Origin: Nitrospira sp.
GTDB lineage: Bacteria > Nitrospirota > Nitrospiria > Nitrospirales > Nitrospiraceae
DNA: 64,000 bases
Direction: 5' to 3'
Assembly: GCA_016788885.1 (NCBI GenBank)
Contig: JAEURX010000006.1
Location: forward strand, 1 to 64,000
In this document: positions 1 through 64,000 of the stretch, piece by piece
Numbering within the stretch: position 1 is the first letter of the stretch
Layout of the letters: each line of letters opens with the position of its first letter
Made by a program: the position numbers and the translations under genes
Notes under the pieces: model-generated
Told to the model about the DNA's origin: nothing
Databases searched by the model: none
What the model saw: the letters and a program-made list of their open reading frames with translations, nothing else

Positions 1-111
1 AGGGCCGATGTGTTTGATTACATCGAGCGCTTTTATAATCCGCGACGGCGGCACTCCACGTTAGGATATCTCAGTCCAATGGAGTTCGAACGACAAGCGA
101 CAGAAGCGTAG
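1..111 (+). CDS. IS3-family transposase OrfB, C-terminal end (partial)
   Basis: Frame 1 is open from base 1 to a TAG at 109-111 and gives 36 residues ending the integrase-fold transposase. The run YNPRRRHSTLGYLSP is the signature of the C-terminus of IS3/IS150-group OrfB proteins (rve-type DDE transposases). The catalytic D, D and E lie upstream; only the segment after the final Glu helix is visible. The protein would cut and join the element ends as a circular intermediate is formed and reinserted. Whether the copy is intact cannot be told from here. Confidence 0.85.
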   Translation, partial: RADVFDYIERFYNPRRRHSTLGYLSPMEFERQATEA

Positions 112-141
112 AAGGGTGTCAACGAAACCGGCAGCAGGCCA
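1..141 (+). mobile_element. Right end of an IS3-family insertion sequence
   Basis: The window opens inside an IS3-type element. The last 36 codons of its transposase are followed by about 30 bases that look like the right terminal repeat (from about 115) and end in CA at 140-141, the terminal dinucleotide usual for this family. The body and left end lie outside the window, so neither element length nor target duplication can be checked. The base after 141 continues directly into the body of a PIN-domain gene, so the element appears to have inserted into or recombined with that gene. The exact end is inferred. Confidence 0.75.
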
Positions 142-489
142 ACATGCCGCCGCGTGCTGATCCGAGTGGCCGAATCCCACCGTGGACTCTACTGCGGAAA
201 GATCATTGGTGAGTATCTTGAGAAGTTGGTCGATCTCAGTCATCCCTCAGAACGGGTTCAGAAAATGATCACCTACATTATGGGTGCCTTCACAAGGGTT
301 GACATAACCACGACAGCAGCTGCTGTACCTCCCTCCGACTTGGACGATGAAATATTTATTCTCTGTGCAATAGATGGTGAAGCCCACTACCTTGTCTCGG
401 AGGACAAGTCGTTGTTAGAGCTGAAAGATCGGTATACACAACCAATCATTGGTGGGAGCGAAGAAATGGCGAAGGTCCTTGGCGTCTAA
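142..489 (+). pseudogene. PIN-domain protein (VapC-like, COG1569 type), 5' end lost at the IS junction
   Basis: The reading frame continues from the IS end, with a possible GTG at 154, to TAA at 489. It encodes about 111 residues with the C-terminal half of a PIN-fold nuclease: the acidic motif DLDDEIFILCA followed by YLVSEDKSLLEL, which carry the later metal-binding acids. Intact members start with a strand ending in DTN (first catalytic Asp), which is absent here. That part would be upstream of the IS end. Full-length relatives are putative toxins of toxin-antitoxin pairs that cleave RNA; without the first Asp this copy is probably inactive. No antitoxin gene is visible in the window. Confidence 0.7.
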
Positions 490-546
490 TGGCTAGACTC
501 TTGCCCGCCTTTGATTTCCAATTCTCACAGCTGATGCGAGGAATCA

Positions 547-1539
547 ATGCCCCCTTCAAATGCCTTCATTCTGAGACAATCCCCTGGAGGGATCCGTGCC
601 CTGGAGATCATATCGCTCCCACGAAATGTCATTGTCAATGGTTGGTCCGATGCAAGAGATCTGATTGGGGAGAATGACTATTCAAAATTTCGCGAGATAG
701 TCAGTGAAAGTTGTTATTCCGGAGAGAAGAATCTTAGGAAATCCGGATACGGGGCAAGTACGATGTGGCGATTCCTAAACGAGATGCACGAAGGCGATTG
801 GGTTGTAGTCCCTGATAAGAATGGGACTTTTTATCTCGCCGAGGTCTCGGGTGCCCCTTTTTATGATGATTCCGAACAAGCTCACAAAACTGACACTTGC
901 TACCGTAGGCCGGTTAAGTGGTTAAACGACAAGAAACCAATCCGCCGAGATTTTGCCCGCTCAGGCTTAATCTCTCGTATGAAAACTCAACAAACGTCCG
1001 CTTACGCACATGATTTGATCGAGGAGATCGTTGAGGCTCTAGAGCTCGCTTCAAAGGCAGAGAGTGTTGACCCGGAGAATTTGTTCAAAAAGGAATTGCG
1101 GCAAAAAATGAGCCAAGCCGTCCTGAAAGAAATTCACTCAGGGTACATGGATGAAAGACGGTTCGAGCGGCTTGTTCAGACATTGCTGAAAGCGATCGGT
1201 GCTTCGCGCGCCGAGCTAGTGCCGAGGTTACATGATAAGGGCGTCGATATTCTGTCTGAGTTTCCTCTCGGTCCTATGCAGATTCGAGTTGGCATACAGG
1301 TCAAATGGCATCAAGGCCAGACGACCAGTGAGTATGTGGATCAGCTAGCTGGTGGGTTAGAGGCTGAGAATCTTACAGTAGGATGGCTAGTATCGTCGGG
1401 CAGTTTTGCCGAGGATTGTCACGCATTGTCGGAAAAACTATTTCTGGAGAAGGGAATACAAATAAACCTTATGGATGGCGAACAAATAGCCATGACCATC
1501 ATAGACAATGGGTTGCAGACATTTCTCACAAAAGGCTAG
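547..1539 (+). CDS. Mrr-type restriction endonuclease with N-terminal PUA/EVE-like domain
   Basis: This is a 330-residue protein with a GAGG ribosome site 6 bases before the ATG. Residues about 1-150 resemble the beta-rich PUA/EVE-like module found ahead of Mrr nucleases (GDWVVVPDK, then RRPVKWL). Such modules may read modified bases. Residues about 190-330 are a Mrr_cat nuclease: FERLVQTLLKAIG, then GVDIL with the metal-binding Asp and IQVKWHQG with the Q-x-K catalytic pair. Mrr-like enzymes typically cut DNA with foreign methylation. There is no methyltransferase partner here, as expected for a type IV enzyme. It lies beside the IS and the broken PIN gene and has lower GC than the core genes, which suggests transfer. 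Substrate specificity is unknown. Confidence 0.8.
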   Translation: MPPSNAFILRQSPGGIRALEIISLPRNVIVNGWSDARDLIGENDYSKFREIVSESCYSGEKNLRKSGYGASTMWRFLNEMHEGDWVVVPDKNGTFYLAEVSGAPFYDDSEQAHKTDTCYRRPVKWLNDKKPIRRDFARSGLISRMKTQQTSAYAHDLIEEIVEALELASKAESVDPENLFKKELRQKMSQAVLKEIHSGYMDERRFERLVQTLLKAIGASRAELVPRLHDKGVDILSEFPLGPMQIRVGIQVKWHQGQTTSEYVDQLAGGLEAENLTVGWLVSSGSFAEDCHALSEKLFLEKGIQINLMDGEQIAMTIIDNGLQTFLTKG

Positions 1540-1700
1540 GTCGCTCCGTATCTAATGACAAGCTAGCTTCCAGGCATTCACAAGCCGAATCTGTTGTATA
1601 CGTTGTGCATCTGAATCGACTCGGACTTACGGTTAGTGCGGCCAAAAGCGATAAATCTGTCGAGGGTGAGAAAAAATGCTCACAGGGAAGGAAAGCAAGC

Positions 1701-1913
1701 ATGCCTCAGGGACGACCAAGCAAGTGGGCAAGTGTTGATATCAAGCAAACCATTTGGCTCGACAAGACTGGTATCTCGATTGTTGTATGGGGAAAAAGAA
1801 AAACAAAGCGTCAGGGAACACTTGTGGTCTCGATTGGTGGGCTTCGTTGGTATCCGTACAAGGGGAAGAAACCTTCAAAGCTTATCAAATGGGATAGACT
1901 GAATGCTGATTAA
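1701..1913 (+). CDS. Small basic hypothetical protein
   Basis: An ATG with a GGGAAGG ribosome site about 10 bases upstream opens 70 codons. The product is rich in Lys, Arg and Trp and carries the patterned run GTLVVSIGGLRWYPYKGKKP. I recognise no named domain. The alternation of hydrophobic and aromatic residues suggests a small beta-structured protein. A longer in-frame extension upstream overlaps the restriction gene and looks non-coding, so this start is preferred. It lies in the accessory edge next to the endonuclease, 161 bases after its stop. Confidence 0.5.
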   Translation: MPQGRPSKWASVDIKQTIWLDKTGISIVVWGKRKTKRQGTLVVSIGGLRWYPYKGKKPSKLIKWDRLNAD

Positions 1914-2132
1914 GGGAGGCAGGAGGTCTCACTATATCTTTCGACTTTCCTTACCAAAGGCTTCTATATTTGCCCTGCCTCCGACAGCACTTAACCCATC
2001 GGCGGCGGTCTTCGGCCAAGGAAGGGTTGACCAGATAGACAGCGGCTTGGGTTTAGACAAGGATGTAAGATCTCTGGGGAATAGCTTTGAACGATGGGCC
2101 TACCATTGATGCGTTATTAGGAGGATAACTGC

Positions 2133-2324
2133 ATGTCTCCCAACGCATCGGAGTGGCGATACATAGTACTCCCTGCGTCATGCGAGAAATGCGGGAGGAA
2201 TTATTCCCGAGCAGATTTTGAGAGTAAACATGTGGACTCCGAGACACGACTACTCGATGTGGTATATCGCACATGGTGCAAGAGTTGCGAGAGCGTGCTT
2301 ATGGATGAAAGTGAGGAAGTATAG
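2133..2324 (+). CDS. Small zinc-ribbon protein
   Basis: A 63-residue protein with a strong AGGAGGA ribosome site at 2118-2124. Two CxxC pairs, in SCEKCGRN (about residues 16-21) and WCKSCES (about residues 48-52), would bind one zinc ion. No further domain is visible, so nucleic-acid or protein binding is only a guess from the fold. It stands alone between the accessory edge and hflX, on the same strand as both. Confidence 0.6.
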   Translation: MSPNASEWRYIVLPASCEKCGRNYSRADFESKHVDSETRLLDVVYRTWCKSCESVLMDESEEV

Positions 2325-2687
2325 GGTCGTCGCATAGTCATTTCCAAACGGTTTGGAGGACGCGGCGCCCACATTTTTCCCTCAAAGCGACTGTTGCCCA
2401 TGAACTGTCACGGCCTAAAATACAAATTCCCCACGGTCAGCATGCCTCAACGTATCGATACGATGAAGACCTGCCTCGACCACAGGCAGCAGTTGATTGT
2501 CTAACGAGCTAACCCGCTCGCAACGGCCTCTGCCTTGACGGGTTCTCTGTACAAGGCATCTATCCCGGTTGCCACGCATATGATGGCCGGGAGTCTTAGA
2601 GAAGTACTACCACGCGAGCGGTTTTCACACGACATTCCCTGTTACAATGCCGACCCTCACGAAGCCGTGCTCAAGGAAAGGCCTGCA
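2325..2687. other. Intergenic region upstream of hflX
   Basis: About 360 bases without a convincing gene. The hflX frame is open back to 2535, but that stretch has no ribosome site and an atypical composition. A weak promoter-like pair may lie just before hflX: TTTTCA at 2622-2627 and TACAAT at 2643-2648, 15 bases apart. No terminator hairpin was recognised. Confidence 0.4.
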
Positions 2688-4088
2688 ATGTCGAAGCCCG
2701 CACAACCGAATGCCGTGCTTGTGGCGATCCGCACCCCCCGCGTGACTGCGGAGGATGTGGACAGTTCGCTGCAGGAGCTCACCCGTCTGGTGAAGACCCT
2801 CGGGTATAACGTCGTGGGCCGTGTGACGCAAAAGCGGAGTTCGGATCGCTATGCGGCGGTCCTGGGAGAGGGCAAACTCGCCGAGTTGGCCCTCTGGACC
2901 GGTGGGTCCGGGAAAATCGAATCGGCATTTGGTCGCTCGAAGAACAAGGCGGCGGCGAAGGACGAGGCGGATGATTCAGATGTCGAGGAAGAACCAGACG
3001 AGGACGAATCGGACGAAACCATCGAGGCTGCTCCAGGCCCTCACGAACAGGCGCAGATTGTTATCGTAGACTGTGATCTGTCGCCGTCTCAATTGAAAAA
3101 CCTTGAACGTGCGGCCGGCGTGCCGGTGCTGGATCGTACCGGGGTCATCATTGAGATTTTCAGCCGGCACGCGCGCACCCGAGCGGCCCGGCTGCAGGTG
3201 GAGATCGCGCGGCTCAATTATCTCGCGCCGCGGTTGCGGGAAACCGGCGGGGGTAGCGAGCGGCAGGGCGGGGGAGTCGGGGGCAAAGGAGCCGGAGAGA
3301 CGAGTCTGGAACTCGATAAGCGCCGAATCCGCGATCGTACGAAAGAACTCCGGGAGGAATTGGCGGCGATCGGGGACGAGCATCAGACGCGCCGCGCCAG
3401 GCGGGAACACGAATTGACGGTCGCGCTCGTGGGATACACCAATGCCGGGAAATCCTCGCTCATGCGTGCGATGACGGGCAGCGAGGTGCTCGTGGCCGAC
3501 AAGCTATTCGCCACGCTCGATACCACGATCCGGCCCTTGTATCCTGAGACGCGTCCGAAAGTGCTCCTGTCCGATACGGTGGGATTCATCAAGAAGCTCC
3601 CGCATGACCTGGTGGCGTCGTTCAAGTCGACACTGGATGAAGCGGCCAGCGCATCGCTCTTGCTGTTCGTCGTCGATGCCTCGGATCCTTCCTTTCGCTC
3701 CCAACTCGACGTCACGCGGAAGGTGTTGGGGGAAGTCGGCGCCACGGATGTCCCCAGCTTGCTGGTGTTGAATAAGCGAGATCGTCTAGGGACGAATGAA
3801 CTCGCGGCACTCAAGGCGGAATATCCCGACGCGGTCATACTGTCCACGAGAAACAAAGACGATCTGCAGGCGCTCCGCGAGCGCATCATGGGCTACTTTG
3901 AGAGCGATATGCTCGACGAGGAATTACGCATTCCGTTTACCGCTCAGAAGCTCGTTGCGGAGATCCGCGCCCGGATGCGAATCCTGTCCGAAGAATATGA
4001 TGCCGAGGGGCTCACGCTACGGGTGCGATCAACTCCTGAGAACCTGACTGCGATCAAACAGAAGCTCGCGCACATTCCGAAACTGTAG
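2688..4088 (+). CDS. hflX: GTPase HflX
   Basis: A ribosome-associated GTPase of 466 residues. HflX proteins bind the 50S subunit and split stalled or heat-damaged 70S ribosomes. The HflX N-terminal domain is followed by a Gly-rich linker (RETGGGSERQGGG), then the G domain with G1 GYTNAGKS at residues 249-256, DTVGF (G3, about 296) and NKRD (G4, about 361). The ATG at 2688 is chosen because AAGGAAAG lies 7 bases upstream; the frame opens earlier, at 2535, without such a site. An unusual acidic insert of about 27 residues (roughly 91-117, mostly Asp and Glu) interrupts the N-terminal domain. Identity is secure from motifs and domain order. Confidence 0.95.
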   Translation: MSKPAQPNAVLVAIRTPRVTAEDVDSSLQELTRLVKTLGYNVVGRVTQKRSSDRYAAVLGEGKLAELALWTGGSGKIESAFGRSKNKAAAKDEADDSDVEEEPDEDESDETIEAAPGPHEQAQIVIVDCDLSPSQLKNLERAAGVPVLDRTGVIIEIFSRHARTRAARLQVEIARLNYLAPRLRETGGGSERQGGGVGGKGAGETSLELDKRRIRDRTKELREELAAIGDEHQTRRARREHELTVALVGYTNAGKSSLMRAMTGSEVLVADKLFATLDTTIRPLYPETRPKVLLSDTVGFIKKLPHDLVASFKSTLDEAASASLLLFVVDASDPSFRSQLDVTRKVLGEVGATDVPSLLVLNKRDRLGTNELAALKAEYPDAVILSTRNKDDLQALRERIMGYFESDMLDEELRIPFTAQKLVAEIRARMRILSEEYDAEGLTLRVRSTPENLTAIKQKLAHIPKL

Positions 4089-4409
4089 CATTCATCACAT
4101 CTACCTTCTCCCGCTCATGGCTTGCGGTCTGCCGCCGGACGTGAGACCTTAGCGGAGGACGATCATCATTTCTGGCACCATCCCGCAGCCCGAGCCTCAA
4201 TATATTCTGTTTATTCATGTATCTACTCGGCGCATCGTAAATAACGCCCATGCTTCGGTCGCTTGTTGGTCCCCATCCATCGACGCCCACCTGGAACCTA
4301 TCTCGCGATGATCAATGATGCCAGGCAGCACGATCCCTTCTATTCAATTCAATGTCTGCAAAAGCGGTTCGCTGGCGTTCTCAAGTTGAATTGGCTAGAA
4401 TCGTCTCCA
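4089..4409. other. Intergenic region holding the left 17-bp direct repeat
   Basis: About 320 bases between hflX and the DUF4160 gene. It contains the first copy of GACGTGAGACCTTAGCG. The frame of the downstream gene is open back to 4263, but without a ribosome site or recognisable protein. Nothing else is seen. Confidence 0.5.
4138..4154 (+). repeat. 17-bp direct repeat, left copy
   Basis: GACGTGAGACCTTAGCG occurs here and again at 5018-5034, exact and in the same orientation, 880 bases apart. The two copies bracket the DUF4160/DUF2442 gene pair with little other similarity nearby. Such flanking repeats can mark the ends of an inserted cassette or a recombination product; no integrase is present. 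Confidence 0.7.
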
Positions 4410-4760
4410 ATGCCTGAGCTCTGTCGGTTCTTCGGTATAATCATCACGATGTACTACGACGATCATGCACCGCCTCATTTCCACGTTCGTTACAGCGATT
4501 ACAAGGCAATCATGGGCATCGATTCGCTGATGCTGTTGGATGGATACCTGCCCCCACGGGCGCTTGGACTAGTTGCGGAGTGGGGTGCCTTACATCGGGA
4601 CGAGTTGCGGGAAGATTGGTCACTAGCCGAGCAGCGAGCGCCGCTGAAAAAGATTAGACCGCTGGAGTACGCATCATGCTCAAAGATCTTGTCGAAGCCA
4701 CAGCACTTGACGGGTATCGGGTACGGCTGCGGTTCGAAGATGGCGTTGAGGGCGAGTTAG
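4410..4760 (+). CDS. DUF4160 domain protein
   Basis: From the ATG at 4410 the product starts MPELCRFFGIIITMYYDDH and continues APPHFHVRY, the hallmark of DUF4160. About 80 residues cover the domain. The frame then runs on for about 35 further residues, overlapping the next gene by 85 bases, which is longer than I would expect for this family. No strong ribosome site is visible. DUF4160 genes are commonly followed by DUF2442 genes, as here; the pair is often discussed as toxin-antitoxin-like, but no function is established from sequence. Confidence 0.75.
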   Translation: MPELCRFFGIIITMYYDDHAPPHFHVRYSDYKAIMGIDSLMLLDGYLPPRALGLVAEWGALHRDELREDWSLAEQRAPLKKIRPLEYASCSKILSKPQHLTGIGYGCGSKMALRAS

Positions 4761-4954
4761 ACTTGGCCACGATCATCCGGTTTGAGGGTGTCTTTGCACC
4801 CCTGCAGGACCTCGTCCGCTTTCGAGAGTTGTCAGTCGATCCAGCACTCGGGACCATTTATTGGCCCAATGGAGCAGATCTCGACCCTGTCGTGCTGTAC
4901 GCGCGGCTCACAGGAACCTCTCTCCCCACATACGCGATCAAATCGGCTCGTTGA
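4676..4954 (+). CDS. DUF2442 domain protein
   Basis: A 92-residue protein matching the DUF2442 pattern: an initial LVEAT-like strand, YRVRLRFEDGVEGELDL, then FRELSVDPALGTIYWPNGADLDP near the middle. It overlaps the preceding DUF4160 gene, consistent with translational coupling. Members are small single-domain proteins typically encoded beside DUF4160. Function is unknown; an antitoxin or DNA-binding role is conjecture. Confidence 0.8.
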   Translation: MLKDLVEATALDGYRVRLRFEDGVEGELDLATIIRFEGVFAPLQDLVRFRELSVDPALGTIYWPNGADLDPVVLYARLTGTSLPTYAIKSAR

Positions 4955-5017
4955 GCGCGTGGCTGTAATAGTCAGCTCCTCGTATCTCTCCTCGCCACGT
5001 CTTGGGATCAAGCGGTA

Positions 5018-5034
5018 GACGTGAGACCTTAGCG
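5018..5034 (+). repeat. 17-bp direct repeat, right copy
   Basis: Second exact copy of GACGTGAGACCTTAGCG, lying 63 bases after the DUF2442 stop and 20 bases before the DUF2252 start codon. See the left copy at 4138-4154. Confidence 0.7.
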
Positions 5035-5054
5035 CGACTCAACCGATTGCACAG

Positions 5055-6140
5055 ATGAACATTCTCCAAGCAACTCAGGCCTATGAGCGATGGTCGGCGC
5101 GGCAGGTGCCGTTTGTACCGGCGGATCTGCAGCTGAAGCACAGGTTGATGGCGCAGAGTGCCTTCTCATTTTTTCGAGCCACCTGTTACCGCTGGATGCA
5201 GGTCTGGTCGGAGGTCTGTGCCGACCTCGCCACGGCGCCGGTGCTGCGGGCGGTCGCGGATCTGCATGTCGAGAATTTCGGCACATGGCGCGACAGCGAC
5301 GGCCGGCTGATCTGGGGTATCAATGATTTTGACGAGGCCTGCGTGTTTCCTTACACGAGCGACTTGGTTCGCCTAGTGGTCAGTGCCAAGCTTGCGGGTC
5401 GGGCGGAACACCTCGCGGTCAAGTTGGACGAGGCTTGCGAGGCGATCCTGACCGGCTACCGCGAAGGCCTGCGGGCTGGTGGCCGGCCGTTCGTGTTGTC
5501 GGAACAGCATACCTGGTTGCGCGAGATTGCGACGAACTCGCTGCGCGATCCGGTGAAGTTCTGGGCGAAAATGGAGGCCCTGCCGATGGTTCAGGGCACG
5601 GTGTCTCACGACGTGACAAACGCCATTGAACAGGTGATGCCGGAGGCAAACCTCTCGTATGGCTTTCGTCGTCGTCGGTCGGGTTTGGGCAGTCTGGGAC
5701 GGCCGCGATTCGTGGCGCTGGCCGAGTGGCGCGGCGGGAAGGTGGCTCGTGAGGCCAAGCGGCTGGTCGCTTCCGCCGGTTTGTGGGCTCAAGGGCAGAA
5801 GGGCGGTGGCACGCTGCTGTATCAATCGATGTTGGAGCAAGCTGTGCGTTGTCGCGATCCCTTCGTGCGAATGGACGGCTACTGGCTGCTTCGGCGGCTG
5901 TCGCCCTATTGCTCGCGCATTGAACTGACGGCGTTGCCGAGGAAACGAGACGAGGGCAAGTTGCTGTATGCCATGGGCTGGGAAACGGCGAATGTGCATC
6001 TCGCCAGTGGGACGATCATCCCGGCTGTGCAGCGCGATCTGGCCGCGCGAAAATCCACGTGGTTGCGGAAGGCGGCGAAGGCGATGACGAAGGCGATCCT
6101 GGCGGATTGGAACGACTGGGCGGAGCACCATGCCGGATAA
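5055..6140 (+). CDS. DUF2252 family kinase-fold protein
   Basis: A 361-residue protein with the DUF2252 signature DLHVENF (residues 69-75), then NDFDE (90-94). In the aminoglycoside-phosphotransferase/protein-kinase-like fold these correspond to the catalytic-loop (H...N) and metal-binding (DFD) motifs, so small-molecule or protein phosphorylation is plausible. No substrate is known. Its 3' end overlaps the next gene, a cysteine phosphatase, by 11 bases, implying coupled translation and perhaps opposing activities. The segment GFRRRRSGLGSLGRPRFVAL is typical of the family's central part. Confidence 0.8.
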   Translation: MNILQATQAYERWSARQVPFVPADLQLKHRLMAQSAFSFFRATCYRWMQVWSEVCADLATAPVLRAVADLHVENFGTWRDSDGRLIWGINDFDEACVFPYTSDLVRLVVSAKLAGRAEHLAVKLDEACEAILTGYREGLRAGGRPFVLSEQHTWLREIATNSLRDPVKFWAKMEALPMVQGTVSHDVTNAIEQVMPEANLSYGFRRRRSGLGSLGRPRFVALAEWRGGKVAREAKRLVASAGLWAQGQKGGGTLLYQSMLEQAVRCRDPFVRMDGYWLLRRLSPYCSRIELTALPRKRDEGKLLYAMGWETANVHLASGTIIPAVQRDLAARKSTWLRKAAKAMTKAILADWNDWAEHHAG

Positions 6141-6636
6141 CACACCACGCGCGCAGCAGAACGGGACGCCGCTGACGGCATACCCGCTCAATCTTCCCGG
6201 CCGGATCTACGGCAGCGCGATGCCGTTCGGCCTCTACGATCCTGAAGGCACATTGCTGCCGGAGTGGCGAGCCGCCGCCATCCACAGCGTGGTCCTGTTG
6301 GCCGAGCTTGATGAATGCCGGGAGAAAGCGGGGAGGGATCTGCCGGCGCTCTATCGCGCGGAAGGCCTCTCGGTGCTCTCGCTGCCGATTCCCAACTACG
6401 GCGTTCCGGTCGATGGCCGCGTATCCGACGTCATCACAGAGGCGCGGAAGCAGGCCGAACAGGGGCGCAATCTTCTCATCCACTGTTCCGCCGGACTCGG
6501 ACGGACGGCACTCTTTGCGACGTTGCTGGCCCGATCGGTCTTAGGGCTGTCCGGACCGGACGCCCTGGCCTGGCTGGGCCGCCATCAACCGGGCGCGCTT
6601 CTCACGCCAGCGCAGATCATGCTGATCATGGAGTGA
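6130..6636 (+). CDS. Dual-specificity/tyrosine phosphatase-like protein
   Basis: A 168-residue protein with the P-loop HCSAGLGRT: His118, nucleophile Cys119 and Arg125 match HCx5R. An Asp-rich stretch before it could supply the general acid, but I cannot assign that residue with confidence. The size fits a minimal cyclin-dependent-kinase-inhibitor-3-like or dual-specificity fold. It has no signal peptide, so it is probably cytoplasmic. It starts inside the end of the DUF2252 gene, and the two are likely one operon. Substrates could be phosphoprotein, nucleotide or inositol-type; sequence does not decide. Confidence 0.8.
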   Translation: MPDNTPRAQQNGTPLTAYPLNLPGRIYGSAMPFGLYDPEGTLLPEWRAAAIHSVVLLAELDECREKAGRDLPALYRAEGLSVLSLPIPNYGVPVDGRVSDVITEARKQAEQGRNLLIHCSAGLGRTALFATLLARSVLGLSGPDALAWLGRHQPGALLTPAQIMLIME

Positions 6637-6662
6637 TCCGTCAGGATCGTCGCTGTCGTCCC

Positions 6663-7211
6663 TCATTTTTTCACCGCATAACTGTCGACCGTCTCTCGAA
6701 TTTTGACCCACTTGTCCCAGCCGTAACTTCTGGCCGTGCTTCTGATCGCGTCCTTCGCGGTCTCGAGGACGTTCTTCACCTGCGCCCGATCCATCGTGGC
6801 GGCATGGTGCACGATGATCTGGAGGGTTTGCGGATCGGCGAGGACGATGTCGAGTGAATAGGGACGGTCGGGACTGGCTTCTCGTCGCAAGCCGGCTCTC
6901 ATCACGACGGCCAGCCATTCGCCTTCCGACGGCATGTAGGGTGCGAGCCCTGGACGGGGAGGCGTCGCGGGCGCCTCCGTGGTCGCCACTGCTTCCCTGA
7001 CCGTCTGGCATTGGTTGTCGCTACAGGCCTTGAGGCGCACCCGCCGGTTTTCCAGGCAGCTGTTTTTATCGCCTGCACTGATGGCGTTATCGAGGCATTT
7101 CTGGACTTCTACTTCGGCGGTGTAGAAACAATCCGAACAAGGGCTTTGAGGAAAAACAGGCGGGGTGAAGAAGAGCAGCGCAGACAACGTAAAGAACAAC
7201 CGTCGGGTCAT
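6663..7211 (-). CDS. Secreted Cys-rich hypothetical protein
   Basis: The ATG at 7211 follows a GGGAGG ribosome site and starts a clear signal peptide (MTRRLFFTLSALLFF, cleavage after about residue 21). The mature N-terminus has six Cys within about 50 residues (CSDC, KCLD, SCLEN, ACSDNQC), likely disulfides. A C-terminal domain of about 90 residues follows a Pro/Ala linker. A longer in-frame extension upstream lacks a signal sequence and is rejected. It converges with the phosphatase gene. Family unknown. Confidence 0.65.
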   Translation of the reverse strand: MTRRLFFTLSALLFFTPPVFPQSPCSDCFYTAEVEVQKCLDNAISAGDKNSCLENRRVRLKACSDNQCQTVREAVATTEAPATPPRPGLAPYMPSEGEWLAVVMRAGLRREASPDRPYSLDIVLADPQTLQIIVHHAATMDRAQVKNVLETAKDAIRSTARSYGWDKWVKIRETVDSYAVKK

Positions 7212-7356
7212 GATCGGACCTCCCGTACGCCATCCTCTACGCCACTTGCCGCGGGATTTCAATCCTGTACGCGGGCCGCAGGCCCCGGGCGTTCGTCGAC
7301 GAGGGACCTGCGGGGGCCTGCGGTGTGCGAGATCGGAGATGTGAGCGGAATGCGGG

Positions 7357-7548
7357 TCAGGATTCGGCGGCGACAGCCATCTCGCAATGGTAATTCTCGA
7401 CAATGTCCTGGCCGCGGGTGACCTCGAGAATGCCCATATAGATGATCTGCGCGCGTCGGGACCAGTGGGAGTTCAGCGGAAGGGCACGGAATGCGGCTTC
7501 GGCGGCTTTGTATTCGTCATGGGTGAGGAGACTGTCTTTGGTGTACAT
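7357..7548 (-). CDS. Small hypothetical protein
   Basis: A 63-residue protein starting MYTKDSLLTHDEYKAAEAAF, with GAGGTG a few bases before the ATG. It is mostly helical in appearance, with a Trp-Ser-Arg-Arg turn (NSHWSRRAQIIYMGILEVTR). It is followed at 146 bases by the secreted Cys-rich gene and preceded at 29 bases by another small gene on the same strand, so the three may share a transcript. No family recognised. Confidence 0.55.
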   Translation of the reverse strand: MYTKDSLLTHDEYKAAEAAFRALPLNSHWSRRAQIIYMGILEVTRGQDIVENYHCEMAVAAES

Positions 7549-7577
7549 GGTGCACCTCATCAATGCCGTGCCTCGAC

Positions 7578-7757
7578 TCAGGCCGCTGGGTCGGGCGGCG
7601 ACAGGCGTGTCCATTGGATGTGTCTCCCGATCGCAAGCAGTTCCGACGAGGGTCGTTTCATGAACTCGCGTGCCGACAGCGGCCCGATGTTGTCATGGTC
7701 TCGATCGGGACGCTGCCTGTCAGTGCGACGAATCGGGTGCTGACGTGGCTTGTTCAT
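7578..7757 (-). CDS. Small basic hypothetical protein
   Basis: A 59-residue protein beginning MNKPRQHPIRRTDRQRPDRD, with a strong AGGAGG ribosome site. The N-terminal half is rich in Arg, Pro and Asp and probably unstructured; the C-terminal half could form one helix. It appears to be the first gene of the small minus-strand cluster. No family recognised; gene status rests mainly on the ribosome site. Confidence 0.45.
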   Translation of the reverse strand: MNKPRQHPIRRTDRQRPDRDHDNIGPLSAREFMKRPSSELLAIGRHIQWTRLSPPDPAA

Positions 7758-7914
7758 GGTGGCCTCCTGCGGTGATGACGGGTGAAGCACGTGCCTGTTG
7801 TTGTTCTACCGCGTAGGCGCTGAGGCCACGACTAGCGGAATCCCTGGTCCATTGAGGGCATCGCCCTGGTGTATGAGGTGGTCCTGCTGTTGCACTCTGC
7901 CGGTCGTCCTTCGC

Positions 7915-7943
7915 TTGCACCTGGCCGATTCGCGGGCTAGGAT
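7915..7943 (+). promoter_or_regulatory. Sigma70-type promoter for the MBL-fold gene
   Basis: TTGCAC at 7915-7920 and TAGGAT at 7938-7943 are separated by 17 bases. Transcription would start near 7950, about 10 bases before the TGGAGGG ribosome site of the gene starting at 7972. Confidence 0.5.
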
Positions 7944-7971
7944 GCCGGGTCCATTCTTTCTGGAGGGCATC

Positions 7972-8727
7972 ATGGCGAAGATCACCGAAGTCGCTCCGGA
8001 TCTGTTCCGTCTCACGACCTTCCTCGAACCGTTCAATCTGCAATTCAGTCAGTTCCTGGTGCGCGATGAAGAGCCGCTGCTGTTTCACACCGGCCCGCGT
8101 GCGCTGTTTGCCGACGTGAAGGACGCGGTTGCGTCGCTGATCGATGTGCGCAGGCTCCGCTGGATCAGCTTCAGCCATTTCGAGGCCGACGAATGCGGCT
8201 CCCTGCCGGACTGGCAACGGGTTGCTCCGCAGTCGGACGCGGTCTGTAGTCTGGTCGGGAAAGTGGTTAGTGTGGACGATTGCCTCGCGCTCCGTCCGGC
8301 GAAGGGGATGGCGGACGGGGAGGTCCTGCACACGGGCCGATACCGGTTTCAATTTCTGGCGACGCCGCATGTGCCGCATTGCTGGGAGTCGGGTCTCTTA
8401 TTCGAAGACACCCATCGGACTCTGCTCTGCTCAGATCTGTTTCACCAGGCGGGCAATGGTGAACCGACGACCCAGTCGGATGTCGTGGGGCGCTGTCGCG
8501 AGGTGCTGAAAGAGTATCAGCAAGGCCCCTTGGCCAACTACATGCCCTATTGCACGCTGACGGAGCCCACACTCACCAGGCTGGCGGCGTTGAAACCAAA
8601 CACGTTGGCGACGATGCACGGCTCGGTTTTTGTCGGCGACGGGGCGCAGGCGCTACGCGATCTGGCTCAGGTCTTCCGTGAGGTGCTCGGCGGCGGCGCC
8701 GCCATTGCGACCGCTCCCGCTCCATGA
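7972..8727 (+). CDS. Metallo-beta-lactamase-fold protein, diiron ODP type
   Basis: A 251-residue protein from the ATG at 7972, with TGGAGGG upstream. It has the full diiron ligand set of the ODP/flavodiiron MBL fold: SHFEADE (H-x-E-x-D, about residue 69), PHVPHCW, CSDLF and TMHGS. In flavodiiron proteins this module reduces oxygen or NO and a flavodoxin domain feeds electrons; here the protein ends after the MBL domain. Similar stand-alone ODP proteins act as oxygen or redox sensors, for example in chemotaxis or signalling. Reductase or sensor roles are both possible; no neighbour decides. Confidence 0.8.
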
Positions 8728-8858
8728 AGAGTTGTTCATGGTGCACTCATCCGCTTCTCATGTGGCCACATGACGGTTGGGCAGGATGATCCGGGAGAGA
8801 CACCTACCCGGCTGCCCTCGTGACGGGCGTCGAGTCTGGCGCATGGGAGGGCGCGCAC

Positions 8859-9020
8859 ATGAAAGACGGAACCACATCTCCGTCGACGATCGAACAGAGT
8901 GCCGGGTCGGAAGGCCTCAGGCTGGTACCACGCGGTCCTCAGGGCCTTGCCGCCCGCTTGTTCACGGCCAGTGCGGATCGCTGGCGGCGACACGCGCAGT
9001 TGTACCAAGGCCATCTCTGA
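8859..9020 (+). CDS. Possible small hypothetical protein
   Basis: An ATG at 8859 lies 8 bases after GGGAGG and opens 53 codons. The product has a Ser/Thr-rich start and a basic C-terminal helix (RWRRHAQLYQGHL). No family recognised. It is supported only by the ribosome site and by composition close to neighbouring genes. Confidence 0.35.
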   Translation: MKDGTTSPSTIEQSAGSEGLRLVPRGPQGLAARLFTASADRWRRHAQLYQGHL

Positions 9021-9028
9021 ATCCAGTA

Positions 9029-9057
9029 TTGAATCTGTTCGGTTGACGGCTTAGGCT
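9029..9057 (+). promoter_or_regulatory. Possible promoter for the hydrolase lipoprotein gene
   Basis: TTGAAT at 9029-9034 and TAGGCT at 9052-9057 have 17-base spacing and lie about 40 bases upstream of the ATG at 9098. Match to consensus is moderate. Confidence 0.35.
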
Positions 9058-9097
9058 ACACAAATTGCCTGTCAGCCTGTCCTGAAGGGGGAGCCGT

Positions 9098-10006
9098 ATG
9101 CTGGTTGCTCGAATCCTGCTCGCGCTAGGCCTGATTGGGGTCGTCGGCTGTGCGGGGACGGCCCCGCCGGTGCGGACCAATAGCGGCGCGCATCCGCCTC
9201 AACTGGCCGACGTCATTCCTCCCGATCAACCCTTCACGCGCCATTTGGTCAACGTGGACGGTCTGCGTCTGAGCGTGTTGGAGGCGGGCACGGGTGATCC
9301 GATCATCTTCGTGCACGGGGTGGTGACGACCAGCAACATCTTTCCCAGATACGTCGGCGCCTATTCGCCGGAGTTTCGCGGCATCGCGGTGGATTTGCGC
9401 GGGTATGGCGATTCGGAAAAGCCGCCGACCGGTTTCACGATCGATCGATTTGCCCACGACCTGATCGTGCTGGCAGACGAGCTGAAGATCGACAAAGCCG
9501 TTTGGGTCGGTGTGTCGATGGGCGGGATGATCCTGCAACGGTTGGCCTTGGATCATCCTGAACGGGTGCGGGCGTTGGTGTTGGTCTCCACGACCGACGG
9601 CGCCATGATTCTGGATCAGGACATCCAGACGATCGGCATGCCGCGCGACTATCGTGAGGTCTCGACACGCATGATCGTCGAAAGTTTTCCTCACGGCACG
9701 CCGATGAAAACCTATCAGCCGCTGCTCGAGCGGATTCCCACCTGGAACGGCACGGTGATCCGGGAAGCCCTCACCTCCATGTCGCAGTTCAACGTGCATG
9801 GCCGACTCACGGCGATCCGGGTGCCCACGTTGATCATGGTGGGTGCGAAGGATGATGTGGCGACTCCGGCCATCGCCCTGGGGATTCAGGGGCAGATTCC
9901 CGGCGCGAAACTCGTGGAATTCAAGACCGGCCATTTCATGATGGCGGAAGACCCGGATCGGTTTCGCACCGTGCTCGGAGAGTTTCTCAAGCAGCTGCCG
10001 CAGTGA
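9098..10006 (+). CDS. Alpha/beta-hydrolase lipoprotein
   Basis: A 302-residue protein with a lipoprotein signal (IGVVGCAG, lipid on Cys18), so it is membrane-anchored in the periplasm or outer membrane. The alpha/beta-hydrolase core follows: oxyanion HGVV (about residue 74), nucleophile elbow GVSMGG, an Asp in GAKDD and the His in KTGHFMMAE near the C-terminus, which complete the triad. The sequence resembles the 3-oxoadipate enol-lactonase/haloperoxidase group, but substrate cannot be assigned. GGGGGAG lies before the ATG. Single-gene unit. Confidence 0.85.
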   Translation: MLVARILLALGLIGVVGCAGTAPPVRTNSGAHPPQLADVIPPDQPFTRHLVNVDGLRLSVLEAGTGDPIIFVHGVVTTSNIFPRYVGAYSPEFRGIAVDLRGYGDSEKPPTGFTIDRFAHDLIVLADELKIDKAVWVGVSMGGMILQRLALDHPERVRALVLVSTTDGAMILDQDIQTIGMPRDYREVSTRMIVESFPHGTPMKTYQPLLERIPTWNGTVIREALTSMSQFNVHGRLTAIRVPTLIMVGAKDDVATPAIALGIQGQIPGAKLVEFKTGHFMMAEDPDRFRTVLGEFLKQLPQ

Positions 10007-10046
10007 ACGGGCAGAACGGGGCACGCTGCCTGGGTACAGCCGCCTA

Positions 10047-10075
10047 TGCACAGCGTTCCTCGAGGATGGTATGAT
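10047..10075 (+). promoter_or_regulatory. Possible extended -10 promoter for the small secreted protein gene
   Basis: TGGTATGAT (extended -10, hexamer 10070-10075) is preceded at 17 bases by TGCACA (10047-10052). It would start a leader of about 40 bases before the ATG at 10121. Confidence 0.4.
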
Positions 10076-10120
10076 GCCGGACCTGTATCCACTTTCTTGT
10101 ACTCATAGGGAGAAGAGACT

Positions 10121-10537
10121 ATGACCATGCAGCTATCGCGTCATCTCATCGGGGTCTCGTTGGGGCTCGCGTTGTGTGTCGGGACCGGCCTGGCGGCAGA
10201 GCCTGCGGACCTGGAGACATTCGTGAACGCCCGCATCGAGATCGGCGAGATGATGGCGAACTATTTCAAGGGCGGGGAATCGTATGGCTCAGGCCAGCGG
10301 CCGTCGCAGGAAAAGATGAAAGAGATGGGCGACGACATCCATGCCAAGCTCAGCGCGCTTCTGTCCAAGCGCGGGCTGACGGTGGAGGACTATCGCGCAC
10401 GCAGCAAGGACGTGTTTGCCGACGAGGCGGCGGTGAACAGCTACCTGGCGGCGCATCCGGATCTCAAGACGCGCTATGACGCGTTGCCGTTGGGGCGGAT
10501 GGGTGGCGGGGGTGGCAGCACGGGCCGCGGATACTAG
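10121..10537 (+). CDS. Small secreted hypothetical protein
   Basis: A 138-residue protein with a Sec signal peptide (hydrophobic LIGVSLGLALCVG, cleavage after about Ala25) and AGGGAGAAG before the ATG. The mature part is predicted helical, with repeated Met, Lys and Glu, and ends in a Gly-rich tail (GRMGGGGGSTGRG). The pattern fits small periplasmic helical proteins of unknown role. It converges with the cupredoxin-like gene across a hairpin region. Confidence 0.65.
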   Translation: MTMQLSRHLIGVSLGLALCVGTGLAAEPADLETFVNARIEIGEMMANYFKGGESYGSGQRPSQEKMKEMGDDIHAKLSALLSKRGLTVEDYRARSKDVFADEAAVNSYLAAHPDLKTRYDALPLGRMGGGGGSTGRGY

Positions 10538-10621
10538 GCGGCTGTTGATACAGGCCGCCGGCGGCGTGGGTTCGGCTTAGGAGGAGGCTCGACGTCCTGC
10601 ACGGGTACGTGGAGCCTCCTC
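10537..10621. terminator. Two hairpins between convergent genes
   Basis: The first hairpin begins in the stop codon: GGCGGCTGT (10537-10545) pairs with ACAGGCCGCC (10550-10559) with one bulge. The second is a perfect 10-bp stem, GAGGAGGCTC (10581-10590) with GAGCCTCCTC (10612-10621), with a further ACGT/ACGT pairing in its loop. There is no T-run. It lies between genes that converge, so a bidirectional terminator is likely. The second hairpin and its flank loosely resemble the inner part of the 120-bp elements described elsewhere in this annotation. Confidence 0.5.
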
Positions 10622-10644
10622 GCACTGTGACGTCGGGGTGAAGC

Positions 10645-11094
10645 TCAGACGACCTGGATGATCAGGTTGGTCAGGTGTTCCATGCCGATGCAGTCGAGGA
10701 TGCAGTACGCGCGATACTGCATGCGGCCCTTCTCACCGGCGAGAAAGCTCACGGTCGATTCCCGGTTCATCATCCACAGCGGACTGGTCTCCTGCTTCCA
10801 CCCATCTTCGGCCCGCAGGGCGATCTGATGGGTATCTCCCGCGGCGAGGCTGGTCAGCTCTTCGCCGAAGACGAAGGTGATCTTCACCATCGTATCTTTG
10901 GGGATCTGCAGCATTCGCTTTCCGCCATAGGGCTTGCCCTTTTCATCGAAGAATCCCTTTTCACTCACGCGCACCTTGATCTCCAGCGGCGCCTTGTCGG
11001 GGCCGTTGGCGTAGGTCAGCGCCGGCGCGGCTAAGGCGGCGGCAAAGGCCAGGGTGGTGAGTCCGGTGGCGAATCGCTTCATGATCTCCTTCAT
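10645..11094 (-). CDS. Periplasmic cupredoxin-like protein
   Basis: A 149-residue protein starting at ATG 11094 (AGGAG 9 bases upstream), with a signal peptide cleaved after about residue 29. The rest is beta-rich. Near the end, YCILDCIGMEH gives Cys131, Cys135, Met138 and His140, and His89 lies in GDTHQIAL. This set recalls the CuA or blue-copper site of cupredoxins, but the CuA order C-x3-C-x3-H-x2-M is replaced by C-x3-C-x2-M-x-H. It is probably a copper-binding periplasmic electron carrier or chaperone. No oxidase or copper genes adjoin it. Confidence 0.6.
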   Translation of the reverse strand: MKEIMKRFATGLTTLAFAAALAAPALTYANGPDKAPLEIKVRVSEKGFFDEKGKPYGGKRMLQIPKDTMVKITFVFGEELTSLAAGDTHQIALRAEDGWKQETSPLWMMNRESTVSFLAGEKGRMQYRAYCILDCIGMEHLTNLIIQVV

Positions 11095-11369
11095 GTGTCT
11101 GATCTCCTGTATCCGACCGGCGTGCTGTTTGAGCCGGCCCATCCCTGCTCGGGAGCGACGGTGGTGAAATGTTGTGGAGGACGAGAGCGGAGTGGGTTGT
11201 TCAGTACGATGCGGACTGTCTGTTCCCGAACGCTTCGCCTGCTGTATTGACCTTAGCACAGCGTCGGTGGTTGGCAAGTTGTTTCATCGAGCGAGCAGCG
11301 CGCGGATGTAGGAAAAGGCGAGGCGCGCGAAAACCCTTGTGATGACAGGAGAACCGGCGATGGGTCGTC

Positions 11370-12185
11370 TCAGGGAAAACCCTGGATGAGTTGCGCGTGT
11401 GCTTCCGCGATGGGGAGTTCGCGCCATGATCCGGGCGGGAGATCGCCGAGCGTGAAGGGACCATAGGCAATGCGTCGCAGCCTCGTCACTTCATGGCCGA
11501 GGGCTTTGAAGAGCCGACGGATCTCACGATTCTTGCCCTCGGTCAGCGTGACGGCCAGATGCGATTCGCGTCCGGAGCGTTTCTGAATAGTCACGTCGCT
11601 GCAGTGTAAGTACTCGCCCTCATCCTCTAATCCGTCGATCGCTGCGTGTCGGATGTGATCGGTCACCTCGCCGCGAACCGTGACGAGATATGCGCGCGGG
11701 ACCTGGTGCTGCGGATCGGTGAGAAAACTCGAGAGCGTGGAATCGTTGGTCAGCAGGAGTAACCCACTGGTTGCTTGGTCCAGCCGTCCGACCGCGTGCA
11801 GGCGTGTCATTTCCGGAGGAAGCACGTCGAAGATCGTGCGCCGTCCCTGTTCGTCGTGATGCGTGGTCACGCAGCCTTTCGGCTTGTGAAACAGAATGAA
11901 GCGCGGCGGGCTCTGTTCGAGCGGGTGTTCGTCCAGCGTCACGGCATCGCCGGGCCAGTCGACCCAGGTGTCCGGTGTGCGCGCCACGCGCTGATTGATG
12001 CGGACACGCCCGGCCTTGATCCACTCCTGGGCCTGGCTCCGGCTGGCGATGCCGAGTTTCGACAGGAGACGGTCTAGCGTGACCCGTTTGGGGGTCCCTG
12101 TCGCCTCGGTGTTTGTTGGGACTCTCGGCGCAGGCCTGCCCGTCGATCGCGGCGGCACAGGCTTCTTGCTGCGTGGGTTGGGCAT
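11370..12185 (-). CDS. rluB: rRNA pseudouridine synthase, RsuA/RluB/RluE family
   Basis: A 271-residue protein with a basic N-terminal tail, an S4 RNA-binding domain (TLDRLLSKLGIASRSQAQEWI, about residues 36-85) and a pseudouridine synthase domain with the catalytic motif GRLDQATSGLLLLTND (Asp nucleophile). KNREIRRLFKALGHEVTRLRR near the end is typical of the family. It isomerises uridines in 23S or 16S rRNA. RluB, RluE and RsuA cannot be separated with certainty by motifs; RluB is the most frequent assignment for this layout. Monocistronic, downstream of no same-strand partner within 1 kb. Confidence 0.85.
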   Translation of the reverse strand: MPNPRSKKPVPPRSTGRPAPRVPTNTEATGTPKRVTLDRLLSKLGIASRSQAQEWIKAGRVRINQRVARTPDTWVDWPGDAVTLDEHPLEQSPPRFILFHKPKGCVTTHHDEQGRRTIFDVLPPEMTRLHAVGRLDQATSGLLLLTNDSTLSSFLTDPQHQVPRAYLVTVRGEVTDHIRHAAIDGLEDEGEYLHCSDVTIQKRSGRESHLAVTLTEGKNREIRRLFKALGHEVTRLRRIAYGPFTLGDLPPGSWRELPIAEAHAQLIQGFP

Positions 12186-12348
12186 GAGACGACTCTACAC
12201 GGAGGCCGGACGAAAAAGCAGCTGTGAAGATGGTGTGAGATGGGCACCAGGGGGCTTGAACTCCAGGCGGCTACATGTCATGAAATGCCGATAGCAGGAG
12301 GCCGATGGTGCTGGGCTCGGTCTTCGATGCGGAAACACAGGACAGACA

Positions 12349-12741
12349 ATGCCGAAATATGTGTTGCTGATCATAGCTGCGATCTTATTGGTCGGTGGGA
12401 CCGCATCTGCGGAGTGGGTGTTGGTCGGGGGCACGCACAAGTACGACGGTTATGTCGATATGGCCACGATCGGGCCGACCGGTAAGACCGTCACGTTCTG
12501 GACGTTGAAAGACTTCAAGGTCGATCGGCAGATTCCGCAGGGCACGTACCGGTCGGTGAAGATCAAGAAACAAATCGATTGCGAAGCCGGGAAGAGCCGG
12601 CCGCTGCAGACCAAGTACTACGCCGGGCAGATGGGCAAGGGCCGCCCCATGCAGGCGGGCAAGGCGACGCGGGAATGGTCGCGAGTCACGCCGGGGAGTG
12701 ACGGCGAAGCAGAGTTCAAGGTGGTCTGCAAGAAGGTGTAG
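12349..12741 (+). CDS. Secreted surface-adhesin E-like protein
   Basis: A 130-residue protein with a signal peptide (YVLLIIAAILLVGGTASA, cut after about residue 21), then EWVLVGG, a central YVDMATIGPTGKTVTFWTL and Cys pairs at about residues 78 and 127. This fits the small periplasmic 'surface-adhesin protein E' family, whose members are usually just signal plus one beta domain. Role unknown; the name reflects family annotation only. Confidence 0.6.
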   Translation: MPKYVLLIIAAILLVGGTASAEWVLVGGTHKYDGYVDMATIGPTGKTVTFWTLKDFKVDRQIPQGTYRSVKIKKQIDCEAGKSRPLQTKYYAGQMGKGRPMQAGKATREWSRVTPGSDGEAEFKVVCKKV

Positions 12742-12809
12742 TGCCTCGCGACGAGACTACCGTCGGGGCTTGGAGTCCTGTCCGGTCGCCGTTTAGAATA
12801 TCGCCCACC

Positions 12810-12997
12810 ATGCCTGTTGATCCACGTGTCATCATCATCGGTGCCGGTCTTGCCGGGATGGCCCGCGCTTGCCTTGGTTCCATCTTGGTGTGTATTCCTG
12901 CGGCAACGTTTTCGCCTCCGGGACGTTGCGCTCCGGGCGTCACGCGGCGGAAGCCATCCTCGCCGATTTCAAGGCTGTCCGACGGGGAGTCTGCATG
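12810..12997 (+). pseudogene. Remnant of an FAD-dependent oxidoreductase gene with its middle deleted
   Basis: An ATG at 12810 starts MPVDPRVIIIGAGLAGMA, the nucleotide-binding GxGxxG start of a flavoprotein. After about 20 codons similarity stops. In another frame from about 12869 the sequence reads LGVYSCGNVFASGTLRSGRH then AAEAILADF, which resembles the C-terminal FAD-binding end of such enzymes (GlpB/HI0933-like). Several hundred residues between the halves are missing and the frames disagree. A promoter-like TTGGAG/TAGAAT pair precedes the ATG. It is most simply a deleted gene whose end overlaps the next gene's start. Confidence 0.6.
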
Positions 12998-13441
12998 ACG
13001 GAGCTGAGGCGATGGCACGTGATAATGGTGGCCGTGACGGCGCTGGTCTGCGGGGTGGTGTCGGTCGTGTCGGCCGATCCTTCGTCCGAATATCAACTCC
13101 AGGCGCTTGCCGGCGAGGGGGACGCGAATGCCCAGTGGATGCTGGGGCAGGCCTTGCTCACCGGCAGTCTGGGGACGACCGACGAGGGCGAAGCCGTGCG
13201 CTGGTTCCAGCTTGCGGCGGATCAGGGGCATGCATTGGCGCAGCGGGATTTGGGCATGCTGTACGAGCAGGGGCAAGGCGTGACGCAGGATTCGCTCGAG
13301 GCCTTCTTTTGGTATTCTCTCGCCAGTCGGCAGGACAGCGGGCGGGCCAGTCTCCGTCGCGATGCCTTGTCGGCCATGCTCACGCCGGATCAGCGTGAAG
13401 CCATCGCGGCACGCCTCAAGGGGTGGCGACCGAGGAAGTGA
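12995..13441 (+). CDS. Secreted Sel1-repeat protein
   Basis: A 148-residue protein from the ATG at 12995, with GGGGAG upstream. It has a hydrophobic signal or anchor (VIMVAVTALVCGVVSVVSA) and then two Sel1/TPR-like repeats, DANAQWMLGQALLTG...EAVRWFQLAADQG and HALAQRDLGMLYEQGQG...EAFFWYSLAS. Sel1 proteins act as adaptors in protein complexes, often in the envelope. The reading frame extends upstream, but that part is the flavoprotein remnant. It converges with the deformylase gene, with no gap between the two stops. Confidence 0.7.
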   Translation: MTELRRWHVIMVAVTALVCGVVSVVSADPSSEYQLQALAGEGDANAQWMLGQALLTGSLGTTDEGEAVRWFQLAADQGHALAQRDLGMLYEQGQGVTQDSLEAFFWYSLASRQDSGRASLRRDALSAMLTPDQREAIAARLKGWRPRK

Positions 13442-13939
13442 TCAGCTTGAGGTTTTTCGTCTGAAGAGATCCGTGCTGAGCGACTGAATGCGGTCGAGAA
13501 ACAGCAGGCCGTTCAGATGGTCCACCTCGTGCTGCAACGCGAGTGCTTCGAATCCCGAGGTGGTGAGCGTCACAACGCGGCCGTCCAGTGTCAGGCCTTC
13601 CACCACCGCCTGGTCATACCGCAGGACATTGCCGGTGTAATCCGGCACGCTGAGGCAGCCCTCCCGTAGAATCTTCCGACCCTCCAACGCGAGAATGACG
13701 GGGTTGACCATCACGATCAGCCCGTGCCCCTTCTCGCCTTTTTTGCGCGAGACATCCACGACGATCACACGGACGGCATGGCCGATCTGCGGCGCCGCCA
13801 GCGCGACACCGGGTGAGGCGTCGAGGGTATCGAGGAGATCCTGCGCCACGGCCTGTGTCGCCGGATCATCGGGGATTACGGCGGCACTGTCGATCTTCAG
13901 TGTCGGGTGGGGGTAATGCAGAATCGGACGGATTGCCAC
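13442..13939 (-). CDS. def: Peptide deformylase
   Basis: A 165-residue enzyme that removes the N-formyl group from nascent proteins. Its three motifs are GVALAAPQIG (motif 1, with Ala for the usual third Gly), EGCLSVP (Cys metal ligand) and QHEVDHLNG (HExxH with two His ligands and the catalytic Glu). The start is GTG at 13939, two bases after the stop of the ACT-domain gene, so the two are translationally coupled. Length is standard. No fmt gene is adjacent. Confidence 0.93.
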   Translation of the reverse strand: MAIRPILHYPHPTLKIDSAAVIPDDPATQAVAQDLLDTLDASPGVALAAPQIGHAVRVIVVDVSRKKGEKGHGLIVMVNPVILALEGRKILREGCLSVPDYTGNVLRYDQAVVEGLTLDGRVVTLTTSGFEALALQHEVDHLNGLLFLDRIQSLSTDLFRRKTSS

Positions 13940-13941
13940 GA

Positions 13942-14490
13942 TCAGAAGGTCGCGCTCTCGAGCGGGCGTAACGTGAGATCCACGCCCAGCACTGGCTTGA
14001 GGGCATCCAATGCCTGTTTGAGCGGGTCCGCTTTTCGGCCCTGTGGTAGCTGAAGTTCCAGCACCATGACGTAGACTGGAGCCTCGCCTGACCCGATCAC
14101 GCGCGTATTCATGTCGGTGATGTTGCCGCCTTGGTCCGCCACGGTCTGTGCGACCTTCGCCACAATGCCGGGATGGTCTGCGCCGTAGACCGACAAAATG
14201 TAGGTCGGTAGTTCGGACGTATAGTGGCGGACTGCGGCCTGCCCGGGGAGCGCTCTGCAAAGCACGGCAAGGTCCAATAGTCGCGTCGAGGCTGTGAGTC
14301 TACTGCTTAACGCGTTGGCGTCGATGTCCTGCGGCAGGCGGACCATGAGCATCATGGTGAATTCGCCACGCAGCCTCGTCATGCAGGTGTCTTCGATGTT
14401 GCAGCCGAGTTGATAGAGGCTGTCGGCCATGAGGGCCACGATGCCGGGACGGTCCTGGCCGAAGGCGGTGACGATGGCGAAGTGATCCAT
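13942..14490 (-). CDS. Tandem ACT-domain protein, GcvR-like
   Basis: A 182-residue protein from ATG 14490 (MDHFAIVTAFGQDRPGI) with two ACT domains: residues about 1-75 with GQDRPGIVALMADSLYQLGCNI, and about 90-180 with YGADHPGIVAKVAQTVADQGGNI. The DxPGIV turn in each is the ligand-binding signature. GcvR in enterobacteria represses the glycine cleavage system by binding GcvA, but many members are of unknown function. No gcv genes are in the window. It precedes peptide deformylase in the same operon. An earlier in-frame start is possible; ribosome sites are weak. Confidence 0.75.
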   Translation of the reverse strand: MDHFAIVTAFGQDRPGIVALMADSLYQLGCNIEDTCMTRLRGEFTMMLMVRLPQDIDANALSSRLTASTRLLDLAVLCRALPGQAAVRHYTSELPTYILSVYGADHPGIVAKVAQTVADQGGNITDMNTRVIGSGEAPVYVMVLELQLPQGRKADPLKQALDALKPVLGVDLTLRPLESATF

Positions 14491-14596
14491 GCGCGGCTCG
14501 TTGGGTGATGGACGGTGATAGGTGCGGCGTAGCATGCGTGAAATGGTGAGGATTCGCAAGAGGGCGGCGGGTATGAGGTCCGGTGCGTGCGCGAGG

Positions 14597-17095
14597 TTAC
14601 GTGCGCCGTTTGGTCCGATTGGTCGGTTGAGCGCTGAGGGGATCGTCAGGCCAATGGTGGCGCGGGTAGCGGCCGCGCAATTCCTTTTTCACGTCCTGAT
14701 ATGCTGACCGCCAGAAACTCGCCAGGTCCTTGGTGACTTGCACCGGTCTGCCGGCCGGTGAGAGCAGATGCACCATCACCGGTATCGTTCCTCCCGCAAT
14801 CCTCGGCGTCTCCTGACAGCCGAACATTTCCTGCAGGCGGACGGCCAGTATCGGCCACTCACCCTGCTCGTAATCCAGCCGGACGTGCGAGCCGCTCGGC
14901 ACCGTGATGTGCGTTGGTGCGAGGCGGGGGAGTTCCTGACGTTGCTGCCAGGTCAGCTGGCTGTCGAGCGGCGCCTGCAAGTCAAGGCGACGGAGTTGCG
15001 CCAGGCTGGTGAGCCCCGTCAGGAACGGCTCCAGCCATTGCTCGAGGGTGTTCGTCAGCGCGTCGTCGGAGAGATCGGGCCAGGTCGGGTCGAGACGATG
15101 GAGCAGGGCGACCCGTGCCCGCCACTGGTGCTGCTCCTTGGTCCAGGGCAGGGCGGCGAGTCCGATGCGACGAAGACCAACGAGCAGCGCAACCGTGACC
15201 TGGGCGTGATCCGGTTCGTGGACCGCGCGATCTTCTAGGATCAATTCACCGAAGCGCCGCTGCCGTCTGGCACGCACCGATTCGGAGCGGTCGTCCCATT
15301 CGAGCACGTCGACGGAGCGGATCGGCTCCACGCAATAGCGTTCAAGATCTTGCAGACGCACCGGTGCGGCGGCGAGGATGCGTGCCCAGTCGCCCGTGCC
15401 GTCGAGTTGTGCCACGACGAGGTACTCGTCCTGCGACAGGCTCTGATGACCTTGGAATGCGGCGCCGCGCCCATTGGCCAAACGATACCGTCCCTCGCTG
15501 CCGGGAACGCGTTGCGCCACGCGATCCGGATAGGCGAAGGCCAGCAGAATGCCGATCTGGTCGATGCCGGCATCGGATGGGGGACCCAATCGGAGTTGCC
15601 GTTGCCATTGATCCGACGCCCGTCTGACGCGATCACAACCCGCCCGGTTGATCGTTGCCCCGGCGAGGTGTTCCTTGCTGCCGTGGAGCGCCTCCGCGCG
15701 CAGCCGCAGGTCGGCGTTACGCCAACCAGGGCCACCATGCACAATGTCCCGCTCACTGAGCAGCGCGGCGAGGTCACAGGCCAAGGAGCCGAGTCCCAGC
15801 GATGCGGCGGCGACCATCATGTGGGCGAGTCGCGGGTGCACCGTGACATGCGCCAGCCGGCGTCCATGCGCGGTCAACGCACCCTGTGCATCAAGTGCGC
15901 CGAGTTGCCGGAGCAGCTCTCGTGCCTGCGCCAGCGCCCCGGCAGGCGGCGGATCGAGCCAAGACAATTCGGTGGCGTCGATCACGCCCCATTCCGCCAG
16001 ATCCAGCGCGAGCGGTGCCAGGTCCGCCTCCAGTATTTCCGGCGGCCGCCGTGGCAGTAGCCCCTGATGTTCGGCGTTGGTCCAGAGCCGATAGCAGGTA
16101 CCAGGCTCCAACCGTCCGGCGCGTCCGCGTCGTTGATCGGCTGCGTCCTGTGTGACGCGAATGGTATCGAGCCTGGTGAGTCCGCTGCGGGGATCGAAAC
16201 GGGGGACGCGCATGAGTCCGGCATCGATGACGACGCGCACGCCTTCGATGGTCAAACTGGTTTCGGCGATTGAAGTGGCCAGGACGATCTTGCGACGACC
16301 GGAAGGTGCGGGACGAATGGCCTGCTCCTGTTCATCCTGCGGCAGTTCCCCGTGCAGCGGCGCGATGATGATGTCAGGGCTCAGTCGGCTCTCGTGCAGC
16401 TGTCGTTCGACACGCCGGATCTCCGCCATGCCGGGAAGGAACACCAACAGGCTGCCTGGTTCCACGGCCAGCGCCTGCCTGATGCTTCGCACGACGGCTG
16501 AGTCGAGATGTCCTTCGATCGGGCGGTCGAGATACTGCGTGGTGACGGCAAAGAGCCGACCCTCGCAGGAGATCGTTGTCGCGTCCGGCAACAGCGCGGT
16601 GACGGCGGCGCAGTCGAGCGTCGCCGACATGACGAGCAGACGAAGATCCTCGCGGAAAAGCCGTTGCGATTCCCTTGCGAACGCCAATCCAAGATCGGCC
16701 TGCAAGCTGCGCTCATGAAATTCATCGAAGATGACAAGGCCGTATCCGGCGAGCGACGGGTCCTGTTGTAAGAGACGCGTGAGGATGCCTTCCGTCACGA
16801 CTTCGATGCGCGTGGCTGCGCTCACCTTGGATTCGTGCCGGATGCGATAGCCGACGGTTCGGCCTACCGGCTCGCCGAGGCTCGCGGCCATATAGGCGGC
16901 GGCAGCGCGCGTGGCGAGTCGGCGAGGCTCCAGCATGATCACCTTCTGCCCGGTCAGCCAGGGTTCGTCGAGCAGAGCCAAAGGTACACGAGTGGTTTTG
17001 CCTGCGCCTGGTTGCGCGGTCAGGAGTGCGGAACGGCCGGCTGCCAACCGCTCGCGGAGCGTGGGAATGGCCTCTTCTATTGGTAGTCGGTCCAT
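14597..17095 (-). CDS. hrpB: ATP-dependent RNA helicase HrpB
   Basis: An 832-residue DEAH-type helicase. Residues 28-35 form Walker A (QPGAGKTT), followed by motif Ia EPRRLATR, motif II DEFH (about residue 124) and motif III SATL. The helicase C-terminal region has QRRGRAGRLEPGTCYRLW, and HrpB-specific C-terminal domains follow (LRRLDLQAPLDSQLTW). Full length for the family. The cellular role of HrpB is poorly known, with no essential function in E. coli. It lies 106 bases upstream of the ACT-domain gene on the same strand. Confidence 0.92.
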   Translation of the reverse strand: MDRLPIEEAIPTLRERLAAGRSALLTAQPGAGKTTRVPLALLDEPWLTGQKVIMLEPRRLATRAAAAYMAASLGEPVGRTVGYRIRHESKVSAATRIEVVTEGILTRLLQQDPSLAGYGLVIFDEFHERSLQADLGLAFARESQRLFREDLRLLVMSATLDCAAVTALLPDATTISCEGRLFAVTTQYLDRPIEGHLDSAVVRSIRQALAVEPGSLLVFLPGMAEIRRVERQLHESRLSPDIIIAPLHGELPQDEQEQAIRPAPSGRRKIVLATSIAETSLTIEGVRVVIDAGLMRVPRFDPRSGLTRLDTIRVTQDAADQRRGRAGRLEPGTCYRLWTNAEHQGLLPRRPPEILEADLAPLALDLAEWGVIDATELSWLDPPPAGALAQARELLRQLGALDAQGALTAHGRRLAHVTVHPRLAHMMVAAASLGLGSLACDLAALLSERDIVHGGPGWRNADLRLRAEALHGSKEHLAGATINRAGCDRVRRASDQWQRQLRLGPPSDAGIDQIGILLAFAYPDRVAQRVPGSEGRYRLANGRGAAFQGHQSLSQDEYLVVAQLDGTGDWARILAAAPVRLQDLERYCVEPIRSVDVLEWDDRSESVRARRQRRFGELILEDRAVHEPDHAQVTVALLVGLRRIGLAALPWTKEQHQWRARVALLHRLDPTWPDLSDDALTNTLEQWLEPFLTGLTSLAQLRRLDLQAPLDSQLTWQQRQELPRLAPTHITVPSGSHVRLDYEQGEWPILAVRLQEMFGCQETPRIAGGTIPVMVHLLSPAGRPVQVTKDLASFWRSAYQDVKKELRGRYPRHHWPDDPLSAQPTNRTKRRT

Positions 17096-17202
17096 GATAG
17101 GGTGCGCGCTGCGATGACGCGCGAACCGGACTGTAGCAGAAACGGGACCTGCTCGCCGAGTGCGAATCTGCGGTCCCGCGAGATCGAGGAGAGCGAGAGA
17201 CG

Positions 17203-17403
17203 ATGCAACGATTGATCTGGACGAGCGACAAGCCGAAGCAGGCCGGGTGGTATTGGTGGCGTGGCCTGGGAGAAGACACGGATCCCCTCATCCTCTTCGT
17301 CGATGAAGTGGGGTATTTTCAATGGCCCGATGGAGCGTCCCAGGAAGTGGGCCTGACCAAGGGCGAGTGGGCCGGCCCGCTCACGCCGCCCAGTGAGAGC
17401 TGA
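17203..17403 (+). CDS. Small Trp-rich hypothetical protein
   Basis: A 66-residue protein with GAGGAGAG upstream of the ATG. It begins MQRLIWTSDKPKQAGWYWWR, a pattern of small phage-associated and bacterial proteins where 'KPxxxGWYWxR' forms a beta-hairpin. It ends 8 bases before the ferritin-like gene, so the two are probably co-transcribed. Function unknown. Confidence 0.65.
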   Translation: MQRLIWTSDKPKQAGWYWWRGLGEDTDPLILFVDEVGYFQWPDGASQEVGLTKGEWAGPLTPPSES

Positions 17404-17411
17404 CCGCTCCG

Positions 17412-18002
17412 ATGATCACCCTTCCTCAGACGTGCGAACAGGCGCTGCTTGAGCGGTTCCTGCGTGCCGAGGCCATGGCCCTGTGGGCGGTGCGCGCGGC
17501 GCAGACCCAAGACCTCCCGCGCCATGTGCAGACCTTTCTCCAGCGGCATGAGACGGATGAACAGGACCACCTCAAACAATTCGAGGGCATGCTCGGCACC
17601 CTGTCTCACCGACCGGCGACGCTGCCGACCGTGCCGTCACAGTGGGAGATGCTGGCGGTGCTGTTGTTTGGATACGAAGCGTTGGGGCTGGAATTTGCGT
17701 CGTTGTTGGCGGGCATCAGACCCGACCTGTCGGACATTCTGGACGATGAGCGGGTACATGTCGGATTTTTCGAGAAGGAACTGAGGACGATCCTTGCCGG
17801 CGGTGGCGTCGGGGCGCAACAGGCGCGAGAGACTGCGCGAACGTGGTGGAAGAAGTTGCCGCGCACGGTGGATCGGTACCTCAAGGACCCTGCATTGGCA
17901 CCTTATCGAACCGAGCTGCGAGGACAGATCCTGTCGGCGATCGGGCAACGGTTTGTCGCGCTCGGGCTGCTGGCCGAGGCCACGATTCCGGTTGCCTCCT
18001 GA
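17412..18002 (+). CDS. Ferritin-like domain protein
   Basis: A 196-residue all-helical protein. Pairs of acidic and His residues occur at helix positions expected for a diiron four-helix bundle: RAEAMALW (about 18), HETDEQDH (about 45), GYEALGLEF (about 90) and DDERVHVGFFEKEL (about 115). It fits the broad ferritin-like group rather than bacterioferritin or rubrerythrin (no rubredoxin domain, no haem Met). Possible roles are iron oxidation or hydroxylation. Co-directional with the small gene 8 bases upstream and followed by a strong hairpin. Confidence 0.65.
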   Translation: MITLPQTCEQALLERFLRAEAMALWAVRAAQTQDLPRHVQTFLQRHETDEQDHLKQFEGMLGTLSHRPATLPTVPSQWEMLAVLLFGYEALGLEFASLLAGIRPDLSDILDDERVHVGFFEKELRTILAGGGVGAQQARETARTWWKKLPRTVDRYLKDPALAPYRTELRGQILSAIGQRFVALGLLAEATIPVAS

Positions 18003-18024
18003 CAATTACGAGTCCCTCTGACCG

Positions 18025-18055
18025 TGCGGGATGATCCCTAGGACCATCCCGCACG
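18025..18055. terminator. Hairpin terminator, 14-bp stem
   Basis: GTGCGGGATGATCC (18025-18038) pairs with GGACCATCCCGCAC (18042-18055) over 14 positions with one mismatch (G-U in RNA of one strand) and a 3-base loop. It lies 22 bases after the ferritin-like stop. No long T-run follows, but the stem is strong. Confidence 0.7.
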
Positions 18056-18157
18056 CTCGTTGGTTCTATGCGTGTCGTAGTTCGTTGCGGAAACACTGGC
18101 CGGTTGTGTCATGGTTTGTGCTGTGCTCCAGGTGTCGGTTCACGTCAGCACAAAGTG

Positions 18158-18280
18158 CAGGATGCGCAAAAAGGCAGTCCAGCAAGGCCGCAACGAGCGA
18201 AGAGGCGAGTCGTACTCTCGTGGTACGGTGAGCCTCTAAGTGACGCGAGCACGCCGCTGGCGGACGTTTTCCGCATCCTG
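18158..18280 (+). repeat. Structured intergenic element, copy 1
   Basis: A 123-bp element bounded by exact inverted repeats CAGGATGCG (18158-18166) and CGCATCCTG (18272-18280), extended by C-AAAA/TTTT-C next to them. Inside are AGCAAGGCCGCA, a hairpin (CGTAC with GTACG, flanked by AGAGGC/GCCTCT) and CGAGCACGC. It ends directly at the stop codon of the porin gene. Two further members are at 34457-34583 (opposite orientation) and 49007-49126. The role could be termination, mRNA protection or a mobile non-autonomous repeat. Confidence 0.75.
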
Positions 18281-19597
18281 TTAGAACTGTACATTCCCGT
18301 TGATCGCCGCCAACACCTGATTCTTATTCAGGCCATCGTTGAAGGGCTGTCGTTGCCCGTCGAACCAGTCGGCACGGACTTCGGGACGGATCAGCACGTT
18401 GGGATGCGGCCGGTAGTTGAGGCCGACGCTGACCGAGTAGAAGGAGCCGGCGAACGGTCCGAGGTTCGGGTTGTCACGGACCGGGTTGCCGCCGACGCGA
18501 GTGCCGGCCTCGTCGCGCATCCATTCGAAACGAAGTCCCGCCCGCACCTCGTCGGTGAGGGCATAGTAGAGGTAGTTGTCGATGCCGTACCAGCGCGCGG
18601 TGCCGCCGTCGAGCCGGCCCTGGTTCTGATAGGCATAGTGGTGGTGGAGGACATATTCCCAGCGCTCCGCCGGATGCAGCGTGAAGATCGCACTGTAGCG
18701 GGTGCGGGTTTCAAACTGCGTGGCGACGGCGCTGGGTTCGTTTCCGGTGGCCATCGAGAAGGAGAGCGACCAGAAATCCTGTGGGGCGGTGTACTTGATG
18801 CTGGCGAGACCCGTGGCGCTGTCTTTGTAGCGGTCCAATGAGTCCCATCCATTGACCACGCCGCCTTGCAGGGTGACCCGGTCATTCACGTGCCACGTCG
18901 CCAAGCCGCCCCAGTGGGTGAACGGTCCGGCGAACTGATAGGCGTAGGATTTGGAATAGAAGAAGTTGTTGATCGACGGCACGCCTTCATACCCGATGAT
19001 CGTGTAGAAGTGTCCGACCTTGACGGAAAAGGTCTGGTTGCCGATTTCCGCATAGGCTTGCGGCATGGCCAGCCCATAGTGTTGGCCCTGTGCGTTCCAG
19101 CGCTGCGCGCCGTTCTCCCGCCGCTCGACCCCGTTGCTCTGCGTCAGGAAGTAATCGTAGCCGTACATGAAATCAAGGCGTCCGCCGATGCCCCAGTTGC
19201 TGCCCGTCGCCGTCAACGGCTTCTCGACGATCATGTACAACTGGTTGAGGACCGGGATATCGCGGTCGATCGCGTTGTATGGTCCGTTGAAATTGCTGCT
19301 CGGGCTGCTGGCGTTGTAGGTGTATCCACCGTCGATCCACCCCCGGACGCGCAGGAAGCCGTCTTGCGGGAGAAAACGACGAATGCCCTTCTCGTCCGCG
19401 TGCCAGAGGGAATCGGTCCACAGCGGGTCGGATGTTGGACTCGCCTCTACGCCGGACGTTTGCGCGGAGAACACGGGCGCGGACGTATCGCCCAACGACA
19501 CTCCGGTGGGTAACGATTGACCGTAGGCGGCTCCGGTGCCACCGCTGACTGTGAGGACCATAGCCATGATGAACCTGTTCACATGCGTCTTCGACAT
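18281..19597 (-). CDS. Outer-membrane beta-barrel porin (OmpL/bbp2-like)
   Basis: A 438-residue protein with a signal peptide (cut after about residue 26, AAYGQS). Most of it consists of alternating amphipathic strands rich in Tyr, Trp and Gly (RVRGWIDGGYTYN, FSVKVGHFYTIIGYEG, SVSVGLNYRPHPNVLIRPEVRADW), and it ends in Phe (NVQF), the usual C-terminal signal for barrel assembly. This matches the putative porin family DUF1597/bbp2. AGGAGG lies 11 bases before the ATG. Probably a diffusion porin; solute unknown. The upstream 267 bases hold no gene I can see. Confidence 0.8.
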   Translation of the reverse strand: MSKTHVNRFIMAMVLTVSGGTGAAYGQSLPTGVSLGDTSAPVFSAQTSGVEASPTSDPLWTDSLWHADEKGIRRFLPQDGFLRVRGWIDGGYTYNASSPSSNFNGPYNAIDRDIPVLNQLYMIVEKPLTATGSNWGIGGRLDFMYGYDYFLTQSNGVERRENGAQRWNAQGQHYGLAMPQAYAEIGNQTFSVKVGHFYTIIGYEGVPSINNFFYSKSYAYQFAGPFTHWGGLATWHVNDRVTLQGGVVNGWDSLDRYKDSATGLASIKYTAPQDFWSLSFSMATGNEPSAVATQFETRTRYSAIFTLHPAERWEYVLHHHYAYQNQGRLDGGTARWYGIDNYLYYALTDEVRAGLRFEWMRDEAGTRVGGNPVRDNPNLGPFAGSFYSVSVGLNYRPHPNVLIRPEVRADWFDGQRQPFNDGLNKNQVLAAINGNVQF

Positions 19598-19864
19598 ACC
19601 GCCACATACCTCCTGTGAAAGAATCCGTGCACGATGCGTGAGTCTGCCGGGTGTGGTGCGGGTGTTGCCCGGCGACGTTCGATGGTGCTGATCGATAAGG
19701 GGTGAGACGCCGCACGTCAGCGGGCGCAGTCTAACAAGTCGCAGGCCATCAGGAAATCAGGGAAACCTTGTAGAGTCTTGAAGGGTGAAGCAAGGATGCA
19801 GGGACAGGAAGAGACAGTTGGCTGATGAGGAATTGCGGGAGCATGAAAGGGGAAGGGGCTACGG

Positions 19865-20833
19865 TTACGTCGCGACCGGTACGAGTCCACCGACGACACC
19901 GATCTTGCGAAACTTCTGATCGCGTTGCGCGATGAGCTGATCGCTCGGCAGCTCAGCCAGGGCATAGAGCTGATTGGTCAGCGCCTTCGCGACTCGGTCG
20001 CACATGGCCCGCGGCTCGCGGTGGGCGCCGCCGAGCGGCTCGGGAATGACTTCGTCGACGATGCCGAGCCCGACGAGATCCTGCGCGGTCATGCGTAGCG
20101 ACGCTGCGGCATCGGGCACCTTGGTCGGATCGTCGTAGAGAATTGCGGCACAGCCTTCTGGGGAGATGACGGAATAGACGGAATGTTCCAACATCAAAAT
20201 ACGATCGCTCACGCCGAGGGCCAGCGCGCCGCCGCTGCCGCCTTCGCCGATGACGACGGAAATGATGGGCACGGTCAACCGTGACATGACGAAGAGGTTA
20301 CGAGCGATCGCTTCGGCTTGTCCGCGTTCTTCCGCGCCGATACCGGGATAGGCGCCGGGGGTGTCGATCAGGGTAATGATGGGGCGGTTGAATTTTTCGG
20401 CCAAGCGCATGAGGCGCAATGCTTTGCGATAGCCTTCGGGATTCGGCATGCCGAAGTTTCGCTGCATCCGTTCCTTGAGCGTTTTGCCTTTTTGATGACC
20501 GATGATCATGACCGAGCGATCGTTGAAGCGGGCGAATCCGCCGACGATGGCGCGGTCGTCGCCGAAGCTGCGATCGCCGTGCAATTCGAGAAATTCGCGG
20601 GAGAGTTCGCTGATATAGTCGAGGGTCGTCGGGCGCTGAGGGTGACGGGCCAATTGGGTCCGCTGCCAGGGGGTCAGGGTCGTGTAGAGTTGGTGCTCGA
20701 CCTGCGCGAGTTTGGTCCGAAGCTTCCGGATTTCTTCCTGCGTGCCGGACTTGGGTGACTCGGCGGAAACCAGCTTCTCGATTTTTTCTTCGAGTTCGCG
20801 GATCGGTTTTTCAAAGTCGAGGTAGTCTCTCAT
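19865..20833 (-). CDS. accA: Acetyl-CoA carboxylase carboxyltransferase subunit alpha
   Basis: A 322-residue AccA, which with AccD transfers carboxyl from biotin to acetyl-CoA to make malonyl-CoA for fatty acids. The family opening YLDFEKPIRELEEKIEKL is followed by the crotonase-fold core with GHQKGKT, NFGMPNPEGYRKALRLM and the oxyanion region GEGGSGGALALGVSDRILMLE. Typical length. It follows dnaE by 38 bases on the same strand, an arrangement common in many bacteria. accD is not in the window. Confidence 0.96.
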   Translation of the reverse strand: MRDYLDFEKPIRELEEKIEKLVSAESPKSGTQEEIRKLRTKLAQVEHQLYTTLTPWQRTQLARHPQRPTTLDYISELSREFLELHGDRSFGDDRAIVGGFARFNDRSVMIIGHQKGKTLKERMQRNFGMPNPEGYRKALRLMRLAEKFNRPIITLIDTPGAYPGIGAEERGQAEAIARNLFVMSRLTVPIISVVIGEGGSGGALALGVSDRILMLEHSVYSVISPEGCAAILYDDPTKVPDAAASLRMTAQDLVGLGIVDEVIPEPLGGAHREPRAMCDRVAKALTNQLYALAELPSDQLIAQRDQKFRKIGVVGGLVPVAT

Positions 20834-20871
20834 GCTCCTGAACTCCCTTACGGGTGTTGCCTAGGTTCCGC

Positions 20872-23800
20872 CTAGGTTACCAAAGTGATGGCACCTTTGC
20901 CCAGTACTTCCTCAATATCGGCGACAAAATGCTCGCTGGGAGTAATTTTGACGTTGGGCAGGGGGGAGGTACGGGCTTCGATGGTGCCACCGAGCGCCAT
21001 CACCAGGGACACCGTCGATGAGCCGGGATACTTTTGGAAGACCTGCCGAAGCATCGGCAATCTCGTTGAGGCCGACGGGCTGTCGTGCAGGCGAATCATC
21101 ACCCGCGAGATACCCTTGTTCTGGAGTTCGGCCAACGGTTCGATCTTGGTCCCACGCAACTTGGTGCCCTTGTCCCCGCGATCCACGGTGCCTGTCAACC
21201 GTACGACCTGTTCCGGCACGATCATGTCGGCATGGTCTCGATAGAGGTCGGGGAAGGCTATCACTTCTATCACTCCGTGTAAATCCTCAAGGGTGATGTA
21301 GGCCATGCGGTCGCCCTTTTTGGTCAGCATGGATTTCACCGCCGTGATGATGCCGCAGAGTTTCACTTCGCGACCGTCCGGCACATCGGCCACCTGCATG
21401 CTCGTCGTGTTGGAGAAGAGTTGGATGGCGGCTTCATAGCGGGCCAGCGGATGCGCGCTGATGTAGAAGCCGGTCAACTCGCGCTCGTACTTTAACAGCT
21501 CACCCTGGCTCCACTCGGGCACATCGGGCAGGGTCGGATCGGCCAAACTTTGCGGAAGGCCGACGGTCTCGTCGCCGAAGATGCTGGTTTGGCCGACCGC
21601 GCGTTCCTTTTGAATGCTCACCCCTTCGTCCATCGCCTGATCGAGGACGGCCAGATATTGTGAGCGCCGGCCTCCCATGGAGTCGAAGGCTCCGGCCTTG
21701 ATGAGGCCTTCCATCATCCGTTTGTTCAGCTTGCGGAGATCGACGCGGCGGAATAGATCGAAGAACGAGCGGAACGGGCCGCCTTCCGTGCGCGACTCGA
21801 TGACCGCCTCGACGGCGCCTTCGCCGACATTCTTGATGGCGGCCAGCCCGAAACGAATGCTCTTATCGACGACGGCGAAATCCTTCTGGCTTTGATTCAC
21901 GTCCGGCGGCAGCACGGGAATCCCGAGCCCCCGGCATTCCGTGAAGTAGCCGACGATCTTGTCGGCGTTGCCCATGTCGGTGGTCATGAGGGACGCCATG
22001 AATTCCGTCGGATAATGCGCCTTCAGGTAGGCGGTGTGGTAGCAGACCACGGCGTAGGCGGCGGCGTGTGATTTGTTGAAACCATAGCCGGCGAATTTCT
22101 GGATCAGCTCGTACAGTTTGTCGGCTTTTTTCTCCGGGATTTTTTTCTGGCTGGCCCCTTCCAGAAATTTGACCCGGAGCTTCTCCATCTCCTCCGGCTT
22201 CTTCTTACCCATGGCGCGGCGGAGAATGTCCGCTTGTCCCAGCGAGAAACCGGCCACCTTGTTGGCGATGGCCATGACCTGCTCCTGGTACACGATGACG
22301 CCGTACGTGTCCTTCAGGATCGGCTCGAGTTCAGGCATTTCGTAGGCGATGGGCACCTTCCCCTGCTTGCGCTTGATGAAGTCGGGGATCAGATCCATGG
22401 GGCCAGGGCGATAGAGCGCGATGATGGCGATGATGTCCTCGAACCGGTCGGGCTTGAGGCCCATCAGCAGGTCGCGCATGCCGGAGCTTTCCAGCTGGAA
22501 CACGCCCGTCGTTTTACCGGAGGAGAGCAGCTCGAACGTCGCCTGATCGTCGAAGGGCAGTTGTTCGACCCGCAACGGCGGTTGGTCGGGGCGGCCTTGG
22601 TTGACCAACGACTCGGCCCGCTGAATCATCGTCAAGGTCTTCAGCCCGAGAAAGTCGAATTTCACCAGGCCGATTTTTTCGACATCACCCATGGAATATT
22701 GGGTGACGATTTCGTCTTTAGGACCTTTGTAGAGCGGGACATGTTCCGTGAGCGGTTGATCGGAAATGACAATGCCGGCCGCATGTGTGGAGGCATGGCG
22801 CGCCAGTCCTTCGAGCGACTGCGCCACCGACATGAGTTCCTTGACCTTCACGTCTTTGTCGACGAGTTCCTTGAGGCGCGGTTCCTGTTCGAGCGCTTTG
22901 TCGAGCGTCATCTTCAAATCGTCGGGGACCAGTTTGGCGATCCGGTCGACTTCGGCGTAGGGCATTTCAAGCACCCGCCCGACATCGCGGATGGCGGCCT
23001 TGGCCTTCATGGTTCCGAATGTGATGATTTGCGCGACGTGGTCTTCGCCGTATTTGTGGATGACGTAGTTGATGACCTCATCCCGGCGATCCATGCAGAA
23101 GTCCATGTCGATGTCGGGGAGGGACACCCGCTCGGGATTCAAGAACCGCTCGAACAGGAGCGAGTAGACCAGCGGATCGAGGTCGGTGATGCGGAGGGCA
23201 TAAGCGACGAGGCTGCCGGCGGCGGAGCCGCGCCCCGGTCCCACGGGGATGCCGCGCGAGCGCGCAAACTTGATGATGTCCCATACGATGAGAAAATACC
23301 CGGCGAATCCCATCGAACAGATCACCGCGATTTCTTCCTTCAGCCGGACCTGATAGGCGAGCTCGGGAATGGAGCTCGGGCGTTCCTTGAGGCGTGCGGC
23401 GAGCCCTTCCATCGCGAGTTGCTCGACGTAGGTTTCACGCGTGAGCCCTTCCGGCACTTTGAACTGCGGCAGATAGGTTTTGTTGAGGGCCAGTTCGAGG
23501 GTGCAGGCTTCGGCGATCTTCACGGTGTTGGAGACGGCCGTCGGCATTTCTTTGAACTCAACCAGCGCCTGCTCGGTGGATTTCACGTAGAGCTGGTCGG
23601 TGTCGAATTTCATCCGGTTGGGATCGTTGATCGTTTTCCCGGTCTGCAAGCAGAGCATGAGGTCGTGCGGACGCGAGTCTTCTTTTTTCAGGTAGTGGCA
23701 GTCGTTGGTGCCCGCGAGAGGGATGCCGAGCTTCTTGTGGATGTCGAGCAGCCCGTCGTTGGCGATGCGTTGGTGCTCCAACCCGTTGGCTTGCAGTTCG

Positions 23801-24324
23801 AGATAATAATTGTCCTTGCCGAAAATCTCGCGATACTCGCCCGCCGCTTTGGTGGCGCCGGCCAGATCTTTCTGCCCGATGAGATAGGCGACTTCTCCGC
23901 TCAGGCAACCGGACAGGCCGATCAGGCCTTCGTGGTGCTGTTGAAGAATTTCTTTATCCATCCGCGGCTTATAATAAAAACCTTCAAGGTATGCTTTGCT
24001 CACAAGCTTGATAAGGTTCTGGTATCCCTTGAGGTTTGTGGCCAGCAGAATGAGGTGGTAGTAGTCGTTGTGCGCGAGGTGCGAATTCTTTTCGAGCCGG
24101 CTGCCCGGCGCCATGTAGGCTTCGCAACCGATGATCGGCTTGACCCCGGCTTCTTTGGCCTTCCGGTAAAACTCCACCGCCCCGAACATGTTGCCATGAT
24201 CGGTCATCGCGACGGCCGGTTGCCCGAACGACTTCACCTGCTGCATCAGGGGGTCGATCTGATTGGCGCCGTCGAGAAGGCTGTATTGGGTGTGGAGATG
24301 GAGATGAACGAATTGTGATGCCAC
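20872..24324 (-). CDS. dnaE: DNA polymerase III subunit alpha
   Basis: The 1150-residue replicative polymerase. The N-terminal PHP domain (FVHLHLHTQYSLLDGA, residues 5-20) retains its His residues, so metal binding and proofreading-type activity are possible. The palm carries GRGSAAGSLVAY and PDIDMDF (catalytic Asps near residue 404). A helix-hairpin-helix and OB-fold (VRLTGTVDRGDKGTKLRG) complete it. The start is GTG at 24324; no ribosome site precedes it and the promoter ends 8 bases away, so the mRNA may be leaderless. accA follows. Confidence 0.97.
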   Translation of the reverse strand: MASQFVHLHLHTQYSLLDGANQIDPLMQQVKSFGQPAVAMTDHGNMFGAVEFYRKAKEAGVKPIIGCEAYMAPGSRLEKNSHLAHNDYYHLILLATNLKGYQNLIKLVSKAYLEGFYYKPRMDKEILQQHHEGLIGLSGCLSGEVAYLIGQKDLAGATKAAGEYREIFGKDNYYLELQANGLEHQRIANDGLLDIHKKLGIPLAGTNDCHYLKKEDSRPHDLMLCLQTGKTINDPNRMKFDTDQLYVKSTEQALVEFKEMPTAVSNTVKIAEACTLELALNKTYLPQFKVPEGLTRETYVEQLAMEGLAARLKERPSSIPELAYQVRLKEEIAVICSMGFAGYFLIVWDIIKFARSRGIPVGPGRGSAAGSLVAYALRITDLDPLVYSLLFERFLNPERVSLPDIDMDFCMDRRDEVINYVIHKYGEDHVAQIITFGTMKAKAAIRDVGRVLEMPYAEVDRIAKLVPDDLKMTLDKALEQEPRLKELVDKDVKVKELMSVAQSLEGLARHASTHAAGIVISDQPLTEHVPLYKGPKDEIVTQYSMGDVEKIGLVKFDFLGLKTLTMIQRAESLVNQGRPDQPPLRVEQLPFDDQATFELLSSGKTTGVFQLESSGMRDLLMGLKPDRFEDIIAIIALYRPGPMDLIPDFIKRKQGKVPIAYEMPELEPILKDTYGVIVYQEQVMAIANKVAGFSLGQADILRRAMGKKKPEEMEKLRVKFLEGASQKKIPEKKADKLYELIQKFAGYGFNKSHAAAYAVVCYHTAYLKAHYPTEFMASLMTTDMGNADKIVGYFTECRGLGIPVLPPDVNQSQKDFAVVDKSIRFGLAAIKNVGEGAVEAVIESRTEGGPFRSFFDLFRRVDLRKLNKRMMEGLIKAGAFDSMGGRRSQYLAVLDQAMDEGVSIQKERAVGQTSIFGDETVGLPQSLADPTLPDVPEWSQGELLKYERELTGFYISAHPLARYEAAIQLFSNTTSMQVADVPDGREVKLCGIITAVKSMLTKKGDRMAYITLEDLHGVIEVIAFPDLYRDHADMIVPEQVVRLTGTVDRGDKGTKLRGTKIEPLAELQNKGISRVMIRLHDSPSASTRLPMLRQVFQKYPGSSTVSLVMALGGTIEARTSPLPNVKITPSEHFVADIEEVLGKGAITLVT

Positions 24325-24332
24325 GGGGTCCG

Positions 24333-24361
24333 ATTGTAGTGAGGGGGAAAGTTGAAGTCAA
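24333..24361 (-). promoter_or_regulatory. dnaE promoter, apparently leaderless
   Basis: On the minus strand TTGACT (24361-24356) and TACAAT (24338-24333) are exactly 17 bases apart. Only 8 bases separate the -10 box from the dnaE GTG, so transcription would start at or within two bases of the initiation codon. Confidence 0.7.
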
Positions 24362-24377
24362 ACGGAGGGAGGGGGAG

Positions 24378-24499
24378 GATGGTCGGGGTGTCTGGTCGGC
24401 CCTTGCTCGCAGACCGCGCACCCGGATCATTCATGATTTGTAGACAAAGGGCTGTGCTCGGCCGATGCGCGCAGTAGGCGACTAGACACCCCGACCATC
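24378..24499. repeat. Long inverted repeat upstream of dnaE
   Basis: GATGGTCGGGGTGTCTGGTCG (24378-24398, 21 bases) is matched as reverse complement by 24479-24499 with one difference. The 80-base spacer also has partial further pairing. It sits just beyond the dnaE -35 box, so it could be an operator or a cruciform rather than a dnaE mRNA structure. Alternatively it is a degenerate transposable end pair. Confidence 0.65.
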
Positions 24500-24716
24500 G
24501 CTATGGTGAGGAAGTTTAGGAAACTTGGAGGGAGTATTGTGATGATGTATATCCGAGGATGCAGTGCGGGTCGTATCCAGCACTCACTATTTCCGCCGTT
24601 GACAGTTTCCTTCCTCAAGACTAGCCTATCGTTGATTTTGCGTAGAGCAAGATGCGGCGTTTGACGCTTGAAAACCGAAGCGTCGTTTCAATCCGACTGG
24701 AGAACGGGTCGCTCGA

Positions 24717-27700
24717 ATGGCGGAATCAAAAGACGAGAAACCGAAACTGCCGCTAGCCGGTCTGCTGGCGCTGCTATTTGCGGCGGTCAGCAGCCTGATC
24801 ATCTATCAGGCCCCCATCAAGACATCGCGACCGATCGATAAGGAGGCGGAGAAAATTGCCTCGGTTGTTCGCGAGCGCGTCCAATCCCGGCTCTGGCAGG
24901 ATCCGTTCGAGGCAGTGGCGACCCATCAGCAGAAAGAGAAAGCTGCCGGGGGTGGTGGGGGGCATGAACACCATACCTCACCCGGCCTCGTCGATGGAGC
25001 CCAAACCAGCGAGGGTACATTTTCCTATCTGTTGCTGCCGGTGTTTGTGGACGGGAGTCCCTATGCCAGTGGTGTGGAATCGAGGTTGCGCGATCGCTAT
25101 GCGTTGGTGTCGGCGCTGGGCGCCGCCGGGTATCTGCCGGAAGCAGGGGAATCCATCCGGTACTTCGAATGGAACTCGACGGCGAATGCGCACACGATCG
25201 TACCCTCCGAATGGTTCCTTCCTGGGCCAGGGGTCTCCAAGCTGGACCCGCAGGGCAAGCAGGAGGCTCAGCACATTCTGGTCCTGTGGCTCAAAGAGCA
25301 GGATCTCGGTTCGAAGCCATTGCATGAACTAACGTGCTTGGTGAGCTATCTCAAGGATAAGCTGAAGGTACCGCCCTCTGCCCATCGAATAGTAGGGCCC
25401 CGCACCTCCGGTACGCTAAGCGCCATGCTGGAGGAACTCAAACCGACTGCGGCCACGCCTAAACCGGTCGCATCGGCATCGTTGTCCGGCGCGCAATTTT
25501 ATTCTTCCTGGGCCACGGCTGCCGACCCGATACTCTTGGATGAGACCTCTGGTCAGCGGATGGCCAAGCCGGTCGAGGAGCGGTTCACCTCTGCAGGCCT
25601 ACAGTTGATCCGCACCATTGGCTCCGACGACGTGCTGGCGAAGGAATTGGTGCTGGAATTGGCGCGTCGAAAGATCGACCTGACTGCACCCGCTGAGATT
25701 CCTCACATTGCGCTGATCTCCGAATGGGACACGCTCTATGGCCGATCTTTGCCACGGACGTTCGTGGCGGTGACGAACAGGTTGGCGAAAAAGAACGAAC
25801 AGGCGCTGAAGTATTATCTCGACGAACTTCGCACGGAGCAGTATCCGAACTGGGTGCATCGCTATTCGTATCTCGCCGGCCTCGATGGCGAATTGCCGCC
25901 CAAGGATGACGGGAAGGATGCGGGAGGTACCAAGGGCAAATCGGGTGACAAGGGGATGGGTGCCGAGTCGGTGGAAGAGACGCCCGTGGGGCGAAGCCAG
26001 CTCGACTATTTGCGCCGATTGGTGGAACAGTTGAAGCAGGAAGAACGCACGGCCGATGGCGAGTTCAGGGCCATCGGGGTGCTGGGCAGCGATGTCTACG
26101 ACAAGCTCATGATCCTGCAGGCGTTGCGAAAGAATTTCCCTCACGCGCTGTTTTTCACGACCGATCTCGATTCGCGGTTGACTCACTCCAGTCAATTGCC
26201 TTGGACGCGCAATCTGGTCGTGGCTTCCCATTTCGGGCTTGAACTCGACCCTAGACTCCAGGCACCCATTCCGCCGTTCCGCGACAGTTATCAAACCGCA
26301 CTGTTTTATTCGGTGTTGCGGGCTGTGGGGCATCTCAACATGTCGGATGGAACACAGGAGCTTCACCTGCCTGGCGGTCAATCCTTTGCATCCGAGGTGC
26401 TGCCGCGTCTGTACGAGGTCGGTCGGCATGGCGCCGTTGATCTCAGTCCGGACCCGGTGCATCAATCCAGTGCGCCGTCCAGTATTCATCTGCCGCGTCT
26501 CGATGTCGATCCTGCCAGCGGTGCCCTTCGGCTCCCCGCGTTGCGCACGATCCTTTTGCTCCTGACTGCCGCCGGCCTCATGTTCTGCTGTGCCATCTTG
26601 ATCAACAGCGAACTCTGGTCGATGTGCAAGCGGCGATCCGGATTGGGGTTCCTTGCCGGTCCGCTGCTGGTGGGCCTGCTTGCGGCCGGGCTGCTCTGCA
26701 GTGCGATGCTGGATGGCACGGAGGGGGAACCGTTTTCGTTTACCGACGGGATCAGCGTCTGGCCGACGACGAGTCTGCGCTTGCTCGCGTTTATGCTCTG
26801 CGTGATCTTTTTTGCCCATTCCTGGTGGCGGCTGTGGGAAAGCGATCGAACAGTAATTCGGCGATTTCGATTGCGACGTCTTGATGCCGTGCTCTCGCGC
26901 CCGTTCCGTTCGTGGATCGGTATCCACCGTTGGTTGCCGCCTCTCCTTGGCCATGCGGAGGCCCGAGAGCTCTGGCACGAGTATCGTCTCCTAGGGGCGT
27001 GGAAGGAACGTGTACGGCGCGTGGTGCCGCAGGTGGTGGTGTATGGGTTCTTCGGGTTTGCCCTGATGTTGCAGTTCGGCTTTCCCGTCACGCCCTGTCG
27101 GGGTGACGCCTGCTTTTCGCTCAATCGTCTCATCCTGGGGGTAAGCGTCGTCGCTATGACGTTGCTGATGTTTTATGTGGTGGACGCGACTCGCCTCTGT
27201 CGTCGCCTGATTCTGATCATGATCGGCACGAGGGTCGAGTGGCCGCAACGGTTGCTCGCGCGGGAAGCCGCCAAGCTTGGCGTGGATCAAGCCTATGTGC
27301 ACGAATGGCTCGGCATTCAGTTCATCGCGAAACGCACGGCGGTGATCAGTGCCATGATTTACTACCCGTTTGTGATTGTGTTCCTGATGGCGGTGGCGCG
27401 ACACAGTTACTTCGACCGCTGGGATTTTCCGGTTGGCTTGATCGCGATCTTTACCCTCAACGCGTTGTACGCGTTCGGCAACGGCGTCTTCCTGCGTCGG
27501 TCCGCCGAGCGGGCGAAACAGGAGGCGGTGGATCAATTGAAACGCCGGCTCAAGGGCCTGTCCGATGAGCCGGTCTTCAAACGTGCGAAGCGCCGGGAGA
27601 TCGAGCGCATGGTCACGTTGATCGAACAGACGCAGGAGGGGGCGTTTCTTCCCTTTACCCGCCATCCGCTCTTTGGGGCGATCGCGCTGCCGACGGGCGG

Positions 27701-27746
27701 CACCGGTCTGGTGTTCCTGCTGGAGTATTTGGCGACCCTGTTATGA
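24717..27746 (+). CDS. Large multi-pass membrane protein with periplasmic domain, unknown function
   Basis: A 1009-residue protein. One N-terminal transmembrane helix (LAGLLALLFAAVSSLIIYQ) precedes about 590 periplasmic residues that include a His/Gly patch (GGGGGHEHH) and Rossmann-like motifs, notably GVLGSDVYDKLMILQALRK then FFTTDLDSRL and RNLVVASHFGLEL. These recall the two-lobed periplasmic receptor fold of branched-chain amino-acid receptors, but no family name can be given. The C-terminal 400 residues hold about eight transmembrane helices and a cytosolic coiled segment (AERAKQEAVDQLKRRLKG). It is followed by another membrane protein; the two may act together. Confidence 0.7.
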   Translation: MAESKDEKPKLPLAGLLALLFAAVSSLIIYQAPIKTSRPIDKEAEKIASVVRERVQSRLWQDPFEAVATHQQKEKAAGGGGGHEHHTSPGLVDGAQTSEGTFSYLLLPVFVDGSPYASGVESRLRDRYALVSALGAAGYLPEAGESIRYFEWNSTANAHTIVPSEWFLPGPGVSKLDPQGKQEAQHILVLWLKEQDLGSKPLHELTCLVSYLKDKLKVPPSAHRIVGPRTSGTLSAMLEELKPTAATPKPVASASLSGAQFYSSWATAADPILLDETSGQRMAKPVEERFTSAGLQLIRTIGSDDVLAKELVLELARRKIDLTAPAEIPHIALISEWDTLYGRSLPRTFVAVTNRLAKKNEQALKYYLDELRTEQYPNWVHRYSYLAGLDGELPPKDDGKDAGGTKGKSGDKGMGAESVEETPVGRSQLDYLRRLVEQLKQEERTADGEFRAIGVLGSDVYDKLMILQALRKNFPHALFFTTDLDSRLTHSSQLPWTRNLVVASHFGLELDPRLQAPIPPFRDSYQTALFYSVLRAVGHLNMSDGTQELHLPGGQSFASEVLPRLYEVGRHGAVDLSPDPVHQSSAPSSIHLPRLDVDPASGALRLPALRTILLLLTAAGLMFCCAILINSELWSMCKRRSGLGFLAGPLLVGLLAAGLLCSAMLDGTEGEPFSFTDGISVWPTTSLRLLAFMLCVIFFAHSWWRLWESDRTVIRRFRLRRLDAVLSRPFRSWIGIHRWLPPLLGHAEARELWHEYRLLGAWKERVRRVVPQVVVYGFFGFALMLQFGFPVTPCRGDACFSLNRLILGVSVVAMTLLMFYVVDATRLCRRLILIMIGTRVEWPQRLLAREAAKLGVDQAYVHEWLGIQFIAKRTAVISAMIYYPFVIVFLMAVARHSYFDRWDFPVGLIAIFTLNALYAFGNGVFLRRSAERAKQEAVDQLKRRLKGLSDEPVFKRAKRREIERMVTLIEQTQEGAFLPFTRHPLFGAIALPTGGTGLVFLLEYLATLL

Positions 27747-28016
27747 TGACGGGACCTGGCCGACGCTCCCGGGTATGCCGGACATCCGTTTCCTTGCTTC
27801 ATCGGAGCGGACCTGTTAGAGTGCAGCTGTTCGTGTACGCCCTTCTGTACCTGGAGGCAGCCGCTTCCGAATCAGTGACGTCTTACGCGATTGTTGTATG
27901 TGCCCGCAGTTGTGCCGCCACCGCTGAGCCTACCGCCGAAGGTTGTTCCTCCGTCGTTCGCACTTTCAGCTCGTCACCGCCGTGGGAATCTTTTTACCCG
28001 TTCTAGAGGTGTGTCG

Positions 28017-29009
28017 TTGTTTCACGAATTCTGTTCCATTCTCCGGGCATGCTTCCGCCAATCTGCAGGCAGCCTGTCTCACATGGTCATCGTGGCGATG
28101 AGCGCGGGCATTGCGCTGCTGCTGCCGGTCGGAGCCGCCCGATTCTCGTCGTTCTGGTCGCATGTCGAACAGGACAAAGTTTTGCTCATTGCCGTCGAGA
28201 TGGTCGCCGCGGTGCTGTTGATGGCCGGCATCAACTTCGTCCATCTCAGTCTGCGCGATCGGGCGCTTGCCAATGCTGCGCGTGGTGCCGGGCTCGTCTC
28301 CTTCTTCCCGCGGCGCGGGCCGGAGGTGCATCAGCGCATTCAGGCGTTGAAGGACGAGCAGGGCACCGGTCGTTCGGTCATGGTGATCGGCTCCAGTGGG
28401 GCCGGGAACCTGGTGGATCACGTCGGCGATTTGTCGTCGGTCCTCGACAAGTGCCTGGAAGCGAAGATCCTCCTGGTCAATCCGTTCCACCGGGAGGTGC
28501 GCGCCCGCATGGCGACATTGGCCCATCCCGACAATCCGTACCCGCGATTCCGAGAGGACGTTCGACAGAGCATTGCGTTGCTCAAGCGTCTCAAAGCGAT
28601 GGGGAAAGTCGTGAGGCTCAAGCTCTATCCGGATGCTCCGCTGGTCAAGCTGGTGATCTTGGGCGAGTATCTCTGGTTGCAGCATGGTCCCGCCGATCTG
28701 GCTGTGCAGCACATGCCGGAATATGTCCTGCGGCGCAGTCGTAAGGACCAGGGCCTGTATACCTTCTACGCGCACTATTTCTTGCAGCATTGGGAGAGTG
28801 CCGATTTTCCAGAATACGATTTGGAGACCGATGAATTGGTGTACCGGAGTCGAACCGGTCAGGAGATCAGGCGTGAGCCGGTTGAAATCGGGCCCTCTGC
28901 GTTCGTTCACCACCCCGCCGAGAATCCTCGCGTCGATGCTGGTGATCCCTTCCAGTTGCTGCACGCACCAGGGCCCTACCTGCCGGTTCGCGGGTATGAT
29001 GTCGACTAG
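28017..29009 (+). CDS. Membrane protein with cytosolic PLD-like or nucleotide-binding domain
   Basis: A TTG at 28017 has AGAGG 7 bases upstream; a GTG at 28011 is the alternative. About 330 residues. Two transmembrane helices (VIVAMSAGIALLLPVGA and LLIAVEMVAAVLLMAGINFVHL) lead to a cytosolic domain with SVMVIGSSGAGNLVDHV, AKILLVNPF and LWLQHG, an alpha/beta layout like phospholipase D-type domains but without a full HKD motif. It lies 270 bases after the large membrane protein on the same strand. No family name recognised; catalytic activity uncertain. Confidence 0.55.
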   Translation: MFHEFCSILRACFRQSAGSLSHMVIVAMSAGIALLLPVGAARFSSFWSHVEQDKVLLIAVEMVAAVLLMAGINFVHLSLRDRALANAARGAGLVSFFPRRGPEVHQRIQALKDEQGTGRSVMVIGSSGAGNLVDHVGDLSSVLDKCLEAKILLVNPFHREVRARMATLAHPDNPYPRFREDVRQSIALLKRLKAMGKVVRLKLYPDAPLVKLVILGEYLWLQHGPADLAVQHMPEYVLRRSRKDQGLYTFYAHYFLQHWESADFPEYDLETDELVYRSRTGQEIRREPVEIGPSAFVHHPAENPRVDAGDPFQLLHAPGPYLPVRGYDVD

Positions 29010-29153
29010 CCTCGCGTGGTGCTATGACTACTCCGAGAGCAGGCGTAGCGGTTCATTGCTCGCGCGCAATGGTCGGCGGCATGGTAGTACTATAGCGGTT
29101 GCGCGACTTGGGCACGTGGTCATGTCTAGGACTGAAACTGGAGACGTGAAGGA

Positions 29154-30338
29154 ATGAGCAATGGCATCGAACGGCGTCCGCTTCCGCGAGAAATAGCGTT
29201 TTTCTCTTATGGGTTCCGGCCGTTTTTTCTGGGCGGCGCGTTGTTTGCCGGTGTGGCGATTCCCGCCTGGATCAGCATTCTCGTCAGCACGGGCAATGCA
29301 GCGCTGCTCTCGACGGCCCGGGACTGGCACGTGCACGAGATGCTCTTTGGTTTTCTCCCGGCGGTGATCGCCGGCTTCCTCCTCACAGCTGTGCCGAACT
29401 GGACCGACCGGCCTGCCGTCAAGGGCCGGGAGTTGATGCTGCTATTTGGGGTGTGGGGAATCGGACGTGTGGCCATGGCTCTTCCGACCGGCTTGCCGCT
29501 GCTCACAGCGTTGCTCGACGGGGCGTTTCTCGTGTGTCTCGCCGGGGTGGTGTGGCGGGAACTGGCTGCCGGGAAGAGTTGGAATCAGGCTCCGGTCGGT
29601 GTCGTGATCAGTTGCTATGCCTGCGCGAATCTTTGGTTCCATCTGTCGGCGTGGAGTGATGCGGATACGGATCGTCCGTTTCGTATGGCGCTCGCGCTGA
29701 TGATGGTACTTCTCACGCTGATCGGCGGACGACTGGTGCCCAATTTTACAAGAGAGTTTCTCGGCGGGGAGGGGCGAGCCGAACGGCCCGCGCGATTCTC
29801 GCATTTCGATACGGTTGCGATTGGACTGGTGACGATGGCGGCGGTCTCCTGGACGGTCTCTCCTCACGCACAGCCTACCGGTTGGATCCTCTTGGCCGCC
29901 GGGGTGATGCAGGTGGCTCGCTTGCTGCGTTGGTACGGATGGCTCACCTGGCGTGAACCGCTGGTGTTCGTGCTGCATTGGGGATATGGCTGGGTGGCGG
30001 CGGCGTTGCTCTTGCTCGGATGCGCGATTGTCGGAATCGGGTTATCGAAGGAGGACGCGGTCCATGCGCTGACCACCGGCGCGATCGGCGTGATGACGTT
30101 GGGGGTGATGACCCGAGCCAGCCTGGGCCACACGGGACGTCCCCGGCATGCGGGGCCAGCGACGATCTGCATGTACAGTCTGGTGACAGTCGGGGCGCTG
30201 GTGCGGGTGTTTGGCCTCAGCACCGGCCTTCCACCCACTCTCGTGTTCGGTGTGGCCGCCGCGGCGTGGAGTGGAGCCTATTTCTTGTTTGCGTTGGTCT
30301 ATGGACCGTATCTGCTGCGTCCGAGCCTGGATGAGTGA
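29154..30338 (+). CDS. nnrS: NnrS family protein
   Basis: A 394-residue membrane protein with about 12 hydrophobic helices. The family opening FFSYGFRPFFLGGALFAG and the His pair WHVHEMLFGF are diagnostic of NnrS, a haem- and copper-containing protein that lessens nitrosative stress during nitrogen-oxide metabolism. GRLVPNFTREFL in the middle and MTRASLGHTGRP near the end also match. GAAGGA precedes the ATG. In nitrite-oxidising or denitrifying bacteria it is often with nitrogen-oxide genes; none are adjacent here. Confidence 0.9.
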   Translation: MSNGIERRPLPREIAFFSYGFRPFFLGGALFAGVAIPAWISILVSTGNAALLSTARDWHVHEMLFGFLPAVIAGFLLTAVPNWTDRPAVKGRELMLLFGVWGIGRVAMALPTGLPLLTALLDGAFLVCLAGVVWRELAAGKSWNQAPVGVVISCYACANLWFHLSAWSDADTDRPFRMALALMMVLLTLIGGRLVPNFTREFLGGEGRAERPARFSHFDTVAIGLVTMAAVSWTVSPHAQPTGWILLAAGVMQVARLLRWYGWLTWREPLVFVLHWGYGWVAAALLLLGCAIVGIGLSKEDAVHALTTGAIGVMTLGVMTRASLGHTGRPRHAGPATICMYSLVTVGALVRVFGLSTGLPPTLVFGVAAAAWSGAYFLFALVYGPYLLRPSLDE

Positions 30339-30396
30339 GGGGCAGGGAGTGTTCTGGTCGGTGCGGCGTTCGACGTGTCAGGAGCAGAGGAGAATG

Positions 30397-31647
30397 TTAC
30401 AACTCTTCCCCGTATTTCAGGAAATGTTGCTCCTTGGCGCCGGCGATCCAGTTATCGTGGCGGATGCGGTCCGGGAACGTGTTGAGTTCCGACGCCATCT
30501 GCTCGACGTCCTGATCTTTCCATTCGGCGATTTGTCGGAAGGTAAACATGCCCATGCGATTGAGTACACGTTCCATCACCGGTCCGATGCCATGGATTTG
30601 CTTGAGGTCGTCTTTTTGAGCCGACCGATGTTTACCCGTGCCCCGTCCGGCGGTTGAGCTGCCGTGCGTGCCTGAGTCGGCGGCAGCTGCCGCTTTGGCC
30701 TGCGCACCATGTCGTTGCGCGACTCGATATTCCACGAGCCGTTTGCGAAGAGCCGCGATCTCCTCTTCCCGTTCGCTGACATCCATGATCCGGCGTTCTT
30801 CTGCTTCGCGGAGTGCGAGTTCTTTCTTTTCCACCTCGCTGCGGAACACTTCCAGTTCTTCCACGGTCGCGCGCAGCCGTTGGATCTCCTGATCACGTTG
30901 TTGCACCGTTTCGGTGAAACGTGTGAGATCGTCCTGATTTTGCGTCCGCAGTCGGGCCAGTTCGGCTTCAATATCGGCGATACGCGATTGATGCCGGTCG
31001 AGTTCCTGCTCTTTGCTCTGGAGTGTGGAGGCAGCCTGTGCACGATCCTGCTTGAGCTCTTGTTCCAGCCGGCTGCTTCGTTCGCGGAACGGTTCCAACT
31101 CTTCGGTGCGTGCGCGTAGGCGGGCGATCTCGGCATCTTTCGGGGCGAGTTGTTCCACCCAGGTCTTGAGGGTGGCGATTTCCTGGTCCCGGCTGATCAG
31201 CACGTCTTCAGCGTTTTCCATTTGGGCCTGCATCTCGGCGAAGCCCGCCTGCTGCCCCTTGAACTTGTTTTCGGCTTCTTCGACTTCGCGCCGGAGCGTG
31301 TCGCGTTCCCGCTCGATGGCATGGAGACGCACACCCTTTTCCCGCACCTCTGTCTGCAGCGCCGTCAGCTGTTCGACCTTGGTCGCCAAGTCTGCGGTCA
31401 GGTCCTTCAGCGCCGCCTCGGAGGTGATCATTTTCCCTTCCAGCATTTGCACGGCGGACGTGCGGACCTTCAACTCATGGTTGAGGGTGTCCAATTCGTG
31501 TTCACGGCCGCGGAGCCGGGTGGCAATTTCGGACAACTGCTGGCGCTTCTCCGAGGTGGCGAAACTGCGCAGGAGCCACCCCATCATCAACCCGATGGTC
31601 GCCGCCACCAGTAAGCATCCGATCATTTGCAGAATCAGGGATCCCAT
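30397..31647 (-). CDS. Membrane-anchored coiled-coil protein with C-terminal helix-hairpin-helix
   Basis: A 416-residue protein: one N-terminal transmembrane helix (MGSLILQMIGCLLVAATIGLMMG), then about 280 residues of continuous heptad coiled coil rich in Glu, Arg and Leu, a Ser/Gly/Ala linker and a C-terminal HhH-type domain (DDLKQIHGIGPVMERVLNRMG, then FRQIAEWKDQDVEQMASEL). This C-terminal module, often annotated as DUF4332/'LapA-like HhH', also ends some respiratory and ribosomal proteins. It follows the OmpA-family gene by 4 bases, so the pair could link inner membrane and envelope. Function inferred only. Confidence 0.7.
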   Translation of the reverse strand: MGSLILQMIGCLLVAATIGLMMGWLLRSFATSEKRQQLSEIATRLRGREHELDTLNHELKVRTSAVQMLEGKMITSEAALKDLTADLATKVEQLTALQTEVREKGVRLHAIERERDTLRREVEEAENKFKGQQAGFAEMQAQMENAEDVLISRDQEIATLKTWVEQLAPKDAEIARLRARTEELEPFRERSSRLEQELKQDRAQAASTLQSKEQELDRHQSRIADIEAELARLRTQNQDDLTRFTETVQQRDQEIQRLRATVEELEVFRSEVEKKELALREAEERRIMDVSEREEEIAALRKRLVEYRVAQRHGAQAKAAAAADSGTHGSSTAGRGTGKHRSAQKDDLKQIHGIGPVMERVLNRMGMFTFRQIAEWKDQDVEQMASELNTFPDRIRHDNWIAGAKEQHFLKYGEEL

Positions 31648-31651
31648 ACGT

Positions 31652-32554
31652 TCACCGTTCCTCTTTCACACGAAATTCAATCCGCCGGTTCTTCTTCGAC
31701 GCGGCGCGCGTCCGGTCTTGGCTGAGCGGACGGCTGGCTCCGTAGCCGACGGCGGTCAGTCGATTGGTCACGCCATGGTCAGCCAAATATTGGCGGACGG
31801 ATTCCGCGCGCGTGCGGCTGAGTTGGAGGTTGTAATCAGGATCGCCATAGGAGTCGGTGTGGCCGCCGATTTCGATGACCGACTCCGGGGATCGTTTGAG
31901 GGCCGGAATCACCTTATCGATGACGGCTCGTCCTTTAGGCGTGAGGACCGCACTGTTACTTTCGAAGGCGATATGTTCTCCACGCAACACCTCATCCAGT
32001 CCGGCCTGCATCTGGGCGCGGGAGGCATGGACTGTGGGCGCAACCTGGACGGCAGGCAGCGCCACCGGCGCGGTCGAAGCGGCTGAAGCCACGGTGAGCT
32101 GATCCTGCACATGGATCGAACTCCCGAGGGAGGCGGCGAGGTCGTGCAGAAGTTTTGATTTGGCTTCTCCGCTTGCGACCGTCCCTTTGACCGTGACCGT
32201 CTGCTCAGCGAGCGAGACCGTGGCTTGATGCTGATGGAGCAGCGCGACGTGTGTTAAGAGGGCCGGCAAGGCGGTTTCCCAGGCAGCGGGATAGGCGTCT
32301 TCAAGGATGTCGAGATTGTCGGTGACACGGAGCTTGAGTCCTTTGGACAACTCTTGTGCGCGGGTGACGGCCGCAGCCTTGGCTTCTTCACTGGCCACCG
32401 CGCCGGAGAGGGTCAGTTGACCGTTCTCGACGTGTGCGCGGAACGTGGGGTGGCCGCTCGCCGACGACGTCACCGGAAGGTGTCTCGGGATGCAGATGAG
32501 CGCCAGGAGTGTGAGTGCGAAGAATCCGACTGCGAAAATAATTCCGCGCGACAT
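31652..32554 (-). CDS. OmpA-family protein with BON-like repeats
   Basis: A 300-residue protein from ATG 32554 (AAAGG 8 bases upstream), with an uncleaved or signal helix (GIIFAVGFFALTLLALICI). Two BON-like repeats follow (VENGQLTLSGAVASEEAK and EQTVTVKGTVASGEAK). The C-terminal OmpA domain has FESNSAVLTPKG, IEIGGHTDSYGDPDYNLQLS and the peptidoglycan-contacting NRRIEF end. It probably binds peptidoglycan from the periplasm, anchored in the inner membrane. First gene of a pair with the coiled-coil protein. An upstream GTG at 32590 is a less likely start. Confidence 0.85.
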   Translation of the reverse strand: MSRGIIFAVGFFALTLLALICIPRHLPVTSSASGHPTFRAHVENGQLTLSGAVASEEAKAAAVTRAQELSKGLKLRVTDNLDILEDAYPAAWETALPALLTHVALLHQHQATVSLAEQTVTVKGTVASGEAKSKLLHDLAASLGSSIHVQDQLTVASAASTAPVALPAVQVAPTVHASRAQMQAGLDEVLRGEHIAFESNSAVLTPKGRAVIDKVIPALKRSPESVIEIGGHTDSYGDPDYNLQLSRTRAESVRQYLADHGVTNRLTAVGYGASRPLSQDRTRAASKKNRRIEFRVKEER

Positions 32555-32904
32555 GCGCCAGCCTTTGTCGACCCAGGCACGAGGCCTCACTGCGGCATGA
32601 AATCGCCGCAGGGCGGGTGTCTTCTCAAGACTTCGAGTGTTACTTGATTGATGGAATGCGCCGGCTTCGGCCGATGCGCCACTACGATGCGAAGGGTATC
32701 ACAACGTCAAGACTCATGCTAGCCCGGAATCGTGGGTAAAAGGCTTGCCCGTCCATTCAAATGTGCAGGCGTGCGGCAGGGAAGTCGAGGCGGTCAGAGC
32801 CCCGCTCAACTTGCAGTGGCGTCGAGGCATCTGCTATTGTCACGGCGTTTTTTCGTCCAATGTGATCCCACCCACAACGATATCCATAGTTGAAGGAGTT
32901 CATC
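32555..32904. other. Divergent intergenic region with a UUCG-loop hairpin
   Basis: About 350 bases between the OmpA-family gene and purH, transcribed apart. A hairpin at 32658-32679 (GCGC-CGGC, loop TTCG, GCCG, two-base bulge, GCGC) is present. No gene is supported, and no close consensus promoter was found for purH, only weak TTG-type boxes near 32810-32840. Confidence 0.45.
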
Positions 32905-34458
32905 ATGGCCAGCATTGCGCGGGCACTGATCAGTGTTTCTGACAAGACGGGAGTCATCGATATGGCCAAGGGATTGGCGGCCCTTGGTGCGGAAGTGTTG
33001 TCGACTGGCGGTACGGCCAAAGCTCTGCGTGACGCGGGCGTGGCGGTGACCGACGTCGCAGCGTACACCGGCTCCCCGGAGATTCTCGACGGGCGCGTGA
33101 AGACCCTGCACCCGAAAATTCACGGCGGGTTGCTCGGCCGTCGGGGCGTACCTGCTCACGTGACGCAGATGCAGCAGCATGGCATCGGCAACATCGATGT
33201 CGTCGTGGTGAATTTGTATCCGTTCGAATCGACGATCGCCAAGCCGAATTGTCCGTTTGAGGAAGCGATTGAGAATATCGATATCGGCGGGCCGTCGATG
33301 TTGCGCTCTGCCGCGAAGAACCATGAGGATGTGCTCGTGGTCGTCGATCCTGCCGACTACGGTCGCGTGTTGGAGGCATTGAAGGCCGGATCAGTCACGC
33401 CGGCCTTGCGACGTGAATTGGCCATGAAAGTGTTTCAGCACACCGCGCGCTACGACAGTTTGATCGCGGGTTACCTCGAAAAGCAGGTGCAGGGGAGCGA
33501 GGTGAAATTCCCGGCCATTCTCTCGCTGCAATTCGAGCGCGTGGAGACGCTCCGCTATGGAGAGAACCCCCACCAGCAGGGCGCCTTCTATCGCGAATTG
33601 AACGCGAAGGAGCCGGCGGTGTCGCGCGGAAAGATCCTGCATGGCAAGGCCATGTCCTACAATAATTTTCTGGATGCGAATTCCGCGCTCGAACTGGTGA
33701 AGGAGTTTGATCAGACGGCGGTGGCCATCATCAAGCACAACAATCCCTGTGGCTGTGCGTTGGGCGCAACGCCGGTTGAGGCATATGTGAAGGCGCGTGC
33801 GACGGATCCCGTCTCGGCCTTCGGCGGCGTGATTGCGTTCAATCGCCAGGTGGATCTGGCTGCGGCGAAAGAGATCACCTCGACCTTCGTGGAGGTCGTC
33901 ATTGCGCCGGGGTTTGCCGAAGATGCCTTGGCCGAACTCAAACGGAAGAAGGACATCCGGTTGCTGGATGTTGGGCCTCTGAGCAAGGCTACCGCTGAAG
34001 GGTATGATCTGAAGAAATTGGTCGGAGGGCTGATCGTGCAGGATCGGGACCTCGGTGTGATCAAGGACATCAAGGCCCTGGCCGTACCGACCGCGCGCAA
34101 ACCGACCGAAGAGGAATATGCGGCCTGCGCCTTCGCCTGGGTGGTGTGTAAACACGTGAAGTCGAACGCCATCATCTATGGGCGTCCCGGCGAAATCGTG
34201 GGTATCGGTGCCGGCCAGATGAGCCGCGTCGATTCGGTGAAGCTCGCGGCGATGAAGGCCCAATCGTCCGTGAAGGGCTGCGTGATGGCATCCGACGCGT
34301 TCTTTCCGTTCCGTGACGGGATCGATGCGGCGGCAGAAGCCGGCATTACCTGTGTGATTCAGCCAGGCGGATCCATCCGTGACCCCGAAGTGACGAAGGC
34401 GGTGGATGAGCATGGGATGGCGATGATTCTCACCGGTATGCGCCACTTCCGCCATTGA
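32905..34458 (+). CDS. purH: Bifunctional AICAR transformylase/IMP cyclohydrolase
   Basis: A 517-residue enzyme for the last two purine steps, from AICAR to FAICAR to IMP. The N-terminal IMPCHase (MGS-like fold) has [21 protein letters not shown] and the substrate loop TLHPKIHGG. The AICARFT half carries [40 protein letters not shown] (catalytic Lys-His) and ends [18 protein letters not shown] precedes the ATG at 32905. purD follows after a 212-base gap that holds a structured element. Confidence 0.97.
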
Positions 34459-34583
34459 GGGACGTTGAAACGGGCCTCCGACTGCGTTCTCGGCTCGAAA
34501 AAAATCCTCAACGTAGCCCTGAGGCTACGCCTCCGGTTTTTTCTCGTCTGTGGCCTTGTCGGTAGACCCGTTTGAACGCCCTC
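34457..34583 (-). repeat. Structured intergenic element, copy 2 (reverse orientation)
   Basis: A 127-bp element starting in the purH stop codon. Terminal inverted repeats GAGGGACGTTGAAACGGG (34457-34474) and CCCGTTTGAACGCCCTC (34567-34583) pair apart from one indel and a C-C (or G-G) mismatch beside AAA. Read on the minus strand it contains ACAAGGCCACAGACGAG, an inner hairpin (CGTAGCC/GGCTACG) and CGAGAACGC, matching copies 1 and 3. It lies between purH and purD and could attenuate purD expression. Confidence 0.75.
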
Positions 34584-34670
34584 AGGAATTTCGAGATCTG
34601 GGCTGAGCGAGACATTCTGGAAGCCTTGGTATGAGCATCGTGGGTACATCATTGAAGTAAAGGTTGAGCT

Positions 34671-35948
34671 GTGAAGATTCTAGTTGTCGGCAGTGGTGGG
34701 CGGGAACATGCCATGGTGTGGAAGCTCGCCCAGAGTCCGAGAAAGCCGCAGATCTTTTGTGCGCCGGGCAATGCCGGGATCGAAGGACTGGCGACCTGTG
34801 TGCCGATCAAGGCGGATGACATCGCCGGACTCAAGGACTTTGCGTTACAGGAGCAGATCGATCTCACGGTAGTCGGTCCGGAAGCGCCGCTCGCGCTTGG
34901 GATTGCCGATGAGTTCCGGAAGGCGCGTTTGAAAATCTTCGGTCCGACCAAAGCTGCTGCGAGGCTGGAGTCGAGCAAAAGCTTTTCGAAGGAGATCATG
35001 ACCGCCAACCGGATTCCGACCGCAGTCTCGCGAAGTTTCGAGCAGATGGATCAGGCGCTGGCCTACCTGGATGCGCAGCCTGTGCCGATCGTGGTGAAGG
35101 CCGACGGGCTGGCGCAGGGCAAGGGGGTGGTCGTGGCCACCACGCGCGAGGACGCCAAGCAGGCGGTGCGCGATGCGATGGAGAAGTCCGTCTTCGGCCA
35201 GGCAGGAGAGCGGGTGCTGATCGAGGAGTTTCTCGACGGGGAAGAACTGACCATCATGGCGTTTACCGACGGGAAGACCGTCGTGCCGATGATTCCGGCA
35301 CAGGATCACAAGCGGGTGGGGGACGGAGATGCCGGTCCCAACACCGGCGGAATGGGTGCCTACGCTCCGGCTCCCATTGCCACGGCTGCGCTTCGTGAAC
35401 AGGTCACACGGCAGGTCCTTCAGCCCACCGTCGATGCGCTGGCGCGCCTGGGCTGTCCGTTTCAAGGTGTGCTCTATGCGGGCCTCATGATCGTCAAGGG
35501 GACGCCGTATGTCTTGGAGTTCAACGCGCGAATGGGAGATCCCGAAACCGAAGTCGTGTTGCCGCTCTTGCAGACGGACCTGCTCGAAGTCATGGAGGCG
35601 GTGGTTGAGCATCGTCTCGATCAGCTCACCGTGGAATGGCGGCAGGAGACGGCGGTGTGCGTGGTCCTGACGTCTCCAGGGTATCCGGGCGCCTATCCGA
35701 CTGGATTGCCGATTCAAGGATTGCCTGCTCCGTCGAATACGGCACCGATCGCCGTGTTTCACGCCGGCACCAAGCGGGATGCTGAGCAGGTGGTCACTGC
35801 CGGAGGGCGAGTGTTGGCCGTCACGGCCTGGGCGCCGTCGCTCCTCCAAGCGAGAACAGAAGTGTATCAGGCGGTGCCGGCGATTTCGTTCCAAGGTCGG
35901 CACTATCGGACCGATATCGCGCATCGAGCGCTGCCGCGCAATTCCTGA
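34671..35948 (+). CDS. purD: Phosphoribosylamine-glycine ligase
   Basis: A 425-residue GARS enzyme that joins glycine to phosphoribosylamine with ATP in purine synthesis. It begins [19 protein letters not shown] at a GTG codon. ATP-grasp features include [42 protein letters not shown] and [11 protein letters not shown] (metal-binding Glu and Asn). Standard length. It probably shares regulation with purH, 212 bases upstream. Confidence 0.96.
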
Positions 35949-35972
35949 TCCGTCATCGGATCGGGCCATCAC

Positions 35973-36620
35973 ATGGCACTGGTTCTCCCGTTTACCGATC
36001 CATCCTGTGACGTCGCACTGCCGGAGGTGCAGCGTGTGCTGGCTGCACATGGCGTCGTCGCACTTCCCACCGAGACGTACTATGGTCTGGCCGTTCGTCC
36101 GACCGACGAAGCGGCCCTGCGCCGCATGGTCGCAGTGAAGGGGCGTCCGCCCGATAAACCCATTCTGGTGTTGATCGGATCTCGGGAGCAATTGGCTCCC
36201 CTGGTTGGGTCTGTCTCTCCAACCGCCTCCCTCTTGATGGAGTTGTTCTGGCCAGGCCCCTTGACCATCGTGTTTCCGGCCGCCCCTGGACTCTCGTCGT
36301 TGCTGACGGCCGGGAGCGGGACGATCGGGGTCCGCTGGTCTCCGTTGCCGACGCTGCAGCGACTGTTGGTCCACACCGGCCCGCTGACCGGAACGAGTGC
36401 GAATCGCTCATCCGAGCCACCCATCGATACTGCGGGCGCTGTGCAGGATGCGTTCGGAGCCAGTATTGATCTGATTCTCGACGGCGGCCGCACGCCCGGC
36501 GGCCAGGCGTCCACCGTCGTTGATGCCGGCGAACATCCTCAACTCCTTCGGGCCGGAGTGATTTCAGCGGACCGAATTCGAACGGCCCTGGAGCGAGCAG
36601 GGTACACACTTTCATCATGA
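35973..36620 (+). CDS. tsaC: L-threonylcarbamoyladenylate synthase (TsaC/Sua5/YrdC family)
   Basis: A 215-residue single-domain YrdC protein. It makes threonylcarbamoyl-AMP for the t6A modification at position 37 of ANN-decoding tRNAs. Recognisable motifs are VVALPTETYYGLAV, AVKGRPPDKPILVLI (conserved Lys-Arg-Pro loop), WPGPLTIVF and TGTSANRSSEPP. It follows purD by 24 bases. The longer Sua5 domain is absent. YciO-type paralogues are the main alternative. Confidence 0.85.
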   Translation: MALVLPFTDPSCDVALPEVQRVLAAHGVVALPTETYYGLAVRPTDEAALRRMVAVKGRPPDKPILVLIGSREQLAPLVGSVSPTASLLMELFWPGPLTIVFPAAPGLSSLLTAGSGTIGVRWSPLPTLQRLLVHTGPLTGTSANRSSEPPIDTAGAVQDAFGASIDLILDGGRTPGGQASTVVDAGEHPQLLRAGVISADRIRTALERAGYTLSS

Positions 36621-36668
36621 TTTGATGGTGCGTAGTCGCTATAATTCACCCACATGGGAGGATCATTT

Positions 36669-37121
36669 ATGCTCATTCGTTCACGCCGCGCGGTGAGAGG
36701 ATTGTTTGTGCTTGGGGTCAGCAGCATGCTGCTGACGGGATGTGACTTTTGGCCGCCGGCGCTTCAAGCTCAAATCGAACAGTTGCATGCAGAAGCCCAA
36801 CAGGCTGCGGCGGACAAGGCCTTGCTGCAGAATCAGCTCAACGCGGCGAACAAAGCGAAGGAGGAGTTGCAGATTCGTGTGGAAGATCTGACGCGGGTGA
36901 ATAAGGAAAAATCCGCAATGATCGCGAATCTTGAGCACACCATGGCGGCGGCCCGCGAGCGTGCGGCAAAAGCGGTGAAGACGACTCCCGCGAAACCTGC
37001 GACAAAACCAGCTGTCAAGAAATCGACCAAGCCTGCAGGCAAGAGCGGCGTGAAGTCCACGGGGAGGTCGGCCACCCAGAAGAAATCCAACGCGGCTCCT
37101 GCTAAACGTGTAAGCCCCTAG
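36669..37121 (+). CDS. Lipoprotein with coiled coil and Lys/Pro-rich tail
   Basis: A 150-residue protein whose start is set at ATG 36669, because GGGAGG lies 7 bases upstream (an earlier ATG at 36654 would bury it). The signal ends in LLTGC (lipobox). About 60 residues of helical coiled coil (IEQLHAEAQQAAADKALLQNQ) follow, then a Lys/Thr/Pro/Ala-rich basic tail. A TATAAT at 36640-36645 upstream is a likely -10, but its -35 box is poor. Similar to envelope lipoproteins that brace membranes; function unknown. Confidence 0.7.
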   Translation: MLIRSRRAVRGLFVLGVSSMLLTGCDFWPPALQAQIEQLHAEAQQAAADKALLQNQLNAANKAKEELQIRVEDLTRVNKEKSAMIANLEHTMAAARERAAKAVKTTPAKPATKPAVKKSTKPAGKSGVKSTGRSATQKKSNAAPAKRVSP

Positions 37122-37230
37122 GGAAGCGCTGAGCCTGTCGCTCGCTCTGATACAAGAGCGGGCAGACGGTGGTCAGCGAACCTGAGTCGCGCTTGCTGCG
37201 GCAGCGAACGGTTTCTGCCCGCCGCTTCCC
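37121..37230. terminator. Palindromic spacer between convergent stop codons
   Basis: The 110-base gap between the lipoprotein and the FmdB-type gene is itself an imperfect palindrome. GGGAAGCG (37121-37128) pairs with CGCTTCCC (37223-37230), and GCGGGCAGA (37157-37165) pairs with TCTGCCCGC (37214-37222). Its limits meet both stop codons. It probably acts as a bidirectional terminator. It lacks the internal motifs of the 120-bp family. Confidence 0.55.
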
Positions 37231-37614
37231 TTAGTTGCCGGACGACGAGGTGGAACTCGAGCTGGATGTCCCTGAGCTGGGTGTGCTTGTCGCGGGCGCG
37301 GCGCTGGTCGTGGAGGTCGTCGCTGGAGCGGCGGCCGGAGCGCTGGCCGTGCTCTCACTGGTCGTTGGTGTCGCGGGTTTCTCGGTCGTTGCTGCCGCTG
37401 GTTTTTCCGCCGTGTCGCTTCCTCCCGGTTTCATCTTGTCCGAGTAGTCGGTGATATACCAGCCGCTGCCTTTGAACATGATGGCCGGCGGCGAAATCAA
37501 TTTCGTCACTTCCTTCCCGCACCGCACACATTCCTTGATCGGGTCGTCCTTAATGCTCTGCTTCACCTCGAACCGGTGGGCGCAACTCGTACACTGATAC
37601 TCATAGATTGGCAC
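37231..37614 (-). CDS. FmdB-type zinc-ribbon protein with low-complexity tail
   Basis: A 127-residue protein from GTG 37614 (GAGGAGGAAT upstream), starting MPIYEYQCTSCAHRFEV. CxxC pairs at CTSC (8-11) and CVRC (about 29-32) form the zinc ribbon of the FmdB regulatory-protein family, and FKGSGWYITDY is the family's usual end. An added tail of about 65 residues, almost only Ser, Thr, Ala, Pro and Gly, is unusual. Role unknown; FmdB itself was named as a putative regulator of formamidase. Confidence 0.75.
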   Translation of the reverse strand: MPIYEYQCTSCAHRFEVKQSIKDDPIKECVRCGKEVTKLISPPAIMFKGSGWYITDYSDKMKPGGSDTAEKPAAATTEKPATPTTSESTASAPAAAPATTSTTSAAPATSTPSSGTSSSSSTSSSGN

Positions 37615-37742
37615 GGGGTATTCCTCCTCTGCTCTCACAGCGCACAGTATGCGAATTGGTTTCCTTGCGATCCACGAGGACTCTCTCCTAGTAGCCTCGA
37701 TTTCAACAGAATCAAGGGGGAGCTGAGCCTCGGTGGCCTGCC

Positions 37743-38936
37743 TTACGTCAAGCGGCGGATGGCGGCCTCGATCCGGGTCAGTCCGCGTTCAATGGCCTCC
37801 ATGGAGGTCGCATAGGACAACCGGATGTGGATGTCGCTGCCGAACGGTTCGCCGGGGACCAGGGCCACTTGTGCCTCGTTCAGCAAAAAGGTCGCCAGGT
37901 TGGCTGCGGAGCCGATGGGCTGATCCTTCCAGCGTTTTGTGAGGACGCCGCTCACATTCGGGAAGGCATAGAACGCACCGGTCGGCATCCGGCAGGTGAC
38001 ACCAGGCATGGTATTGAGCCGTTCGACCATGAGACGCCGCCGCCGGTCGAATTCAGCCACCATGACGGCGGTAAACGGATTGCCCAGACGCAATGCGGCC
38101 ACTGCGGCCTTTTGCGAAATGGAGCAGGGATTCGACGTGCTCTGGCTTTGAATATTGCCCATGGCGGTCAGCAAGGCTTTCGGTCCGGCGGCATAGCCGA
38201 TGCGCCAGCCGGTCATGGCGTACGCCTTGGAGACCCCGTTGATCACGACGGTTCTCGCGGCGACTTCAGGGCTCAGGCTGGCGATGCTGATGTGCTGCGC
38301 CCCGTCATACAGCACCTTCTCGTAAATCTCGTCTGAAATAATGACGAGATCGTGACGCAAGGCGGCGGCGGCGATCCCCTCGAGGGTTTTTCGATCATAG
38401 GTCGCCCCGGTTGGATTGCAGGGGCTATTGACGATGATGGCTTTGGTCCGTGGCGTGATGGCGGCCTCCAGCGCCTCCGGGCTGATCGTGTATCCGTCCT
38501 GTTCCTGCGTCCGCAGAAGAACCGGCGTGGCATCATTCAGCAGCGTCTGATCCTGGTAGGAGACCCAGAAGGGCACAGGGATAATGATTTCGTCGCCCGC
38601 TTCCAGCAGCGCCTCGGCCACATTGTACAACGAATGTTTTGCCCCGCATGACACGAGGATCTGGGACTTTTCATACTGGAGTCCCTGTTCCGCCTTGAGC
38701 TTGTCGGCAATGGCGCCGCGCAGTTCATCAATGCCTGATGAGGGCGTGTACTTCGTGAAGCCTGCGCGGATTGCGGCCTCTGCTGCGGCCTTGACCGGTT
38801 CAGGCGTGTCGAAATCCGGTTCTCCGGATGCAAAATCGATGACATCGATGCCTTGTGCCGCCATGGATTTTGCGGTTGCGGTAATGCTGAGTGTGGGGGA
38901 GGGGACAATGCGTCCGACACGGGCTGCCAGTTTCAT
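37743..38936 (-). CDS. aspC: Aspartate aminotransferase-type class I aminotransferase
   Basis: A 397-residue PLP enzyme of fold type I: SGEPDFDTPEPVK near the start, NSPCNPTGATYDR, SDEIYEKVLYDG and the PLP lysine in SKAYAMTGWRIGY, with Arg in HIRLSYATS binding the substrate carboxylate. This matches bacterial subgroup Ib aspartate/prephenate aminotransferases. It overlaps the end of coaD by 4 bases (ATGA), so the operon rsmD-coaD-aspC is coupled. Prephenate transamination remains possible. Confidence 0.85.
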   Translation of the reverse strand: MKLAARVGRIVPSPTLSITATAKSMAAQGIDVIDFASGEPDFDTPEPVKAAAEAAIRAGFTKYTPSSGIDELRGAIADKLKAEQGLQYEKSQILVSCGAKHSLYNVAEALLEAGDEIIIPVPFWVSYQDQTLLNDATPVLLRTQEQDGYTISPEALEAAITPRTKAIIVNSPCNPTGATYDRKTLEGIAAAALRHDLVIISDEIYEKVLYDGAQHISIASLSPEVAARTVVINGVSKAYAMTGWRIGYAAGPKALLTAMGNIQSQSTSNPCSISQKAAVAALRLGNPFTAVMVAEFDRRRRLMVERLNTMPGVTCRMPTGAFYAFPNVSGVLTKRWKDQPIGSAANLATFLLNEAQVALVPGEPFGSDIHIRLSYATSMEAIERGLTRIEAAIRRLT

Positions 38937-39421
38937 CCTTTGAAACTCCGAATTCGTTCTTGGAGCCTCCGCGCCACTTCGGGGTGCACAAAATCCTTGA
39001 GCGATCCTCCGTGGCTGGCGACATCCTTAATGATGGTGGAAGAAAGATAGGAATATTCCTCACTGGGCATCAGAAAAACCGTTTCGACGGTCTCCGCCAG
39101 TTTACGATTGACGAGTGCCATTTGAAACTCGTGTTCGAAATCCGAGATCGCCCGCAGTCCTCGCAGAATAGCATGGGCGCCGCTGCTCCGTACAAAATCC
39201 ACCAGAAGCCCTTCGAAGGTCGTGACCTCCAGGTTGGGCAAATCCTTTGTGACGAGGCGGACCATCTCCAGTCGCTCCTTCGCGCTGAACAGCGGATGTT
39301 TGGACGGGTTGGGGGCAATCGCCACGATCATCTTCTCGAACATGCGGAATCCACGCCGGATGATATCGGAGTGACCATGCGTGATCGGATCGAATGTGCC
39401 GGGATAGACGGCGATCTTCAT
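38933..39421 (-). CDS. coaD: Phosphopantetheine adenylyltransferase
   Basis: A 162-residue nucleotidyltransferase catalysing the penultimate coenzyme A step. YPGTFDPITHGHSDII holds the T/HxGH motif, then VAIAPNPSKHPLFS, LRGLRAISDFEHEFQMA and SSTIIKDVASHGG follow the family. It overlaps rsmD by 4 bases and aspC by 4 bases, each as ATGA. Standard length. Confidence 0.97.
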   Translation of the reverse strand: MKIAVYPGTFDPITHGHSDIIRRGFRMFEKMIVAIAPNPSKHPLFSAKERLEMVRLVTKDLPNLEVTTFEGLLVDFVRSSGAHAILRGLRAISDFEHEFQMALVNRKLAETVETVFLMPSEEYSYLSSTIIKDVASHGGSLKDFVHPEVARRLQERIRSFKG

Positions 39422-39990
39422 GCGTGCGGGGCGTCCTTCGGCGTCAGATGGAAGCGTGTCAGCGCGGTGTCGCCATAGTCATAGCGTTTTACTTGGGCCA
39501 GCGGCCCCAGCGTCGCGGGAATGTCGGCCTTGTTACTATGTTCGATGACTACGATGGCATCGTCGGCCAACCATCCCGGTTGCCAGTTTCCCGCCAACGA
39601 CAGAACTTCCGGTGTGAGTCGATAAGGCGGGTCGCAGAAGACAATGTCGTAGGGGCCGGCCCATTGGGTGCCGCGGCGAAAAAACTGAGCGACCTGACAG
39701 GCGCAAATATTGGCAACGGCTTCCATTCCGCATTGCTGGAGATTGGAACGGACGAGGCGCAACGCTTCCCTGTCGGTCTCGACGAATGTGACATGTGATG
39801 CCCCGCGGCTAAGGGCTTCAATGCCGATCGAGCCGGTTCCGGCGTAGAGGTCCAGCACACGGGCGCCTGTGGTGCGTTCGCCAAGAATAGAGAAGAGGGC
39901 TTCTTTCACTCGGTCGGATGTGGGGCGGATGGCCTGTCCTCTGGGACCCAGCAATCGTCGGCCCCGATGAAGCCCTGCGATGACGCGCAT
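39418..39990 (-). CDS. rsmD: 16S rRNA (guanine966-N2)-methyltransferase
   Basis: A 190-residue class I SAM methyltransferase. It begins MRVIAGLHRGRRLLGPRG, has RPTSDRVKEALFSIL, the SAM loop VLDLYAGTGSIGIEALSRGA and the catalytic DPPY (FCDPPYRL). It modifies G966 of 16S rRNA on the assembled small subunit. First gene of the coupled rsmD-coaD-aspC operon, a very common order. Confidence 0.95.
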   Translation of the reverse strand: MRVIAGLHRGRRLLGPRGQAIRPTSDRVKEALFSILGERTTGARVLDLYAGTGSIGIEALSRGASHVTFVETDREALRLVRSNLQQCGMEAVANICACQVAQFFRRGTQWAGPYDIVFCDPPYRLTPEVLSLAGNWQPGWLADDAIVVIEHSNKADIPATLGPLAQVKRYDYGDTALTRFHLTPKDAPHA

Positions 39991-40076
39991 GATCGTATTC
40001 GGGAGAGAGCCACTCGTTGTTGGCTACGAAGTGAGAGACTCTAACACAGCGTTTTTGCAGGGGTCAAGGAGATGCG

Positions 40077-40135
40077 AGTGAGAGGAACTGCAAGTGAGAG
40101 GAACTGCAAGAGAGAGGAACTGCAAGAGAGAGGAG
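40077..40135 (+). repeat. 16-bp tandem repeat, about 3.7 copies
   Basis: Units AGTGAGAGGAACTGCA at 40077-40092 and 40093-40108 are identical. The third, at 40109-40124, differs by one base (AGAG for AGTG), and a partial fourth follows. There is no spacer between units, so it is not a CRISPR. Confidence 0.9.
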
Positions 40136-40141
40136 CGTCTT

Positions 40142-40163
40142 CTCCCCGCCGCGGGGCGGGGAG
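40142..40163. terminator. GC-rich hairpin
   Basis: CTCCCCGCC (40142-40150) and GGCGGGGAG (40155-40163) form a perfect 9-bp stem with a 4-base loop. It may terminate a transcript from either side, but has no T-run. Confidence 0.5.
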
Positions 40164-40195
40164 CGCTGCAGACGTCACCGAAGGAGGTCCGTGTT

Positions 40196-40224
40196 TTGAC
40201 GCGTACGGGAAGGCTCGCTATAAT
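40196..40224 (+). promoter_or_regulatory. Near-consensus sigma70 promoter without an obvious gene
   Basis: TTGACG (40196-40201) and TATAAT (40219-40224) have 17-base spacing, giving a predicted start near 40231. The nearest same-strand gene, radC, starts 455 bases on. The transcript would run antisense through the zinc-ribbon gene at 40327-40500. Confidence 0.6.
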
Positions 40225-40326
40225 CGGGCGACACTGGAACTCAGTTCACGCGGGCTGAGGAGGTGGCTACACTCGGGTCGTCACACCACCACATCTCACA
40301 GAGAACGGAGCGCTGCGTCAGCCGGA

Positions 40327-40500
40327 TCAGCGGGTCGCAACCGGTTGAGCGTCGCGTGCGGCGAGGCTCTTCCGACGGTTCGCCGAAATGGTCCGATCGA
40401 TGATGGCGCCACAGTTGATGCATTTCCAGGCGTAGAAAATGAGAAAGAAATCAGAGAACCGTTCCAACATCATCATGCCTTTGCACTTCGGACATTCCAT
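40327..40500 (-). CDS. Small zinc-ribbon protein
   Basis: A 57-residue protein beginning MECPKCKGMMMLERFSDFF, with AGGAGG 5 bases before the ATG at 40500. CxxC (3-6) and CINC (about 33-36) make a zinc ribbon, followed by a basic tail. Similar short proteins with 'ECPKCKG' and 'WKCINCG' are common and unassigned; regulation or protein binding is possible. A longer upstream frame is rejected because the ribosome site fits this start. Confidence 0.7.
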   Translation of the reverse strand: MECPKCKGMMMLERFSDFFLIFYAWKCINCGAIIDRTISANRRKSLAARDAQPVATR

Positions 40501-40685
40501 GTGTTCCTCCTGGGTGGTGACGTTCACAGCTGAACCTGCTCTCAAGCAAGAGCTGCACCAAAATGTCAAGTCTATATATTTCAATAGTTTATATGCTGGA
40601 AGCGTCATACATGAGATGAGTCAGGCGTCAAGTTGACGGCACAAAATGGTGCGGGCTGACATTTTTTTGTCGTAGAGAGCAGGCC

Positions 40686-41402
40686 GTGACACCAAAAAAG
40701 ACAGGGCGTGGTATCGGAGAATGGCCGGAAACTGAACGTCCCCGTGAGCGGTTGCTCAGCGAGGGGGCAGCCAGTCTCTCCGACGCACAATTATTGGCGA
40801 TTCTGCTACGGGTGGGTCGGCAAGACGCCTCGGCCGTCAAGGTGGGAATGGAGGTTCTGGCCCGCGTGGGCGGTATCTATGGATTGCTCCATTGCAGCGT
40901 CGAAGAACTCTGCGCCATTCCCGGGGTCGGACCGGCCAAGGCGGCGCAATTGAAAGCGGCCGTGGAAGTCGGCAAGCGTGCGGTGTCGGCTCCGTTGACG
41001 ACCGGAACCCGCATCAATTCCAGCGCGGATCTCTTTAAGCACTACCACGCACGCTTGCGTGATTTGCGTCACGAGATCTTTGCCGTCGTGCTGCTGGATG
41101 CTAAGAACCAGGTCATTCGCGATGTGACCATCTCCGAAGGCAGCCTCACCCTCAGCATCGTGCACCCGCGGGAAGTGTTCATTCCAGCCATGCGGGCTTC
41201 GGCTGCTGGCGTGATCTTCCTCCATAACCATCCCAGCGGCGACCCGACGCCGAGTCAGGAAGACCGTATCTTGACGGCTCGACTGGTGTCTGCCGGCTCG
41301 CTTCTCGGCATTCAGGTGCTCGATCACGTCATTGTGGGTGACGGCCGCTACGTGAGTTTTGCCGACCAAGGATGGCTTTCGGGGGAGGCCACGCGGTCAT
41401 GA
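40686..41402 (+). CDS. radC: RadC family protein
   Basis: A 238-residue protein with a GTG start. The N-terminal half carries RPRERLLSEGAASLSDAQLLAILLR and a helix-hairpin-helix (AIPGVGPAKAAQL). The C-terminal JAB/MPN-like domain has the metal motif FLHNHPSGDPTPSQED. RadC was once linked to DNA repair, but that phenotype came from a recG allele; its true role is uncertain. Full length. It is followed 133 bases later by the EF-G paralogue. Confidence 0.9.
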   Translation: MTPKKTGRGIGEWPETERPRERLLSEGAASLSDAQLLAILLRVGRQDASAVKVGMEVLARVGGIYGLLHCSVEELCAIPGVGPAKAAQLKAAVEVGKRAVSAPLTTGTRINSSADLFKHYHARLRDLRHEIFAVVLLDAKNQVIRDVTISEGSLTLSIVHPREVFIPAMRASAAGVIFLHNHPSGDPTPSQEDRILTARLVSAGSLLGIQVLDHVIVGDGRYVSFADQGWLSGEATRS

Positions 41403-41535
41403 CTGGTTGTGGCACAGTACTGGTCTTATCAGCACACCAATACTCGATCGTCCGCGATACGAAAGGAAGGTCTCACCCACACGTCTCCCTCTAACCAGGC
41501 CCATGGTGGCCGCCGACTTACCGAAGGAGGTCATG

Positions 41536-43641
41536 ATGAACGTTCCCCTCGCCGAATCCATCAGGAATGTGGCTGTGGTGTCGAATGTGGGATCGGGAAA
41601 AACCTCGTTTGTCGAAGCCCTCGCCTACTGTAGCGGTCACCTCTCCTCTCCGGGCTCTGTGCTCGCAGGCAACACGGTATCTGATTTCGAGCCTGAAGAA
41701 ATCCACCATCGCAGTTCGTTCAATACCACCGTCGTCCGTTGCTCCTACGACGGCACCGTACTCAATCTCCTGGATACTCCTGGTGCGCCGGCTTTTGTCG
41801 CCGACGTCCGCTCCGCCCTGCGTGTGGCGGATGCGGTGGTGCTCGTGGTCAACGCGGCGACCGGCGTACGGAGCGATCTGCAACGGGTGTGGTCGTTGGT
41901 CGAGGCCGCCGAGCTTCCTTGCATGGTGTTTGTGAATGGGCTGGATAAAGAGGGAACGCAATGTGACAAAACCCTGGAGGAATTGACCGGCGAGTTGGGA
42001 ATTGTGGCGGTTCCGCTGACGGTCTCGATCGGCAGTGGTCCGCAGATGAGCACGGTGGCGGATCTGCTGCAGAATCGTGTGCTGACGGTCCGGTCGGATC
42101 GTCCACAGGCAGAGGAGGGGCCGGTGCCCCCGGAGTGGCTCGACCGGGTGGCGGAGGCCAGGCGGCGTGTGACTGAACTCGTGGCCGAACAGGACGAAGT
42201 GCTACTCGAGCACTATGTGAACAACGGAGGATTGACGGACGACATGTTGGTGCAAGGCTTGCGGATCGGGGTTTGCCGTCGGACGTTGGTTCCCGTGGTG
42301 GGAGGTTCGGCGCTGCATCATAGTGGGATTCATTCGCTCCTGCATGGTGTCGTCCGCCTGCTGCCGTCACCGATCGACCGTGCCCGGTCGGTGCCATTGC
42401 ATGGCGTCAGCCCGTCAGGAGACAGCGCTCCGGTCCAACGTGAACCGCGTGCGACGGCTCCGCTCTCGGCATTGGTATTCAAGACGCTCATCGATCCATT
42501 TGTCGGGCGATTGTCCTATGTGCGGGTATATTCGGGAACGTTGGAGGCAGACAGCACCGTGTACAACGCCACCAAACAGGTGCGGGAGCGAGGGGGGCAC
42601 CTGTTCGCCATGTTCGGGAAAAAATATTCGCCGATCGCCCGTGCCGTGGCGGGAGACATCGTGGCGATTGGAAAGTTGAAGGACACCCTCACGGGCGATA
42701 CGCTCTGCGATGAACAGGCGCCCATCCGGTACCCCGGTATTCCGGTCGTCAGGCCGGTGATGTCTTTTGCGATCGAGCCGAAATCAAAGGCGGATATTGA
42801 AAAAGTGAGTCTTGGGTTGCACAAGCTCATTGAGGAGGACCCGAGTCTTGAGTTCGTCCGTCATCTGGAAACGAAGGAAATGGTGTTGAGTGGGATGGGG
42901 CAACGGCATATCGACGTGGCGTTGGAAAAACTGCATCGCAAATATGGCGCCGATGTCACGCTGCATGCGCCCAAGATTCCGTATCGTGAAACGATCCGCA
43001 GCGTCGCGCAGGCGCAGGGGAAGTACAAGAAGCAGACCGGCGGGCATGGCCAGTATGGGGATTGCTGGTTAGAAGTCGGTCCGTTGCCGCGCGGGCAGGG
43101 ATTCGAATTCGAAAACAACATCGTAGGTGGCGCCATCCCGCGTAACTTTGTGCCGGCGGTAGAGAAGGGTGTGGTCGAAGCACTACACGAGGGGCCTCTG
43201 GCTGGGTTTCCCACCGTCGATGTGCGGGTGAGCGTGTACGACGGCTCCTACCATGTGGTCGATTCGTCTGAGTTGGCATTCAAGATCGCGGGTTCGATGG
43301 GAGTGAAAAAGGCTCTGGAGGCGGCCCATCCAGTCCTGCTTGAACCGCTCATGACGCTGGAGGTGGAGGTTCCTGCAGACTGTGTCGGGGCGGTGCTTGG
43401 GGATCTCAATGCCCGGCGAGGACGGATCATCATGGTCGAGGCGAAGGGCCATCTGGAAATCGTGAAGGCCCTGGTTCCACAGGCGGAACTTCTAAATTAC
43501 GCGCCGGCGCTGAACTCTCTGACCGGTGGGCAGGGGAGTTATGTGATGGAGTACGCCCAGTATGAGGAAGTGCCGAAGGAGTTGACCGGCCGAATCGTTG
43601 AGGAGCACCGAGCTGAACGCCACGGGGTCGCCACGCACTAG
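41536..43641 (+). CDS. Elongation factor G-like protein (FusA2 type) with altered G motifs
   Basis: A 701-residue five-domain EF-G paralogue; ATG 41536 has GAAGGAGG 5 bases upstream. The G1 loop VGSGKT is at residues 18-23. G3 is DTPGAPAF (80-87), where EF-G has DTPGHVDF, so the catalytic His is Ala. G4 is NGLDKEG (134-140) in place of NKxD. Domains II to V follow, with GGHGQYGD and TGGQGSYVMEYAQYEEVP intact. It therefore binds the ribosome perhaps, but hydrolysis and guanine specificity are doubtful. Standard fusA is not in the window. The role of FusA2-type proteins is unknown. Confidence 0.85.
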   Translation: MNVPLAESIRNVAVVSNVGSGKTSFVEALAYCSGHLSSPGSVLAGNTVSDFEPEEIHHRSSFNTTVVRCSYDGTVLNLLDTPGAPAFVADVRSALRVADAVVLVVNAATGVRSDLQRVWSLVEAAELPCMVFVNGLDKEGTQCDKTLEELTGELGIVAVPLTVSIGSGPQMSTVADLLQNRVLTVRSDRPQAEEGPVPPEWLDRVAEARRRVTELVAEQDEVLLEHYVNNGGLTDDMLVQGLRIGVCRRTLVPVVGGSALHHSGIHSLLHGVVRLLPSPIDRARSVPLHGVSPSGDSAPVQREPRATAPLSALVFKTLIDPFVGRLSYVRVYSGTLEADSTVYNATKQVRERGGHLFAMFGKKYSPIARAVAGDIVAIGKLKDTLTGDTLCDEQAPIRYPGIPVVRPVMSFAIEPKSKADIEKVSLGLHKLIEEDPSLEFVRHLETKEMVLSGMGQRHIDVALEKLHRKYGADVTLHAPKIPYRETIRSVAQAQGKYKKQTGGHGQYGDCWLEVGPLPRGQGFEFENNIVGGAIPRNFVPAVEKGVVEALHEGPLAGFPTVDVRVSVYDGSYHVVDSSELAFKIAGSMGVKKALEAAHPVLLEPLMTLEVEVPADCVGAVLGDLNARRGRIIMVEAKGHLEIVKALVPQAELLNYAPALNSLTGGQGSYVMEYAQYEEVPKELTGRIVEEHRAERHGVATH

Positions 43642-43661
43642 GCGGAGCCTATGGCGTGATC

Positions 43662-43683
43662 CGGCCTGTCGGTCGTGAGGCCG
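43662..43683. terminator. Short hairpin between convergent genes
   Basis: CGGCCT (43662-43667) and AGGCCG (43678-43683) form a 6-bp stem with a 10-base loop between the EF-G paralogue and the protease gene, next to the protease stop. Weak. Confidence 0.35.
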
Positions 43684-45087
43684 CTACCGATCAGCGGGTT
43701 TGAGGACGACGTAAAAGGCTCGCCCTTCGCGTAACACCCGCAAGAGGATCGTGTCGCCGCGTTTGACCTTGGTGACGGCGATGGTGAATTCTCCGACGGT
43801 GCCGGTGTCGACACGGTTCACTTCCTTGATCAGGTCGCCTTCCCGCAGGCCTTCGGCCTGGGCTAGGCTGCCGGATTCCACTTTGGAGATCAGTACGCCA
43901 CGGCTTTCGTTGAGTCGAAATTTTTCCGCCAGGCCTGCCGTCAGATCCTGGACGTCGATTCCCAGTTTGAAGTCGCTTCGGCTTTGAGGCAGGGAGGCGA
44001 CCACGGCGGCATCACGGCGCTCACTCAACGCGACATTCAGGTTGATCCGCTTGCCGTCTCGCACCACTTCCACCAAGGCCAGGGATCCCGGATCGAGTGC
44101 TGCAACCAGACGTGAGAGTTTGTTCGGGGTGTCGACGAGCGCACCATCGACTTTGGTGATGACGTCTCCTGGCCTGATCCCGGCAAGCGCGGCCGGATCC
44201 CGCTCAAAGACTTCGTTGACCAGCACGCCTTCGTTTTCGTCGACGCCGAATTTGCTGGCCAGATCGAGCGTCAGTGGCTGCAGGCCGACTCCTAACCAGG
44301 CACGAACCACTTTGCCCTTGTTGATCAGCTGATGCATCACCTGCTTGGCCATGTTGGACGGGATGGCGAAGCCGATGCCTTGGGCGAAGTTGATGATGGC
44401 CGTATTGATGCCGATGATATCGCCGCGCAGATCGAACAACGGGCCGCCGGAGTTGCCGGGGTTGATGGAGGCGTCCGTCTGAATAAAATTTTCATAGCGA
44501 GACAGGTTGATGTTTTCCCGCCCGATGCCGCTGACGACTCCGAGTGTGACTGTTCGGTCCAGCCCGAAGGGATTGCCAACGGCCAGCACCCACTGTCCCA
44601 CCTTTACTCCCGACGAATCCCCAAAGCGGGCGGCGGGGAGGGGGTGGTCGGTGGTCACTTTGAGGACCGCCAAGTCGGTGTCCGGATCTTTCCCGATCAC
44701 TTGCGCGAAGAGTTTGGTCTTATCGGAAAGGCGCACTTCGACTTCTGCGGCGTCGCCGACGACATGATTGTTGGTGATAATGTGGCCGTTGGCATCAACA
44801 ATTACCCCAGAGCCGGAACCGGTGGCGTTGGGCGTGCGCTCTCCGGCATCCCGCAATCGCCCTGTGGCTTGGACGGGGAAGATACTGACGACGGACGGCT
44901 TTGCTTCCTCGGCCAGGTCTGTGATCACGGTTTGCAGTTCTTCCAGCATCCGTAACCCGGCGGATGACTTTCGCGGCGTGGATCCGCTCTCTCCTGCGGC
45001 CAGTGTCGATACGGGCATGCCGAGCAGCCACCCGGCAAAACCAAGTCCGAGAACGGTCATGGTGGAAAACAAGGATGGTGTCTTCAT
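43684..45087 (-). CDS. Do/HtrA family periplasmic serine protease
   Basis: A 467-residue protein with a signal peptide, then a trypsin-like domain with the triad His in TNNHVVGD, Asp in DPDTDLAVLK and Ser in NPGNSGGPLF. Two PDZ domains follow (IRPGDVITKVDGALVDTPNK and LREGDLIKEVN). It is a periplasmic quality-control protease/chaperone of the DegP/DegQ group; DegP, DegQ and DegS are not told apart by motif, but two PDZ domains fit DegP/DegQ. It follows the RCK_C-protein gene on the minus strand by 90 bases. Confidence 0.93.
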   Translation of the reverse strand: MKTPSLFSTMTVLGLGFAGWLLGMPVSTLAAGESGSTPRKSSAGLRMLEELQTVITDLAEEAKPSVVSIFPVQATGRLRDAGERTPNATGSGSGVIVDANGHIITNNHVVGDAAEVEVRLSDKTKLFAQVIGKDPDTDLAVLKVTTDHPLPAARFGDSSGVKVGQWVLAVGNPFGLDRTVTLGVVSGIGRENINLSRYENFIQTDASINPGNSGGPLFDLRGDIIGINTAIINFAQGIGFAIPSNMAKQVMHQLINKGKVVRAWLGVGLQPLTLDLASKFGVDENEGVLVNEVFERDPAALAGIRPGDVITKVDGALVDTPNKLSRLVAALDPGSLALVEVVRDGKRINLNVALSERRDAAVVASLPQSRSDFKLGIDVQDLTAGLAEKFRLNESRGVLISKVESGSLAQAEGLREGDLIKEVNRVDTGTVGEFTIAVTKVKRGDTILLRVLREGRAFYVVLKPADR

Positions 45088-45177
45088 GGTCTGGCAAGCT
45101 CCGAGAGCGATCCTTCCGCACGGTCGCTCTTCGTCAGGATACCAGAATGTTGCGCAGGAGCGAAAGCGTGGCCGTGA

Positions 45178-45816
45178 TCAGGCGGTCTTTGAGGCGGCCG
45201 GGCGTTGAAAATACGGAAGCCAGTGGGTCAGGTCGTGGCGCAGGCCCACCAGGATGACGATATCATCCGGTCTGAGCGTCATGGCATCGGAGAGGGGGAG
45301 GAGGAATGGACCGCGAAACACGGCGGCGATGTGGGTCGTGGGCGGTAGGTCGAATTCACCGATCGGATGGCCGATGACCGGTGCTCCGCGTACCACCACG
45401 ACGCGCTCGATCGCGGCATCCCGCAGGCCTAACTCCCGCTGCATCGTCAGCAGGTCTTCGTGAGCCAGTTCAATCTTGAGCTCGCGAATCTGGCGTTCGA
45501 CCAGCTGCAGGGCCCCGCGTTGTCCCTTGATGCGTTCAGCGGCCACCCGGACGATATCTTCCAGCGGCCCTGGATCGGAAGGAGATTGCGCATGAAACCC
45601 TCCCGCAGGTGCTGAGGCTGCCGTGGCAATGCGCTGGCCGACGTGCTGATGAATGGTATGGATTTGGTGCAGAATCGTCGTGGCTTGCCCATGCAGCCGG
45701 AGCACGTGGACCTTGCGATTGACCCGTTCTGCGATGGCCACAATCGTCTCATAGAGCGCGCTGCCGGTCAGGGAGAGTTCTTTGCGGATACGAGCCAACA
45801 GCTCGAAAGACAGCAT
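45178..45816 (-). CDS. RCK_C (TrkA-C) domain protein with PhoU-like helices
   Basis: A 212-residue protein. The first 130 residues are helical and His/Gln-rich (RLHGQATTILHQIHTIHQHVGQ), like the PhoU-type helical part of some potassium-channel or transporter regulators. The C-terminal 75 residues form an RCK_C fold (VVVVRGAPVIGHPIGEFDLPP...DAMTLRPDDIVILVGLRHDL). It probably regulates cation transport by binding a nucleotide or ion, without its own channel. The ATG at 45816 has no clear ribosome site, and its promoter ends 4 bases away. Confidence 0.65.
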   Translation of the reverse strand: MLSFELLARIRKELSLTGSALYETIVAIAERVNRKVHVLRLHGQATTILHQIHTIHQHVGQRIATAASAPAGGFHAQSPSDPGPLEDIVRVAAERIKGQRGALQLVERQIRELKIELAHEDLLTMQRELGLRDAAIERVVVVRGAPVIGHPIGEFDLPPTTHIAAVFRGPFLLPLSDAMTLRPDDIVILVGLRHDLTHWLPYFQRPAASKTA

Positions 45817-45820
45817 GGCA

Positions 45821-45849
45821 ATAATGTCCGATAAGATATATTATGTCAA
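45821..45849 (-). promoter_or_regulatory. Promoter overlapping the plsY stop codon, leaderless
   Basis: On the minus strand TTGACA (45849-45844) and CATTAT (45826-45821) have a 17-base spacer. The ATG of the RCK_C gene is 4 bases after the -10 box. The -35 box includes the plsY stop codon region. Confidence 0.5.
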
Positions 45850-46448
45850 CTAACTCGTCCGATTCGAGATTCCGTGCCGCTCCACAGACGAACGAGATTG
45901 TCCTTGTGTCTCGCCCAGATCAGCAGACTCACGACACAGGAAAACCCGATAAAGAGCCAGGAGCGATGGAAAAGCAATGACACGAACGGAAACATCGCGA
46001 ACGCGAACAGTGCGCCTCCCGAAGAATACTTCCATAGGAAGACGGCGCCGATCCAGAGCCCCATCAGTGTGAGTCCAATCCACGGTGCGACGCCCAAGGC
46101 CGCACCCAACGCGGTCGCGACGCCCTTCCCGCCCTTGAAGCCAAGGAACATCGAATGGAGATGGCCGATGATCGACGCCAGGGCGACCCCCAATACCGCC
46201 GCCTCTTGGTGCAGGAGCACCGTGGCCACCCACCCTGCCAGCCAGCCCTTTCCAATGTCGCCGATCAGGGTCAGCACGCCGGCTTTCTTGCCGCTCACGC
46301 GCAGGACATTGGTGAACCCGACATTCTTGCTGCCTGCTGATCGTGGGTCGACCGCGCCCAGCAGGCGGGACACCACCACGCCGAAAGGAATCGACCCCAG
46401 AAGATAGCCGAAGAGGATGAGGAAACCGATGAGCCAGGGACTGTCCAT
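45846..46448 (-). CDS. plsY: Glycerol-3-phosphate acyltransferase PlsY
   Basis: A 200-residue membrane acyltransferase that uses acyl-phosphate to acylate glycerol-3-phosphate, the first step of phospholipid synthesis. Its motifs are GYLLGSIPFGVVVSRLLG, GSKNVGFTNVLRVSGK (substrate loop) and FKGGKGVATALG, with about five transmembrane helices. It starts at ATG 46448; a TTG one codon before is possible. It follows pgsA by 48 bases, grouping two lipid enzymes. Confidence 0.94.
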   Translation of the reverse strand: MDSPWLIGFLILFGYLLGSIPFGVVVSRLLGAVDPRSAGSKNVGFTNVLRVSGKKAGVLTLIGDIGKGWLAGWVATVLLHQEAAVLGVALASIIGHLHSMFLGFKGGKGVATALGAALGVAPWIGLTLMGLWIGAVFLWKYSSGGALFAFAMFPFVSLLFHRSWLFIGFSCVVSLLIWARHKDNLVRLWSGTESRIGRVS

Positions 46449-46496
46449 CAATGGTTGACCGGATCGTCGATTACCGGCATGTGCCGGCGCGAGCGA

Positions 46497-47111
46497 CTAT
46501 AGACCCTTCGTCCCGATCTGACGCCAGAAACTCCACACATACTGCGCGCCCGACACATAGCCTAGGATGAGGGACAGATACAAGGTGACGATGCCGGCCA
46601 AGTGCAGGTTGCCGATGGCTTCCACCACCGTTCCTTCCAGCAGGAGGAGGACGATGGCGATGACCTGCAAGGCCATTTTGTATTTGCCGGTGACCTCGGC
46701 CGACATGATCAATCCTTCAGATGCGGCGATCGCCCGCAACCCGGTCACGGCCACTTCGCGGGCGATGATCAGAATGGCCACCAGCGCGCTGACGCGATCG
46801 ACTTGCACCAGGAGAATCAAGGCAGACAAGACCAGCAGCTTATCCGCAATGGGATCGAGGAGCCGTCCGAGTTTCGTGATCTGGCCGGTCTTTCGTGCGA
46901 CATAGCCGTCCAGCAGGTCCGTGACTGCTGCGACGACGAACACCAACGCGGCCGCCAGGGATCGATCCGGTGTGGGGTCGAGGAGAAGCATGACGAACAC
47001 CGGGATCAAGAGAATGCGGACGAGCGTCAGCACGTTGGGCAGATTAATATTACTTTCCTGCCCTGCCGATCGCATCAACACCAGTCCGGCTTCTTTCCAG
47101 CCTTCTCCCAT
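46497..47111 (-). CDS. pgsA: CDP-diacylglycerol-glycerol-3-phosphate 3-phosphatidyltransferase
   Basis: A 204-residue integral membrane enzyme making phosphatidylglycerol phosphate. The CDP-alcohol phosphatidyltransferase signature DLLDGYVARKTGQ, then LGRLLDPIADK, carries the eight conserved residues (DGxxAR...GxxxDxxxD). NLPNVLTLVRILLIPVF opens the first helix. A later start at 47075 is possible. It lies 32 bases after kdsD and before plsY. Confidence 0.9.
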   Translation of the reverse strand: MGEGWKEAGLVLMRSAGQESNINLPNVLTLVRILLIPVFVMLLLDPTPDRSLAAALVFVVAAVTDLLDGYVARKTGQITKLGRLLDPIADKLLVLSALILLVQVDRVSALVAILIIAREVAVTGLRAIAASEGLIMSAEVTGKYKMALQVIAIVLLLLEGTVVEAIGNLHLAGIVTLYLSLILGYVSGAQYVWSFWRQIGTKGL

Positions 47112-47143
47112 GGTCTCTTTCGTCCGTTTCCTTGAGGCCTTCC

Positions 47144-48124
47144 TTATACAATGCCGTGTTTGAGCAGGTCATGCAAGTGAATCACCCCGGCAAGGCGATT
47201 CGGCGGTTCGATGACCACCAGCGCGGTGATCGAAAAACGTTCCATCAAGGCGACGGCCGTCGTGGCCAGTTCGTCCGGGCCGATGGTTTTCGGGGTGCGG
47301 CTGGCCAGGTCGCCGGCCGTGACGTGGCTGAAGTCCCCGCCGGCCTGAATGAAGCGCCGCAAGTCGCCGTCGGTGACGATTCCATAGAGCGCACCCTTCG
47401 CATTGACGACGGTCGTCAGTCCGAGTTTCTTCGAGGTCATCTCCAGGATCGTATCTGCTCCCGACACCTCGGCGCGCACGCGCGGCAAGTGTTCGCCATG
47501 CTGCATGAGATCGCGCACCTTCACCAGCAATCGCCGCCCCAGGCTGCCGCCGGGATGGAATTGCGCAAAATCGTCGTGCTTGAACCCGCGTTTTTGCAGC
47601 AGCGCCACGGCCAGGGCATCGCCCATGGCGAGGGTGGCGGTGGTGCTGGCCGTCGGGGCCAGACCCAGCGGGCAGGCCTCTTCATCCACGGAGACATCCA
47701 GTGCCACATCGCTGTTTTTCGCGAGTGTCGAATTCATCTTTCCGGTCATGCCGACGACGGGCACATTCATTCGTTTGACGAAGGGCAGCAATTGCAGCAC
47801 TTCCTGCGTCTCTCCGCTGTTGGAAATGGCGATGAGCACATCACGCCGTGCGAGCATGCCGAGATCCCCGTGGACTCCTTCGGCCGGATGCAGAAAGAAC
47901 GAAGGCGTCCCGGTACTGGCCAGGGTAGCCGCAATTTTCTGGCCGATGAGGCCGGATTTCCCCATGCCCGAAATGACGACTTTCCCCTGGCACTCGTAGA
48001 GCAGCGTCACGGCTCTCGCGAACCGCTCATCCAGACGGGCTTTGAGATCGAGCACCGCGCGCGCTTCGATATCGAGGACGCGAATCCCCTCGCGCACGCT
48101 CGCATCGCCTTTGGCAGAACGCAC
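47144..48124 (-). CDS. kdsD: Arabinose-5-phosphate isomerase
   Basis: A protein of about 326 residues, starting GTG at 48124 with AGGA 8 bases upstream; an ATG at 48181 would overlap kdsA. It interconverts ribulose-5-P and arabinose-5-P, the first Kdo step. The SIS domain has VVISGMGKSGLIGQKIAATLASTGTPS and ISNSGETQEV; two CBS domains follow, separated by a short linker (YGIVTDGDLRRF). FHPGGSLGRR is the family's Kdo-type signature. The kdsC phosphatase that commonly adjoins it is absent from this cluster. Confidence 0.92.
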   Translation of the reverse strand: MRSAKGDASVREGIRVLDIEARAVLDLKARLDERFARAVTLLYECQGKVVISGMGKSGLIGQKIAATLASTGTPSFFLHPAEGVHGDLGMLARRDVLIAISNSGETQEVLQLLPFVKRMNVPVVGMTGKMNSTLAKNSDVALDVSVDEEACPLGLAPTASTTATLAMGDALAVALLQKRGFKHDDFAQFHPGGSLGRRLLVKVRDLMQHGEHLPRVRAEVSGADTILEMTSKKLGLTTVVNAKGALYGIVTDGDLRRFIQAGGDFSHVTAGDLASRTPKTIGPDELATTAVALMERFSITALVVIEPPNRLAGVIHLHDLLKHGIV

Positions 48125-48147
48125 GGCGGATGTCCTGGTCTTGCCTG

Positions 48148-48981
48148 TTACCGGACCGGTTGTGTGGCGGCTGCGTCGCATATACGTAATACCCGTTCAA
48201 GGAGTGAATGAAGCGCATGAAGTGGAACCATGTTGGGTCCATCGGACAGGGCGGAATCGGGATCCGGATGCACTTCCATGAAAAACCCGTCGCAGCCGGC
48301 TCCTGCCGCCGCGCATGCCAAGGGTTCGACGAATTCACGCTGGCCGCCGGATTTGGTGCCGCCCCCGCCCGGCAGCTGCACGCTATGGGTGGCATCGAAG
48401 ACCACCGGATAGCCGAAACGGCGCATGATGGGAAACGAACGCATGTCGACGACCAGATTGTTGTAGCCGAAGGAAGATCCGCGCTCCGTCAGGACAATCC
48501 GGTGGTTGCCGGCATCCTCCACCTTCTTGATGGCATTCCCCATTTCCGGCGGCGACAGGAATTGCCCTTTCTTGATGTTCACGACTTTGCCGGTCTTTGC
48601 GGCAGCGATCAACAGGTCGGTCTGTCGGCAGAGAAACGCAGGAATCTGCAGGATGTCGACCACCTGCCCGGCCTCGGTCGCCTGATCCTCTGTGTGCACG
48701 TCGGTCAAAATCGGGACACCGATCTGTTGCTTGATCTTGGCCAGGATGGCAAGTCCCTTCTCTAATCCAGGTCCGCGAAAAGACGAGATGGAGGTGCGAT
48801 TGGCTTTATCGAAGGACGACTTGAACACGTAGGGCATGCCGAGCGATGTAGTGATTTCCGCGATGCGTCCCGCCGTGTCCATGGCGAGCTGCTCGCTTTC
48901 AATCACGCAAGGTCCGGCGATCAAAAACGGACGATGGCCCGCCCCGATCTTAAATTGTCCCAAATCAACTTCGTACGCCAT
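48148..48981 (-). CDS. kdsA: 3-deoxy-8-phosphooctulonate synthase
   Basis: A 277-residue aldolase-type synthase that condenses arabinose-5-P and PEP to Kdo-8-P. It has the motif [70 protein letters not shown] and [13 protein letters not shown]. The ATG at 48981 (MAYEVDLG) is preferred because the region beyond it is occupied by a structured element; a TTG at 49017 is the alternative. Whether it is metal-dependent is not decided: no Cys is seen at the position of the metallo-KdsA ligand. Confidence 0.94.
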
Positions 48982-49006
48982 AATCTCCGAGTTATTGATG
49001 GTCCAT

Positions 49007-49126
49007 GGGAGGCTCAAACTGATCTTTCAGCAAGGCCGCAGACGAGGCAGAACCGCAGGCGTAGCGGAGCTACGTCGAGGATTGTGCCGAGTCGAGAACG
49101 CCGATGAAAGGCAGTTTCAGCCTCCC
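49007..49126 (+). repeat. Structured intergenic element, copy 3
   Basis: A 120-bp element bounded by GGGAGGCTCAAACTG (49007-49021) and CAGTTTCAGCCTCCC (49112-49126), which pair over 14 of 15 bases with one C-C mismatch before AAA. Inside are AGCAAGGCCGCAGACGAG, a hairpin (CGTAGC/GCTACG, loop GGA) and CGAGAACGC, as in copies 1 and 2. It fills the space between pyrG and kdsA, both minus-strand, and begins 5 bases from the pyrG stop. Confidence 0.75.
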
Positions 49127-49130
49127 TTAC

Positions 49131-50732
49131 TCAATGGCCGCATTTGCGGCGTAGTGCCGCCCCGACAAATCCACTAAACAAAGGATGCGGGTGATGCGGC
49201 CGCGACTTGTATTCCGGATGAAACTGCGTCGCCAGGAACCAGGGATGGTTCTGCAGTTCAACGATTTCAACCAGGCGCCCATCCGGCGACAGGCCGCTCA
49301 GAATCAGTCCTTGTGCCGTCAATTGCTCGCGATAGGCATTATTGAATTCATACCGGTGGCGATGCCGCTCGCGCACTTCGCTGACGCCGTACATTTTTTG
49401 CGCCAGCGTGCCCTCTCCCAAGGTACAGGCGTAGGCGCCCAGGCGCATCGTGCCGCCCTTGTCGTTGACGGATTGCTGGTCGGACATGAGATGAATGACC
49501 GGATGCGGCGACTGCGCATCGAACTCCGCGCTGTTCGCGCCGTTGAGTCCGGCGACATTGCGCGCAAACTCGATGGTCGCGCACTGCATGCCCAGACACA
49601 GACCGAGGAATGGAATCTGATGTTCCCGCGCATACTGGATGGTGACAATCTTGCCTTCGATCCCGCGTGAGCCGAACCCGCCGGGAATGAGAATGCCGTC
49701 CGCCTCGCGCAGGATTCGCTCCGTCCCCTGCCGTTCGACGTCTTCGGATTCGATCCACGTCACGTTGACGCGGGTTTCATGGTCGATCCCGCCGTGCACC
49801 AGGGCCTCCGCCAAGCTCTTATAACATTCTTTCAGTCCGGCATATTTTCCGACGAGCGCGATGGACACTTCATGCTTGGGATGCTTGATCTTCTGCACCA
49901 TCGCATCCCATTCGCGCAGATTGGGCGGCCCGGTTTCAAGCTTCAACTGCCGTACGATCAGTTCATCCAACCCTTCCTTGCGGAAAACGATCGGCACTTC
50001 GTAGATGGTCTCGACATCCTTGGCCGTGATGACCGCATCTTTCTCGACGTTGCAAAACATGGCGATCTTCGCCTTGAGTTCCGGCGGAAGGTAGCGATCC
50101 GTGCGGCACAGCAGAATGTTCGGTTGAATACCGATTTCGCGCAGCTTGTTGACGGAATGCTGGGTCGGTTTGGTTTTCAACTCACCGGCGGCGCCGATAT
50201 ACGGGACGAGGGTCAGGTGCACGTAGAGCACATTGTCCCGCCCCACGTCGTAGGGAATCTGCCGAATGGCTTCCAGAAACGGCAGGCTTTCGATGTCGCC
50301 CACCGTGCCGCCGATCTCCACGATCGTGACGTCCATGCCTTGTGAGGTGCGCATGATACATTGCTTGATCTCGTCGGTGACATGCGGCACCACCTGCACC
50401 GTTCCGCCCAGATAATCACCCCGCCGTTCCTTCGTGATAACCGAGTGATAGATCCTGCCGGTCGTGTAGTTGTTTTCGCGCGTCAGCGTCAGCGAGGTGT
50501 AGCGTTCGTAATGCCCCAGGTCGAGATCGGTCTCTGCCCCGTCTTCGGTGACGTAGACCTCGCCGTGCTGGTAGGGATTCATGGTCCCGGGGTCGACGTT
50601 GATGTAGGGGTCGAGCTTCAAGAAGGTGATTTTCAACCCGCGGCTTTCCAGCAGATTCCCAATGGACGCAGACGCCAGTCCCTTTCCGAGCGACGAGACG
50701 ACACCCCCGGTGACAAAGATCAGCTTGCTCAT
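49131..50732 (-). CDS. pyrG: CTP synthase
   Basis: A 533-residue enzyme that aminates UTP to CTP with glutamine and ATP. The synthetase domain begins [21 protein letters not shown] and has [20 protein letters not shown]. The glutaminase domain has the oxyanion PGGFGSRG, nucleophile Cys in FLGLCLGMQ and the HPEY His-Glu. Starts at 50732, with AAGGTG upstream. CTP is used to activate Kdo, which fits its place between kdsB and kdsA. Confidence 0.97.
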
Positions 50733-50763
50733 CGTGGCACCTTCTTGTGAATGCGGCCAATAG

Positions 50764-51534
50764 TCATGGTTGAGTGCTCCCCGGTCCGCTCGTCTGGGCG
50801 CGAAGTTGCGCGAGGGCCACGGGTACGTCCTCGGGGCTATCGATGCGCAACGACGCATGAGAGGTCTCCCAGACGCGAATCCGGATTCCGTTCTCCAGTG
50901 CGCGTAGCTGCTCCAGTTTTTCCGCCTCTTCCAGAATCCCGGTCGGTAAGGCCGTCAGGCGCGCGAGGGTCTCGCGCGTGTAGATATACAGACCCAGGTG
51001 AATGAAATGTAATCCCGGCACGGCCGACCGTTTTGGATCGTCGCGCACCAGCGGGATCGGCGCTCGCGAAAAATAGAGGGCATGGCCTTCCCGGTCGGTC
51101 GTCACTTTGACCACCCCGGGGTTGTGTAGGTCTGCATCGCTGTCGATCCGTCTTTTTAACGTCCCCATTGGTGCGTCGCTTGTCAGAAATGGTTCCACCA
51201 GGTCCGTGATCAGGTCGGGATGGAGAAGAATTTCGTCGCCTTGCAGGTCGACGAAACACCCGCCGGTTCGAGATTGTGCGACGGCGGCTACGCGATCTGT
51301 GCCGGTACGATAGGGCTCGGTCATGATAAGCACCTTCCCCCCGAATTGCTCAACGGCGGCCTTGATGCGCTCGTCATCCGTGGCAACCAGCACCTCGTCC
51401 ACCACGCGGCAGGCCTTGGCCTGTTCATACACATGTTGGATCATCGGCTTGCCCATCAGTTCGACCAGGGGCTTGCCCGGAAATCGAGAAGATCCGTAAC
51501 GGGCAGGAATGACCACCGTAACCGGACGTTTCAC
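50764..51534 (-). CDS. kdsB: 3-deoxy-manno-octulosonate cytidylyltransferase
   Basis: A 256-residue nucleotidyltransferase activating Kdo with CTP. Signature segments are [17 protein letters not shown] (CTP loop), [19 protein letters not shown] and [12 protein letters not shown]. The GTG at 51534 directly follows the stop of the kinase gene (TGACGTG), so translation is coupled; an ATG at 51555 is possible. Clustered with kdsA, kdsD and pyrG. Confidence 0.94.
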
Positions 51535-51535
51535 G

Positions 51536-52519
51536 TCAGTTCTGCCCCAAGGCATCGGTCAACTGCGCAGCGGTGACGGTGGCGGTGCCGATCATGCCGA
51601 CGACAACTCCGGCCGCTTGATTGGCGAGTATGGCCGCTTCTCGCATGTTGGCGCCGGTCGAAAGGGCCAAGGCCAGGGTCCCGACGACTGTGTCGCCGGC
51701 TCCCGTCACGTCATAGACCTGCCGGGCACGTGTCGGAATATGCCAGTGGTCGCCATGGCTCTGGTAGACACTCATGCCTCGCTCACCTCGTGTGACGAGT
51801 ACGGTTTGGCACCCCAATCGTTGGCGCAGAACCATCCCGGCTTTGTTGATCGTCTTATCATCCTCCCCTTGCACGCCGGCCGCTTGGGTGGCCTCGAGAT
51901 GGTTGGGGGTGACGACCGTCACGCCCTTGTAATAGCTGAAATGCTCCACCTTGGGATCGACGACAATGGGGATCTTGCGCTGTCCCGCCAAACGAGTCAA
52001 CTCGGTCATCAGCGAGGCCGTGACGACGCCTTTGGCGTAATCGGAGACCACCAGGCAGGACAGTTCCTTCAGCCGTGATTCGACGTACCGGAGGATCCGA
52101 CGTTGCAGAAGGCTGGAGAGTTCGTTCCGGCGTTCCACGTCGTAGCGGACGATTTGTTGGTTGTGAGCAACGACGCGTGACTTCCGTGTGGTCGGCCGGC
52201 TCTGATCGATAATGACTCCGCCGCGACCCTGGCGGCGGCCACCCAATTCTTTCAACAGCAGCCGTCCGCTCTCGTCCGCTCCGATGACCCCGCAGATATC
52301 CGCTTGGCCGCCCAGCGCGAGAATGTTGTTGAAGACGTTGGCCGCACCGCCGAGCTTGAGTGATTCTGATTCGACGTGGACCACCGGCACGGGGGCTTCC
52401 GGAGAAATTCTGCTGACTCGTCCCCACACGTAGTGATCCAGGATCAAGTCCCCGATGACCAGCACGCTGGCCTGCGGGAAGCGCTGGATATACGTGCTGA
52501 GTGCGACCTGATCCACCAT
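51536..52519 (-). CDS. hldE: D-glycero-beta-D-manno-heptose-7-phosphate kinase domain protein (RfaE1/HldE-N)
   Basis: A 327-residue PfkB-type kinase from ATG 52519 that phosphorylates heptose-7-P in ADP-heptose synthesis. Segments are VLVIGDLILDHYVWG, KLGGAANVFNNILALG, VVTPNHLEATQAAG and the PfkB motif DVTGAGDTVVG with the catalytic Asp. It ends after the kinase domain: the nucleotidyltransferase half of HldE is missing and must be encoded elsewhere. kdsB overlaps or touches its end. Confidence 0.85.
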   Translation of the reverse strand: MVDQVALSTYIQRFPQASVLVIGDLILDHYVWGRVSRISPEAPVPVVHVESESLKLGGAANVFNNILALGGQADICGVIGADESGRLLLKELGGRRQGRGGVIIDQSRPTTRKSRVVAHNQQIVRYDVERRNELSSLLQRRILRYVESRLKELSCLVVSDYAKGVVTASLMTELTRLAGQRKIPIVVDPKVEHFSYYKGVTVVTPNHLEATQAAGVQGEDDKTINKAGMVLRQRLGCQTVLVTRGERGMSVYQSHGDHWHIPTRARQVYDVTGAGDTVVGTLALALSTGANMREAAILANQAAGVVVGMIGTATVTAAQLTDALGQN

Positions 52520-52569
52520 CGGATCTTCGCTTCCCTGCCCGCTCCACGGACCGGTTTGTCCGGACCGTC

Positions 52570-53346
52570 CTACTGGATGGCTTTTCCTAACCTTTCCCAT
52601 CGTACCCATTCCGTCCACGATCCTTGGCCGCTCCACGACCAGTAAATGCGAAACGCTTTGCCGCGCACCTTCTCCGTGCGCACATAGCCCCAGAACCGAC
52701 TGTCGAGACTGTGATCCCGGTTGTCTCCCATCACGAAGTACGCATCCTCCGGTACCGTCACCGGGCCGAAATTATCGCGCGGGCTGATGTGCCCGTCATG
52801 GATGGGTGGATCGGTGTGTTGCGTGAAGGCCTTATCCTCGAACGGCGTCCCGTTGATATGGACGACCTTGTTGCGCACCTGAATCGTGTCGCCAGGCAGC
52901 CCGATCACGCGCTTGATGAAGTCCTTGTCTTCATCTTCGGGAAATCGAAATACGATGATGTCGCCGCGCTGGATCGAACCGAACGGAATCACGGTTCGCG
53001 AGGAATAACAGGTGACCGGAGGAAAGCCCGGTTGAAACTTGCAGTCGGTGGGCCACTGGAGGCCATAGGATAACTTGCTGACGAGGATATGATCCCCGAC
53101 CAGGAGGGTGGGAATCATCGAACCGGATGGAATTTTGAACGCCTGCACCACGAACACGCGGATCGCGAACGCGAGCAACATCGCGATGATGATCGCCTCT
53201 GCGTATTCGCGTAGGATCGACTTGTGGGCCGGTTGCTCAGCCACGACGAGGCGTGCTTCGTTGGTCGTCTGTTCGGTGGGAGTGGGCGTCGTGTGGTCGT
53301 TCGTCGCGGGAACCTCATCGGGACGAGCATTGGGATCGACGCTCAT
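52570..53346 (-). CDS. lepB: Signal peptidase I
   Basis: A 258-residue inner-membrane leader peptidase. An acidic, Thr-rich N-terminal tail of about 40 residues precedes one transmembrane helix ([19 protein letters not shown]), then the catalytic Ser in [11 protein letters not shown], the Lys in [14 protein letters not shown] and the [11 protein letters not shown] box. Its ATG overlaps the lepA stop by 4 bases, the usual lepA-lepB order. Confidence 0.95.
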
Positions 53347-55154
53347 TCCTCGCCCACCTTCAGGATGGCCAGAAACGCTTCCTGTGGGACTTCCACGCGT
53401 CCCACCGCCTTCATGCGCTTTTTGCCTTCCTTCTGCTTCTCCCACAGTTTGCGTTTGCGGGAAATGTCGCCGCCGTAACATTTGGCCGTGACATTCTTCT
53501 TGATGGCGCCGATGGTTTCGCGGGCGATGATTTTATTGCCGATGGCCGCTTGAATGGCGATCTCGAACATTTGTTTGGGAATAAGTTCCTTCATCTTCTC
53601 GGCGACCTGGCGCCCGCGCTGATAGGCCCGTTCCTTATGGGTGATAAACGAGAGCGCATCGACCGGCTCGCCGTTGAGCAAAATGTCCAGCCGCACCAGT
53701 TCGGACTCGCGGTAGCCGAGGAGTTCATAATCGAGCGACGCATACCCCTGGGTCTTGGATTTGAGCTTGTCGTAAAAATCCAGGATGACTTCGTTGAGCG
53801 GCAATTCATAGGCGATGACCACACGAGTGGGATCCAGGTAGTGAATGCTTCGCTGAATACCCCGCCGCTCCTGACACAGTTGCAACAACGTCCCGAGGTA
53901 CCGTTCCGGCGCAATCAGCGTGGCCAGAATGAAGGGTTCCTCGAAGGACTCAATCGAACTCGGCTCGGGCAGGTCTGCCGGGTTGTTGAGCTCCAACACG
54001 TCGCCGCTGGTGGTGAGGATCCGGTAGATGACGGTGGGCGCGGTCGTGATCAGCGTCAGCCCGTATTCCCGCTCCAGCCGCTCCTGAATAATTTCCATAT
54101 GCAGCAGACCGAGGAACCCGCAACGAAATCCGAAGCCGAGCGCCAACGAGGTTTCCGGCTCGTAGATAAATGAGGAATCGTTCAGTCGCAATTTGAGCAA
54201 GGCATCGCGCAGATCTTCATAGCGTGCGGTGTCCGTCGAATAGAGTCCGCAAAAGACCAGTGGCTTCACTTCCTTGTAGCCGGGAAATGGCTGGTCTGTC
54301 GGGCGGGCGGCATCGGTTAAGGTGTCGCCGATCTTCACGTCGGCCACTTCCTTCATGTTGGCGCAGAGATAGCCGACCTCTCCCGTCAGGAGTTGCGTGC
54401 CCTTCGTTCGTTTCGGCGTGAATTGCCCGACTTCCGTCACCTCGAACAAGCGGTCATTCGACATCACCTTGATTTTCATGCCCGGGCGCACGGACCCGTC
54501 GATGATGCGGGTCAGCACGATCACGCCCTGATAGTTATCGAACCAGGAATCGAAGATCAGCGCTTTGAGCGGGCGAGTCGGGTCCCCGGACGGTGGCGGA
54601 ATGCGTTTGACGATGGCCTCGAGCACTTCCGGAACGCCGAGTCCCTCCTTCGCGCTCACGAGCATGGCATCGGTGGCATCCAACGTCAGCACGTCGGAAA
54701 TCTGTTGCTTGGTGCCTTCGACGTCGGCGCTGGCAAGATCGATCTTATTGATGACCGGGATGATGGTGTGGTGGTTGCCCATGGCCAGGTTCACGTTGGC
54801 GATGGTCTGGGCCTGAACACCTTGTGTCGCATCGACCAGCAGGAGCGATCCCTCGCACGCCGCGAGACTTCGCGAGACTTCGTACGTGAAGTCGACGTGC
54901 CCCGGCGTATCGATCAAATGCAGTAAATAGGTCTTCCCGTCCTGAGCCTTGTAGCGGATGGCCACGGCATGAGCTTTGATGGTGATACCACGCTCACGCT
55001 CCAGGTCCATCGCGTCGAGGATCTGCTCCTTCGCTTCCCGGGCAGTCACTGCGCCAGTTGCGTCAAGGAGCCGGTCGGCGAGGGTCGATTTACCGTGATC
55101 GATATGGGCGATGATCGAGAAATTTCGGATGAGACTTTGCAAATCCTGGCTCAT
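53343..55154 (-). CDS. lepA: Elongation factor 4
   Basis: A 603-residue translational GTPase (EF4/LepA) that acts on stalled or misassembled ribosomes. G1 is [16 protein letters not shown]3 DTPGHVDF and G4 NKIDL; the C-terminal domain ends with [10 protein letters not shown] and [16 protein letters not shown], family markers. The ATG at 55154 is 12 bases after its consensus promoter region. First gene of a probable long minus-strand transcript. Confidence 0.97.
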
Positions 55155-55172
55155 GTTCCCCAAAATCGATTC

Positions 55173-55201
55173 ATTATAGTGACCGCCTCTAACGTTGTCA
55201 A
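55173..55201 (-). promoter_or_regulatory. Perfect consensus sigma70 promoter of lepA
   Basis: On the minus strand TTGACA (55201-55196), 17 bases, TATAAT (55178-55173). Predicted start near 55166, with a short leader before the lepA ATG. Its -35 box overlaps the -35 box of the rightward promoter by 5 bases. Confidence 0.85.
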
Positions 55202-55223
55202 AGAAATCGCCCGCCGGTATAAT
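55195..55223 (+). promoter_or_regulatory. Divergent promoter of bioA, sharing the -35 box
   Basis: TTGTCA (55195-55200), 17 bases, TATAAT (55218-55223). It runs opposite to the lepA promoter and would start near 55230, giving a leader of about 65 bases before bioA. Confidence 0.75.
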
Positions 55224-55296
55224 CCGCGCGCGGCGCGGCGTTTCACATCGAACAGTCCCCTGCCGCGCGATCACGGCGACACCCCGCATCATTCAC

Positions 55297-56679
55297 ATGA
55301 CACGTCCATCCAAACGTCTGCCGCTTGCTGCCTGGGATCATACGTATCTCTGGCACCCGTTCACGCAGATGCAGGAATGGGAGGCGGATGCACCTGTGAT
55401 CATTGCACAGGGCAAGGGGTCGTACCTCATTGATACGGAGGGACGGAAATACCTGGACGGTACGTCGTCCGTCTGGGTGAACCTCCATGGGCACCGGCAT
55501 CCGGTGCTCGATCGCGCACTCACGGCGCAGCTCAAGCAGATCGCACACTCGACGTTCCTCGGTCTCTCCAATCCTCCGGCGATTCGCCTTGCGAGGGAGC
55601 TGATCCGGATTGCGCCGAAGGGGCTTCGCCGCGTGTTTTATTCCGACAACGGTTCGACGGCGGTGGAAATAGCGCTCAAGATGGCGGTGCAATACTGGCA
55701 ACAGGCACAGCCGGCAGCGGGACCGAAACAGTCCTTTGTGCATTTAAAAATGGCCTACCACGGCGACACGATCGGTGCGGTCAGTGTGGGCAACATTGAA
55801 CTCTTCCACGGGCGGTTCAAACCGCTGCTTTTCCCCACGCATCAGGTCGAGCCGCCCTACTGCTATCGCTGCCCGCTGGGACGCACCTACCCTGCTTGTG
55901 ACATGGCCTGCATCGACCCGCTCGAAGCGCTGCTGAAGACTCGACATCGAGAATTGGCAGGCGTGATCCTCGAACCGCTCGTGCAGGCGGCGGCCGGGAT
56001 GATGGTGGCCCCGCCCGGGTACTTGGCACGCGTACGCGAGCTCTGCACCACGTACAAGGTGTTGCTGATCGTCGATGAAGTGGCGACCGGATTCGGACGG
56101 ACCGGCAAGATGTTTGCGTGCCAGCACGAGGGGGTGACACCTGACCTGATGGCGATCAGCAAGGGGCTGACGGGCGGGTATATGCCGTTGGCTGCCACGT
56201 TGACTACCGAGGAAGTGTATCGTGCCTTCCTCGGCCGCTATGACGAATGGAAAACGTTTTTTCACGGCCATAGCTACACCGGAAATCCTCTGGGGTGCGC
56301 CGTCGCCCTGGCCAATCTGGAGATTTTCAAACGAGAGCAGACCCTCACACAGGTACGGAAGAAATCGCGCTTGCTGGCTCGACTCTTACAGCCTTTAGCC
56401 GAGTTGACGCATGTGGGCGACATTCGCCAACGCGGATTCATGGTCGGCATCGAGTTCGTGCAGGATCGGCATACCAAAACTCCCTATCCGCTCGAACATC
56501 GCATGGGGCATCGTGTGGCGCAGGCCTGCCGGCTCCGTGGACTCTTGCTGCGGCCGCTCGGCAACGTGATGGCGCTGATCCCTCCCCTCTCCATCACACC
56601 TCGGGAACTCACCAGGATGGTGGCAATTTTGTACAGTGCGATTCGCGAGACGACCGAGAATTTTCCCGCCTCCACGTAG
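55297..56679 (+). CDS. bioA: Adenosylmethionine-8-amino-7-oxononanoate aminotransferase
   Basis: A 460-residue PLP aminotransferase of biotin synthesis (KAPA to DAPA with SAM as amino donor). WHPFTQMQEW near the start binds the substrate, then GHRHPVLD, YSDNGSTAVEIALKMA, AYHGDTIGA, DEVATGFGRTG and the PLP lysine in AISKGLTGGYMPLA. The frame opens earlier, but the ATG at 55297 gives the family start. No ribosome site is clear. Other bio genes are not in the window. Confidence 0.93.
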   Translation: MTRPSKRLPLAAWDHTYLWHPFTQMQEWEADAPVIIAQGKGSYLIDTEGRKYLDGTSSVWVNLHGHRHPVLDRALTAQLKQIAHSTFLGLSNPPAIRLARELIRIAPKGLRRVFYSDNGSTAVEIALKMAVQYWQQAQPAAGPKQSFVHLKMAYHGDTIGAVSVGNIELFHGRFKPLLFPTHQVEPPYCYRCPLGRTYPACDMACIDPLEALLKTRHRELAGVILEPLVQAAAGMMVAPPGYLARVRELCTTYKVLLIVDEVATGFGRTGKMFACQHEGVTPDLMAISKGLTGGYMPLAATLTTEEVYRAFLGRYDEWKTFFHGHSYTGNPLGCAVALANLEIFKREQTLTQVRKKSRLLARLLQPLAELTHVGDIRQRGFMVGIEFVQDRHTKTPYPLEHRMGHRVAQACRLRGLLLRPLGNVMALIPPLSITPRELTRMVAILYSAIRETTENFPAST

Positions 56680-56854
56680 AACTGCTTGTCTTTTGCGCTG
56701 ATTTCCGCTCGCGAGCCGCCTTCACTACGTGTTCACACTGGAACAGGGCCTCGACGTGTTTTGTGCAGCGTCGGGGCCTCGCCGAAAGCTGAAAATCAGG
56801 TGCTACACTTGATTTTATGCTGCGTTACGCACTGGCCCCGGCGAGCACGATTTC

Positions 56855-58081
56855 ATGACGACCCGTCGGATGATTCGGGTCCTGTGTCTGTTTCTGTTCC
56901 TGCCCTCATCACTCTGGGCCGAAGACCAGCACCAGTCGGAGCTCCTGCTTCAGCGCATACAATTCAGCGACACGGCCCGGGAATCAGGCGCCTCCGCGAT
57001 TCCGTATTCGATCGCCTCCCCGGTCTTGCATACGTCCTTTCACGCGACGTCATTTGCACCGCCGGAGACATCTACCAGATTGAAAGATCTGGTGCCCGAC
57101 TCTGACCGTCCTCAAACCAAAGGTGTCGGCGCCAATTCCACCTGGCTCAAGGGCCATCTGACGGCAGAAGGTGAAGTCGCGAACAATGCGACCAATGACG
57201 CGGGCATGAGCACCCGCATCGATCGGCGCGATGACGGGGCGACACGCATGGTGCGCATGGGGTTGACCGGCATCAACGGGCCGATGCGTTATGGCATCAC
57301 GTATCGATCGGCGGGGAAGGCGTTCTTCAACTCGCCGGACCAGACGGTTCGGGAAATGTGGGCGGAATGGGGGCTGGGCATTGCCAAGCTGCGCAGTTCG
57401 TCCGGACAGACCTGGAACAATGTGGATCTGGATCCGACCCGGCCCCGTATTCAACAGAACGTTAACCGGGTCGGGATCGCATTGGTGAAGCCGGCGTGGC
57501 CGGAATTCAGCCTCACCTATGCGCGCAGCGCCATGGCCAGCAATTTCACCCCCACCGGGATAAGCCAGCAGCGGAGCCAAAGTAACAGCATGGAGGCGGC
57601 TCTTGCCTATACCGGGCTGACCTGGAATGCTCGGGTGTCATCGAGCTACATCCTGACCAGCGATGAGATGCGGGGCGGTGCAGAATCGACGACGTTTGCC
57701 CAAACTCTGATCGCAACTTATCGACCGCTCAATACCTTAACCTTCGCTCCGACGCTCAGCTACCGCTCGGAAACGCAGAGGTGGTCGGGCGCCAAGATTC
57801 AAACCCCGACAGCGTCGGTGTCATTGCTGTACAAACAGAGTCATCGGTTGCTGGTCAGTGCGGCAGGCGGATACACGAGCACGAAGTCGAGCGATGGCCT
57901 CATTGGAACGGAGAGCATTGTGGGGCGGGGGATGTGCGCGTTTAACCTGAACCCGATCTACGGCCACCCGACGACGTTGTCCTTGGAGGCGTCCTACACC
58001 AACACAACGAATCGGACGGTCGCCGGGGTTGATACCGAAGACCTTTCAGGCTTGGTCCGGATTCTCGTCGCGGCGCTTTAA
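56855..58081 (+). CDS. Outer-membrane beta-barrel protein, unknown
   Basis: A 408-residue protein with a signal peptide (RVLCLFLFLPSSLWA, cut after about residue 22). After an N-terminal stretch of about 80 residues, strands alternate (LTGINGPMRYGITYRS, FSLTYARSAMASNF, TLSLEASYTNTTNR) and the chain ends VAAL. The pattern fits a barrel; no family recognised. Single gene, 175 bases after bioA on the same strand. Confidence 0.65.
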   Translation: MTTRRMIRVLCLFLFLPSSLWAEDQHQSELLLQRIQFSDTARESGASAIPYSIASPVLHTSFHATSFAPPETSTRLKDLVPDSDRPQTKGVGANSTWLKGHLTAEGEVANNATNDAGMSTRIDRRDDGATRMVRMGLTGINGPMRYGITYRSAGKAFFNSPDQTVREMWAEWGLGIAKLRSSSGQTWNNVDLDPTRPRIQQNVNRVGIALVKPAWPEFSLTYARSAMASNFTPTGISQQRSQSNSMEAALAYTGLTWNARVSSSYILTSDEMRGGAESTTFAQTLIATYRPLNTLTFAPTLSYRSETQRWSGAKIQTPTASVSLLYKQSHRLLVSAAGGYTSTKSSDGLIGTESIVGRGMCAFNLNPIYGHPTTLSLEASYTNTTNRTVAGVDTEDLSGLVRILVAAL

Positions 58082-58105
58082 GTCGCGCAGTTCCTTCCTG
58101 CGTCG

Positions 58106-59254
58106 CTAGGCCCCTTCGGTTGCCGAGTCCCCTTCAACCAGATGGCTCAAGGACGACGGGCTAAGCAGAATTCGCTCTCCCGTGGTCACGCCCTCACGAA
58201 TCGTCACCTGATTGTCGGTGACGCTGTCGATGGTGATGGCGCGATCTTCCAGCCGGCCGTTGTCCTTCTGCACCACAATCCACTGTTTTCCGGATCGTTC
58301 CAACACGGCCTGTTTGGGAATGACGATTTTGGGGCGCATGGTATGGCCCGCGATGGTCAGGCGTGCAAACATCTCCGGTTTCAAGCGCCGATCCTGGTTC
58401 GGGACGGATGCGCGGATTTTGATGGTCCTGGTTGCCGGGTCTACCACATCTCCGATGACGGCAATTTTCGCCGGGAATTCAATGCCGGGATAGGCCTCTA
58501 CGGTCATCGCTGCGACCGTACCGACCCGAATTCCCGACAAGTCATGTTCGTAGACATCAGCCACCACCTGCAACCGGTCGAGATTCGCCACGGTGAACAA
58601 CGGGGTGTCCGTCCCTGCTCCGACGATTTGTCCCGGTGTCACGGCGCGCTCCACGACCGTTCCCGTCAACGGGCTGCGTAATTCAAACCGTGAGGTGATT
58701 TGCTGTTGGGCTAGTGGTTTGCTGAGTTCGGCGGCCGGCACGCGCAGCGAGAGGAGCCGCTCCTTCGCCTGTTTGAATTCGGCCCGTTCGCGGTTCAGGT
58801 CGTTCTCCGCATGCTCAAGATCCTTGCGGGACATCGCTTGGGCGTCGTACAGATCCTTCGTCAATTCAAAGTTTCGCTCGGCGAGCCCCCACTCAGAAAT
58901 TTCTTCGACATAGGCGGCATAGGCCCGTGCGATGTCGGCGGCATCGATGACCATCAGCACGTCCCCGGCTTTCACGGCCTGGCCGAGTTTGACCCGCACA
59001 TCCAGCACCGGTCCCTGGAGAGGAGAGGAAATTTTCGAGTAACCATCCTCGGAATAGGTGACGCGGGCAGGCAGGGTCAGGGCCGGGAGCGAGGGTGAGG
59101 CATCGATGCGTAAGGTCTGCAGGTCAACCTGGCGATCGGCGGCAGCGGGCTGCACAGTCTGTTTGGCTGAAGGCGTGGGGGCGTCCGGTTGGCTACAGGC
59201 CGTCAGGGCGAGGCCAACCAAGATGATCTGCAGATGGCGCAAGGGTCGTTTCAT
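58106..59254 (-). CDS. Efflux RND periplasmic adaptor (HlyD/CusB type) lipoprotein
   Basis: A 382-residue lipoprotein (LTACSQPDAP, lipobox Cys about residue 20). Barrel-sandwich, alpha-hairpin and beta-barrel domains can be followed: ISSPLQGPVLDVRVKLGQAVKAGDVLMVID, a coiled helix pair (AERNFELTKDLYDAQAMSRKD), FELRSPLTGTVVERAVTPGQ and AVIGDVVDPATRTIKIRASV. It would link an RND pump to an outer-membrane channel; no pump or channel gene is beside it here, so the partner is elsewhere. Metal (CusB-like) efflux is possible but not shown. Confidence 0.85.
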   Translation of the reverse strand: MKRPLRHLQIILVGLALTACSQPDAPTPSAKQTVQPAAADRQVDLQTLRIDASPSLPALTLPARVTYSEDGYSKISSPLQGPVLDVRVKLGQAVKAGDVLMVIDAADIARAYAAYVEEISEWGLAERNFELTKDLYDAQAMSRKDLEHAENDLNRERAEFKQAKERLLSLRVPAAELSKPLAQQQITSRFELRSPLTGTVVERAVTPGQIVGAGTDTPLFTVANLDRLQVVADVYEHDLSGIRVGTVAAMTVEAYPGIEFPAKIAVIGDVVDPATRTIKIRASVPNQDRRLKPEMFARLTIAGHTMRPKIVIPKQAVLERSGKQWIVVQKDNGRLEDRAITIDSVTDNQVTIREGVTTGERILLSPSSLSHLVEGDSATEGA

Positions 59255-59601
59255 AGCATTTCGTGTCTACGTTCTTGTATATCGGTTATTTCGTCAGCTA
59301 GCTCCACCGGCGAACGTTTCCGGGCGTTTGTCGGGAGTCTTCTGCTAGGAAGATTCGCGAGGGGGACACTCCTCCTGGTCGTCGGCAATTGGTTCTGAAG
59401 TGAAGGGTATTTCCGACAGGGGCGCTCCTGCGAGCGCACAGCCACACTCCCTTGTAGGAATACCGGCAGTTCCCATCAAAAAGAGGCCACAGAAAGCACG
59501 CTTTGAGAACCTAACTCATTAAAACATCGACGACTTTCAGCTGTCAATTAAGGAGGATCGGCAGGAGCGGGCTGCCCCTGGTAGTGAAGAATGGGGCTGG
59601 G
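59255..59601. other. Intergenic region, no gene seen
   Basis: About 350 bases between the adaptor gene and the SAM hydrolase-type gene, both minus-strand. An AAGGAGGA at about 59549 has no start codon at a suitable distance. A short minus frame at 59251-59445 has no ribosome site and overlaps the adaptor start by 4 bases; not supported. No strong promoter found. Confidence 0.5.
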
Positions 59602-60402
59602 TTAACAGAGTTCGATCCGCGCGCCGCGCGCGAGGTTCAACCGGTCCGCCGCGCGGCCTTCCTTCAGGAAGACTTCCACGTATCCGTTGCTGTTGATGAG
59701 CGCGTGTGGGCTGTCCGTCGATCCTTCGGCGTAGGTTCGGACAAGTCCATCGATGGTGATGCCGCCGATGCGGATCAACGGCTCGGAGCGTTTCGACACG
59801 CCGCGAACTTCACGAATATGGTACGAGGTGAGGTTGGAGATCACGTTACCGAAGCGGTCGATGTAGACAATCTCCCCTGTCATCAGATGTTTATCCCACC
59901 CTGGCTCTGTGATCGGCAGGCGTTCATAATTCGGCACAATCCGGCCGAATGAACCGAGCGGCTGTCCCTTCGTCAACCAGGCTGCCGCCGGCGCGAAGAG
60001 GTCGCGTCCATCAAACGTTGCGCCTTCGGAGTCCAAGCGGTACTGCCGGTTTTCCAGGTGTCGGACCTCGACCCCGGTTTCCTCCTGACAGACGTGAGTC
60101 AGGATCCCGTTGTCGGGTCCGAGAAAACAGTACCGCGACGAGGTCACGAGCAGCGGCCGGCGCGTCGTGCCGACGCCAGGGTCGACCACCGCGACATGGA
60201 TGGTGCCATCCGGGAAATAGCGATAGCAGGATTTCAACAGGTATGCAGCATCCGCCACATCATGCGGCGTCACGCGGTGAGTGAGGTCGACGATCTGCGC
60301 CTGCGGGTTGATGTTGAGGATGACGCCCTTCATGCTGGCCACGAAGTAATCGCGGTCGCCGAAATCCGTCAGTAGCGTGATGAGTGGAATCGTTACCGGC
60401 AT
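59602..60402 (-). CDS. SAM hydroxide adenosyltransferase (DUF62 family)
   Basis: A 266-residue member of the DUF62/SalL-fluorinase fold. Motifs are LITLLTDFGDRDYFVASMKG (Asp contacting ribose), VVDPGVGTTRRPLLV, PDNGILTHV and DRFGNVISNL. Characterised relatives hydrolyse S-adenosylmethionine to adenosine and methionine; halogenation needs residues not evident here. Follows greA on the same strand at 79 bases. Confidence 0.85.
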   Translation of the reverse strand: MPVTIPLITLLTDFGDRDYFVASMKGVILNINPQAQIVDLTHRVTPHDVADAAYLLKSCYRYFPDGTIHVAVVDPGVGTTRRPLLVTSSRYCFLGPDNGILTHVCQEETGVEVRHLENRQYRLDSEGATFDGRDLFAPAAAWLTKGQPLGSFGRIVPNYERLPITEPGWDKHLMTGEIVYIDRFGNVISNLTSYHIREVRGVSKRSEPLIRIGGITIDGLVRTYAEGSTDSPHALINSNGYVEVFLKEGRAADRLNLARGARIELC

Positions 60403-60481
60403 GATGTGCGTAAGACCGAACGCGTGAAGGCGCGCTGGGCCGGCGTGCGGAACGCTGAGGCGATGAGCCGTGGCATCGCGA

Positions 60482-60958
60482 CTAGATTTCCTCGAAGCGA
60501 ATTTCCATCACTTCATACTCGACGATTTTGGCCGGTGTTGTCACTTCCACCAGATCCCCGACCCGTTTGCCGATCAGCGCCCGGCCGACAGGCGATTGCA
60601 CCGAGATACGGGAAAACTTGAGGTCCGCTTCATCCTGCCCCACGAGGGTATACTGTTTTTTGGCCTGCGCTTCCTGTTCGATCAGCACCACAGTGGCGCC
60701 GAACACCACGGTGTCACTGGTACGGCCGGCGATGTCAATGATACGGCAGTCGGCCAACTTGCCCTTCAACTCGGCCAATCGGGCCTCGATGAATCCCTGG
60801 CGTTCCTTCGCCGCATCGTATTCGGCGTTCTCGCTCAGATCGCCATGCGCGCGGGCTTCCGCGATCGCCTCAATGACGCGCGGTCGTTCCACCTTGTGCA
60901 GTCGGTCCAATTCGGCCTTTAGCGCTTCATATCCTTTTCTCGTGATCGGTGTCGGCAT
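60482..60958 (-). CDS. greA: Transcription elongation factor GreA
   Basis: A 158-residue coiled-coil factor that rescues backtracked RNA polymerase by stimulating transcript cleavage. ARAHGDLSENAEYDAAKERQ is the acidic tip of the coiled coil; YTLVGQDEADLKFSRISVQSPVGRALIGK is the FKBP-like domain. GGGGGGAAG stands before the ATG. Downstream of carB, 136 bases away, a common order. Confidence 0.96.
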   Translation of the reverse strand: MPTPITRKGYEALKAELDRLHKVERPRVIEAIAEARAHGDLSENAEYDAAKERQGFIEARLAELKGKLADCRIIDIAGRTSDTVVFGATVVLIEQEAQAKKQYTLVGQDEADLKFSRISVQSPVGRALIGKRVGDLVEVTTPAKIVEYEVMEIRFEEI

Positions 60959-61094
60959 ATCTTCCCCCCGATGACCAGTGAAACCGGTGTCCTGAACTGC
61001 GAGTCGCTCTGCCGACTCACATCCAGGCGGGACCTCATTCAGCCGGAGGCCGCCCCGGTACGTCTTGGCGCAAGCCTGTTTGCCCGCGCTCCGC

Positions 61095-64000
61095 TTAATT
61101 TACCCGGTGATACTCCTGCAAGGCTCGAATGGCAAGTCCCTTTTTCAGCAGGGCTTCAATTCCCATCACGGCAGCCAGCGCACCTCGCATCGTTGTGTAA
61201 TAGGGCACACCCTTGTGCAGGGCCTCTCGCCGGATGGAGAGCGAGTCGGTTTGCGCGGACGCCGTCCGCACGGTATTGACCACCAGGGCCACCTCGCCGT
61301 TCTTGATATGGTCGACAATATGCGGCCGCCCCTCCTGCACCTTGTTGACGACGTCCACCTGCATCCCCTGCTCGGTCAGATACGCCGCCGTTCCCGAGGT
61401 GGCGGTGATCCGGAACCCCAGCGCAACCAACCGTTGGGCGACATCGCAAGCCCCGGCCCGATCCTCACTCTTGACGCTCAGAAACGCGGTGCCGGATGTG
61501 GGCAGGATGGCGCCGGCCCCGGCCTGAGATTTGACGAACGCCCACCCAAAGTCGCTGTCGATGCCCATGACTTCCCCGGTGGATTTCATTTCCGGGCCGA
61601 GCAGCACGTCGACTCCGGCGAATTTCGTAAACGGGAACACCGCTTCCTTCACCGAGAGATGCGTCGGTGTGGGGGCCGTCGTGAAATGCAATTGCTGCAG
61701 CGACTTCCCTACCATCACCTTCATGGCCAGCTTGGCCAGGGGGACGCCGATGGCCTTGCTCACGAACGGCACCGTGCGTGAGCCACGCGGATTGACCTCC
61801 AGCACGTAGATGGTCTGATCCTTGACGGCGAACTGGGCATTCATCAGCCCGATGACCCCCAGTTCAAGCGCCAGTGCGGTCATCTGCCGGCGGATTTCTT
61901 CGATCGTCGCGGAGTCCAACGTATAAGGCGGCAGGGAGCAGGCCGAATCGCCCGAGTGCACGCCCGCTTCCTCGATATGTTCCATGATGCCTGCGACGAC
62001 CACCGTGGTGCCGTCGGAAATCGCGTCGGCATCGACCTCGATCGCATCTCGTAAATACTTATCGATCAGCACCGGATGTTGGGCTGAGGCTTTGACCGCG
62101 GAATTCATGTACTGCAGCAGGCCGGGTTCGTCATAGACGATTTGCATCGAGCGTCCGCCCAGAACGTAGGAAGGCCGCACCATCACGGGATAGGTGATCT
62201 CCGCCGCGATCTTCAATGCCTCCTCGACGGAATGGGCCATGCCGCTTTCCGCCTGACGCAAACCGAGCTTGTCGAGCAACTCACGGAACCGGGCGCGGTC
62301 CTCCGCGCGATCGATCGCGTCGGGGCTGGTTCCCAGAATGTTCACTCCGGCGCGCGACAGGGAGAGCGCGAGTTTCAGGGGCGTCTGCCCGCCGAATTGG
62401 AGTACGACACCCATGGGTTGTTCCCGCTCCACGATATTCAGCACATCCTCCTCCGTGAGCGGCTCGAAGTAGAGCCGGTCGGAGGTGTCGTAGTCCGTAC
62501 TGACTGTTTCGGGGTTGCAATTGACCATGATGGTTTCGATCTGTTCCTCGCGCAACGCCATGGCCGCATGTACGCAACAATAGTCGAACTCGATTCCCTG
62601 CCCGATCCGGTTCGGTCCGCCGCCGAGGATTACGACCTTTTTCTTCCCGGTTGGTCGTGCCTCGCATTCCTGCTCATAGGTCGAATAGAGGTATGGGGTA
62701 TGTGCTTCGAACTCCGCGGCACAGGTGTCGACGCGTTTATACGTCACCCCGCGGGCGGAGGTTCCTTGACTCAGGGCCGAGCGCCAACCCCGGATCGTGC
62801 CTTGGGGAACGCCCAGTAGCTGCGCCAGACGTTCATCCGCAAAGCCCAATTGTTTGGCTTCCAGGAGGAGTTCCGGTCGCAGTCCGGCCGTGCCGATCAT
62901 TCCACGCTCAGCGACGATTTTCGGTTCAAAGTCGACGATCTCGCGAATCTGTTCGAGGAACCACGGGTCGATTTTGGTCAGGGCGAACAACTCCTGATTC
63001 GACATGCCGAGACGCATGCCGTCGGCCAGCCGCCAGAGCCGATCCGGCAGTGGGGTGCGCACGGCCTTGCGGACCTGCTCTGCCGCTTCTTCCCGATCGA
63101 GCGACGGCGGCACGCCGAGGTCCAACCCCATCTTTGAGCTGAAGCCGAATTGATCGATTTCCATCGAGCGGATCGCCTTCTGCAGCGACTCCTTGAACGT
63201 GCGTCCGATGGCCATGACTTCGCCGACCGATTTCATCTGCGTGGTCAGCGTGGGGTCGGCACCGGGAAATTTCTGAAAGGCAAAGCGTGGAATTTTCACC
63301 ACGACGTAATCGATCGTCGGTTCGAAGGAGGCTTTCGTCACGCCGGTGATGTCGTTCGTGATCTCATCGAGGGTATATCCGACGGCCAGTTTGGCCGCGA
63401 TTTTCGCGATGGGAAAGCCGGTGGCTTTGGACGCCAGGGCCGAACTCCGGGAGACCCGCGGGTTCATTTCGATGACGACCATCTCGCCGTTGGCGGGATT
63501 CATGCCGAACTGGATGTTGGATCCCCCCGTATCGACGCCGATCTCCCGAATGATGCGCACCGCCGCGTCGCGCATCAGTTGATATTCCTTGTCGGTGAGT
63601 GTCAGCGCCGGCGCCACGGTGATGCTGTCGCCGGTATGGATGCCCATCGGGTCGAGGTTTTCGATCGGGCAGATGATGACCACATTGTCTTTCAGGTCAC
63701 GCATCACTTCGAGCTCGAACTCTTTCCAGCCGATGACGGACTGTTCGATCAGCACCTGACGGACCGGGCTCATGGAGAGACCCCATTCCACCTGCGTCCG
63801 GAATTCTTCGATGTTGTACGCAATGTTGCCGCCGGTGCCGCCCATGGTGAACGACGGACGGACGATCGCCGGGAACCGAATCCGCTCCAGTTCGCGCTCG
63901 GCTTCGGCGAGCGAGGTGGCAACGCCGCTGTCCGGCACGCGCAAGCCGATTTTCCACATGGCCTGTCGGAACGCATCACGATCCTCGGCCTTATGAATGG
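61095..64000 (-). CDS. carB: Carbamoyl-phosphate synthase large subunit (5' end outside window)
   Basis: About 968 residues are visible, open to the window end. By comparison with a family length near 1070 residues about 100-130 N-terminal residues are missing. The first ATP-grasp has [14 protein letters not shown], the oligomerisation domain follows, then the second ATP-grasp ([18 protein letters not shown]) and the C-terminal MGS-like allosteric domain ([11 protein letters not shown]). It makes carbamoyl phosphate for pyrimidine and arginine synthesis with CarA, which is not in the window. greA follows. Confidence 0.97.

Follow-up and report, generated by a model that had tools for sequence, protein, structure and literature searches.

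A covarying hairpin family of Nitrospira as the left part of an IS5-type MITE, with some copies that appear to be recruited by the host

The folded elements detected in the window, which is the whole stretch of 64,000 nucleotides of Nitrospira DNA analysed here, belong to a family of IS5-type MITEs with a covarying left hairpin, and some copies of this family appear to be recruited by the host. The genus Nitrospira contains main nitrite oxidisers. The 123-nt element is very likely the left hairpin of a ~200-bp non-autonomous transposon (MITE) rather than a free-standing element. Transposon origin combined with recruitment of the hairpin is the best explanation of the results as a whole, with a probability of about 70%. 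According to this explanation, the ~200-bp MITE would be moved by an IS5-family transposase and would insert at YTAR, mostly CTAG or TTAG, with duplication of these four base pairs. The outer hairpin arm would serve as one inverted end, and the remainder of ~75 nt would close with the other inverted end. After insertion, some hairpins, including two of those in the window (E2 and E3), would have come to serve the host as RNA elements, placed in the 3' untranslated region that separates two operon genes.

The three folded elements, E1, E2 and E3, are found where the initial annotation had placed them (Table 1). As it had described, their inner blocks are common to all three, and in the alignment their outer arms differ in sequence yet pair with each other. 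The C-C mismatch that it had reported is retained in 47 of the 48 good copies of the family. Each element also adjoins a stop codon, which is TAA at 18281-18283 on the minus strand for E1, TGA at 34456-34458 for E2, and TGA at 49131-49133 for E3. The TGA codon overlaps the hairpin arm by two bases in E2 and is a few bases off the arm in E3. The gene ending at E1 is porin-like (PF07642). The orientation in which the initial annotation read the elements is antisense to the adjoining gene in all three cases, and it is referred to below as the antisense orientation. The z values of the fold in this orientation, relative to dinucleotide shuffles, are -3.2 for E1, -7.2 for E2 and -7.5 for E3, and in either orientation none of 200 dinucleotide shuffles folds as well as the element itself. 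Distinct from these elements, a strong inverted repeat, CCGTGCGGGATGATCC CTAGG ACCATCCCGCACG, is located at 18019-18058, after the gene at 17412-18002 and facing E1. This repeat has a CCTAGG centre and resembles an ordinary gene-end hairpin.

Table 1. Positions of the elements and of the neighbouring genes in the window.
Feature	Position	Strand	Remarks
E1 left hairpin, 123 nt	18158..18280	+	Antisense to the porin-like gene 18281-19597, which ends at the E1 border
E1 decayed right part	18081..18157	+	Its outer end, TTCGTTGCGGAAACA, is similar to the inverted end CAGGTTGCGGAAAAA; from comparison with full copies
E1 left target copy CTAA	18281..18284	-	Includes the TAA stop of the gene 18281-19597
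E2 hairpin	34457..34583	-	Directly 3' of the purH stop, ahead of purD; lacks the right part and the target duplication
E3 hairpin	49006..49127	+	A few nt past the pyrG stop, ahead of a DAHP/KDO-8-P synthase-type gene; lacks the right part
purH	32890..34458	+	Upstream gene of E2
purD	34671..35948	+	Downstream gene of E2
pyrG (CTP synthase)	49131..50858	-	Upstream gene of E3
DAHP synthetase I family gene (kdsA-like)	48148..48981	-	Downstream gene of E3

The extent of the transposon unit is given by full copies from other genomes. Five copies in one relative (G023) are identical over 199 nt, with the identity extending ~76 nt past the hairpin, and all five are flanked by equal four bases on either side, either CTAG/CTAG or TTAG/TTAG. 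Because these copies are identical past the hairpin and are flanked in this way, the plan of the unit is YTAR, the 123-nt imperfect hairpin, ~75 nt, the inverted end and YTAR. The ends of full copies are inverted (CAGGATGCGGAAAAA/TTTTTCCGCAGCCTG) and are accompanied by a 4-bp YTAR target duplication. The terminal inverted repeats of full copies read CAGGATGCGGAAAAA at one end and TTTTTCCGCAACCTG or ...GCAGCCTG at the other. When 30 further loci were chosen from five congeners by a near-consensus left end, both ends were located in 15 of them, and the YTAR duplication is identical in 14 of these 15 loci, with a usual length of 199-201 bp. The host genome also contains complete units of 200-201 bp, flanked by CTAG at either end (for example, L054 and L051). 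Like a MITE, the unit is short (~200 bp), is present in many copies (~75 in the host genome) and contains no transposase gene. The initial annotation had proposed one mobile or regulatory family, and the YTAR target duplications and the identical copies bear out the mobile part of this proposal.

E1 is a decayed full copy. Its other flank, CTAC (18077-18080), is a degraded match to the left target copy. The limits assigned to E1 by the initial annotation are therefore those of the hairpin, which stands as described, and not those of the longer decayed unit (~18081-18280) of which it is a part. E2 and E3 individually fall short of a MITE with both inverted ends and a duplication, because the hairpin alone is retained in them, without a right part or a target duplication. 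They are called decayed members of the family on the basis of hairpin homology.

Transposases with a DUF772 domain (PF05598) were searched for in relatives, and the flanks of these transposases were then scanned. In the congener G001, a 1,317-bp element is located at two sites (L121 and L132), with ends CAGGCTGCGGAAAAA and CTAG duplications. It encodes a 363-aa protein with the Pfam domains DUF772 and DDE_Tnp_1, which matches the NCBIfam model of the IS5 family (NF033581) with 285 bits, above the cut-off of 140. Several plasmid relatives of this transposase are annotated as IS5. This IS5-family element thus represents an autonomous partner with ends in common with the MITE, and the shared ends and duplications suggest that an IS5-family transposase moves the MITE. 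No PF05598 transposase is found in the host genome, so that the MITE has either ceased to move in the host or relies on a gene that the assembly does not contain. G004, a genome of the same genus, gives only 2 matches to the covariance model described below, as compared with ~50 or more in most congeners, and it contains 14 equal-scoring copies of another DUF772 transposase gene.

The genome scan that the initial annotation had proposed was carried out with a covariance model (R1) built from E1, E2 and E3 alone, and it detects many further copies in both the host and its relatives. In the 3.92-Mb host genome, R1 matches 72 places (~75 copies) at E<0.01, including E1-E3, and 37 of them score >74 bits. 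This copy number is far above chance. Within the order, R1 has matches in 59 of 61 genomes, and its counts per genome are lower bounds. In an even draw of 198 genomes over the phylum, it matches 74, which comprise all the listed genomes of the host family and are scattered beyond it. A pattern scan of named genomes returns records from Nitrospira and Nitrospirae only. No Rfam family reaches its gathering score within the window, where E2 and E3 give only weak matches at chance level, and a known RNA family is rejected for this reason. A search of the literature on MITEs, palindromic repeats and structured RNAs of Nitrospira found no description of this hairpin family. Eight family hairpins are clustered in one orientation within 6 kb at L056:3776-9765 (G000 contig 10, 129775-135764), as tandem pairs and one triple with a spacing of only 4-25 nt. 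By eye, the genes next to this cluster are of the B12-binding radical-SAM type, together with one CBS-domain-like gene.

Of 69 copies in the host genome, 40 lie at most 6 nt from the stop codon of an open reading frame of at least 80 codons, and 26 of them are exactly flush with it. Among recent copies, a stop codon is present on one side or the other in 14 of 30, and in G023 three of the five copies are located at the stop of the right-side gene, as read by eye. Because YTAR contains TAG or TAA and the four base pairs are duplicated, the MITE often lands on a stop codon without changing the protein. About 35% of the YTAR sites outside genes in sampled host DNA are stop codons, according to rough gene calls. 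Comparison of this background with the 14 of 30 recent copies led us to reject recognition of the stop codon as such. Most of the stop adjacency is explained by the choice of YTAR as target and the loss of insertions inside genes. The initial annotation had noticed the stop adjacency correctly, but had seen neither the YTAR target as its main cause nor the longer transposon. Stop adjacency on the hairpin side is more frequent in older host copies (40 of 69) than in recent copies (10 of 30; Fisher p 0.03), and this excess is a weak sign of retention. The model scores of stop-adjacent copies do not differ from those of other copies (p 0.32). A YTAR target that contains TAG or TAA explains how the element enters operons harmlessly and how gene ends gain an RNA structure.

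The initial annotation had taken compensatory change across the three copies as evidence for a selected fold, and the pairs do covary, with values far beyond those of shuffled and slid controls. In an alignment of 48 copies, which was fitted with R1 itself, 90.9% of the cells are paired, both partners have changed in 29 of 42 pairs, and the number of compensatory cells is 216. All 500 shuffles stay below these values, and the paired fraction in slid controls is 35-42%. A MAFFT alignment (A3, sense strand, folded with RNAalifold) gives fewer pairs and the same conclusion, with 20 of 27 pairs changed on both sides. These results indicate that the fold is selected in the 48-copy set. The inner loop is nearly invariant across copies.

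Because matches to the model are biased to E3-like copies, a further sample of the orthologous gene junctions was drawn by means of the PyrG and PurH proteins. At pyrG|kdsA, a family hairpin is located directly 3' of the stop codon in most of the genus, and about half of these hairpins are of the E3 type, the others being of further types. E3-type hairpins diverge by 3.8% over 13 loci and by 4.1% over 10 protein-sampled loci, as compared with 38.8-39.9% at the fourfold sites of pyrG and 38.7% in the next 40 nt after the hairpin, and the hairpin divergence is lower than the fourfold divergence of pyrG in every pair. At purH|purD, the divergence of E2-type hairpins is 11.1%, as compared with 43.8% at fourfold sites. 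This single locus shows 21 compensatory pairs over 16 species, a number reached by none of 500 shuffles. Conservation at orthologous sites is thus beyond neutral expectation, and gene conversion could contribute to it. The fold is probably under selection at E2 and E3. The hairpin is not indispensable, because other types are present in some species and only collapsed remnants are left at pyrG|kdsA in G004 and G020. In these remnants (L175 in G004 and L172 in G020), the hairpin is reduced to its outer arms, such as GCAGGATGTTGAACATCCTGC in G020, and this looks like a clean deletion of the inner palindrome. In G014, G005 and G018 (L096, L086 and L089), a second, younger element is present just downstream of the E3-type hairpin at this junction. 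In family f2, the hairpin of G037 is flush with the TAG codon of purH, and the site is empty in the congener G049 (L216 and L218). The hairpin of G037 is an independent insertion at the purH stop codon.

It is rather unlikely that the family is a purely selfish MITE, of which the fold is selected only in transposition, the subfamilies simply spread, and the pyrG and purH copies are kept by chance or gene conversion. Consistent with such a MITE, recent copies already carry paired arms, and the subfamilies of the arms and of the inner part differ at one junction between species. Likewise, the distances between hairpins do not follow the fourfold distances (Spearman 0.00 and 0.22), so that gene conversion or transfer could explain part of the low divergence. 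At purH|purD of G010 (L205), the left arm is of one type and the remainder is of the E2 type, with the outer arms unpaired. This chimera points to recombination between types of hairpin. The similarity of the hairpins is probably due in part to gene conversion, because the hairpin distance does not track the fourfold distance and because of this chimera. Against a purely selfish MITE, E3-type hairpins are ~10 times more conserved than the fourfold sites and the adjoining 40 nt, and this conservation persists despite the loss of the right part and of the duplication.

Transposon origin with recruitment of some hairpins would account for this conservation. Host use is inferred because the hairpin is strongly conserved at orthologous junctions, and a putative regulatory use, the other part of the original proposal, receives indirect support from the same conservation. 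By analogy with REP, a stem located at the stop codon or a few bases past it might set the decay or processing of the upstream part of the message, or might slow termination there. That the stem acts in this way at E2 and E3 is a tentative suggestion, somewhat short of an even chance. REP sequences located <16 nt from a stop codon lower translation in E. coli (PMC12306157), and the stem-loops of Correia/NEMIS and ERIC/IRU, which with RUP and RU-3 represent bacterial MITEs with long stem-loops, are reported for NEMIS and ERIC to change the stability or processing of the mRNA of neighbouring genes (PMC2229807).

A role in the sense mRNA alone does not predict that the pairing energies favour the antisense orientation. 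This orientation is more stable in 42 of 48 copies with RNA parameters and in 41 of 48 with DNA parameters, and in the pairs common to both folds it has 74 G-U cells to 40 A-C cells. Two apical pairs (59-85 and 60-84) are mostly G-U. In the antisense orientation, 92 of their 96 cells are standard pairs, and the G-U cells would be C-A in the sense orientation. In the two orthologue alignments, the energy favours the antisense orientation (-94.9 versus -87.8 and -91.9 versus -80.4), and the wobble counts do not discriminate between the strands. The hairpin might therefore act in the other strand, as a structured RNA or as a fold of single-stranded DNA with a binding site in the inner loop AAGGCCGCAG / CGAGAAC, and the near invariance of this loop agrees with such a role. 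This reading is nevertheless improbable, since the region in which the putative transcript would start lacks conservation at pyrG|kdsA and since, in the purH set alone, the G-U cells are not fewer in the sense orientation (17 versus 11), where A-C wobble could fill the columns. On this evidence, the strand that folds is somewhat more likely to be the one antisense to the upstream gene, and the choice between RNA and DNA is undecided. It would go a good deal further, and is doubtful, to regard the E2- and E3-type hairpins as a novel type of regulatory RNA of transposon origin, which would act on the antisense strand with its fixed uneven inner loop as a binding site and would have been recruited repeatedly at pyrG|kdsA and purH|purD.

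It is very unlikely that the hairpins are transcription terminators. Mobile-type copies do have a run of A before and a run of T after a G+C-rich stem, and many copies are located past stop codons. In contrast, E2 and E3 have only AAA/TTT, with the T run inside the stem, 23 of 39 stop-adjacent copies are followed by a co-directional gene, often at <60 nt, and E2, E3 and the copies at urea-transport and urease genes lie within gene clusters. Terminators are rejected because the elements are located inside gene clusters and their T runs are short or paired.

Integron attC sites can be dismissed: as in these sites, the structure is kept while the sequence varies, and the elements are folded, follow stop codons and are clustered in places, but their neighbours are core operon genes and not cassettes, no GTTRRRY core is seen by eye at the ends, and neither the inverted ends, which are of IS type, nor the target duplication of 4 bp fits.

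The family resembles REP/BIME sequences in that it has many copies, is folded and is often located just past stop codons. REP sequences are defined as hairpins of 21-65 nt with a GT[AG]G foot (PMC6006769). The present hairpin is ~125 nt long (123 nt when measured against this definition), is flanked on the left by CTAG or YTAR, and has no GT[AG]G foot. It further differs in its 4-bp YTAR duplication and its IS5-type ends. No Y1 transposase (TnpA-REP, PF01797) is found in the host genome, although control genomes do match this model, and REP sequences mobilised by a RAYT protein are rejected on this ground. We infer, by analogy, that the hairpin may work like REP or ERIC even though it fails the tests that define REP.

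Compared with NEMIS, ERIC, RUP and RU-3, the family is similarly composed of MITEs of 100-200 bp with many copies, inverted ends and a short target duplication, which are mostly intergenic and of which the transcript folds into a long stem. It is distinguished from these known MITEs by the YTAR duplication, by a stem that is confined to the left 123 nt, with a tail of 75 nt behind it, by the covariation of the arms, and by the conservation of some copies at orthologous operon junctions. With IS5-family insertion sequences it shares the inverted ends, the YTAR target and its duplication, and the transposase in G001. The hairpin unit differs from them in that it encodes no transposase, and the full-length insertion sequence is without the 123-nt hairpin. 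The hairpin can be traced from fresh, identical copies with intact duplications to old copies that are near-constant between biosynthetic genes across the genus. A long-hairpin subtype of 189-190 nt, with an extra inner segment of ~65 nt, is located at L039:2652-2841, L061:10553-10742 and L072:16663-16851, and is present also in G018 and G023 (L253, L255 and L265).
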